Below are positions 1-35,643 of a stretch of 35,643 nt of DNA, one piece after another. Position 1 is the stretch's first letter. Each line of letters opens with the position of its first letter. A program made the position numbers and the translations under genes. This stretch comes from Bacteroidaceae bacterium (lineage in GTDB: Bacteria; Bacteroidota; Bacteroidia; Bacteroidales; Bacteroidaceae): assembly GCA_017448965.1 (NCBI GenBank), contig JAFSKK010000051.1, forward strand, positions 1 to 35,643. Direction: 5' to 3'. Below the pieces are notes generated by a model. The model worked only from the letters and a program-made list of their open reading frames with translations. It made no database searches and was not told where the DNA came from.

Positions 1-1
1 A

Positions 2-1009
2 CGACTCATTGACGAACCTCTCAACGAAGGAAAGGAGAAACCCAAAAAGGCTATGGTGTTCCTTAGTGCCCTGCTGTTGGCGTTTGCCTTGCCTTTGTCC
101 ATTATTTGGCTCATCGGTCTGCTCCGCTACCGTATTGAGGGGCACGATGATGTGCAGAGTCTTACCAAACTGCCCATTATTGCCGACATACCGATGGCCA
201 GCGACAACGTGAAGTCCTCGGCAGGCATTGTGGTGCATGAAAACAAGAATACTCAGATGGACGAAATTTTTCGCTCCTTGCGAACCAATATCAAATTCCT
301 GCTGAAGGAGCATGAGAAGAAAATTCTCTTTACCTCCAGTATCTCAGGTGAAGGCAAGACTTTCTGTGCCGCCAACTTGGCTATGAGTTTAGCCCTGCTG
401 GGACAGAGGGTGGTGCTTTGCGGACTTGATATACGCAAACCGGCACTGGGGCGGCTGTTTGGTATTGCAGACAGGAACTCCGGTATCACCATGTTGCTCA
501 CCAAGGAGCAGGTCACGCTCGATGATGTACAGCAACAGATAGTCGAGTCTGGCGTCAACGACAACCTGCACCTGCTGCTGTCAGGCCCTGTCCCGCCTAA
601 CCCCTCTGAACTCTTGGCGCGAAAAGCCTTTCGACAAGTGGTAAATCTGCTGGAGCAGCAATACGACTATGTTATCTTCGACTCGGCACCCTTAGGACTT
701 GTCACTGACACGCTGCAGATAGCGGAACATGCCGACTGCTGCGTACTAGTTTGCCGGGCAGACTATACACCCAAGTCAAGTTTTGGCCTGCTCAACCAGT
801 TGGCAGATGAGGGCAAACTCCCTAATGCGAGCATTGTCATCAATGGTATTGATATGTCGCGCCGCAAGTACGGCTACTACTACGGCTATGGCGTTTACGG
901 CAAATACGGACGCTATGGTAACTACGGCAAATATGGAAACTATGGTCATTATGGCATGTATCCTGATAGTCATTATGGCCTGAAGGACGATAACTCCATC
1001 AAGAAATGA
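2..1009 (+). CDS. Wzc-type exopolysaccharide tyrosine kinase (BY-kinase), C-terminal part
   Basis: Bacterial tyrosine autokinase that controls chain length and export of capsular polysaccharide from the inner membrane. The reading frame is open to the left edge of the window, so the N-terminal Wzz-like domain and first membrane helix lie outside it. Visible parts: the second transmembrane helix (about bases 53-130), a short cytoplasmic linker, then the P-loop kinase with Walker A SGEGKT (about base 345), Walker A' VVLCGLDIRKP (about 410) and Walker B YVIFDSAP (about 670). The protein ends in a tail in which tyrosine and glycine alternate (about 865-975), the expected autophosphorylation cluster. 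Its stop overlaps the ATG of the next gene (ATGA). Identification as a Wzc/CapB-like kinase is secure from the motifs; the polysaccharide it serves is unknown. Confidence 0.93.
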   Translation, partial: RLIDEPLNEGKEKPKKAMVFLSALLLAFALPLSIIWLIGLLRYRIEGHDDVQSLTKLPIIADIPMASDNVKSSAGIVVHENKNTQMDEIFRSLRTNIKFLLKEHEKKILFTSSISGEGKTFCAANLAMSLALLGQRVVLCGLDIRKPALGRLFGIADRNSGITMLLTKEQVTLDDVQQQIVESGVNDNLHLLLSGPVPPNPSELLARKAFRQVVNLLEQQYDYVIFDSAPLGLVTDTLQIAEHADCCVLVCRADYTPKSSFGLLNQLADEGKLPNASIVINGIDMSRRKYGYYYGYGVYGKYGRYGNYGKYGNYGHYGMYPDSHYGLKDDNSIKK

Positions 1010-1452
1010 CAATAGCAGTAGACTTCGACGGAACGATAGTAGAGCACCGCTATCCCGAAATAGGCGAAGAAAAGCCCTTCGCCGTCCAGACACTGCGCAT
1101 GCTGATAGCCGACCATCATCGGCTTATATTGTGGAGCGTGCGCGAGGGGAAACTTCTGGACGATGCCATTGAATGGTGCCGCGAGCGTGGTATCGAGTTC
1201 TACGCCATCAATCGTGACTATCCTGAAGAGACCGAGAGTGGGAATGAACACTACAGCAGAAAAATTAAAGTTGACATCTTCATTGATGACCGGAACATAG
1301 GGGGGCTGCCGGATTGGGGAACGATATATTCGATGATTACTCATGGTACTGGCTGGTACCAGCTGATAAGCGAGACTGCTTCCGGCAATGATTCTTACGC
1401 TACCCGCCGTCACCATCGTCCATGGTGGAAACGATTTTTGAATATTCACTAA
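1006..1452 (+). CDS. Small HAD-superfamily hydrolase
   Basis: A 148-aa protein opening with the HAD nucleophile motif VDFDGT (Asp6 nucleophile, Asp8 general acid). A hydrophobic strand ending in LILWSVREG follows as motif II, and a late FIDDRN acts as the Mg-binding acidic motif. No cap domain is evident, so it is a compact HAD phosphatase, probably acting on a small phosphorylated molecule. It overlaps the kinase stop by 4 bases, so the two are translationally coupled. Genes of this type are common in Bacteroidales capsule loci; a role in sugar-phosphate metabolism is inferred from position only. The last 25 or so residues are basic and look less conserved. The substrate cannot be told from sequence. 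Confidence 0.85.
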   Translation: MTIAVDFDGTIVEHRYPEIGEEKPFAVQTLRMLIADHHRLILWSVREGKLLDDAIEWCRERGIEFYAINRDYPEETESGNEHYSRKIKVDIFIDDRNIGGLPDWGTIYSMITHGTGWYQLISETASGNDSYATRRHHRPWWKRFLNIH

Positions 1453-1466
1453 AAACGATAGAAAGT

Positions 1467-2277
1467 ATGACAAAGAATGTAACAACCTACGTGATTGGCA
1501 GCTATTGCAATCCTGCTGCTCGCAGCCTGCGCTTCGTCTAAGAATGTGGCATACATACAGAACAACGACACATTTGTTGCCGACAGCTCAGCATTTCTCT
1601 ACGAGGCACATATCATGCCCCAAGTGTACTGACAATTACAGTAAGCACTATTAATCCTGAAATTTCAGCTCCCTTCAACCTGGTGATATCTCCAACGTTG
1701 GGAAACTCTTTGACAGGTAGCCAGTCAGTGAATTCCAACCGTGTTTTGCAAACCTACTTGGTGAGCAACGATGGAACCATATCCTTTCCTGTACTGGGTA
1801 CGCTGAAAGTCGGAGGACTGTCGAAGGCAGAATGTGAGAAACTCATCCACGACCGTATCATATGCTACTTGAATGGCAAGGAAGACCCCGTGGTGACAGT
1901 ACGCATGGCAAACTATAAAATATCCGTACTGGGCGAGGTGGCACGTCCCGGTATTGTTCACCGTGAACAATGAGAAAATCAACATCTTCGAAGCACTGGC
2001 TCAGGCAGGCGACCTCACCATCTACGGTGTCCGTGACCGTGTGAAACTTATTCGTGAGAATGCCGATGGCAAAAAACACATCTACACCATGAACCTCAAC
2101 GATGCCAACATCATCAACTCACCCTGCTACTACCTCCAGCAGAACGACATCGTTTACGTAGAGCCCAACAAGGTGAAAGCCCGCAACTCCAGCGTGGGAC
2201 AGACGACCTCACTATGGCTCACGTCAACAAGCATACTGGTTTCTGTGACATCATTATTGTTTAACATCTTAAAGTAA
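1467..2277 (+). pseudogene. Wza-type polysaccharide export lipoprotein, frameshifted
   Basis: Outer-membrane polysaccharide export protein (Poly_export/SLBB type), the usual partner of the Wzc kinase. The product can only be read by changing frame three times. An ATG at 1467 starts frame 3. The lipoprotein signal with lipobox LLAAC and the following SSKNVAYIQNND lie in frame 1 from about 1495. The segment from VLTITVSTINPEI lies in frame 3 from 1626. The C-terminal part TVNNEKINIFEALAQAG lies in frame 1 from about 1954. Each junction (about 1490-1497, 1618-1626, 1948-1955) is explained by a single-base insertion or deletion. The remaining sequence is well preserved, including two export/SLBB-like segments and a hydrophobic C-terminus, so the decay looks recent. 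Assembly error is an alternative, but neighbouring genes are intact. Confidence 0.82.
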
Positions 2278-2282
2278 CGAGT

Positions 2283-2465
2283 ATGTCCGACAACCATTCA
2301 CACCATCACCATCATCACAAAGAAGACTATGGCTCGCGCTTCAAGCGACAGAGCCTCTCCTCAATAGCCTTCCGCCGCAGTGCTGACAAATGGATGAAGA
2401 TCATTCTATTCGCCCTTTCAGTGGTAATGATTCTTCTTGTCATCCTGACGTATGTCTTTTTATAG
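2283..2465 (+). CDS. His-rich single-pass membrane microprotein
   Basis: A 60-aa protein starting 5 bases after the broken export gene. Residues 7-12 are six consecutive histidines after an opening MSDNHS. A basic segment follows (SRFKRQSLSSIAFRRSADKW), then one strong transmembrane helix (about 40-60) that ends the protein. The topology should be N-terminus in the cytoplasm, with Arg/Lys before the helix. Short proteins of this form sit beside export genes in other Bacteroidales capsule loci. I recognise the pattern but know no function; metal binding by the His run is only a possibility. Its frame is intact although both flanking genes are broken. Confidence 0.68.
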   Translation: MSDNHSHHHHHHKEDYGSRFKRQSLSSIAFRRSADKWMKIILFALSVVMILLVILTYVFL

Positions 2466-2499
2466 GACTGTTTTGAAGAAAATTAGAAATAGTCCTTGT

Positions 2500-2787
2500 C
2501 TTCTTCCTATTCCTCCATACGCTATATATAATATAGGTAGTGGTTAGCCGGAGAACCTACTGGACTTCGTACAGACCCTGCAAGAGGAACTGGTCAGGGT
2601 AGGAGTCCTACCAGCTGATTTTAACTTCGAGACTCACAAAAAGTTGGTTCCTGTGCAGCCTAACGATATGACCACGATGTATGTGGATGCAACAGCCTTA
2701 GAGCATGACTTTGCGTTTACGCCAAAGATAAAACTCCGTGAAGGACTAAGGAAGTTTGCAAAGTGGTATAAGGAGTATTATTGTTGA
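2500..2787 (+). pseudogene. NAD-dependent UDP-glucuronate epimerase, C-terminal remnant
   Basis: One frame gives LPIPPYAIYNIGSG, then a TAG stop at 2545-2547, then PENLLDFVQTLQEELVRVGV and on to KFAKWYKEYYC with TGA at 2785-2787. This matches the C-terminal 90 or so residues of short-chain UDP-glucuronate 4-epimerases: the IYNIG strand, the PENLLDF helix and the terminal helix ending KWYKEYY. The N-terminal three quarters, including the NAD-binding Rossmann fold, is missing, and there is no start codon. It is therefore a stub left by a deletion, further broken by the nonsense codon. The enzyme would have made UDP-galacturonate for the capsule. Identification rests on my recognition of the family C-terminus. 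Confidence 0.72.
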
Positions 2788-2948
2788 AGACTGGTTGATT
2801 ACCAAGTACTGTTTTTAGCCTGAATCCGATAATTGTCCTCATAGAATCATGGCATATGGATACGACCACAGAATTCCATTCTCTTTGATATCGAACATTA
2901 TTGATAAATGCCTATGCGGGTGAGACTGGATATCCTAACAAATAACGA

Positions 2949-3025
2949 TTGGATATAATTTTATAATGAATAGCGAGAGCTGGGGCTGCGAAGAAGCGGT
3001 CTCGGCTCTTGCTCATTATATCCAA
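2949..3025 (+). repeat. Long imperfect inverted repeat / RNA hairpin
   Basis: Outer arms TTGGATATAAT (2949-2959) and ATTATATCCAA (3015-3025) are perfect complements. Inside, the sequence starting GCGAGAGC (2973) pairs with the one ending GCTCTTGC through about 17 positions around a GAAGAA loop. All departures from Watson-Crick pairing in the inner stem are G-U pairs on the plus strand. No T run follows, so it does not look like a terminator. It overlaps the start of the 47-aa ORF at 2966. Confidence 0.6.
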
Positions 3026-3109
3026 GACAAAGAGATTACAAAAGTCATGGTGTTAACGTTTTTGGATGGCAGCATGGAGAATTCTCAATTATTTTTTACT
3101 TTTTTTTAA
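2966..3109 (+). CDS. Possible 47-aa small protein
   Basis: ATG at 2966 opens 47 codons ending at TAA 3107-3109. The peptide starts MNSESWGCEEAV and contains an amphipathic helix-like part (EEAVSALAHYIQDKEI), a strand-like part (KVMVLTFLDGS) and a phenylalanine-rich end coded by T runs. The alternation of helix and strand resembles real protein more than random sequence. However, the start lies inside a hairpin and I see no clear ribosome binding site. It may be a remnant of a longer gene. I do not recognise it. Confidence 0.22.
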   Translation: MNSESWGCEEAVSALAHYIQDKEITKVMVLTFLDGSMENSQLFFTFF

Positions 3110-3110
3110 A

Positions 3111-3150
3111 AAGGCACAAAAAAGCACAAAGCGGGAAATGCTTTGTGCTT
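3111..3150 (-). terminator. Rho-independent terminator, distal
   Basis: Perfect 11-bp arms AAGCACAAAGC (3122-3132) and GCTTTGTGCTT (3140-3150) with a 7-base loop. Read on the minus strand, a run of T follows the stem. It is the second candidate terminator downstream of the minus-strand gene ending at 3282. Confidence 0.72.
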
Positions 3151-3209
3151 AAGACGATATACCTTTATGATGTGATGCCACGTAAGCAGGGGGGAGAGAA
3201 GGACTGATC

Positions 3210-3233
3210 AAAAAAGGGGCAACGAAGTGCCCC
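3210..3233 (-). terminator. Rho-independent terminator of the Spy-like gene
   Basis: On the minus strand GGGGCA-CTTCGT-TGCCCC is followed directly by six T. The stem is 6 bp with a stable CTTCG-type loop. It lies about 50 bases after the stop codon at 3282. Confidence 0.8.
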
Positions 3234-3281
3234 CAAAAAGTATGATGTTTGCTTATGAAAAAGTTATGTGAGAGAGAGTGG

Positions 3282-3806
3282 TTAGAAAGAGGTGTTGCCA
3301 TCGCCACCACGAGGGCCTCCGCCAAATCCGCCTGGGCGTCCCATTCCACCAGGTCTGCCACCACCTTGCTGTCCTCCTCGGAAGCCTTGCTGCATGCCTG
3401 CACGGCGGACATAAATCTGTGCGGCTTGCACGGGAGTCAGAATCTCGAGGAACTTGGGCAGATAAGCCTTATCGACGGAGAGTTGTGCCTCCTGAGTGGC
3501 GAACTGCTTCTGGATGAGTTCGGTGGCTTGAGCGTCGGTCATCTTCTTGAAATCCACTTCCTCTTCGGCGGCTTTCTCCCCTTTGGGATTCTCTGCGTTG
3601 TGACGCGCTGTCTGATAGTCGAGATAGAGCACCTTGAATGCTTCGGCCTTGGCGTCGTCAAGTTTCATCTGCTTGGCGAGACGGTCAGCCATACGGGTGT
3701 ACATCTCAGTTGGGTTCATTCTCTGACGGGAACCGCCATTGTCTTGTGCCATTGTGGCTACTGATACGAGCACAAATGCGAGTGCTGTTAAAATCATTTT
3801 TTTCAT
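3282..3806 (-). CDS. Secreted Spy/LTxxQ-like protein with Gly-rich tail
   Basis: A 174-aa exported protein. Residues 1-20 form a signal peptide (MKKMILTALAFVLVSVATMA, cleavage before QDN). Residues about 30-130 are helical and charged (MYTRMADRLAKQMKLDD..., KKMTDAQATELIQKQF, LPKFLEILTPVQAAQIYV). The layout resembles periplasmic Spy/CpxP-like proteins and the DUF4890-type proteins of Bacteroidales, including the LTPVQAAQIY segment near the LTxxQ position. The last 35 residues are rich in Gly, Arg and Gln with PGGMGRPGGFGGG repeats and look disordered. It is monocistronic with its own terminator. A chaperone-like envelope stress role is known for Spy; applying it here is inference. Confidence 0.8.
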   Translation of the reverse strand: MKKMILTALAFVLVSVATMAQDNGGSRQRMNPTEMYTRMADRLAKQMKLDDAKAEAFKVLYLDYQTARHNAENPKGEKAAEEEVDFKKMTDAQATELIQKQFATQEAQLSVDKAYLPKFLEILTPVQAAQIYVRRAGMQQGFRGGQQGGGRPGGMGRPGGFGGGPRGGDGNTSF

Positions 3807-3835
3807 CGTCTGTGTTGTTTTAGAGGTTTGAGTAT

Positions 3836-3862
3836 TTAGTTGTTAGTTGTTAATTGTGAGTT
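3836..3862. repeat. Short tandem repeat (TTAGTTG type) upstream of the Spy-like gene
   Basis: Degenerate repeats of a 7-base unit (TTAGTTG, TTAGTTG, TTAATTG) lie in the leader of the minus-strand gene starting at 3806. Comparable low-complexity repeats occur in other gaps here (around 7380-7405). No function is visible. Confidence 0.5.
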
Positions 3863-3962
3863 TTATTTTTTAGTTTCTTGTTTTGCGCTTTTAATTGTCA
3901 GCTTTCGATGGGTATGACGCACCCCACACTTGAAAGGTTTAATAGTCAAACGTAAAAAAAAC

Positions 3963-3991
3963 AAAAAAGGGCAGGACGGTGTGTCCTACCC
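3963..3991 (-). terminator. Rho-independent terminator of the OmpA-family gene
   Basis: Minus-strand GGGTAGGAC - ACACC - GTCCTGCCC, a 9-bp stem with one G-U pair, followed by TTTTTTG. It lies 29 bases past the stop codon at 4020. Confidence 0.88.
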
Positions 3992-4019
3992 TCTTAAATA
4001 TAATAATGTATCAGTTGGC

Positions 4020-5144
4020 TTATTTCTTGTTCTCCTCGATGAACACAACCACGCGGTTCCAGTCGTTCTCGCTGAAGAGTTCGTCTGTGACACCAAGACC
4101 CTTCTGAGTGAGGCGGCTTGGGTCAATCTTGTAGGTGTTGACGAGCATGTCGTAAACGGCCTTAGCACGAGCATCTGAGAGACGCTGGTTGAGGTCAGCT
4201 GGACCTTCTGGAGAAGCGTAACCGTTGATAATCACCTTGCTCTCTGGGTGGTTCTTCATGTAAGTGGCAATCATGTCAACAGAAGGACGCTGAGAGGGGT
4301 CGATAACGCTCTGACCCTGACGGAAGATAACCACAGGAGCGAGCTTGTTGGCCTCAACCACAACTGGCTTTTCAACATACTTGATCTTCTCCACTTCCTT
4401 GATCACCTCCTTTGGCTTCTTGGCAAGTTCTGCCTGGAGGCGAGCGATTTCATCACGCAATGCGCTGTCATCATACACCTTGAAGTAGCGGAGACCGTTA
4501 GAGTTCTTGAAGTGGTAGGTGAGACCTGCTGTGAGTGTGAGCTGAGACTGATGCACATTGAGGCCAGAACCTACATTCCAGTAAGAGATGGCTGGCTTCA
4601 CAGTGAAAGTGAGTGCCTTCTCCTGACCAACGTTGAAGTTGAAGTCAAGACCGAAGTTGGAAGTCACTGTGCTGAATGGGTGATCGGCATGCTGACGATA
4701 GCATTCGCCAAGAATATAGCCCCAACCGCAACCTGCACGTGCAATCACTTCAACGGAACGTGGCTGACCTTTGTAACCACCAAAGAGGTTGTTCAGGTTG
4801 ATGAGACCGTTGACACCAAGATTGCCAAAGTCGAAAGCGGTCTTCTGACCATAAGCATTGTACAGGAAGTAAGTAGCCTCGTCGTTTGCATTGTTCGCAT
4901 TGATGCCTGCAAAGTAGTTCACGCTCAAACCCAACACAGGAGTAATGCCTTTGGTGAGTTCAACATTCACACCTGCGCGCATGTCCTTGAGCATGTTCTG
5001 ACCGATGGTTGGCTCATAAACACCACCCTGAACACCGATAGACCAGTTGTCAAAGAATTTGCTTGTCTCGATTGCCTGCTGGGCATTTGCAGCCACGCAT
5101 GAACCCATGACTGCGATTGCAAGTAAAAGCTTTTTCATCATCAA
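4020..5144 (-). CDS. OmpA-family outer-membrane protein
   Basis: A 374-aa outer-membrane protein. The signal peptide spans residues 1-21 (ending VAANA, mature QQAIETS). A predicted eight-stranded beta-barrel covers about residues 22-215, with alternating hydrophobic residues and many aromatic girdle positions. A charged, Pro/Lys-rich helical linker follows (about 222-265, ALRDEIARLQAELAKKPKEV and KYVEKPVVVE). The C-terminal OmpA peptidoglycan-binding domain runs from about 268 to 370, with INGYASPEGPADLNQRLSDARA as its core. The product anchors the outer membrane to the cell wall. It has a promoter at 5198-5225 and its own terminator, so it is a single-gene unit, probably highly expressed. 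Two ATGs precede the first lysine, so the start could be 3-6 bases later. Confidence 0.93.
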   Translation of the reverse strand: MMMKKLLLAIAVMGSCVAANAQQAIETSKFFDNWSIGVQGGVYEPTIGQNMLKDMRAGVNVELTKGITPVLGLSVNYFAGINANNANDEATYFLYNAYGQKTAFDFGNLGVNGLINLNNLFGGYKGQPRSVEVIARAGCGWGYILGECYRQHADHPFSTVTSNFGLDFNFNVGQEKALTFTVKPAISYWNVGSGLNVHQSQLTLTAGLTYHFKNSNGLRYFKVYDDSALRDEIARLQAELAKKPKEVIKEVEKIKYVEKPVVVEANKLAPVVIFRQGQSVIDPSQRPSVDMIATYMKNHPESKVIINGYASPEGPADLNQRLSDARAKAVYDMLVNTYKIDPSRLTQKGLGVTDELFSENDWNRVVVFIEENKK

Positions 5145-5197
5145 AAAATTTAGTTAAAGTTAGGAAGTAATTCTTATATCTTTGTAAAAACCCATTG

Positions 5198-5225
5198 CAA
5201 AGTTAGTTCTTTTTAACTCAACAAA
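5198..5225 (-). promoter_or_regulatory. Promoter of the OmpA-family gene
   Basis: Minus-strand TAACTTTG (5198-5205) fits the Bacteroidota -7 element TAnnTTTG. A TTTG lies 16 bases upstream (5222-5225), a little close, with TTG alternatives nearby. It predicts a leader of roughly 45 bases. Confidence 0.62.
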
Positions 5226-5275
5226 CAATTATTCCTTCCTTTTTTTCTGAAAAGTATGAAAAAAGCAGATTCTCA

Positions 5276-7378
5276 TCAATTCACAGACAAATGCACCTCC
5301 ATCGTGGCTGTATATTGCTTGCTATCGGTGTGGGTGTAAACAAATGCCTGACGGATGATGTAGGTCTTGCCTTTGGTCAGACGTCCAGGATATTGTCCCA
5401 CATAGCAGCCATACTGGTCGGGATACATCTCGGCAAAGATAGCTGCAGAGTTATCATATCCCACCACATTGCCTGCTGTGGTGAACCAATGGCCGTAGCA
5501 GGTGCCGGACGAGGTGGAAGTGGTCGTGTTGTAGTTCTTGTTTCCATTCTTGCTCACACCAGCAAACACCAAAGTGCCTTTCGTGCCAGCGGAAGTGTTC
5601 CTCTTCACAGCCTTCATCTGTGCGGTGCTGACACCCAGCGCCTGACTGATGGCATCCATATCGTACTGTACACGCACACTGGAGTATTGGCTAGCGCTAT
5701 AGGCGAGGTCGGCATAGAGCACCACGGTGGTGTCTTTTCGTTCATAGTCTTCAGCGTAGTCGCCATAGGTGCGTGTGGTGCCCAATGCTGAACAATTATC
5801 AAATGCCACCTGATAAGGCCACTGCTCGTCGGTGGCATCACTATCATCCCAAGGATGGCGCCAATGCTCAGTAGGTGCACCCGTCACAACCAACCACGCA
5901 CGTTTGATATTCTCTGGCAAAGCCATTTCTGCCACACCTTCCTTGTCGCTGTACATATCGCCATAAACGCGTTCGCCATCAGTCGTCTGAGCCACGAAAC
6001 CATAACGCCAGCCAGCTTTTCCCACATTGATTTTGCGATAGCCATCCGCTCCGGCAATGCCCTTGAAGTTGGCCCTCACCGTTGTACCGCCCTTGAAGCC
6101 CTTCAACGGAATGATGTTGAAGCCATAGTTCTGAGGACAGTTCTCAGCATTGACCGCATAGGTGTTGTCAGTACCTTCCACGTAGGTCAGTTTGGTAGAG
6201 AAAGCATTCTGATAGTTCTTGCCACGATCGCGAATGCCATCGATGTCCCATGTAGTCACACGGCAAGCATAGTCGAACATCATCTTGTTGAAGTCGCTCT
6301 GTGTGGCACCTGTCATACGCTTGTAGGTCTCCACAGGGTCTTCAGGGCGCTTGGTCTCACGCCACATCCGACCGATGAAGTCCTGTCCATGCAGTTGGCA
6401 CCAATAATACTGAATGAAATAGTTGGCATAACGGAAAAGGCTGCTTTCATAACCCTCGTGCAGCAGGTTCAGATAAGACCTCGACACATAAGTGCCGTAG
6501 TAGCCGCTGAAAAGACCTGCTGGGAACACCTGAAATCCCTGCCACTGCGCACAACTTTCCCACCAAGCACAACCACCGCTGCCGCCATCGCCAAAGCCCC
6601 ATTGCCAACCATGATTAGTACCCAAGTCGGCACTCACAAGAAACTGGAACACGTGGCCAATCTCATGTGCTGCCGTGTGACCGCCTTCAGCACCTGCTGC
6701 CCAAGGAGTGCAATGGAAGAGGCCCACCTTGCAGGACTTGCTCTTCTTCGTTCCCTCGTAATACCACACTGTACCATCTGTACCAGAGCCATCAGCACGC
6801 CATGCGTTTCCGTCCCACGATGTCTTCACGATGAACATGCAGATTTTATGCGTGTCAGTCGTTGAATTACCAGGCTCCAAGAAACCCAGTTCTTCCACAT
6901 ACTTCTTCCAAATCTTCTCGCCATTGTCGAGCAGGGTCTTCACATTGACGGTGTAACCATTATAAGATATGGTGTTGCTCTTGGAGAGCGTCAATCCGTT
7001 CTCCCAGAAGCACACAAAATGCTCCGATTCCATCGAACGTTGGAAGCACCATTGAGAACTCTCCTTGGTGAAATCCACGTTTGAATAGGCAGAGGGCTTT
7101 ATCAATGTGCGCTCCGTCTTATCCAGACGATAGACACCATCTGTACGATAAGACTTGTTCAGTTTCACCACTTTCCCATTCGAAGGATTGGTTCTGTAAC
7201 GTGAGTAGGAAGACTTTCCGAAAATGATGGAGTCAACATCGGTCAAACTGATGATTTCATTTTCCGTGAAGGGGTCATCAAACTGAAACCAGAGGGTGTC
7301 TGGCTTCGTTTGGGCATTCACGTGCAGGCTCACCGCAGATGCGAGAAGAGCCAGCATTAGTATCATATTGCGCTTCAT
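5276..7378 (-). CDS. Secreted DUF6055/DUF4859-like protein with HExxH motif
   Basis: A 700-aa exported protein. A signal peptide (1-22, ending VNA) precedes a beta-rich N-terminal segment with ISLTDVDSIIFG. The central region (about 105-400) carries HTAAHEIGHVFQF, with HEIGH at 238-242 preceded by His234 and followed by WWESCAQWQ (Glu274). This is the arrangement of gluzincin-like metallopeptidases and of DUF6055 proteins. After a linker domain, the C-terminal 150 residues resemble DUF4859 (LGVSTAQMKA, then YGHWFTTAGNVVGY and GKTYIIRQAFVY). No catalytic function is proven for the family, so protease activity is inference. It follows the 152-aa secreted protein by 30 bases and is probably cotranscribed. 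Surface or extracellular location is likely. Confidence 0.82.
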   Translation of the reverse strand: MKRNMILMLALLASAVSLHVNAQTKPDTLWFQFDDPFTENEIISLTDVDSIIFGKSSYSRYRTNPSNGKVVKLNKSYRTDGVYRLDKTERTLIKPSAYSNVDFTKESSQWCFQRSMESEHFVCFWENGLTLSKSNTISYNGYTVNVKTLLDNGEKIWKKYVEELGFLEPGNSTTDTHKICMFIVKTSWDGNAWRADGSGTDGTVWYYEGTKKSKSCKVGLFHCTPWAAGAEGGHTAAHEIGHVFQFLVSADLGTNHGWQWGFGDGGSGGCAWWESCAQWQGFQVFPAGLFSGYYGTYVSRSYLNLLHEGYESSLFRYANYFIQYYWCQLHGQDFIGRMWRETKRPEDPVETYKRMTGATQSDFNKMMFDYACRVTTWDIDGIRDRGKNYQNAFSTKLTYVEGTDNTYAVNAENCPQNYGFNIIPLKGFKGGTTVRANFKGIAGADGYRKINVGKAGWRYGFVAQTTDGERVYGDMYSDKEGVAEMALPENIKRAWLVVTGAPTEHWRHPWDDSDATDEQWPYQVAFDNCSALGTTRTYGDYAEDYERKDTTVVLYADLAYSASQYSSVRVQYDMDAISQALGVSTAQMKAVKRNTSAGTKGTLVFAGVSKNGNKNYNTTTSTSSGTCYGHWFTTAGNVVGYDNSAAIFAEMYPDQYGCYVGQYPGRLTKGKTYIIRQAFVYTHTDSKQYTATMEVHLSVN

Positions 7379-7408
7379 AAACTTTAAACTCTAAACTTTA
7401 AACTCTCA

Positions 7409-7867
7409 TCATTTCTTCATCACCGTCATCGACGACTTGCCGAAATTGACCACATAAACGCCTTTAGAGAGTCGGTTCAGATTCACCGAGATGAGGTCGC
7501 CCGACTTCTGAACATCAGCATTAACTTCCACACCATTAGGGGTGAACACCTTCACATCCTGCACATCAGCCGCACTGACCACCAATGTGTTGGCGCTGAA
7601 TTTCACTTTCTTCTCCGCAAGTGTCGGTTCAATGCCCACGGGGTCATCTTCTTCCGACACGTAGAAGTTCTTGATGTTGCTCAGCTCATACTCATCAGTA
7701 TTGACCGTCACCTTTCCGTCCTTGAATTTCAGGATTGGGTCGGCATCGCCTCCCAGCAGGTAATAGACTTTGGTTTCCTGAGCATCGTTCAAGGTAAAGA
7801 CGATGCTTCTGGCCATTGCTCCCAGAGAAAGCAGGCTTGCACACAGTAAAAGAGTAAGTTTTTTCAT
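7409..7867 (-). CDS. Secreted protein with type IX sorting-domain-like C-terminus
   Basis: A 152-aa protein with a signal peptide (1-19, ending LGAMA). A short beta-rich body (SIVFTLNDAQETKVYYLLGG and onward) includes a LSNIKNFYV segment of the kind found just after signal peptides in Bacteroidales secreted proteins. The last 50 residues (VKVFTPNGVEV..., LSKGVYVVNFGKSSMTVMKK) follow the pattern of type A C-terminal sorting domains: the N-G turn, L-xx-GVYVV strand and basic end. PorX and PorW elsewhere in the window show that the organism has a type IX secretion system, so this small protein may be cargo. It lies between the 60-aa membrane protein (16 bases upstream) and the HExxH protein (30 bases downstream). 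A stretch of repeated AAACTTTAAACTCT follows its stop. Confidence 0.75.
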   Translation of the reverse strand: MKKLTLLLCASLLSLGAMARSIVFTLNDAQETKVYYLLGGDADPILKFKDGKVTVNTDEYELSNIKNFYVSEEDDPVGIEPTLAEKKVKFSANTLVVSAADVQDVKVFTPNGVEVNADVQKSGDLISVNLNRLSKGVYVVNFGKSSMTVMKK

Positions 7868-7883
7868 TTTTTTCGCTTTAGTT

Positions 7884-8066
7884 TTAGGATTTTAATAGAT
7901 TTCTAACATTGATTCCGAACCAGACAAGTCCCAAGAAGAAGACAATCATAATGACAATGGACATCGTATCTTGCAACACGGTGTAAAGCCAAATGCTCGC
8001 TCCAAAGCACACGACGATGAAGACGAGCGAGAGAATCATGAATATTTTTCTGAGCCTTTCCATCAC
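7884..8066 (-). CDS. Small two-helix membrane protein
   Basis: A 60-aa hydrophobic protein with two predicted transmembrane helices (about 10-30 and 34-54), basic residues at the N-terminus (ERLRK) and a short basic end (NVRNLLKS). It begins at GTG 8066 or, three bases later, at ATG 8063; the ATG start is equally plausible. It follows cysS by 24 bases and precedes the next gene by 16, so it is likely cotranscribed with both. I recognise no family. Confidence 0.6.
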   Translation of the reverse strand: MMERLRKIFMILSLVFIVVCFGASIWLYTVLQDTMSIVIMIVFFLGLVWFGINVRNLLKS

Positions 8067-8090
8067 GTTTCCGCTTCTTGAATGAGACTT

Positions 8091-9596
8091 TTATTTGTTG
8101 AGTTTCCAAGTGAACCCGTCCTTCGTGTCCTTCACCTCAAAGCCCAGGGCGGCAAGATTGTCGCGAATCATGTCGCTGGTGGCCCAGTCTTTGTTGGCTT
8201 TGGCTTTAGCACGCTGCTCCAAGAGCATGTCAACCACCTTTCCGAAGGCCTCTTCGCGGGCATCGTTCATACCGCCTGCAGCAGCCACCGATGCAGCACC
8301 TGCCTTCAAGCCCAGCAAGTCGAAGGCGAAGAGTTTGAAGACCTCCTTCAAGGCTTCCAGCGCATCGGGCGTGATGGTTTCCTTCTTGTCGACAATGGAA
8401 TTGATGGTCTTGGTGGCATCGAAGAGATGAGAGATGACGATAGGAGTGTTGAAGTCATCATACATCGCATCGTAGCACTGCTGCTTGAGCGTATTCACAA
8501 AGTCGATGCCCACAGAACCGCCATCGGTGGGTTGGATGCTTTGGAGCGCCTTCCAGGCATCGAGCAATCTTTCCAATCCCTTTTCTGCGGCTTGGAGTGC
8601 ATCGTTGCTAAAGTCAACGGTGGAGCGATAGTGTGCCTGAAGGATGAAGAATCGGATGGTCATGGGCGAGTAGGCACGGTCGAGCTTCGGATGGTCACCG
8701 CTGAAGAATTGCGGCAGAGTGATGAAGTTGCCGAGCGATTTGCCCATCTTCTGTCCCTCGATGGTGATCATGTTGTTATGAATCCAGTAGGTCACCATCT
8801 GATCACCTTGGCTGGCTACGGCTTGGGCTATCTCACACTCGTGGTGAGGGAAGACAAGATCCATACCGCCTCCGTGGATGTCGAAGTGGGCACCAAGGTA
8901 TTTCCGACCCATCGCGGTGCACTCGCAGTGCCAACCGGGGAAGCCATCGCTCCAAGGCGAAGGCCAGCGCATGATGTGTTCTGGTTGGGCAGCCTTCCAG
9001 AGTGCAAAGTCGGCTTGATTGTGCTTCTCACCCACACCGGCGAGGTCGCGGCTGGCGTCTTTCACATTCTCAAGGCTACGGCCAGAGAGAATGCCATACT
9101 TGTGAACTTTGTTGTATTTCTCCACATCAAAGTAGATGGAGCCGTTGCTCTCGTAGGCAAAGCCGTTGTCGAGAATCTGCTGCACCAGCTGTTGCTGTTC
9201 GATGATGTGTCCTGTGGCATGAGGCTCGATGCTGGGAGGCAAGCAACCCAGGGCATCCATTGCCTCGTGGAATCGGTTGGTGTAATACTGAGCCACTTCC
9301 ATCGGCTCCAGTTGCTCCAGACGTGCCTTCTTGGCAATCTTGTCCTCGCCTTCGTCGGCATCATGCTCCAAATGCCCCACATCGGTGATGTTGCGCACGT
9401 AGCGCACCTTGTAGCCGATGTGCTGCAGGAAGCGGAAGATGATGTCGAAAGTGATGGCGGGACGTGCATGTCCCAAGTGAGCGTCACCATATACTGTAGG
9501 TCCGCAGACATACATGCCCACGTGTGGCGCATGCAGTGGGCGGAACACCTCTTTCTTTCTGGTCAGGGTGTTGTAAACGTAAAGTGCCTGTTCCAT
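8091..9596 (-). CDS. cysS: Cysteinyl-tRNA synthetase
   Basis: Class I aminoacyl-tRNA synthetase that charges tRNA-Cys. The 501-aa length is normal or slightly long for the family. Motifs: Cys31 in [10 protein letters not shown] and [10 protein letters not shown] / HHECEIAQ provide the zinc site that selects cysteine. HLGH at 40-43 is the HIGH motif and KMGKS near residue 283 is the KMSKS motif. The C-terminal helical DALR-like domain follows and ends in an anticodon-binding part ([11 protein letters not shown]). The start is fixed by conservation of the opening ([11 protein letters not shown]) and by a promoter 30 bases upstream. It is the first gene of a probable unit with the three minus-strand genes below it. 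Confidence 0.97.
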
Positions 9597-9627
9597 GTTT
9601 ACTTTTGCTTTTGCTTTAAAATGCGTA

Positions 9628-9658
9628 CAAAGGTACGGAGAATCACGAATATGGCAAA
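9628..9658 (-). promoter_or_regulatory. cysS promoter
   Basis: Minus-strand TTTG (9655-9658), 19 bases, TACCTTTG (9628-9635): an exact fit to the Bacteroidota -33/-7 promoter. Transcription should start about 25 bases before the cysS ATG. The palindrome array begins 28 bases upstream of it. Confidence 0.8.
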
Positions 9659-9685
9659 GAAAAAGGGATTTTTTTTGTTTTTAGC

Positions 9686-9800
9686 AGAAGTCGTTCATAA
9701 GTTATGGACAATTATTCATAAGTTACGGATAATTATTCATAAGTTATGAACAAATATTCATAAGTTATGAACAAATATTCATAAGTTATGAACGACTTCT
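9686..9800. repeat. Five palindromes in 21-bp phase, bounded by a 15-bp inverted repeat
   Basis: The 15-base palindrome TTCATAAGTTATGAA (or a near copy) starts at 9694, 9715, 9736, 9757 and 9778, exactly 21 bases apart. Copies 3-5 are perfect; copies 1 and 2 vary in the right half. Spacers are A/T-rich and similar (ACAATTA, TAATTA, CAAATA). The block is closed by AGAAGTCGTTCATAA (9686-9700) and its exact reverse complement (9786-9800). It lies between the divergent cysS and ferredoxin-operon promoters. It could be an operator array (two helical turns per site) or a small palindromic repeat element. Confidence 0.88.
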
Positions 9801-9815
9801 ACTACGCCGTCGCCC

Positions 9816-9858
9816 CATAAGCGGTAGTGGAGTGGAGTCATAAGTGGCAGTGGAGGGC
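9816..9858. repeat. Two imperfect 20-bp direct repeats starting CATAAG
   Basis: CATAAGCGGTAGTGGAGTGG (9816-9835) and CATAAGTGGCAGTGGAGGGC (9839-9858) differ at four positions. Both open with the CATAAG found in the palindromes just upstream, suggesting shared ancestry or a degenerated continuation of that array. Confidence 0.55.
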
Positions 9859-9925
9859 AATGCGACGAGGTTGTGGAGGAAACGGCACGCTTCTTATGGC
9901 ACATTTGGAAAAAAATCACTTCTTT

Positions 9926-9959
9926 TTTGTTGTGTTTCGGAAAATAATCACTACTTTTG
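9926..9959 (+). promoter_or_regulatory. Promoter of the polyferredoxin-Tat operon
   Basis: TTTG (9926-9929), 22 bases, TACTTTTG (9952-9959) matches the Bacteroidota promoter form. It predicts a start near 9966 and a leader of about 35 bases before the ATG at 10001. Confidence 0.75.
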
Positions 9960-10000
9960 TGGCGCAAACATTTATAACACGTAATTCTGAAGTAATACCG

Positions 10001-11617
10001 ATGCTGAAACTAATCCGCAGGATCCTCGCCGTCATTTTCTGGTTAGGAATCACCCTTTTGTTCCTCGACTTCACGGGAACCATGCAGCCCATCCTCGGAT
10101 GGATGGCGAAACTGCAATTCTTGCCCAGCGTGCTGGCGCTCAACGGCATATCCATCGCGATTGTGCTGGTGCTGACGCTCGTGCTGGGGCGTATCTACTG
10201 TTCCGTCGTCTGTCCGCTTGGCGTCTTGCAGGACTTCTTTGCGTGGATTGGCAACCTGCGCATCTTCCGCAAGAACAAAAAGGCCAAGTTCGCCAACCGC
10301 TACAGCTACTCGAAAGAAAAGAGAGGGCTGCGGCTCACGGTGCTCGTCCTCTTCTTCATCATGCTCGTGGCAGGCTTCAATGCAGGCATGGTGCTGTTGG
10401 CTCCCTACAGTTCCTACGGACGCATCGTATCCTCGTTCATCCAGCCCCTCTACATCGGCATCAACAACCTGTTGGCACAATGGTCGGAGGCCAGCGACAA
10501 CTACCTCTTCTACCAAGTGGAACAGCATGATAAGCCTCTCATTCTGTGGGTCATCGCTGGTGCGACAGCCCTCATCCTTTTCGTGCTCGCCTTCCTGCAC
10601 GGCCGCACCTACTGCAACACCATCTGTCCCGTAGGCACCGTGCTCGGCTATCTTGCCAAGTTCTCACGGCTGAAGATGCAGGTGGATGAGGACAAGTGCA
10701 TCCAATGCGGCCTCTGCGAGAAAAACTGCAAGGCTGCCTGCATCAAAGTGGAGAAGGGGCAACCCGTTTTGTTTGACTACACACGATGCGTCACCTGCGG
10801 CAACTGCGAAACCGTATGCAGCAAGGGGGCACTCCGTCTGTCTCCTGTGAGAAAGCAGAGCAATCAGAATAATCAGAGCAATCAGAATACTTCGAATAAT
10901 CCGACTACTCCGAAAGAAGGCGACCTTTCCCGCCGCTCCTTCCTCGCCATCACAGGCACAGCCATTGCTGCCGCCACCCTTGAGGCGCAGGAAAAGACCA
11001 CCGACGGAGGATTGGCCGTCATCGAAGACAAGAAGATTCCTCAGCGCAAGACGCCGCTCACCCCTCCCGGTTCGCTCTCAGCAGCCAACCTGCAGCAGCA
11101 TTGCACCGCTTGCCAACTCTGCATCGCCAACTGCCCCAATGGCGTGTTGCGCCCATCGACCGATATGGCACACCTCTTACAACCCGCGATGGAATACGAC
11201 AAAGGGTTCTGCCGACCCGAATGCACCCGATGTGCCGACGTTTGCCCCGCTGGTGCCATCCGCCCCATCACGGTGGAGGAGAAGACCGCCATCCAAATCG
11301 GTCATGCTGTGTGGATCAAGGAGAACTGTCTGCCTGCTTCGCAAGGCCAGAAGTGTGGCAGTTGTGCCGCCCACTGCCCTGCCGAAGCCATCCAGATGGT
11401 GCCCATCGACAAGAGCATCAAGCAGAACCCCGACGACGGAGAATGGTATGACGGCGACGGCAACAAACTGGATTGGCGTGCCGTGAACGACCTGCTCCGC
11501 ATCCCTGTGGTGGACACCGAAAAATGTATTGGCTGCGGCAAGTGCGAGTACCTCTGCCCTGCCCGACCTTTTAGTGCCATCTATGTGGAAGGGCACGAAA
11601 CACACCGAGAAATCTGA
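10001..11617 (+). CDS. Membrane polyferredoxin (NapH/NosR-like) with internal Tat segment
   Basis: A 538-aa protein. I chose ATG 10001 because the promoter at 9926-9959 excludes the longer reading frame and the first helix begins there (MLKLIRRILAVIFW). The N-terminal half has about four or five membrane helices and two CxxxCP motifs (Cys67/71 in YCSVVCPLG, Cys205/209 in YCNTICPVG), as in NapH and NosR electron-transfer proteins. Two 4Fe-4S motifs follow (Cys233-243, Cys263-273). A Gln/Asn-rich linker (about 286-305) leads to SRRSFLAITGTAIAAA (310-325), a twin-arginine segment. Four more cysteine clusters follow (368-378, 404-415, 443-459, 509-519). Electrons may pass through the membrane, with the C-terminal clusters outside. 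It heads the operon that ends in tatA and tatC. Confidence 0.88.
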   Translation: MLKLIRRILAVIFWLGITLLFLDFTGTMQPILGWMAKLQFLPSVLALNGISIAIVLVLTLVLGRIYCSVVCPLGVLQDFFAWIGNLRIFRKNKKAKFANRYSYSKEKRGLRLTVLVLFFIMLVAGFNAGMVLLAPYSSYGRIVSSFIQPLYIGINNLLAQWSEASDNYLFYQVEQHDKPLILWVIAGATALILFVLAFLHGRTYCNTICPVGTVLGYLAKFSRLKMQVDEDKCIQCGLCEKNCKAACIKVEKGQPVLFDYTRCVTCGNCETVCSKGALRLSPVRKQSNQNNQSNQNTSNNPTTPKEGDLSRRSFLAITGTAIAAATLEAQEKTTDGGLAVIEDKKIPQRKTPLTPPGSLSAANLQQHCTACQLCIANCPNGVLRPSTDMAHLLQPAMEYDKGFCRPECTRCADVCPAGAIRPITVEEKTAIQIGHAVWIKENCLPASQGQKCGSCAAHCPAEAIQMVPIDKSIKQNPDDGEWYDGDGNKLDWRAVNDLLRIPVVDTEKCIGCGKCEYLCPARPFSAIYVEGHETHREI

Positions 11618-11659
11618 AAACAACTTCCATTTTTCATTCCTTCAATTCTTCAATTTCTC

Positions 11660-13081
11660 ATGAAAGATATCAACAGAAGAGACTTCCTCAAGATAGCAGG
11701 AGCCGCCACTGCAACAGCAACCCTCGTGGCTTGCGGAAACAAGGCTGGCAACGAATTGGGCGACCTCGACCCGGCAGGACACCATACAGGGCCGATTCCA
11801 ACGGACAAAATGACCTATCGCACCAACCCCAACACGGGCGACAAGGTGTCTATTCTCGGCTATGGCATGATGCGCCTGCCCAACAAGCCCGTCGCCCCCA
11901 CCAACGACCCCAGTGCACCAACTCCTGAAGAGATTGACCAGGAACAGGTGAACAAACTGGTGAAGTTCGCCCTCGACCACGGGGTGAACTATTTCGACAC
12001 CAGCCCTGCCTATTGTCAGGGTCACTCGGAGGAGAGCACCGGCATCGCTCTGAAAGCATCGGGTTACGACCGCTCAAAGTTCCACATTGCCACCAAGTTG
12101 AGCAACTTCGCCCCTCAGCAGCAAACGTATGAAGAGGGCGTGAAGATGTTCCAGAACTCGCTCAAATTTCTGCAAACCGACTACATCGACTACCTGCTGC
12201 TGCATGCTGTCGGCGGAGGGGGCATTGAGAACCTCAACAGGCGTTTCATCGACAACGGAGTGCTCGATTACTTGCTGGAGCAGCGCGAGAAGGGAGCCAT
12301 CCGCAATCTGGGCTTCTCCTTTCATGGCGATGTGGAAGTGTTTGACCACCTGCTGGCCAACCACGACAAATACCATTGGGACTTCGTGCAAATTCAGATG
12401 AACTATGTGGATTGGAAACTGGCAAACGAGACGAACCCCAGCAACGTCGATGGCGAATACCTCTATGGAGAACTGGAGAAACGGGGCATCCCGGCAGTCA
12501 TCATGGAGCCGCTTCTCGGTGGTCGCCTCTCGAAGATGCCTGATCATATCGTCGCCACCCTCAAGCAACAGCGTCCTGAGGACAGCGTGGCATCGTGGGC
12601 ATTCCGCTACGTAGGCACGAAACCCAATGTGCTCACTGCCCTGAGCGGCATGACCTACATGGAGCATCTGGAAGACAACTTGCGCACGTACAGTCCTTTG
12701 GAACCACTCAGCGAAGAGGAACAGGAATGGCTTGAGAACGAGATTGCCAACCTCTATGTCTCCTACCCCACCATTCCCTGCAACGACTGCAAATACTGCA
12801 TGCCGTGCCCTTACGGATTGGACATCCCTGCCATCTTCGTACATTACAACAAATGTGTGAATAAAGGCAATGTGCCTGAAAATCAGCAGGCAGAAAACTA
12901 CCGTGAGGCAAGACGCGCCTTCCTCGTGGGTTACGACCGCGCCGTGCCAAAGCTGCGTCAAGCCAGCCACTGCATCTCGTGCGGCAAATGCGTCCCCCAC
13001 TGCCCGCAGAACATCCGCATTCCGATGGAACTGCACCGCATTGACGATTTTGTAGAAAAACTTAAACAAGGAACACTATGA
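11660..13081 (+). CDS. Tat-lipoprotein aldo/keto reductase with ferredoxin domain
   Basis: A 473-aa protein. It opens with a classic Tat signal ([16 protein letters not shown], Arg6-Arg7) that ends in a lipobox LVAC, with Cys25 the likely lipid anchor. An aldo/keto reductase barrel follows (about 50-340): [14 protein letters not shown] carries the catalytic Asp and Tyr, HIATKLSN the Lys, and [11 protein letters not shown] the His. The C-terminus has two 4Fe-4S motifs, [17 protein letters not shown] (from Cys374) and [18 protein letters not shown] (from Cys438). AKR-ferredoxin fusions are known in anaerobes; export by Tat means it folds and binds cofactors in the cytoplasm first. It lies 42 bases after the polyferredoxin, its probable electron partner, and its stop overlaps the tatA ATG. 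The substrate is unknown. Confidence 0.9.
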
Positions 13082-13281
13082 TACAACCTCTATTTCTCGG
13101 TCTTGGATGGCCTGAAATCATCGTCATCCTCCTCGTTGTTCTCCTCCTCTTTGGAGGCAAGAAGATTCCTGAACTCATGCGTGGAGCAGGTAAAGGTGTA
13201 CGTGCCTTCAAAGACGGCATGAAGGAAGTGACCACCGACGAAGACATCGACAAGAAAGAAGAAAAACAATCAGAACAGTAA
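13078..13281 (+). CDS. tatA: Tat translocase subunit TatA
   Basis: A 67-aa TatA-family pore-forming subunit of the twin-arginine translocase. A short extracytoplasmic end and one membrane helix ([25 protein letters not shown]) are followed by the FGxxKxPEL hinge and an amphipathic helix ([18 protein letters not shown]), then an acidic/basic tail. The ATG overlaps the stop of the reductase (ATGA), so translation is coupled. No separate TatB is present in the window; in minimal Tat systems TatA serves both roles. Confidence 0.95.
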
Positions 13282-13287
13282 ATCACT

Positions 13288-14007
13288 TTGACTTTTTGGG
13301 ATCATCTTGAAGAACTGCGCCATGTGCTGCTACGATGCATCATCGTCGTGGCACTCTTCGCTATCCTCGCCTTTGTGTTCAAGGACGAGGTATTTTGGGT
13401 GGTCTTTGCCCCGAAAAGTCCTGACTTTCTGCCACACATCTTCGGCAACTCGCCCGACATACGCCTCATCAACACCGAACTGACACGACAGTTCATCGTC
13501 CACATGATGACCAGTTTCTATGTTGGCATCATCGTGGCAGCCCCCTACATCATCTTTGAGCTTTACCGCTTCATCGCCCCCGCCCTATACCAAAACGAGC
13601 GGCGTTTCTCCACGCCGCTCGTCATTGCTTCTTATCTGATGTTCATGCTGGGCATCCTCTTCAACTATTTCATCGTCTTCCCCATCACCTTCCGCTTTCT
13701 TGGCAACTATCAGGTGGACAGTGCCGTCGAAAACCTCATCAGCCTTGAGAGTTACATCGATATGCTCGTTTTCCTGAGCCTCGCGATGGGAATTGTCTTC
13801 GAGATTCCCATTCTTTCCTGGTTGCTCGGTAAACTCGGCATCCTCCATCGGGCACAAATGCAGCAATTTCGCCGACACGCCATCGTCACCATCCTCATCA
13901 TCGCCGCCATCATCACCCCCACATCCGATGCGTTCACCCTCGCCATCGTCTCAGTTCCCATGTATCTGCTTTACGAACTGAGCATCCTGCTGGTGCCCCG
14001 TTCATAA
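13288..14007 (+). CDS. tatC: Tat translocase subunit TatC
   Basis: A 239-aa polytopic TatC, the receptor for twin-arginine signals. The N-terminus TFWDHLEELRHVLLRC is the conserved TatC signal-recognition segment, and six hydrophobic helices follow (for example VALFAILAFVF, FYVGIIVAAPYIIFELYRFIAPALY, LVIASYLMFMLGILFNYFIVF). The start codon is TTG at 13288, six bases after the tatA stop. There is no earlier in-frame ATG, and the family N-terminus begins exactly there. The rare start and weak ribosome site suggest low expression relative to TatA. Its last codons overlap the 3' end of the convergent coaX by 6 bases. Confidence 0.95.
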   Translation: MTFWDHLEELRHVLLRCIIVVALFAILAFVFKDEVFWVVFAPKSPDFLPHIFGNSPDIRLINTELTRQFIVHMMTSFYVGIIVAAPYIIFELYRFIAPALYQNERRFSTPLVIASYLMFMLGILFNYFIVFPITFRFLGNYQVDSAVENLISLESYIDMLVFLSLAMGIVFEIPILSWLLGKLGILHRAQMQQFRRHAIVTILIIAAIITPTSDAFTLAIVSVPMYLLYELSILLVPRS

Positions 14008-14706
14008 AACACTCAGCCCTCGAAACACCAAATAAGGGTCATGCGTGACGGGACAAGTGATGTCTTCGGCAAAATCGAACGTGTTACCACCCGTGATGAA
14101 CACATGCAAGTCGGGGTATTCCTTCATGAACTGGCGGATATAGCCTTCTATCTCAAAACGCGCACCATTCACAGCCGCAGAAAGCATGTGAGTGCGGGTG
14201 TCGTGCCCCAATATGGCCGACTCATTTTCTGCCTCGACCTGAGGGAGAAGTGCCGTGTGTTCGTGCATGGCGTTAAGCCTCAACTGCACACCTGGAGAGA
14301 TGGCACCACCGAGCAAACGACCATCAGCCGAGAAGAGGTCATAAGTGATACAAGTGCCTGCATCGATGATAAGTAGTGTGTGGTCTGGATCTTGAGCAAT
14401 GGCACCAATGTCTGCCGCCCATCGGTCCGCCCCATAAGTGGGAGGGACACCCGCAACGGGTTTGACAGGACATAGAACGGATGAGGTCAACCATATCACA
14501 GGAATATCCAAATGCACCAATGCTTCTTTCAGTTCCACATCTTCGCCTGCCACTGTGGAGAGGCGCACGTCATCAATAGAAAACGTCGCCATAAGCCGTG
14601 TGAAAGTTTCCTTCCACGGCTCATAGCGACGTTCGAAATGCACAATGTCCGTATCCATCACCGCCAATTTGGCGGAGGTATTGCCTATGTCGATTAAGAG
14701 TTTCAT
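14002..14706 (-). CDS. coaX: Type III pantothenate kinase
   Basis: Phosphorylates pantothenate in the first step of coenzyme A synthesis. At 234 aa it is slightly short for CoaX. It shows the ASKHA-fold motifs: LLIDIGNTSAKLAV (Asp6, phosphate 1), PPTYGADRWAADIGA (pantothenate/dimer site), LLIIDAGTCITYDL (catalytic Asp) and GGAISPGVQLR. A late FITGGNTFDF completes the ATP site. It is the last gene of the minus-strand train, 40 bases after the DUF2207 gene, and overlaps tatC tail to tail. Confidence 0.94.
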   Translation of the reverse strand: MKLLIDIGNTSAKLAVMDTDIVHFERRYEPWKETFTRLMATFSIDDVRLSTVAGEDVELKEALVHLDIPVIWLTSSVLCPVKPVAGVPPTYGADRWAADIGAIAQDPDHTLLIIDAGTCITYDLFSADGRLLGGAISPGVQLRLNAMHEHTALLPQVEAENESAILGHDTRTHMLSAAVNGARFEIEGYIRQFMKEYPDLHVFITGGNTFDFAEDITCPVTHDPYLVFRGLSVL

Positions 14707-14746
14707 GAGTTATTCTGTCGATTTCATCGGGGATTTTGAAGTGATT

Positions 14747-16687
14747 TTACCATGAACCACCACCGCCTCCTCCTCCGCCACCGCCAGAGAAGCCACCACC
14801 ACCGCCACTGCTACCGCTGCTGGAACTGTCGTGGCTAACAATGTTGATGGCACTTTTCGTCGAGGAGAAAAGGTTGTCGGTCATGTGAGAACGAAACGCA
14901 TCGCCATAGAGAGGCGTTACAGTCTTGTACCAGTCGGGCTGCTGCACCTCTATGTTCTTAAAGAGTTTGGTCCATTTGTTGCTGAGTCCAAACACCATCG
15001 CATAAGGGAGCACCTTGTAGAAATAAGCAGGGTCATCTTTCTGCAACGATTCAAGACGTGATTTCTCCGCAGTTTGTATAAACTCCCTGAAGCCCAACAA
15101 ACGTCCACTCATCTGTACGCGGTAGTCGGTGTCCACATTGAAACGCCCGATGAACTCGCCCAATATGAAGCACACCACAAAGAAGATGATTGACTCCACC
15201 TCACCCATGGGGGCACCGTATGCACAAAATTCCCCTACATAAAACCAGCACAACAGCCACATCACCAAAGCCTTCCCGATGAAGATAAGCGTTCGTTTCC
15301 ACTTACTTCCAAAAAGGTCTTTGTCGCTATTGTACAACCGCAAAAAGGCTCCTAGCCCAAAAGGAAGCATCCATACAAGCAGAGCCAAAAACCACTCGTC
15401 CACATCAAAAGTCTCTATCACAGAGTTGGTACCAAACACGCAGGTGGTGGAAAGAATCAACAAGAAATACAGAAAGACTGGCGCCTCATAGGAGGAAAGG
15501 GACCTGTCACCCTTGAAGTTCTTTTTCAGTTCCGCCTTAAATTTATCTACATCAGACGGATTTTCCGCCATGTGACTCAAATTGGCTGTCTGATTGCCCC
15601 TGAAAAGGAGCTTCATCATCTGCTTTTGGTACTCGGGGGCCTCATTAGGCATTTCTTTCAGCTTCGTCAAGACAACCTCCGTCCTTTTCAGAATGGAACC
15701 TTTCTCCTTTTCCTCAATGCTGATGTATCCCTGTCCTGCCAACCAAGGAATCATCGAGGCCATATCCACCGTGTCCACACTGTCGTCAATGATTGTACCG
15801 ACCTCCGCACTGCTAATACCATTAGGAGGATAGAACTCTATCACCTTGACCGGCTTCTTCCTGTTTGTCTTGAATAGGTAATAAACAATTAGCAAAATCA
15901 GCATGACGGAAAGACCAACGCTTATATAATGAAGCACATAGTTGACGGACAAGACATCTTCATAATAACCTTCAGGCAGTTGCGCATAGAGGGTAATACC
16001 ATGATTAGGCGGAATGTTCTGCGCTTTACCTGTAATGATATTGCGGCTGGTCCTGACGGTCAAGCCTTCCACCGTGTTTCTTGTATTGCCATAAGCACCG
16101 CTATATACCTCCAAACGATTCTGAATGTCGTCAGGCAGCGGCTTCTCAAACTCAATCTTGAAACTGAAGTTCTTGATTTCCTCACCAAAATCGGTGCCCA
16201 AAATCGTGTGGAAAATATAGTCGTAGTTGGGACGGCGGTCTTCACGATATATGTATCTGTAACGAATCACATACCGCTGCGCACCCGTCACCTCACGCCA
16301 TTCACTACCAATGCGGATAACACAATGATCATCATCACTGTCCTCCGTCGTATAACCCCCACCTTCCACTTGGATGTCCTCCACATCACTTCTGTATTTG
16401 AACATTCTCCAATCCTGCACCACTTGACCCTGGTTCACCTCTGGTTCCCGGCCTTCATCCCGAGACACATCGTGCCTTAACGAGAATGTAAGCGGAATGT
16501 AGCGGTAGATACCGTGACGAGGTTCTTCGAAAAACACATCGATAACCTCGGTCACGTCCCACACATTGTCTTTGTGCACAGTTGCTTCAATATGGTAATT
16601 CTGGTAGTAGAAGCCACCTCTGTCCGCCCTTGCTGCCAACGTAACGACAAAAAGCACGAACATCCATACAAACCTGATTTTTCTCAT
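14747..16687 (-). CDS. DUF2207-family membrane protein with Gly-rich tail
   Basis: A 646-aa protein with a signal peptide (1-22, ending ARA). An extracytoplasmic beta-rich domain (about 23-245) contains FFEEPRHGIYRYIPL, the mark of DUF2207. A membrane helix at about 250-272 is followed by a cytoplasmic part and further helices near 400-500. The protein ends in SSGSSGGGGGFSGGGGGGGGGGSW; such terminal glycine runs are typical of DUF2207 proteins. It begins only 4 bases after the lemA stop, and LemA-DUF2207 gene pairs are common across bacteria, so the two probably act together in the envelope. The biochemical role is unknown. Confidence 0.88.
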   Translation of the reverse strand: MRKIRFVWMFVLFVVTLAARADRGGFYYQNYHIEATVHKDNVWDVTEVIDVFFEEPRHGIYRYIPLTFSLRHDVSRDEGREPEVNQGQVVQDWRMFKYRSDVEDIQVEGGGYTTEDSDDDHCVIRIGSEWREVTGAQRYVIRYRYIYREDRRPNYDYIFHTILGTDFGEEIKNFSFKIEFEKPLPDDIQNRLEVYSGAYGNTRNTVEGLTVRTSRNIITGKAQNIPPNHGITLYAQLPEGYYEDVLSVNYVLHYISVGLSVMLILLIVYYLFKTNRKKPVKVIEFYPPNGISSAEVGTIIDDSVDTVDMASMIPWLAGQGYISIEEKEKGSILKRTEVVLTKLKEMPNEAPEYQKQMMKLLFRGNQTANLSHMAENPSDVDKFKAELKKNFKGDRSLSSYEAPVFLYFLLILSTTCVFGTNSVIETFDVDEWFLALLVWMLPFGLGAFLRLYNSDKDLFGSKWKRTLIFIGKALVMWLLCWFYVGEFCAYGAPMGEVESIIFFVVCFILGEFIGRFNVDTDYRVQMSGRLLGFREFIQTAEKSRLESLQKDDPAYFYKVLPYAMVFGLSNKWTKLFKNIEVQQPDWYKTVTPLYGDAFRSHMTDNLFSSTKSAINIVSHDSSSSGSSGGGGGFSGGGGGGGGGGSW

Positions 16688-16691
16688 GTCT

Positions 16692-17246
16692 CTATAATTT
16701 CACATCCACAACCTGACGTTCCTTGTCACTTTCCACAGAATACATAGGCATCTCTTTGAAACCAAAGATACCAGCAACAAGATTGAGAGGGAACATTTGA
16801 CATTTATTGTTGTACTCTCTCACACTACCATTATAATAGCGGCGAGAGAACGCAATCTCTTCTTCCATCTTGGATAGCCTTTCCTGCAAATCCAAGAAGT
16901 TGGTATTAGCCTTCAGGTCGGGATATTTCTCAACAACCACCAGCAAAGACTGGAGCGCATCGCCTATTTTCATTTCATTATTAATGGCAGTATCCAAACC
17001 CGCCTTTTGCGATTCGGCACGCATCTGTGTTACTTGCTCCAGCGTTTCGGTCTCATGTTTAGCATAACCTTTGACCACATCCACCAAGTTAGGAATCAGG
17101 TCGTAGCGCTTTTTCAGATAAACATCCATCGTGGAAAAAGCCTCTTTCACTTTATTCCGAAGTTGTACAAGAGCATTGTAGGTTATCCAGACAAACACAA
17201 CAACGATGATGGCGGCACCAATGCACAATAGGAAAATCATATTCAT
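16692..17246 (-). CDS. lemA: LemA-family protein
   Basis: A 184-aa membrane protein with one N-terminal helix (about 3-25) and a long helical bundle outside. Family signatures include NALVQLRNKVKEAFSTMDVYLKKRYDLIPNLV, LDLQERLSKMEEEIAFSRRYYN and the closing VAGIFGFKEMPMY. LemA proteins are envelope proteins of uncertain function. It is cotranscribed with the DUF2207 gene (gap 4 bases) and lies 13 bases after ispG. Confidence 0.95.
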   Translation of the reverse strand: MNMIFLLCIGAAIIVVVFVWITYNALVQLRNKVKEAFSTMDVYLKKRYDLIPNLVDVVKGYAKHETETLEQVTQMRAESQKAGLDTAINNEMKIGDALQSLLVVVEKYPDLKANTNFLDLQERLSKMEEEIAFSRRYYNGSVREYNNKCQMFPLNLVAGIFGFKEMPMYSVESDKERQVVDVKL

Positions 17247-17259
17247 AACTTCAAACTCT

Positions 17260-18660
17260 TTAAGTATTCAAATCTTGTTCTATGAACTGCATTAAACGCT
17301 CCACGGCATCAGCCTCAGGGATGTTCTTCTCAATGCATACCTTTTGCTTGTAGAGCGACACTTTCCCCACACCGGCACCTACATAACCATAGTCAGCATC
17401 AGCCATCTCACCAGGACCATTCACAATGCAGCCCATGATGCCTATCTTTAGTGTGGCAAAACGTTTATCGGTAACGGCACGTTGACTCACGGCAGCGCGT
17501 ATCTTTGCGATGGTCTCTTCCAAGTTATAGAGAGTGCGCCCACATCCCGGACAACTGATGTACTCCGTCTTCGTGAACTTAATGCGCGCAGCCTGTAGAA
17601 TACCATCAGCCAACTCCTTAAGTTTTTCTTCGGTGAAACCGTCATTTCTTATCACAAGACGATGCGCCAATTGGTCAATGAGAAGGGCGCCAACAGTCAT
17701 GGCTGCTTTCAGTTGCAAATCTTCCCAATTCTTCTCACGAAACTCCACCACGACAGTATCATCTGTAATCGCTGCTTTCGCCTGCATTCTCAACTGCGCA
17801 CATTCTTCGATGGAATCAACCAATTTTCGTGCAACAGGTATCTCTCGTTCCGGAGCCTCTGACAACGAGACACGGATGGTATCGCCAATGCCTTCACACA
17901 GCAAAGCACCGATTCCAACGGCACTCTTGACACGACCATCTTCCCCTTCACCTGCTTCAGTTACACCCAAATGCAATGGGAATGCCATACCCTCCTTCTC
18001 CATCTGAGCCACTAACAGTCGCACCGTGCGTACCATCACCACCGTATTACTTGCTTTGATGGATATGACAACATCTGAGAAATTCTCACGCACACAGATA
18101 CGCAGAAACTCCATACACGACTCAACCATGCCTTCGGGAGTATCACCATAGCGTGACATAATGCGGTCACTCAAAGAACCATGATTCACACCAATACGAA
18201 TGGCAGTGTGATGTTCCTTGCAAATGTTCAAGAAAGGCACAAACCGTTCATCAATTTTCTTGATTTCATCGGCATATTCTGCATCTGTATAATCCAGCTT
18301 CTTGAAGGTTCTTGCAGGATCAACATAATTACCAGGATTGATGCGCACCTTCTCACAGATAGTGGCAGCAGTGTCGGCAACTGCCGCATTAAAATGGACA
18401 TCAGCCACTAAGGGAACAGTATAACCATCAGCACGCAACGCATCACTGATTTTCTGCATATTAAGTGCCTCACGTTGCCCTTGTGTCGTAAAACGGACGA
18501 TCTCACCGCCTGCATCAACAATGCGCTTCGCTTGTGCCACCGATCCCTCCGTATCCATCGTGGAGGTATTAGCCATCGACTGAACATGAATGGGATAGTT
18601 ACTGCCAATCAGCACACCACCCACATTCACACTTGTCGTCTTTCTTCTTTGATAACTCAT
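17260..18660 (-). CDS. ispG: 4-hydroxy-3-methylbut-2-enyl diphosphate synthase, shortened plant-type form
   Basis: Converts methylerythritol cyclodiphosphate to HMBPP in the isoprenoid (MEP) pathway, using a 4Fe-4S cluster. The N-terminal TIM barrel is complete (PIHVQSMANTSTMDTEG, ADVHFN, EKVRINPGNY, GVNHGSLSDR, VVISIKASNTVVMV). So is the C-terminal cluster domain (YISCPGCGRTLYNLEE, IGIMGCIVNGPGEMADADYGYVG). The linking region resembles the large plant/Bacteroidota class, in which an extra A* domain separates the two. Here only about 80 residues remain between the barrel end (VARKLVDSIEE) and the cluster domain. The total is 466 aa, against roughly 370 in E. coli and about 600 in related large forms. 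The retained end of A* is recognisable (NWEDLQLKAAMTVGALL). Confidence 0.95.
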   Translation of the reverse strand: MSYQRRKTTSVNVGGVLIGSNYPIHVQSMANTSTMDTEGSVAQAKRIVDAGGEIVRFTTQGQREALNMQKISDALRADGYTVPLVADVHFNAAVADTAATICEKVRINPGNYVDPARTFKKLDYTDAEYADEIKKIDERFVPFLNICKEHHTAIRIGVNHGSLSDRIMSRYGDTPEGMVESCMEFLRICVRENFSDVVISIKASNTVVMVRTVRLLVAQMEKEGMAFPLHLGVTEAGEGEDGRVKSAVGIGALLCEGIGDTIRVSLSEAPEREIPVARKLVDSIEECAQLRMQAKAAITDDTVVVEFREKNWEDLQLKAAMTVGALLIDQLAHRLVIRNDGFTEEKLKELADGILQAARIKFTKTEYISCPGCGRTLYNLEETIAKIRAAVSQRAVTDKRFATLKIGIMGCIVNGPGEMADADYGYVGAGVGKVSLYKQKVCIEKNIPEADAVERLMQFIEQDLNT

Positions 18661-18685
18661 ATAAAGTCAGAGAATGAATGAAAAA

Positions 18686-19195
18686 TCAATTGCATTTGTA
18701 GGCAAACTTTACTTCTTTCAAGTCAGCGTTTGCCTTTTCTATCTTCTGACGAAGACTATTTTTGTAAGCAGCAAACTTCTCTGCCAAAACGTCATCGGAA
18801 AGTGCCAACATCTGAACGGCCAGAATGCCTGCATTAAGCGCTCCATTGATGGCAACAGTTGCCACAGGAATACCTGGAGGCATCTGCAACATAGAATAAA
18901 CAGCATCGATTCCATCGAGCACACTGCCTTTCACTGGCACACCGATTACTGGCAACGTTGTGCTTGCTGCAATCACACCGGGCAATGCTGCCGCCATGCC
19001 GGCACCGGCAATAATCACCTTGATACCACGTTCCTTTGCCCCTTTGGCAAAAGCTTCCACCGCATCGGGAGTACGATGGGCAGACAGCGCGTTAATTTCA
19101 AACGGAATCTCCATTTCATCGAAGAACTTGGCAGCCTTTTCCATAACAGGAAGGTCTGACGTGCTGCCCATAATAATTGACACAACTGGTTTCAT
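18686..19195 (-). CDS. purE: N5-carboxyaminoimidazole ribonucleotide mutase
   Basis: Class I PurE, purine synthesis: moves the carboxyl group of N5-CAIR to give CAIR. At 169 aa it is of normal length. Motifs are IIMGSTSDLPVM (Asp14), the catalytic SAHRTPD (His40), GAGMAAALPGVIAA and LPVIGVPVKGSVLDGIDAVYSMLQMPPGIPVATVAI. It lies 25 bases upstream of ispG and 18 downstream of the PAP2-like gene within the minus-strand train. Confidence 0.97.
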   Translation of the reverse strand: MKPVVSIIMGSTSDLPVMEKAAKFFDEMEIPFEINALSAHRTPDAVEAFAKGAKERGIKVIIAGAGMAAALPGVIAASTTLPVIGVPVKGSVLDGIDAVYSMLQMPPGIPVATVAINGALNAGILAVQMLALSDDVLAEKFAAYKNSLRQKIEKANADLKEVKFAYKCN

Positions 19196-19213
19196 ATTCT
19201 ATTCTTTTTAATG

Positions 19214-19837
19214 TTACATCCAACCAATCAATATAAACGTCATCGTACAGATATACCCAATGCCAAAACCCACCAACACTTGCGCCAAGCTATGCTGTCG
19301 CAAGATAATACGGCTAGTGCCCAAAGCACCAGACAGCAGCAGCAAAGCACAGAAAGGCCACATCGGATTATAAAAGAACAAGACACTAAACGCATTGAGC
19401 GCTCCCACCAGACCTCCCATACCAACCATGTGAGTGCTGACCTTCCACCACGCATTGACCGTGATACAAATGATTTGGCATATCAAAGCAGACATTACTA
19501 CACCACGAAAAAACATGGCCATATTCATTTTCGTCATGATCACCAAGCAAGTAGCATAACTAAGTAACGCTACGACATAAGGCATGTGGCGGTGCTCACG
19601 GTGGCTCAATTCAAGACGAGTCCATTTTTTAAACATACGAAAAGTCGTAATACCCAACGTGGGTACAAAAACCGTAAAGAAGTAGACCAGCGCAATGACG
19701 AACAATTTATACCCCCATGGCAACATCTTCAGATAACTGAACAGAAACAAACCGAAGAACACCCACAACGGAGCGTACAACGGCATGAAAAGCGAAGAAA
19801 GCACCTTCGCTATATTAATCAATGTTCTGTTTCTCAT
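19214..19837 (-). CDS. PAP2-like polytopic membrane protein
   Basis: A 207-aa membrane protein with about five or six helices. The C-terminal part resembles PAP2 lipid phosphatases: STHMVGMGG stands where the SGH motif is expected (His before a glycine-rich helix), and GTSRIILRQHSLAQVLVGFGIG fits the third motif SRx5Hxxx(D/Q)V with an Arg and the nucleophilic His. The first PAP2 motif (KxxxxxxRP) is not clear; SHREHRHMPY may be a divergent form. It probably acts on a lipid or prenyl phosphate, but loss of activity is possible. It lies between rpoN (78-base gap) and purE (18-base gap). Confidence 0.75.
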   Translation of the reverse strand: MRNRTLINIAKVLSSLFMPLYAPLWVFFGLFLFSYLKMLPWGYKLFVIALVYFFTVFVPTLGITTFRMFKKWTRLELSHREHRHMPYVVALLSYATCLVIMTKMNMAMFFRGVVMSALICQIICITVNAWWKVSTHMVGMGGLVGALNAFSVLFFYNPMWPFCALLLLSGALGTSRIILRQHSLAQVLVGFGIGYICTMTFILIGWM

Positions 19838-19915
19838 TCTCTTATCTTTTATACAACGAGTCTCGACTCATTAACGACAGAAGCACATCCACGTCTATGG
19901 TCTCAACCTTTCTTT

Positions 19916-21430
19916 CTATCCACGACGGTTTCCCACGGGAGGAATTCCCATCTCGGCACGATATTTTGCCACCGTGCGGCGAGCCAATGCAACCCCTTTC
20001 TTCCTCATCAGTTCCACTATTTTATCATCAGGATAGGGAGCCTTTTTATCCTCACCATCGATGATCTCCCTAATAAGTCCCTTCACCACTCGCCCATCTA
20101 TTTCCTCTCCCTCTGAATTCTTACGGGTCAACTTGAAGAAGTCCGAAAGAGGATAGATACGTCCATCCAGAAGCACACACTTTGAATTGCATACACGTGA
20201 AACGGTTGACACATCATAACCCGACAACTTTGCCACATCCTCCAACACCAAGCGCACCTTGTCATCTTCTTCTTTCGTCAGAAAAAACGTACGTTGCAAT
20301 GTGATGATAGCCTTCATGGTTTCATAAAGAGTACGTCGACGGCGTTTCACAGACTCAATGAACATTTGAGCTGCCTCTATCTTCTGGCGCGTATAAAGCA
20401 TCCCCTCTTTCTCTCCACGTGTAAGTTTCGATGGATTCGCCTGATATGTTTTCAATTGTCCGATGTAATCACGGCTCACATGCAAGCGTGGAACCTCACC
20501 ACCATTCAACCTCATCTCGATATTACCTTCCGGGTCTGTTTCCACGATGAAATCGGGAATTTGTGTTTGGACGCGGTCGCTAGTAGCCTCACCTAACGCA
20601 AAACCTGGATAAACATTCAGTTTCTTGATATCCTCGAAAAGCGCATCCACCTGCAAACCAGACAACCCCATCTTATTCTTCAGACGTTCCTTGTTTTTGT
20701 TGATGAACAAATCGTAATGATCGGCAATAAGTTTACGTTCCAAGCGCAGCATCTTCTCTTTCAACTCCGAAACAGGATTCTCTTCATTATTCAGTATTCG
20801 ATCAATCTGCAACAACAAACACTCTTGCGTGGAACGTGCACCAATACCAGCTGGATCAAAACTCTGAAGAATCTTCAACACCCTCTCCACTTCCGCTTCC
20901 GACACATCAAGATATTCCTTGAACGACAATTCATCAGCAATAGTCGGTATCGGCCGATCAATAAAGCCACGGTTGTCCAGCGAACCAATCAAATAGGTCA
21001 AAATCTTTTTCTCGTCTTCGCTCAGATTGTAATTCATCATCTGAGCTTCCAGATAATCGATAAAGGAACCGCTATCGCCCAAAGGCAATTCATTGCGTTC
21101 CTCACGTCCCCCTCCCGCAACATACACAGGCAAATCGTCTTCTGCATATTTTGACAAGTCCTCCGCACTTTCTCCATCTGAATCGCTAAAGGGATCCAGC
21201 CCCGTATCGTTTATGTCCGTTTCTCCAACAGAATCGCCATTTTCGTCGTCCACACGTTCATTAGGGGCACCTTCTTCCAGAGCTGGATTATCCAGAACCT
21301 CTTTTTTCACACGCTGTTCAAACTCCGCAATAGGCATCTCCAGCAACCGCACAAGTTGAAGTTGCTGTTGGGAAAGACGGAGTTGTTGCTCTGCCCGCTG
21401 CGTCTGTGTCTGAGACAACGACTGTGGCAT
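19916..21430 (-). CDS. rpoN: RNA polymerase sigma-54 factor
   Basis: Alternative sigma factor that needs enhancer-binding ATPases. Region I is the Gln/Leu-rich start (SLSQTQTQRAEQQLRLSQQQLQLVRLLEMP, then ALEEG). An acidic region II follows (about 55-115), then the core-binding domain and the C-terminal DNA-binding part with the RpoN box ARRTVAKYRAEMGIPP. The reading frame could open at 21481, but a -7 element (21449-21456) lies inside that extension and the conserved N-terminus begins MPQSLSQ. I therefore place the start at ATG 21430, giving 504 aa. It is the first gene of the minus-strand train and is divergent from dnaE. Confidence 0.95.
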   Translation of the reverse strand: MPQSLSQTQTQRAEQQLRLSQQQLQLVRLLEMPIAEFEQRVKKEVLDNPALEEGAPNERVDDENGDSVGETDINDTGLDPFSDSDGESAEDLSKYAEDDLPVYVAGGGREERNELPLGDSGSFIDYLEAQMMNYNLSEDEKKILTYLIGSLDNRGFIDRPIPTIADELSFKEYLDVSEAEVERVLKILQSFDPAGIGARSTQECLLLQIDRILNNEENPVSELKEKMLRLERKLIADHYDLFINKNKERLKNKMGLSGLQVDALFEDIKKLNVYPGFALGEATSDRVQTQIPDFIVETDPEGNIEMRLNGGEVPRLHVSRDYIGQLKTYQANPSKLTRGEKEGMLYTRQKIEAAQMFIESVKRRRRTLYETMKAIITLQRTFFLTKEEDDKVRLVLEDVAKLSGYDVSTVSRVCNSKCVLLDGRIYPLSDFFKLTRKNSEGEEIDGRVVKGLIREIIDGEDKKAPYPDDKIVELMRKKGVALARRTVAKYRAEMGIPPVGNRRG

Positions 21431-21448
21431 AGAATCACATTTTTCTTG

Positions 21449-21482
21449 CAAAGTTAGGTAAAAACATAGACAAAACAACAAA
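21449..21482 (-). promoter_or_regulatory. rpoN promoter
   Basis: Minus-strand TTTG (21479-21482), 22 bases, TAACTTTG (21449-21456). The predicted transcript starts about 12 bases before the ATG at 21430, which also argues against the upstream start at 21481. Confidence 0.72.
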
Positions 21483-21500
21483 AGGATAGAAAAAAATGAC

Positions 21501-21508
21501 TATCTTTG
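21501..21508 (+). promoter_or_regulatory. dnaE promoter -7 element
   Basis: TATCTTTG matches TAnnTTTG and lies 17 bases before the dnaE ATG. No clear -33 TTTG is visible on this strand. Confidence 0.6.
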
Positions 21509-21525
21509 CCCCAAAATAAAAAAGC

Positions 21526-24500
21526 ATGGAAGACTTCGTACACTTACACGTACATACTCAATATAGTATCCTTGACGGACAGGCCGCCATTCCCAAACTG
21601 GTGGACAAAGCCATCAAGAATGGCATGCGTGGTATGGCCATCACGGATCACGGCAATATGTTTGGCATCAAGGAATTCTTCAACTATTGCAACAAAGTAA
21701 ACAAGGGGAAACCTGACGGTGAGCAGTTCAAGCCCATTTTCGGATGTGAAGTGTACTGTGCTCGCCGAGACCTCCATTCCAAAGAAAACAATGCCACCGA
21801 CAAAAGCGGATGGCACCTTATCTTATTGGCCAAGAACGAAGTGGGATACCATAATCTGGTGAAAATCGTGAGTGAGGCATGGGTTGACGGCTATTATCAC
21901 CGTCCTCGTACCGACCACAAATCCATAGAGAAACATCACGAGGGACTAATCGCCTCCTCAGCATGCTTGGCAGGAGAGATTCCACGCTACGTAATGCGTG
22001 GACAAATGGAAGAGGCTGAAAAATCCGTTCAATGGTTCAAGAATCTTTTTGGCGACGACTTTTACATCGAACTGATGCGGCATGAGGTGAAAGACCCAAT
22101 GCAAAAAGCTAACAGGGAGACCTATAAAGAACAGAAAGCCATTGAACCTGCGCTGATTGAACTCGCCAGAAAGTATGACGTCAAGCTCATTTGCACCAAC
22201 GACTCCCACTTTGTCGACGAAGAGAATGCGGAAGCGCATGACCGATTGCTGTGTCTATCAACGGGCAAGGATTTAGACGACCCCAACCGAATGCTTTACA
22301 GCAAACAAGAGTGGTTCAAGACTCGAGAAGAGATGAATGAGGTGTTCAAGGACATCCCTGAAGCCTTGAGGAACACGACCGAGATACTTGACAAAGTCGA
22401 AACATATAGTATTGACCATCCCCCCATCATGCCATTCTTTGCCATCCCAGAGGACTTTGGAACAGAAGAGGAATGGCGGCAGAGATTCTCTGATGAAGAT
22501 ATTTTCAACGAGTTCACTAGAGACGAAAACGGCAATGTCGTACTTTCGCAGGAAGATGCAGAAAAAAAGATTAAAAAGCTCGGTGGAATCGACAAATTAT
22601 ACCGTATCAAGTTCGAGGCTGATTACCTGAAGAAGATCACTTACGATGGTGCCAAACGACTCTACGGAGACCCCATTCCAGAAAATGTGAAGACGCTGCT
22701 TGACTTCGAGTTGCACGTCATGAAGACGATGGGCTTTCCTGGCTACTTCCTCATCGTGCAAGACTTCATCAATTCCGCCCGCAAGGAACTGGATGTGTGG
22801 GTAGGTCCCGGGCGTGGTTCCGCTGCAGGAAGTGCCGTGGCTTATTGTCTGGGCATCACCAAGATAGACCCCATCAAGTACGACCTTCTGTTTGAGCGTT
22901 TCCTCAATCCCGACCGTATCTCTTTGCCTGATATTGATACAGACTTCGACGATGACGGACGCGGCAAGGTGCTACAATGGGTCACCGAAAAGTATGGGGC
23001 AGAGAAGGTTGCACACATCATCACCTATGGCACGATGGCCACCAAACTTGCCATCAAAGATGTGGCACGTGTACAGAAAGTGCCGCTCCCCGTTGTGAAT
23101 GCCCTCTGCAAAGCCATACCTGATAAACTGCCCAACGGCAAGAAAATGAACTTGGCGAACGCTATCGAATGTGTGCCTGAACTGAAAGATGCCGCCACTT
23201 CGCCCGATCCACTTCTGAGAGACACGATGCGGTTTGCCCAGATGCTGGAAAACAATGTGCGTAACACGGGTGTGCATGCTTGTGGAACCATCATTTGTCG
23301 CGATGCCATCGACGATTGGGTACCTGTAAGCACTGCTGACGACAAAGAAACAGGCGAGAAACTGAGATGCACACAGTACGACGGTCATGTGATAGAAGAG
23401 ACGGGCCTCATCAAGATGGACTTCCTCGGATTGAAAACGCTTTCACAACTGAAAGAAGCTGTTGTCAACATCAAGGAAAGTCTTGGCATCGATGTGGACG
23501 TAGACAAATTCGACATCACTGATCCTGCCACCTATCAACTCTACTGCGACGGACGAACCATCGGCACGTTCCAGTTTGAATCGGCAGGCATGCAGAAATA
23601 TCTACGTGAGCTACAGCCCACGGTGTTCGAAGATCTCATCGCCATGAACGCTCTCTACCGTCCGGGTCCAATGGACTATATCCCCGATTTCATCGATCGA
23701 AAACAGGGAAGAAAGCCCATCGAATATGATATTCCCTGCATGGAGAAATACCTCAAGGACACCTATGGAATCACCGTTTATCAAGAACAGGTGATGCTCC
23801 TATCGCGTCAGTTGGCCGACTTCACCCGAGGTGAAAGCGATGCTTTACGCAAAGCAATGGGTAAGAAGAAGAAGGATATTGTTGATGCGATGAAACCGAA
23901 GTTTATCAAAGGCGGCGAGAAGAATGGCCATGACCCCAAAGTGCTTGACAAGATCTGGAGCGACTGGGAAAAGTTCGCCTCTTATGCCTTCAACAAATCT
24001 CATGCCACATGCTATTCTTGGGTTGCCTATCAAACCGCCTTTATGAAAGCCAACTTCCCGGCACAATTCATGGCGGCCGTGATGAGTCGTTCACTCGATA
24101 ACATCACCGAAATACGCAAATTGATGGATGAATGCAAAGCTATGGGCATCAACACCCTCGGTCCCGATGTCAACGAATCAAGACATAAATTCTCCGTCAA
24201 CTTCGAAGGCGACATCCGCTTTGGTATGGCTGCCGTGAAAGGTGTGGGAGAATCAGCCGTACAAGCCATCATCGAAGAACGAGAAAAGAATGGAGTTTAC
24301 AAGTCCGTCTTCAACTTCTTTGAGCGTGTAAACCTTTCGCAATGCAACAAGAAAAATATTGAAAACTTAGTCATTGCAGGCGCTTTCGACTGTTTCAAGG
24401 ATTGGAAAAGAGAAACATTCTTTGCCCCTGGGCAACGACAAGGAGAAACCTATCTGGATGTGCTGGTGCGCTACGGCAACAACTTCCAGCAAGACAAGTA

Positions 24501-25230
24501 CCAAGCCCAGACTTCTCTTTTTGGAAGCATGGATGTCGCAGTCAGCCCTCCACCCATGCCCAAGAATGTGCCAGAATGGGGAAATCTGGAACGCCTGAAC
24601 AACGAGCGGGAACTTGTAGGCATCTACCTTTCGGCTCACCCGCTTGATGAATACTCCGTCATCCTCGACTACATGTGCAACACACGCCTGAACCAGTTGG
24701 AAGAACAACGAGAAGAACTGTCGAAGATGGAAGCAGTCACAGTTGGCGGCATTGTCACCTCCGTACGAACAGGGGAAAGCAAGAACGGAAGCCCATACGG
24801 CATCGTCAAAATGGAAGACTTCGAGGGAAATGGCGAACTTCCCCTTTTCGGTCGTGACTGGATCACCTATCGAAACTTCTTCGTGGAAGGCGCCACCTTG
24901 TTCGTCACGCTCAAGTTTGAGCCCAACCGCTTCCGACCTGGAGTCTACAACATGGGCATCAGCAACGTGGAACTTTTGGTCGATGTAAAAGAAAAAGCCA
25001 TTCAGAAAATCACGTTCGACGTGCCACTCGACCAACTGACGCCTACCATGGTGGAAGACCTGGCAGAAATTGTACAAGAGAATCCCGGCAATGCTGAACT
25101 GATTTTCAACATCCACTCTGCCGACAACAACAAGTTATCACTCATGGCACGAAAAGTGAAGGTGAAGGTGGAGAAGAAACTGATACAGTACATCAGGGAG
25201 CATAATGAAATCAGCATCAGAATCAACTAA
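21526..25230 (+). CDS. dnaE: DNA polymerase III alpha subunit
   Basis: Catalytic subunit of the replicative polymerase. At 1234 aa it fits the DnaE1 class. The PHP domain opens the protein (FVHLHVHTQYSILDGQA, then HGNMFG). The palm has GPGRGSAAGSAVAYCLGIT and PDIDTDFDD (Asp469 and Asp471, metal ligands), with a third acidic residue in IKMDFLGLKTL. The fingers include LYRPGPMDYIPDFI and FNKSHATCYSW. The C-terminal OB fold (AVTVGGIVTSVRTGESKNGSPYGI) and tail follow. The short leader and the back-to-back promoter with rpoN suggest constitutive expression. trxA starts 30 bases downstream. Confidence 0.97.
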   Translation: MEDFVHLHVHTQYSILDGQAAIPKLVDKAIKNGMRGMAITDHGNMFGIKEFFNYCNKVNKGKPDGEQFKPIFGCEVYCARRDLHSKENNATDKSGWHLILLAKNEVGYHNLVKIVSEAWVDGYYHRPRTDHKSIEKHHEGLIASSACLAGEIPRYVMRGQMEEAEKSVQWFKNLFGDDFYIELMRHEVKDPMQKANRETYKEQKAIEPALIELARKYDVKLICTNDSHFVDEENAEAHDRLLCLSTGKDLDDPNRMLYSKQEWFKTREEMNEVFKDIPEALRNTTEILDKVETYSIDHPPIMPFFAIPEDFGTEEEWRQRFSDEDIFNEFTRDENGNVVLSQEDAEKKIKKLGGIDKLYRIKFEADYLKKITYDGAKRLYGDPIPENVKTLLDFELHVMKTMGFPGYFLIVQDFINSARKELDVWVGPGRGSAAGSAVAYCLGITKIDPIKYDLLFERFLNPDRISLPDIDTDFDDDGRGKVLQWVTEKYGAEKVAHIITYGTMATKLAIKDVARVQKVPLPVVNALCKAIPDKLPNGKKMNLANAIECVPELKDAATSPDPLLRDTMRFAQMLENNVRNTGVHACGTIICRDAIDDWVPVSTADDKETGEKLRCTQYDGHVIEETGLIKMDFLGLKTLSQLKEAVVNIKESLGIDVDVDKFDITDPATYQLYCDGRTIGTFQFESAGMQKYLRELQPTVFEDLIAMNALYRPGPMDYIPDFIDRKQGRKPIEYDIPCMEKYLKDTYGITVYQEQVMLLSRQLADFTRGESDALRKAMGKKKKDIVDAMKPKFIKGGEKNGHDPKVLDKIWSDWEKFASYAFNKSHATCYSWVAYQTAFMKANFPAQFMAAVMSRSLDNITEIRKLMDECKAMGINTLGPDVNESRHKFSVNFEGDIRFGMAAVKGVGESAVQAIIEEREKNGVYKSVFNFFERVNLSQCNKKNIENLVIAGAFDCFKDWKRETFFAPGQRQGETYLDVLVRYGNNFQQDKYQAQTSLFGSMDVAVSPPPMPKNVPEWGNLERLNNERELVGIYLSAHPLDEYSVILDYMCNTRLNQLEEQREELSKMEAVTVGGIVTSVRTGESKNGSPYGIVKMEDFEGNGELPLFGRDWITYRNFFVEGATLFVTLKFEPNRFRPGVYNMGISNVELLVDVKEKAIQKITFDVPLDQLTPTMVEDLAEIVQENPGNAELIFNIHSADNNKLSLMARKVKVKVEKKLIQYIREHNEISIRIN

Positions 25231-25260
25231 ACATATTATTAACCCTAAAAACTTAACATT

Positions 25261-25572
25261 ATGGTAATCAACGATTCAAACTACAATGAAGTTTTGGCAC
25301 AAAACAAGCCAATGGTACTCGATTTCTGGGCAACTTGGTGCGGTCCTTGCCGCATGGTAGGTCCTGTCATTCAAGAACTGGCCGACCAGTATGAGGGTCA
25401 GGTCATCGTAGGCAAAATCAACATCGAAGAAGATGCAGACGACCTTGTGGCACAGTTCGGCATCCGCAACATCCCCACCATCATCTACATGAAGAATGGT
25501 GAGATTGTTGACAAAGTGGTTGGTGCAGCACCCAAAGCACAACTCGAAGAGAAACTCAAAGCACTTCTGTGA
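25261..25572 (+). CDS. trxA: Thioredoxin
   Basis: A 103-aa cytoplasmic thiol-disulfide reductase. The active site WCGPC places Cys27 and Cys30 in the usual context (VLDFWATWCGPCRMVGP). The cis-proline loop IRNIPTIIYMKNG and the terminal helix (KAQLEEKLKALL) complete the fold. No signal peptide is present. It lies between dnaE and a small gene whose ATG overlaps its stop, and may be cotranscribed with both. Confidence 0.97.
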   Translation: MVINDSNYNEVLAQNKPMVLDFWATWCGPCRMVGPVIQELADQYEGQVIVGKINIEEDADDLVAQFGIRNIPTIIYMKNGEIVDKVVGAAPKAQLEEKLKALL

Positions 25573-25895
25573 TGAGCAGCATCGATGACGAAATCCTCCG
25601 CGGAGCCGAGGAAGATGCTAAGGAGGTTGCCTTCATCCAGAACTACATGGGCACGGAAAACCGCGAACTGTTCACGGAAGAAGACATCTATTACTGCCTT
25701 GACGTGCTTTTCGAATACCTCGACAAACTCAACGACAAGGCTGATGCTGATGGTTTCATCGACATCGACACTGAGGAAATTGCCAAGCACATTCAGAAGA
25801 AGGCAAAAAAAGAAGGCATGGGTCCTTACGAACTCGATGCCCTCATCCTTCTAATCGATGCCGAACTGGAATACAACGAACAACTTCCAGAGTGA
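25572..25895 (+). CDS. Conserved small acidic protein
   Basis: A 107-aa acidic, largely helical protein with no signal peptide or membrane helix. The ATG at 25572 shares its A with the thioredoxin TGA; a GTG one codon earlier (25569) is also possible. Visible segments are EEDIYYCLDVLFEYLDKLND, an acidic central turn (DADGFIDIDTEEIAKHIQKKAKKEG) and LDALILLIDAELEYNEQLPE. It looks like a Bacteroidales-specific hypothetical. Coupling to trxA suggests a cytoplasmic housekeeping role, but I cannot name one. It is convergent with tsaE (6-base gap). Confidence 0.75.
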   Translation: MSSIDDEILRGAEEDAKEVAFIQNYMGTENRELFTEEDIYYCLDVLFEYLDKLNDKADADGFIDIDTEEIAKHIQKKAKKEGMGPYELDALILLIDAELEYNEQLPE

Positions 25896-25901
25896 GAAGC
25901 C

Positions 25902-26312
25902 TCAAAACTTCACGCTTCTGCTCCCATCCATCTCCTCCTCAATGGTGACCTTCACGGCATCGTCGGGGAGGAGATTTTCTATCAACTCTGGCCACTCCAT
26001 AAAGCAGACATGACCCGAATAAACATAGTCCTCGTATCCGATGTCCAGCACCTCCTGCAGGTTCTTGATGCGGTAGAAGTCGAAGTGATACACGGGTTCC
26101 CCTTGGCCATCCACATACTCATTCACAATGGCGAACGTGGGGGAGTTGATGACATCCTCCACACCCAACTCCTCACACACCGCCTTGATGAACGTAGTCT
26201 TGCCTGCGCCCATCTTGCCGTAGAAGGCAAACACCTTCTTATCACCCATCGCAGCCACAAACTCATGGGCTGCCGTTCCAATCTCTTCTAATGATGCTAT
26301 TCTGATTTCCAT
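25902..26312 (-). CDS. tsaE: tRNA threonylcarbamoyladenosine synthesis ATPase TsaE
   Basis: P-loop ATPase that works with TsaB and TsaD to make t6A37 in ANN-reading tRNAs. At 136 aa it has the family length. Walker A is [14 protein letters not shown] (residues 32-45), followed by [21 protein letters not shown] (Walker B-like Asp) and [16 protein letters not shown] promoter is predicted at 26338-26369. In related genomes it tends to sit next to porX; here about 1 kb of debris separates them. Confidence 0.96.
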
Positions 26313-26337
26313 CTTTCTCTCGTATGGTTTGAGAGTG

Positions 26338-26369
26338 CAAAATTAACGCTAATTTGTCAAAAGAACAAA
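26338..26369 (-). promoter_or_regulatory. tsaE promoter
   Basis: Minus-strand TTTG (26366-26369), 20 bases, TAATTTTG (26338-26345), giving a leader of about 20 bases before the ATG at 26312. Confidence 0.68.
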
Positions 26370-26379
26370 CCTACGGCAG

Positions 26380-26420
26380 AAAAAGAGCTGGGCGATACGC
26401 ATCAAGTGTATCGTCCAGCT
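26380..26420 (-). terminator. Hairpin terminator between the debris region and tsaE
   Basis: Arms AGCTGGGCGATAC (26386-26398) and GTATCGTCCAGCT (26408-26420) form a 13-bp stem. It is fully paired with one G-U on the plus strand and has one A-C mismatch on the minus strand. On the minus strand CTTTTTC follows the stem, so it most likely ends transcripts entering from the pseudogene side. Confidence 0.6.
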
Positions 26421-26506
26421 TCTCATTTAACGAAACTACCAACAAAACTACTCTTTGAAGTAGTAGTGCATGATTCTTTTCCCTTTTTCTTTATTATCAA
26501 CACTCT

Positions 26507-26629
26507 TTACCAGAGAGGTTCATCGTTCTTCCCCATTTCATCGGTGATTTCACGTTCCCTGGCTGCCTTCTGGAAGCCGTCCTCTGTGCCATTAGCCGAC
26601 CCTTGAGTCGGCAGGGAAACATTAAACAT
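26507..26629 (-). CDS. Possible 40-aa protein
   Basis: ATG at 26629 opens 40 codons (MFNVSLPTQGSANGTEDGFQ... ending NDEPLW) with TAA at 26507-26509. It starts 2 bases after the stop of the degraded secreted-protein fragment, so it could have been its operon partner. The peptide is charged, without signal or membrane segment. The codon for Pro-Thr-Gln lies in a small GCCGAC/GTCGGC hairpin. I do not recognise it; it may be chance. Confidence 0.25.
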   Translation of the reverse strand: MFNVSLPTQGSANGTEDGFQKAAREREITDEMGKNDEPLW

Positions 26630-26631
26630 AC

Positions 26632-26980
26632 TTAATTGTACAGATAGTATTCTCCCACAGCCACTTCTGTAGAAGGCTTGGCACTTTCGTCTGGAGCAAC
26701 GCTCAATGTCTGTGCCGAAGAAGACTTCACATAATAGCGACCAGCCGCCAGAGAGATGCCATCTGTTTGCGCGAAGCGGTCTTCCACCGTGCTCTCATCT
26801 TCAAACAATATCACCTCATCTGTTGTATAGACAATGTCATTCAGCGTGGTTAAGGTCAAATCATATTCTCCGTCAACAGCAATGTCGAAATAATACTATG
26901 TGCCAGGCTCCATATCTTCTCCTGCGGGAAGAGCAAAAGCCTTTGCTGCAATCGTAGGGCCTTGAACGAAACAGAGCCAA
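26632..26980 (-). pseudogene. C-terminal fragment of a secreted protein with internal stop
   Basis: Reading the minus strand gives LCFVQGPTIAAKAFALPAGE, DMEPGT, a TAG (26896-26898), then YYFDIAVDGEYDLTLTTLND and on to VAVGEYYLYN with the stop at 26632. The frame is continuous across the nonsense codon and protein-like on both sides: beta-rich, acidic, with repeats of a YYF/YYV strand. It looks like the C-terminal domain of a Bacteroidales extracellular protein whose 5' part has been lost. No start codon, signal peptide or promoter is visible. I cannot assign a family. Confidence 0.55.
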
Positions 26981-27017
26981 AATCTCTTCAGAAAAATACG
27001 CGAGTTCGATGTAAGGA

Positions 27018-27120
27018 TTTACGTGAAGGGGCATTTTTCGCTATGCTTTGACACGCGGAGGAAGAAGCACTCACTCCCCAACGGCACATCCTCCATTGCC
27101 TCCACGTCGTAGGCTCTCAT
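27018..27120 (-). other. 33-codon ORF running out of the inverted repeat
   Basis: ATG 27118-27120, in the end of the left repeat arm, opens MRAYDVEAMEDVPLGSECFF and ends CPFT-stop near 27018. The right arm, read on the opposite strand, opens the similar MKGYGVTT. The peptide looks like a fragment of coding sequence carried with the repeat; it has no visible ribosome site. Confidence 0.3.
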
Positions 27121-27235
27121 GACTTCCTTCCACAGCCTCTAAACCGACGTCCCCGATGTCGGCAAGCCGATGTCCCCGATGTCGGTCGACCGATGTCGGG
27201 GACGTCGGTTTGGAGGCTGTGGAAGGAGGTCATGA
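27117..27235. repeat. Large inverted repeat with 46-bp arms
   Basis: Left arm 27117-27162 and right arm 27190-27235 are complementary at 42 of 46 positions, and the other four are G-U pairs in plus-strand RNA. The 27-base loop holds another copy of the core (CCGATGTCCCCGATGTCGG), centred on GGTCGACC, so an alternative fold exists. The core CCGATGTCGGGGACGTCGG recurs at 32731-32753. Confidence 0.88.
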
Positions 27236-27280
27236 AAGGTTACGGCGTTACCACTTCATTGACACTTCCAGTACCGATAC

Positions 27281-27319
27281 AATAAAACCCCCGTTGCCTA
27301 AGAATTGGAAACGGGGGTT
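27281..27319 (-). terminator. Terminator of porX
   Basis: Minus-strand AACCCCCGTT (27310-27319) and AACGGGGGTT (27286-27295) form a 10-bp stem around a 14-base loop, followed by TTATT. It lies about 22 bases after the porX stop. Confidence 0.8.
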
Positions 27320-27341
27320 CTGTTTTGGGGTGTATCTCTGT

Positions 27342-28892
27342 TCAGATTCTTCCCTTGCTCTTCATCGTGACAAGAGGCACCAGCATCTCCTCCATCGAGA
27401 TGCCACCATGCTGGAAGGTGTTGCGGTAGTAGTTGACGTAGTAGTTGTAGTTGTTAGGATAGGCGAAGAAGTCGTCGTTCTGAGCAAAAATGTAGGTGGT
27501 GCTGATGTTGGGCGAAGGAAGGAATGCCGCCTTGGGCGCTTTCATTTCAAAGACCTGCTTAGGGTTGTAGCTCAGGTTCTTGCCCAATTTGTAGCGCAGG
27601 TTGGTGTTGGTGTTCTTGTCGCCTATCACCTTGACGGGATTGTTCACACGAATGGAACCGTGATCGGTCGTGATGATGATGTGGGCATCCGTCCTTGCCA
27701 ATTCCTTAAAGAGGTCGCGAACAGGCGAGTTGCGGAACCAAGAGGCTGTGATGCTGCGGTAGGCACGCTCATCGCTGGCGAGTTCACGCACCATGCGCGA
27801 CTCTGTGCGGGCATGACTGAGCATGTCGATAAAGTTGATAACCAACACGTTGAGGTCGTTCCCCGTCAAGTTCTTGAACCGTTCCACAATCTTTTCCGAC
27901 TCAGATGAATTATTGAGTTTAAAATAGGAGAATGTATCTTTTCTGCGATAGCGGTCGAGTTGTGTCTGGATGAGCGGTGCCTCGTTCAGGTTCTTGCCCT
28001 CTTCCTCATCTTCATCCACCCAAAGGTCGGGATACATCTGTGCAATCTGACTGGGCATCAGTCCTGAGAAGATAGCGTTGCGAGCATATTGCGTGGCAGT
28101 GGGCAGGATGCTGAGATAGAGCTGTTCTTCAAACACGAAATCATCTGCCAACTCTTTAGATATCTCGCGCCATTGGTCGTAGCGGAAGTTGTCGAACACC
28201 ACCAGAAAGACTTTCTCACCTTTGTTCAACAGGGGGAATATCATCTTCTTGAAGACATCAGGCGACATGAGTGGGCGTTCCTCGCTGCTGCTCACCCATT
28301 GCAAGTAGTTTTTCCGCACAAACTTGGCAAACTCGTTGTTCGCCTCTGCCTTCTGCATGTTCAGCATCTCCGACATCTCGCTCCCTGTGTCAGAAAGCTC
28401 CAGTTCCCAATAAACCAGACGCTTATAGACCTCCTTCCAGTCTTCCAACGTGTAGGAGTCATTGATTTGCATGCCTATCTTGGAAAAGTCCTGCTGGTAA
28501 CCCGTGTTGGTCACCTCTGTTTCTATTTCACGCTTGTGCAGATGTTTCTTGAGGGTGAGGAATATCTGGTTGGGATTGACGGGTTTAATCAGGTAATCAG
28601 CTATTTTAGAGCCTATGGCCTGATTCATAATGTTCTCCTCTTCACTCTTCGTCACCATCACGACAGGAATGGTGGAATTGATTTCCTTGATGCGCGAGAG
28701 GGTCTCCAAGCCACTCAAACCCGGCATGTTCTCGTCCAAGAAAATCAAGTCGAATGACCGCTCGCGACATAGGTCAAGGGCATCTTGGCCGTTCGTTGCC
28801 GTCACGACTTCATATTCTTTCTTTTCGAGGAAGATGACGTAAGCCTTCAGCAGTTCAATCTCGTCATCCACCCACAGCAATGTTCCGTTCAT
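27342..28892 (-). CDS. porX: Type IX secretion response regulator PorX
   Basis: A 516-aa protein with an N-terminal CheY-like receiver (1-125: acidic pocket VDDE, phospho-acceptor Asp53 in FLDENMPG, Lys in DYLIKPVNP). A helical linker follows, then a PglZ/alkaline-phosphatase-superfamily domain (about 200-510) with VVFDNFRYDQW, ARNAIFSGLMPSQIA and IIITTDHGSI as metal-site segments. This domain order is that of PorX, the regulator that works with the PorY kinase and SigP to control type IX secretion genes in Bacteroidota. PorX hydrolyses oligonucleotides in some species. It starts 3 bases after the porW stop and is followed by a terminator. Confidence 0.94.
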   Translation of the reverse strand: MNGTLLWVDDEIELLKAYVIFLEKKEYEVVTATNGQDALDLCRERSFDLIFLDENMPGLSGLETLSRIKEINSTIPVVMVTKSEEENIMNQAIGSKIADYLIKPVNPNQIFLTLKKHLHKREIETEVTNTGYQQDFSKIGMQINDSYTLEDWKEVYKRLVYWELELSDTGSEMSEMLNMQKAEANNEFAKFVRKNYLQWVSSSEERPLMSPDVFKKMIFPLLNKGEKVFLVVFDNFRYDQWREISKELADDFVFEEQLYLSILPTATQYARNAIFSGLMPSQIAQMYPDLWVDEDEEEGKNLNEAPLIQTQLDRYRRKDTFSYFKLNNSSESEKIVERFKNLTGNDLNVLVINFIDMLSHARTESRMVRELASDERAYRSITASWFRNSPVRDLFKELARTDAHIIITTDHGSIRVNNPVKVIGDKNTNTNLRYKLGKNLSYNPKQVFEMKAPKAAFLPSPNISTTYIFAQNDDFFAYPNNYNYYVNYYRNTFQHGGISMEEMLVPLVTMKSKGRI

Positions 28893-28895
28893 ATC

Positions 28896-31817
28896 TTAAA
28901 AAATGAAATTATCATCTTCCCAGTCTTCTTCATCTTCCTCACCCTCTTCGGCTGGTTCAGGAAGTTCGGTTGGCTCATCCAAACTGGTTGGTTCATCTTC
29001 CCTGATGCGCAGCGAACCAATGCGGTCGAAGTGCTCATCGTAGAAGTCGAAGTAGTCGGCAAAACTGAGTCCGCGCATCAGCTTCTTCAAGTTCTCCTCA
29101 CTGATGATGAAACACTTGAGCCCACCGAGTTTATAGGCCATATCTGCGTTGTTGAAGAGACGGTGCATATAGATGTAGGCTTCGTCGTAGTTGAGGAAAG
29201 TGCGCACTTGCATCATGTCGATGCCATCACCTCGTTCTGTGGCGATGTCGAAGTTGCGAACAGTGAAGGCGGTGAAGTTGTATCGCGCCATCTCGTAAAG
29301 AAGCTGATTTTCATCGATGGAATCGCGCTCATAGGCGATTACAAACACAAAGTCGCAGTTCTTCTCAAGGCTGAACGTCGAGTCGTTAGCCAGCGAATCG
29401 GCCTCGTCGGAAAGTCCGCGCCGCCGTTCCCAGATGCTGCCCATCTCAAACTTTCCTCCTTGCAGGATGCGACCTTCCTTCAAGCCCTTCACATACAAAC
29501 CAGCCAATTCGCTCACACTTGACTGCGGATGCTTTTCCACCAGCGTCTTCAAGTCGCTCATGAAGTGTTCACGGTCACCCAACTCCAACTTGCTCAATGC
29601 CTCCAGGAACATGAATCTTGCCCTGTTGGCTCCTTCGGGATACTCTTCCGCCATCGTCTGGCTGTTGTGAATCACGGTCTGATAATCATTGCTTCGGAAA
29701 GCCTCGTATGTGGCCATATAGACAGAGTCCTCTATCTGCTTCCCGTATCTCCCCTTATACTCAAAGTCGGGGTCAGCAATCCGTTTCCCATGTTCATTAT
29801 CAGGATATTCTGTAATCAGTTTCTGTCGATAAGACTCTGCATCTTCCTGCCGTCCCTGCCTTGCATAGAGTTGGAACATGTTGTAACAAACCTCGTCGAG
29901 ATGTTCGAAGTCAGGGAAGTTGAGCAAGATTCTCAAGAACGTCCGCTCAGCCAACGGGAAATTGTCCATGCGGTCTTTGTAGATAACGGCAGAACCATAG
30001 AGTCCCTCCACCAAAGCTGCATTAGATGCCGCCATCTGCTCTTCCGTAAAGGGGATATCTTTCAGATAATACTCCGGCCTATGCGGGTCATTTGCATACT
30101 CCTCGGCTCTGATGGAATCTTTTTCTGCCTTGGAGACTTTCTTGCCACTATTGGCTTGCAAAATGCTGTCCTCCACCGCAGCAATGCTATCACGCACCGC
30201 CTTGGCACTGTCTGTCAGTTCTTCCTCGTTGAAATCGCTAAGCACCGTCTTGTTGTTACGTCGCCAGTCATCAGCCAAGTCACGTTTGCCCCACTTCTTC
30301 TCAAACTCTCGCTTACCAGCCTCAACCGTTGTAGGATTATAGAAGTACCACACAGCCGTCTGCTGCTGCCCAGGCCTATTACGGTTGATTGCCCCTTGCT
30401 GATTCGTGCCAGTTCCTGGCCGTTGCCCATTTCCTGTAGATTGTTGCCCAGCCTCTGCCGCCTTCCTCTCCTCTTCTTTCTCTTTCTTTTTCAACTCTTC
30501 AATCGTCTTCTTGATTTTTGCCATCCGTGTCACAGAGTCAAGCTGAGCCATCATCTGCAAACTATCCTGCAACTCCACAGCTGTAGCATACGGCAACAAC
30601 TCATCCAAGATTTTGCTCCGTTCATCCACCTCGCGATAGTCATCGTGATCTTTATCAAACAGCCCCAATGCTTGCGAATAGCATTTCTGGGCATCCACAA
30701 ACTTTTCTTTCTCCCAATAAAGCTGACCCAGATGCAGCAGCACAACACCTTTCTCTATTCCATTACGAGTGCCTTTGTCCACACCATCCTTATATGCCCA
30801 GATGGCATGAGTGGTGTCGCCTTGAGCCAAGTATATATTGCCAATCGCATAATACACCTGATCCAGATACCCCTTATTTTTCGGATTCTTGGCCATTGTC
30901 TTCAGTTTACGTATCATCTGCTTCGACCTTCCCTTCGACATCGCCTCTGTCATCTGAATACGGGCATTGAACTCTATTTCATAAGGAGGATTCCTCCGTA
31001 TCACTTTCTTAAAATACCGATAAGCCTCAGGATCATGTCCTATCCGATGATACAACTGGCCCAACAACATGTACATTCTCGTCTTTTCAAGACTGCTGTG
31101 CCCGCCACGCAAGGCACTTTCTACATTCAAAATGGCATCTGGATACTGCTTCTGCCGCAACTGCATATCTGCCAGCACCGAAGCCTTCAGTGGCTCCAAT
31201 TTGGTGGGGAAACTGTCACGTTGTGCTCGTGAAATCAAGTCTTCAGCATCGTAAAACCACTCCAGTTCGGCATAGCAACGTGCCTCCAACAATCGAGCAC
31301 GAGCCACCAGGTTGGGTTTCGAGAAATACAACCGCTGGATATAAGCAAAGGTGGAAGCCGCCTCCATATATTCCCCTTTTCTGAACTGCGCCTCACCCAT
31401 CAGGAACCACGCCCGCCACAAGAATGGATTGTACTCCTTTTGGCTCAACCAGATTTTATCCTTTGCAGTCTTGGCACGGTTCTTCTTCCATTCTGGACGT
31501 GCCGTGATGCTATGAGTCTTGATGGTTTTTTGGCACTTCTCCACCGCACGGTCAAAGTTGCCGGCACCTATTTGTGCAGTCGCCTTGTTGCCCGTGATGT
31601 AGAGCGGAATCACTTCCGTGAAATTATCCTTATTGCCCTCTTCCTGCAAGAGTCTTCCTTCTTTATAAGCCTCGTTACCATTGAAATAAGTATTGTAGCG
31701 CGCCTTGAAACCTTGGATATTACGAGTCATAGGCGTGTTCTTCTTGCTCGTACACGCCACCAGCAGCACCATCAGCGCCACCATGCTCAATGATATGTAT
31801 CTGAAACGCTTCAACAC
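28896..31817 (-). CDS. porW: Type IX secretion/gliding lipoprotein PorW (SprE)
   Basis: A 973-aa TPR lipoprotein. The signal ends in lipobox LLVAC (Cys22). TPR-like helical repeats fill about 40-450 (for example KEGRLLQEEGNKDNF, ALRGGHSSLEKTRMYMLLGQLYHRIGHDPEAYRYF). A charged helix (KKTIEELKKKEKEEERKAAE) and a Gln/Gly/Asn-rich linker follow (about 455-490), then more TPR-like repeats. A very acidic tail (EEGEEDEEDWEDD) ends the protein. This arrangement, and the position directly upstream of porX, identify PorW/SprE, needed for type IX secretion. The start is GTG 31817 (GTG-TTG-AAG); no in-frame ATG precedes the signal peptide. The leader from the promoter at 31967 is about 140 bases, unusually long here. 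Confidence 0.9.
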   Translation of the reverse strand: MLKRFRYISLSMVALMVLLVACTSKKNTPMTRNIQGFKARYNTYFNGNEAYKEGRLLQEEGNKDNFTEVIPLYITGNKATAQIGAGNFDRAVEKCQKTIKTHSITARPEWKKNRAKTAKDKIWLSQKEYNPFLWRAWFLMGEAQFRKGEYMEAASTFAYIQRLYFSKPNLVARARLLEARCYAELEWFYDAEDLISRAQRDSFPTKLEPLKASVLADMQLRQKQYPDAILNVESALRGGHSSLEKTRMYMLLGQLYHRIGHDPEAYRYFKKVIRRNPPYEIEFNARIQMTEAMSKGRSKQMIRKLKTMAKNPKNKGYLDQVYYAIGNIYLAQGDTTHAIWAYKDGVDKGTRNGIEKGVVLLHLGQLYWEKEKFVDAQKCYSQALGLFDKDHDDYREVDERSKILDELLPYATAVELQDSLQMMAQLDSVTRMAKIKKTIEELKKKEKEEERKAAEAGQQSTGNGQRPGTGTNQQGAINRNRPGQQQTAVWYFYNPTTVEAGKREFEKKWGKRDLADDWRRNNKTVLSDFNEEELTDSAKAVRDSIAAVEDSILQANSGKKVSKAEKDSIRAEEYANDPHRPEYYLKDIPFTEEQMAASNAALVEGLYGSAVIYKDRMDNFPLAERTFLRILLNFPDFEHLDEVCYNMFQLYARQGRQEDAESYRQKLITEYPDNEHGKRIADPDFEYKGRYGKQIEDSVYMATYEAFRSNDYQTVIHNSQTMAEEYPEGANRARFMFLEALSKLELGDREHFMSDLKTLVEKHPQSSVSELAGLYVKGLKEGRILQGGKFEMGSIWERRRGLSDEADSLANDSTFSLEKNCDFVFVIAYERDSIDENQLLYEMARYNFTAFTVRNFDIATERGDGIDMMQVRTFLNYDEAYIYMHRLFNNADMAYKLGGLKCFIISEENLKKLMRGLSFADYFDFYDEHFDRIGSLRIREDEPTSLDEPTELPEPAEEGEEDEEDWEDDNFIF

Positions 31818-31966
31818 GAAAGAAAAAGCTGTTTATCCTTTTTATTACAATAACTTATAACGACAAAAAAGCCTATTTATTGTACACAAACCTGTTAGGT
31901 CGCCAACTTGACGCTTCTCTGCCGACAAAACCAGAATCGATGCTAACATCATCCTGTTTTTCGTTG

Positions 31967-31995
31967 CAAAGATACATTTTTTTGACAAAATCCAA
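31967..31995 (-). promoter_or_regulatory. porW promoter
   Basis: Minus-strand TATCTTTG (31967-31974) with a TTG at 31993-31995, 18 bases upstream. It drives the porW-porX unit away from sodB. The transcript leader would hold a 37-codon ORF (about 31845-31958). Confidence 0.6.
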
Positions 31996-32001
31996 CAGCA
32001 T

Positions 32002-32035
32002 TTTGAGAATCTTCGGAAAATAAGATGTATCTTTG
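32002..32035 (+). promoter_or_regulatory. sodB promoter
   Basis: TTTG (32002-32005), 22 bases, TATCTTTG (32028-32035): an exact fit to the Bacteroidota promoter, with a leader of about 23 bases. It is interleaved with the start of the divergent porW promoter. Confidence 0.75.
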
Positions 32036-32065
32036 CCCCCATCATTCACCTAAAACGAAAGAAAA

Positions 32066-32671
32066 ATGACCTCAACAATGCCTATTGACGGCAAGTTCCA
32101 ACTGGTGGAACTTCCGTATGCACCGAATGCGTTAGAACCCATCATCAGTGCAGAAACTCTGAGTTTCCATCACGGGAAACACCTACAGACCTATGTAAAC
32201 AACCTGAATGGCTTATTACCTGACAGCCCTTACAACGGACAATCTCTGGAAGAAATCGTAAAGAAAAGCGAAGGAGGCGTGTTCAACAACGCTGGACAGA
32301 TCTTGAATCACAACCTTTACTTCACACAGTTTGCATCACCACAGGAAAACAATATCCCTACGGGAAAACTGGCTTCCGCTATCACTGCACAGTTTGGTTC
32401 ATTCGAGGCCTTCAAAGAAGAATTCGAGAAGAAAGGGGCTACGCTTTTTGGTTCTGGTTGGGTGTGGCTTGCAGCAGACCAGGAGGGAAAACTACACATC
32501 ACCCAAGAGACAAATGCAGGCAATCCCATCACTAAAGGACTAACCCCACTGCTGACTTTCGACGTGTGGGAACATGCTTACTATCTTGACTACCAAAACC
32601 GTCGACCAGCCCATCTCAGTGAACTCTGGAAGATTGTGAACTGGGAGGTAGTAAGCAGCAGGTACGAATAA
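32066..32671 (+). CDS. sodB: Superoxide dismutase (Fe/Mn family)
   Basis: A 201-aa cytoplasmic enzyme that removes superoxide, for oxygen tolerance in an anaerobe. Metal ligands are His35 (SFHHGKHL), His82 (LNHNLYF), Asp166 and His170 (FDVWEHAYYLDYQNRR). Family segments LPYAPNALEP and FGSGWVWLA are present. The FeSOD-like Gln of the active site may be that in FNNAGQILNHN rather than the C-terminal position, but metal choice (Fe, Mn or cambialistic) cannot be settled by eye. The first ATG (32066) is used; ATG 32078 four codons later is possible. A strong promoter precedes it and the 106-bp inverted repeat follows its stop. Confidence 0.96.
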   Translation: MTSTMPIDGKFQLVELPYAPNALEPIISAETLSFHHGKHLQTYVNNLNGLLPDSPYNGQSLEEIVKKSEGGVFNNAGQILNHNLYFTQFASPQENNIPTGKLASAITAQFGSFEAFKEEFEKKGATLFGSGWVWLAADQEGKLHITQETNAGNPITKGLTPLLTFDVWEHAYYLDYQNRRPAHLSELWKIVNWEVVSSRYE

Positions 32672-32690
32672 ACGGAAGAGGGTATAAAAC

Positions 32691-32796
32691 ACAAACGAGG
32701 CTATACCAAAACACCTTTGCTCACTCCTCCAAAACCGACCTCCCCGACATCGGTTCAGAGGTAGTGAAGTAAGTATTTTGGTACAGCCTCGTTTGT
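32691..32796. repeat. 106-bp inverted repeat between convergent genes
   Basis: Outer arms 32691-32714 (ACAAACGAGGCTATACCAAA...) and 32773-32796 are complementary at 22 of 24 positions. Both differences pair as G-U on the minus strand. Inside, CACTCCTC/GAGGTAGTG and AACCGA/TCGGTT continue the stem, with core CCGACCTCCCCGACATCGG at 32735-32753. It ends on the stop codon of the 139-aa gene (32796) and could terminate both sodB and that gene. The core is shared with 27117-27235. Confidence 0.85.
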
Positions 32797-33215
32797 CATC
32801 CTCGCCTTTCCCCCACAATCAGAAAGGCTTCATCCTTCAACTCATCGGGCAATTCTACCGCACGCAACTGCAAAGAACGTAGCCAACCTGCCACTTCATC
32901 GTCCCGCATAGTGTAAAGAACATCACGGAATTCCTCGATTTCATCGGGGGAATAAGCATCGCTTCCCCTTCCTCTGAAGCGATCGAGTTCTTCATCATTA
33001 TAATACTCTATCTGCTTACTCACAGCAGCCAAAAGACTCTCCTTTTCACAGGTTTCGTGCTGTCCACAACACTCCATGTCCTCCACTTGCTTAAGAGTAG
33101 GAAGGTCTACGATTTCGCCTCGTTTCAACTGCCGTTTCAACTTCTTCTCACGGAAGAAGCCTGCAAGCAAGGCAACAAGCCCCAGCACAACAAGTCCGAC
33201 TATCAAGTAAATCAT
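32796..33215 (-). CDS. Small membrane-anchored protein with Cys motif
   Basis: A 139-aa protein with one N-terminal membrane helix (1-20), a basic stretch (REKKLKRQLKRG), then a cytoplasmic acidic domain. DMECCGQHETC places Cys49, Cys50, His53 and Cys56 like a small metal site. The remainder is helical and acidic (YYNDEELDRFRGRGSDAY, EIEEFRDVLYTM, WLRSLQLRAVELPDEL). Its ATG overlaps the aroA stop by one base (TAATG), so the two are coupled. It resembles conserved Bacteroidales hypotheticals found beside aroA; databases sometimes call these phospholipase without support. Function unknown. Confidence 0.75.
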   Translation of the reverse strand: MIYLIVGLVVLGLVALLAGFFREKKLKRQLKRGEIVDLPTLKQVEDMECCGQHETCEKESLLAAVSKQIEYYNDEELDRFRGRGSDAYSPDEIEEFRDVLYTMRDDEVAGWLRSLQLRAVELPDELKDEAFLIVGERRG

Positions 33216-34462
33216 TACACTTCCTCCATCTCAAAGCCAACACTCCTCAAGTCGTCCCAGTAACGGGGATAAGACTTTGTCACCACTTGAGGATTGTTGA
33301 TAACAATACATCCACGACGCATACAAACAGGTGCAAACGCCATCGCCATACGGTGGTCTTCGTAAGTGTCAATGGAGATGCCAACAGATTCTGTCGGGTC
33401 AATCATCTGTTGTAAACCATCCCAGAGCAGCTCACTATCATTTCTGTCTTCGATGGAAAAGCCCAACTTACCTAACTCCACCTTCAAGGCTTCAATACGA
33501 TCAGTCTCCTTTATCTTCAAGCTCTGCAAACCCGTGAAATGAAAAGGTACACCAAGCATACAACAAGTCACCACAAATGTCTGCGCCAAATCAGGCATTT
33601 CAAGGAAATTGTAATCAAGGCGAGAGACGCGCTTTCCATTTTTCCGTAACACCACCTCATTGCCTCGATGCTCCGTACTGACACCCAACATCTCGAACAC
33701 TTCCGCACCGTGACTATCACCCTGCAGGCTCTCAGCAAATAGACCTGGTAACACCACTTCTGCATCTTCATTGGGTGCTAAAGCCACCATCTCATACCAA
33801 TAACTGGCCGCACTCCAATCACTTTCCACATAGTAAGGACGCTCCCGATATGAAACAGGAGCCACCTCTATCGTCCTCTCATCAAGCCAATCAGCGTGAG
33901 CTCCAAAGTCTCGCATGATTGAAAGAGTCATGTCTATATAGGGGCGACTGGCGATTTCATCGGACAATTTCAACCGTAAACCTTTCTTCAGTTTTGGCCC
34001 AATCATCAACAAAGCTGAGATATATTGTGAACTCACATTACCAGCCAAGTTCAATTCTCCACCTTCCATCAATGGATGCCCCGTGATGCTCAAAGGGGGG
34101 AAACCCTCCTTCTCTACATATTCCACTTTCGCGCCCAATTCACGTAAGGCTTTCACCAAAATGCCAATAGGACGCTGCTTCATCCGTTCGCTACCCGTGA
34201 TGACATGAGTGCCTTCACTAACAGCCAACAAAGCCGCCGAGAAACGCATAGCAGTACCCGCCGCACCAACATCAACCACATTCGGACGGCTACTCAACCA
34301 CTCCAACATTGCACGTGTATCATCACACTCGCTCACATTCTCCACTCCAACATCCGTACCCACTAAAGCATTTATGACCAACGCACGGTTGCTGATACTT
34401 TTCGAAGACGGTAACACAATCTGTCCCCTAAGTTCACTCGGGGCCACGACCTCTATTCTCAT
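33215..34462 (-). CDS. aroA: 3-phosphoshikimate 1-carboxyvinyltransferase (EPSP synthase)
   Basis: Sixth step of the shikimate pathway, joining PEP to shikimate-3-phosphate. At 415 aa it is slightly short for the family. Motifs are LPSSKSISNRALV (PEP and substrate Lys/Ser), VGAAGTAMRF in place of the usual NAGTAxR, RMKQRPIGILVKALRELGA, GNVSSQYISALLM, LKIKETDRIEALKVEL and YEDHRMAMAFAP. The NAG-to-GAAG change at the PEP loop resembles glyphosate-insensitive variants, though this is inference. A -7 element lies 20 bases upstream. The downstream small membrane protein is translationally coupled. Confidence 0.95.
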   Translation of the reverse strand: MRIEVVAPSELRGQIVLPSSKSISNRALVINALVGTDVGVENVSECDDTRAMLEWLSSRPNVVDVGAAGTAMRFSAALLAVSEGTHVITGSERMKQRPIGILVKALRELGAKVEYVEKEGFPPLSITGHPLMEGGELNLAGNVSSQYISALLMIGPKLKKGLRLKLSDEIASRPYIDMTLSIMRDFGAHADWLDERTIEVAPVSYRERPYYVESDWSAASYWYEMVALAPNEDAEVVLPGLFAESLQGDSHGAEVFEMLGVSTEHRGNEVVLRKNGKRVSRLDYNFLEMPDLAQTFVVTCCMLGVPFHFTGLQSLKIKETDRIEALKVELGKLGFSIEDRNDSELLWDGLQQMIDPTESVGISIDTYEDHRMAMAFAPVCMRRGCIVINNPQVVTKSYPRYWDDLRSVGFEMEEV

Positions 34463-34481
34463 AATTCGCTAAATTTTCGTG

Positions 34482-34489
34482 CAAAGATA
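34482..34489 (-). promoter_or_regulatory. aroA promoter -7 element
   Basis: Minus-strand TATCTTTG, 19 bases before the aroA ATG. No convincing -33 TTTG is seen at the usual distance. Confidence 0.55.
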
Positions 34490-34512
34490 AGGCTTTTTTC
34501 ATTTTATTTCCC

Positions 34513-34520
34513 TACATTTG
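34513..34520 (+). promoter_or_regulatory. Promoter -7 element of the lipoprotein gene
   Basis: TACATTTG matches TAnnTTTG and lies 37 bases before the ATG at 34558. Confidence 0.5.
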
Positions 34521-34557
34521 CCCACAAATCCATAATGAAACCCTACTATTAACACAG

Positions 34558-35277
34558 ATGAACAAACTGAAAACATACATTTTCTTACTCTTCCCCCTTT
34601 TCCTGCTCACATGGACCTCGTGTGAAAAACTTGAAATACCAGAGAAAGAGCACACTTCCCAACAAGAGAAAAAAGAAGAACAAGCCAACCAAGAGGAAGA
34701 AAAAGAAGCAGAAACTCCTCCTCAAGAGGAGCAGGAATCAACAGGAGAAAACGAAAACACAGATCCGACATCTCCGGGTTCACCAGAAAACCCTCAAGAT
34801 GAGGAGATGAACCCCGACTTGGAAGAGCTCATCTATGACGTGATGACACGAGGCATTAGCGAAGAAACAGCCTACACCGTCTACGACTTCAAAGTTAATA
34901 TCCCCATTGTGCTTGAAAAAGGCACTGAAGGTGCCATCGGCTGGAAAGATGCTTACGTACAAGGCTACATCGTCGGATATGTTAAGAAAGGCGCTTCATC
35001 CATGAACAAAACCATATTTAGTGCAGGCGACACAGACACAAATGTCGTCATCGCTGATTCCCCCGATGAAAACGACTACAATCAATGTATAGCCATCGAT
35101 TTAACAACATCCAGCAATAAAGCCAAAGTCACTCGTCAAGAACTAAGTCTAAAGAACCATCCCGAAAACCTCGGCAGAAAAGTCATCATCTTTGGTAACA
35201 TCGAACCTTGTAAAGGTGTATTGGGTATTGTAAACGCTCGCTCTTGTACTTTCATAGTAGAAGAGCCCAAAAACTAA
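34558..35277 (+). CDS. DUF6359-like lipoprotein
   Basis: A 239-aa lipoprotein. The signal peptide ends LLTWTSC, with Cys22 the lipid-modified residue. A long acidic/Gln-rich linker (about 25-92, many Glu, Lys, Gln, Pro) would hold the globular part away from the membrane. The C-terminal domain (about 110-235) fits DUF6359, an OB-fold-like domain of Bacteroidales: AYVQGYIVGYVKKG, the TNVVIADSPDE segment, and NHPENLGRKVIIFGNIEPCKGVLGI. Such proteins are probably surface-exposed; their ligand is unknown. It is a single gene between divergent aroA and the convergent rRNA operon. Confidence 0.8.
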   Translation: MNKLKTYIFLLFPLFLLTWTSCEKLEIPEKEHTSQQEKKEEQANQEEEKEAETPPQEEQESTGENENTDPTSPGSPENPQDEEMNPDLEELIYDVMTRGISEETAYTVYDFKVNIPIVLEKGTEGAIGWKDAYVQGYIVGYVKKGASSMNKTIFSAGDTDTNVVIADSPDENDYNQCIAIDLTTSSNKAKVTRQELSLKNHPENLGRKVIIFGNIEPCKGVLGIVNARSCTFIVEEPKN

Positions 35278-35332
35278 AATATCCAAACAAAAAAAGAACG
35301 CCCTATCTTTTGCCCATTAGGTAACAGGGTGA

Positions 35333-35378
35333 CAAAAAGAGAGAGACACCCTCAAGATTGCTCCTGAAGGCGTCTCTC
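35333..35378 (-). terminator. rRNA operon terminator
   Basis: On the minus strand, 17-bp arms (35362-35378 and 35341-35357) pair completely if G-U is allowed, capped by a GCAA tetraloop. TCTTTTTG follows. It lies just downstream of the 5S rRNA. Confidence 0.9.
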
Positions 35379-35384
35379 CTCTAA

Positions 35385-35495
35385 GAAGGCGGCGACCTAC
35401 TCTCCCGCATTGCGGTGCAGTACCATCGGCGCGCCCGGGCTTAACTTCTCTGTTCGGGATGGGAAGAGGTGGAACACCGGGGCCAAAGCCACCTG
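35385..35495 (-). rRNA. rrf: 5S ribosomal RNA
   Basis: About 111 nt. The strongly conserved segments are present on the minus strand: CCACCTCTTCCCATCCCGAA, CAGAGAAGTTAAGCCCGGGC, GCGCCGATGGTACTGC and GGGAGAGTAGGTCGCCGCC. The ends AGGTGGC and GCCGCCT pair as helix I. Ends are estimated to within a few bases. Confidence 0.95.
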
Positions 35496-35621
35496 AATAT
35501 GTGTCTCTCGCGGCATGCGATGTCTCGTTTCCGGTTATTGACTGAAACAGAAGAGGGACACCTTGTGTCTTCCCGTTGATTGTTCACTCTTATGAGTCCA
35601 CTCCAACGCATGCGCCTACAC
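35496..35621 (-). other. 23S-5S internal spacer
   Basis: About 125 bases between the putative 23S end and the 5S. No tRNA is seen. Short complementary pieces (GAGAGACAC near the 5S start, GGAAGACACAAGGTGTCC-type hairpin) are likely processing stems. Confidence 0.6.
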
Positions 35622-35643
35622 AGGCAAAGCGGACGGGCAATTA
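35622..35643 (-). rRNA. 23S ribosomal RNA, 3' end (partial)
   Basis: The minus strand begins TAATTGCCCGTCCGCTTTG at the window edge. The TACTAATTGCCCG-type sequence is the usual 3' terminus of Bacteroidales 23S rRNA and stands at the right place before the 5S. Only the last 10 to 20 bases lie inside the window, so the call rests on context. Confidence 0.5.

Follow-up and report, generated by a model that had tools for sequence, protein, structure and literature searches.

A polyferredoxin and a Tat-lipoprotein aldo/keto reductase encoded beside tatA and tatC: a candidate electron line out of the cytoplasm in Bacteroidales

Background

Is the Tat translocase encoded in a small redox operon of a Bacteroidaceae bacterium reserved for its two neighbours, and could these neighbours carry electrons across the inner membrane? 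The operon lies in a 35,643-nucleotide stretch of DNA, positions 1 to 35,643 of contig JAFSKK010000051.1 (hereafter the window), and encodes a membrane polyferredoxin (PFD), a lipoprotein aldo/keto reductase (AKR), TatA and TatC. Aldo/keto reductases are usually regarded as cytoplasmic, NAD(P)H-dependent enzymes. If the reading favoured below is true, these bacteria would have an electron route out of the cytoplasm to such an enzyme. The PFD-AKR pair is widespread and apparently uncharacterised, and its link to tat genes comes and goes among relatives; among the titles and abstract openings listed by searches of an open library, none had the pair as its topic.

Results and discussion

Organization of the operon

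The four genes (Table 1) are tightly spaced, with 42 nt between PFD and AKR, a 4-nt ATGA overlap between AKR and tatA, and 6 nt between tatA and tatC. The unit proposed in the earlier note is real: its families are assigned by profile, and chance is ruled out because conservation holds across 80 aligned AKR and 72 aligned PFD proteins. TatC scored 219 bits against PF00902 and 189.9 against TIGR00945 (cut-off 132.7), and TatA scored 72.8 against TIGR01411 (cut-off 53.9); by these profile criteria, the adjacent TatA and TatC make up a predicted minimal TatAC translocase.

The single promoter assumed for the unit was not established, as a sigma-70 scan upstream of PFD gave 5 against a shuffle mean of 3.3 (sd 1.9), which lies inside the shuffle spread. 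A candidate element whose TTTG starts 26 nt upstream of TACTTTTG, and which we take to resemble a Bacteroidales promoter consensus, is identical in the sister genome G036. A palindromic 21-bp array before the operon was considered as a conserved operator and rejected; the sister genome lacks the array.

Table 1. Features of the operon (window coordinates)
Feature	Position	Strand	Details
Candidate promoter TTTG-N22-TACTTTTG	9926..9959	+	second element starts 49 nt before the PFD ATG
PFD (polyferredoxin)	10001..11617	+	538 aa; NapH-like N half, NapG-like C half
PFD, four predicted membrane helices	10010..10594	+	residues 4-22, 44-62, 114-132, 180-198; hydropathy
PFD, two ferredoxin cysteine sets, N-terminal of Tat segment	10697..10819	+	C233-C273; predicted cytoplasmic, sidedness inferred
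PFD, internal twin-arginine segment and weakly hydrophobic stretch	10922..10990	+	R311-R312
PFD, four NapG-like cysteine sets, C-terminal of Tat segment	11102..11557	+	C368-C519; predicted extracytoplasmic, sidedness inferred
AKR (Tat-lipoprotein aldo/keto reductase, C-terminal ferredoxin-type domain)	11660..13081	+	473 aa
AKR, Tat signal NRRDFLK ending in lipobox-like LVAC	11660..11734	+	C25; PF10518 29.6 bits (cut-off 22.7)
AKR, aldo/keto reductase barrel	11855..12721	+	PF00248; D113-Y118-K146-H182 intact
AKR, two ferredoxin-type cysteine sets	12779..13003	+	C374-C399, C438-C448
tatA	13078..13281	+	67 aa; TIGR01411 above cut-off
tatC	13288..14007	+	239 aa, TTG start; TIGR00945 above cut-off

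The aldo/keto reductase

AKR matched PF00248 with 125.8 bits (cut-off 24), together with Fer4_9, and a Tat signal above the profile cut-off combined with a lipobox cysteine marks it as a Tat lipoprotein. The twin arginines and the phenylalanine of the signal are present in 80/80 aligned rows and C25 in 79/80; the strict lipobox pattern occurs in 63 of 75 AKR loci, while the other 12 retain the cysteine, mostly in a YGC or PGC box. All 80 aligned proteins, the window one included, carry the catalytic tetrad, and the nine cysteines of AKR are likewise found in 80/80.

The intact tetrad, presumably the Asp-Tyr-Lys-His tetrad of aldo/keto reductases that acts with nicotinamide, admits the possible though somewhat unlikely reading that AKR binds NAD(H) tightly, receives it in the cytoplasm and crosses the membrane already folded, its iron-sulfur domain serving assembly or a side reaction. 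Glucose-fructose oxidoreductase sets a precedent, as it picks up its nicotinamide before leaving the cytoplasm. Tat substrates are also described in PMC5449189 as including folded, cofactor-containing domains. However, reduction of a nicotinamide by one-electron clusters without a flavin would be unusual, and the invariant cysteines and near-constant PFD partner favour electron transfer.

Alternatively, electrons might flow inward, with the lipoprotein AKR oxidising an alcohol or sugar outside and PFD passing the electrons to menaquinone. Compared with PDB sequences, the AKR profile scored best against L-galactose dehydrogenases (7smi, 8scc), oxidising enzymes by name, which share the GM...EN motif. 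L-galactose dehydrogenases are NAD-dependent. The likeness is, however, remote and confined to the barrel, and the single window sequence ranks 9yeb first instead. NapGH, moreover, is described as a quinol dehydrogenase in PMC5449189, which implies electrons moving outward, and we regard inward flow as rather unlikely.

The polyferredoxin

PFD matched many Fer4 families. Its scores against NapH (TIGR02163, 76.7; cut-off 213.05) and against both NapG models (TIGR00397, 56.2, cut-off 178.85; NF007012, 57.7, cut-off 269) stayed below the cut-offs, which counts against an electron line of the kind proposed below. In addition to the four predicted helices, the cysteine-motif stretches 65-83 and 191-209 exceeded the hydropathy threshold. 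Among the 72 aligned PFDs (those of at least 480 aa), each of the 29 cysteines of the window protein is present in 71 or 72 rows, R311 in 69 (K in 3) and R312 in all 72.

The earlier note had counted two twin-arginine sequences in the window. The count stands, but the PFD one is internal (residues 311-312), following four helices and two ferredoxin motifs, and not N-terminal. PFD has the layout of a dual Sec/Tat protein of the NapH-NapG fusion type, with an even number of helices before the twin arginines, which directly precede the last, low-hydrophobicity segment. Maximum hydropathy after the twin arginines is 0.86, and such a weakly hydrophobic segment fits the low-hydrophobicity handover described in PMC5449189.

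Tat clients in the window genome

The PFD twin-arginine segment reached 20.7 bits against PF10518, under the cut-off of 22.7. Because PF10518 alone was insensitive, we built our own Tat-signal profile of 23 rows (A1), which found matches of the CXXX type in G036 that PF10518 had missed. Its rows include the window AKR, PFDs of the family, three CXXX-type starts from G036, one from G002 and the start of a propeller protein from G025, and its scores for these members are not independent. Searched across the window genome (G000; 85.6% complete), A1 returned at E <0.7 only AKR (4.3e-14) and PFD (8.5e-8). AKR and PFD aside, eight proteins outside its own rows matched at <1e-3 in four relatives: three in G002, two each in G036 and G015, and one in G025. 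The DNA pattern RRxF[LF]K, which is blind to PFD because the PFD motif lacks the lysine, had 14 sites in G000 (control, 23), with AKR as the sole N-terminal signal. No propeller-type Tat protein was found in G000.

The statement that these are the only two Tat signals thus extends from the window to the genome as assembled, in which no unrelated Tat substrates were detected. The further search for a second tatC left the window gene as the only intact copy found; another contig carries a remnant, 273 bp of which match the 3' end region of the G036 tatC2 at 98.9% identity, and this fragment may be a misjoin in the draft assembly. In G000, the translocase apparently serves AKR and PFD only. With two neighbouring proteins as the only detectable clients, the phenotype of a Tat deletion should, in our judgement, be unusually easy to read.

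Conservation of the pair and its linkage to tatC

By alignment and gene order, PFD and AKR form a conserved pair: their twin arginines hardly vary, and the two adjoin in 76 of the 80 named loci. Two observations here count against the proposed electron line: AKR lacks PFD, despite upstream room, in loci L065, L067 and L086, and the genomes G038, G042, G049, G050 and G059, which lack AKR, encode more distant PFD homologues of 38-42% identity. Of the 198 genomes sampled across the order, 35 encode AKR. According to record titles, the pair is present in many gut and rumen assemblies. All 35 AKR-bearing order members, the window genome included, have tatC, compared with 133 of the 163 that lack AKR (p=0.0017, with no correction for kinship); no tatC was seen in 2 of 30 AKR genomes, both draft metagenome assemblies.

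Physical linkage is more variable. In 30 of the 80 named loci tatC lies near the pair, directly downstream in 18, downstream behind other genes in 10 and upstream in 2, whereas 50 have no tatC within up to 7 kb per side, some being cut by contig ends; in L061 (B. xylanisolvens) a masked stretch downstream of AKR hides the neighbours. Within the genus, linkage was found in 20 of 24 AKR-bearing members. Across the order, 8 of 29 placeable AKR genomes (window included; G091, G107, G141, G185, G195 and G206 fall outside this set) are linked within about 10 kb and 21 are unlinked, a number that may include links hidden by contig breaks, as well as G165, whose second tatC has no listed location. The seven named Bacteroides species searched possess the pair and a single tatC elsewhere, of a different TatC clade. 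Separation of tatAC from the redox genes, which the earlier note had named as evidence against its proposal, is therefore frequent.

A rival reading is that tatAC is the general Tat locus of the genus, usually beside cysS, with PFD-AKR as one of several transient clients and adjacency of little functional meaning. Seven genus members have tatC and no pair, and by gene names assigned by eye tatC lies between cysS and coaX in L138, L140 and L141 and adjoins cysS in L139, L142 and L143. Six of the seven encode another Tat-type protein, a propeller, elsewhere; one of the seven, G003 (98% complete), has tatC with neither the pair nor a significant Tat signal. On the other side, linkage recurs in other families with differing gene orders and reaches across the order in the numbers given above, and G000 has no other detected client and no propeller. 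In the TatC tree, the linked rows fall outside a clade (support 100/99) of 17 unlinked TatC proteins, whose sources are named Bacteroides and further genomes that carry AKR. The linked label changes 9 times on the tree, compared with 22.2 times on average after shuffling, and 0/500 shuffles were as low, near-copies contributing to this clustering. We consider a general locus a substantial possibility that falls short of being probable. As linkage varies and tatC persists without the pair in seven genus members, we describe the translocase as client-linked and not as an obligate part of the pair; of the earlier idea of a dedicated translocase, what stands is the lack of another detected client in G000.

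Neighbouring genes suggest a further reading for the wider family, namely that the pair reduces an imported compound for which a TonB receptor and an ECF-like membrane protein form the uptake route. Among the 65 loci for which 4.5 kb or more was covered, DUF1893 was found downstream in 18, a TonB receptor in 12 and an ECF-like protein in 17, and the order PFD-AKR-DUF1893-receptor-ECF-like-tatA-tatC occurs in L070, L078 and L100. However, most of the 65 loci lack these neighbours, as do the window and all of the loci nearest to it (0 of L026-L038), the ECF match (24.5) is under the Pfam cut-off of 30.7, and TonB receptors are presumably common in these bacteria, which makes an import role improbable. 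A search of the open literature for DUF1893 returned 0 papers.

A proposed electron line

The reading that we favour, and hold to be probable, is that PFD and AKR each form one half of an electron line crossing the inner membrane. Driven by quinol or ferredoxin, the line would end at an extracytoplasmic AKR, and a minimal, client-linked Tat system would take care of export. By analogy with the tested family, Sec would insert the four helices at the N terminus of PFD, whereas Tat, acting on the internal twin-arginine segment, would move the NapG-like half and its four cysteine sets to the outside. AKR, whose signal is observed, would fold with its iron-sulfur clusters in the cytoplasm before export as a lipoprotein. 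Menaquinol could then supply electrons, or cytoplasmic ferredoxin could do so by way of the inner clusters, and these electrons would pass via PFD and the two AKR clusters to the barrel, which would reduce a carbonyl-type substrate outside the cytoplasm. The adjoining TatA and TatC would supply the minimal translocase, for which AKR and PFD are the only detectable clients in G000; among relatives it is client-linked and not dedicated, and in the window genus it persists without the pair, mostly alongside another Tat-type protein.

This transmembrane path, which we infer from homology, is supported by the near-invariant twin arginines, tetrad and cysteines, by the adjacency of the pair, by the co-occurrence of AKR and tatC, by the client search in G000 and by the TatC clade split. 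The PFD layout also matches a NapH-NapG fusion for which Tat-dependence was shown by reporter fusions in one protein (PMC5449189). Against it stand the frequent absence of tat linkage (50/80 named loci; 21/29 order members), the presence of tatC without the pair in seven genus members and the two AKR genomes lacking tatC. To our knowledge, a supply of NAD(P)H for a classical aldo/keto reductase is also not expected outside the cytoplasm.

A broader proposal, which we put forward tentatively and regard as doubtful, is that AKR represents a new kind of extracytoplasmic reductase, a Tat lipoprotein widespread in Bacteroidales and fed through iron-sulfur clusters from the quinol pool and not by NAD(P)H, and that Bacteroidales have several client-linked Tat systems. 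In the latter part, distinct TatC lineages (for the redox pair, for radical-SAM CXXX peptides, and unlinked) would be gained and lost with their clients.

Comparison with known systems

Reductases with a PF00248 barrel and Fer4 cysteines, which we take to be the COG1453 type, have both elements in common with AKR, which differs in its Tat lipoprotein signal and in adjoining PFD. The Zymomonas glucose-fructose oxidoreductase is, we assume, likewise a Tat-exported oxidoreductase and carries bound NADP; unlike AKR, it has a different fold, no iron-sulfur clusters and is soluble. NapGH, the quinol dehydrogenase that serves periplasmic nitrate reduction, resembles PFD as a relay of membrane and outer polyferredoxins leading from quinol to the periplasm, but PFD falls under the NapH and NapG cut-offs, and the partner here is AKR.

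A close parallel in layout is Q1NSB0 of delta proteobacterium MLMS-1, the dual Sec/Tat polyferredoxin tested with reporter fusions in PMC5449189, which shares with PFD the helices, the inner cysteine sets, the twin arginines before a weak last helix and the four outer sets. The passages on this family name Chloroflexi, Nitrospirae and Euryarchaeota, and not Bacteroidetes; a search of PMC5449189 for words beginning with 'aldo' gave 0 occurrences. As for the translocase, the TatAC pairs of Bacillus, with tatCd next to phoD and some tatCy next to efeB (PMC3827258), likewise place a minimal TatA-TatC beside a Tat substrate and comprise more than one Tat lineage, whereas the clients in the window are iron-sulfur redox proteins and its genome has one intact tatC.

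Organization and conservation of the four-gene unit

The genes for the membrane polyferredoxin (PFD) and the Tat-lipoprotein aldo/keto reductase (AKR) are followed on the same strand by tatA and tatC, with tight spacing: a gap of 42 nt, an overlap of 4 nt and a gap of 6 nt, respectively. The unit is flanked by a divergent cysS-like gene and a convergent coaX-like gene, both named by eye. The cysS-to-operon interval contains a tandem array (period 21, 4.8 copies) with one palindrome like TTCATAAGTTATGAA per copy (five sites at no more than two mismatches vs 0.2 expected); the array was not found in the sister genome G036, and G032 has three similar sites. A consensus scan detected a terminator-like hairpin of 11 pairs inside tatC and listed no plus-strand terminator-like site just 3' of tatC in the region to 14200.

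Coordinates of the features discussed
Feature	Sequence	Position	Strand	Basis
PFD	window	10001-11617	+	gene call; many Fer4 model matches
AKR	window	11660-13081	+	AKR barrel over curated cut-off; PF10518 (TAT_signal) and Fer4_9 also passed
tatA	window	13078-13281	+	TatA model over curated cut-off
tatC	window	13288-14007	+	TatC model over curated cut-off
Tandem array	window	9694-9793		
Hairpin in tatC	window	13595-13622		consensus scan
Cluster with second tatAC	L136 (G036:C82)	8560-14059		
Remnant of that cluster	L137 (G000:C24)	6380-6652		
Extended cluster	L070	5489-12262		
Propeller-ferredoxin cluster	L115	2-3050		
Propeller-ferredoxin cluster	L114	1-3006		

The PFD, which the NapH and NapG models match below cut-off only, has four predicted helices followed by two cysteine sets, then an internal RR (311-312) accompanied by a weakly hydrophobic stretch (maximum hydropathy 0.86), and finally four more cysteine sets. 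The 72 aligned PFDs are that of the window and the 71 of 76 extracted proteins that reach 480 aa. All 72 have R312, 69 have R311 (K in the other three) and 56 have F314; each of the 29 cysteines is kept in at least 71 of the 72. The AKR carries NRRDFLK and a lipobox cysteine, and it has a D-Y-K-H tetrad as well as two cysteine sets at the C-terminus. The RR, F, tetrad and nine cysteines are kept in 80/80 aligned AKRs (the window and 79 of 80 named loci), and C25 in 79. Beyond the observed gene order, motifs, conservation and detectable clients, we infer a Sec/Tat insertion of the PFD, export of the AKR, and an electron path and its direction.

Tat clients and TatC copies in the window genome

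The earlier proposal that this translocase may be dedicated to the PFD and AKR was followed up in the window genome, G000 (3.03 Mb, 74 contigs, 85.6% complete), where the sole intact tatC is that of the window and no significant Tat signal was found beyond the AKR and PFD. With PF10518, these two proteins (1.8e-7 and 0.0024) are the only matches below E 1; the pattern RRxF[LF]K has 14 sites, of which one, the AKR, is a real signal; and A1, a 23-row Tat-signal profile, matches the AKR at 4.3e-14 and the PFD at 8.5e-8, the next two frames (80-89 aa) having E above 0.7. The missing part of the genome could hold an undetected client.

Contig C24 of G000 retains a tatC remnant, an open frame of 66 aa that holds the end of a second tatC. 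There, 273 bp are 98.9% identical to a cluster in G036, tatC 3' end included; the rest of this cluster was not found in the 14 kb read. In G036, whose AKR is 99% identical to that of the window, the second tatC is intact and, as part of a second tatAC, clustered with the genes for radical SAM and maturase proteins of a CXXX-repeat peptide system; three target-type peptides there have Tat-like starts, one passing the TIGR04117 cut-off. A1 gave five further significant matches in G036, all on C82 and including three of its own rows, two in G025 (one its own row), two in G015, and four in G002 (one its own row) plus one at E 0.036. Outside its own rows, and the AKR and PFD aside, this makes eight matches below 1e-3 in these four genomes.

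Distribution within the genus

Among 37 genus members, G000 included, 31 have tatC; 24 have an AKR match at E 1e-30 or lower, and each of these 24 also has tatC. The PFD was found in 23 of these 24 and in no member of the sample lacking the AKR. By coordinates, AKR and tatC are contiguous in 20/24, G000 included, and apart in G004 (~30 kb), G014, G028 and G031.

Seven members have tatC without the AKR (G003, G006, G016, G025, G026, G030 and G033). cysS adjoins tatC in six of them (L138-L143), with coaX on the other side in three of these six. Six of the seven have a Tat-type propeller protein (match starting at residue 1), and in G016, G025, G030 and G033 the Tat signal itself was read; the propeller was not found in G000, and G003 has neither propeller nor significant Tat signal by A1. 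The six genomes without tatC, all at most 88% complete, have no AKR (0/6); the propeller occurs in two of them, in one case interrupted by an in-frame stop. In genus members, a further Tat-type cluster (L115, L114) holds this Tat-signal propeller together with a PQQ-type propeller and a Tat-signal ferredoxin.

Wider co-occurrence and linkage

TatC was found in 33/33 AKR-bearing genomes among 61 relatives and in 53/61 overall (p=0.001, uncorrected for kinship); the AKR matches in G039 and G043 (34-37% identical), counted among the 33, are probably not orthologous. In an order sample of 198 members, drawn at 90% completeness with the window genome added, TatC accompanies the AKR in 35/35 (p=0.0017, uncorrected for kinship), its overall occurrence being 168/198 at E 0.001 and 166/198 over cut-off. 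tatC lies within ~10 kb of the AKR in eight of the 29 placeable AKR genomes (G000, G095, G131, G179, G223, G246, G254 and G265); among the other 21, G165 has a second tatC outside the placement.

Among the best 80 named loci of at least 594 confirmed matches, PFD adjoins AKR in 76 and tatC is linked in 30: directly downstream in 18, downstream behind other genes in 10, all with an ECF-like protein, and upstream in two, where tatAC precedes the pair (L091 and L103). L059, one of the four loci without an adjoining PFD, is truncated at the end of its contig. L065, L067 and L086 hold AKR relatives with a Tat signal, no adjacent PFD and a different neighbourhood common to all three. L070 has the extended order PFD-AKR-DUF1893-TonB receptor-ECF-like protein-tatA-tatC; no paper on DUF1893 was found in the open literature searched. 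TatC is present in 28 of 30 genomes searched from the 80 loci. The seven named Bacteroides species among these 30 (L061, L062, L064, L066, L076, L082 and L095) have one tatC each, not adjoining the pair; it is linked in L075 and L100, two loci whose titles give no more than 'Bacteroides sp.'.

A TatC tree was built from 66 of 100 rows, after removal of duplicates, remnants and some further rows. It splits 17 unlinked TatC, each from a genome with the AKR, from the lineage with linked TatC (support 100/99). Another 11 unlinked rows fall within the latter lineage, and all of these belong to the window genus. The linked label requires 9 changes vs 22.2 in shuffles, and G071 has both types, one unlinked and one linked. 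Five CXXX-type rows, assigned by radical SAM genes in the stretch for four and by similarity for L155, form one clade (100/100), whose place is unsure because the tree tool warns of long-branch joins.

AKR cofactor and comparison with known systems

NAD(P)H is the reductant of classical AKRs and, to our knowledge, is not expected outside the cytoplasm. Either the clusters would feed the AKR barrel, or the nicotinamide would leave the cytoplasm together with the folded AKR. The best PDB relatives of the AKR profile are L-galactose dehydrogenases, with a GM...EN motif in common. K/R is the usual binder of the 2'-phosphate; none is present at this motif, which hints that the nicotinamide, if any, would be NAD rather than NADP.

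No paper on the AKR-PFD pair was found within the open literature searched. The PFD class is already known: its layout is that of the NapH-NapG fusions identified in PMC5449189, one of which was tested there with reporter fusions. Client-linked Tat pairs are also already known, as in Bacillus (PMC3827258).
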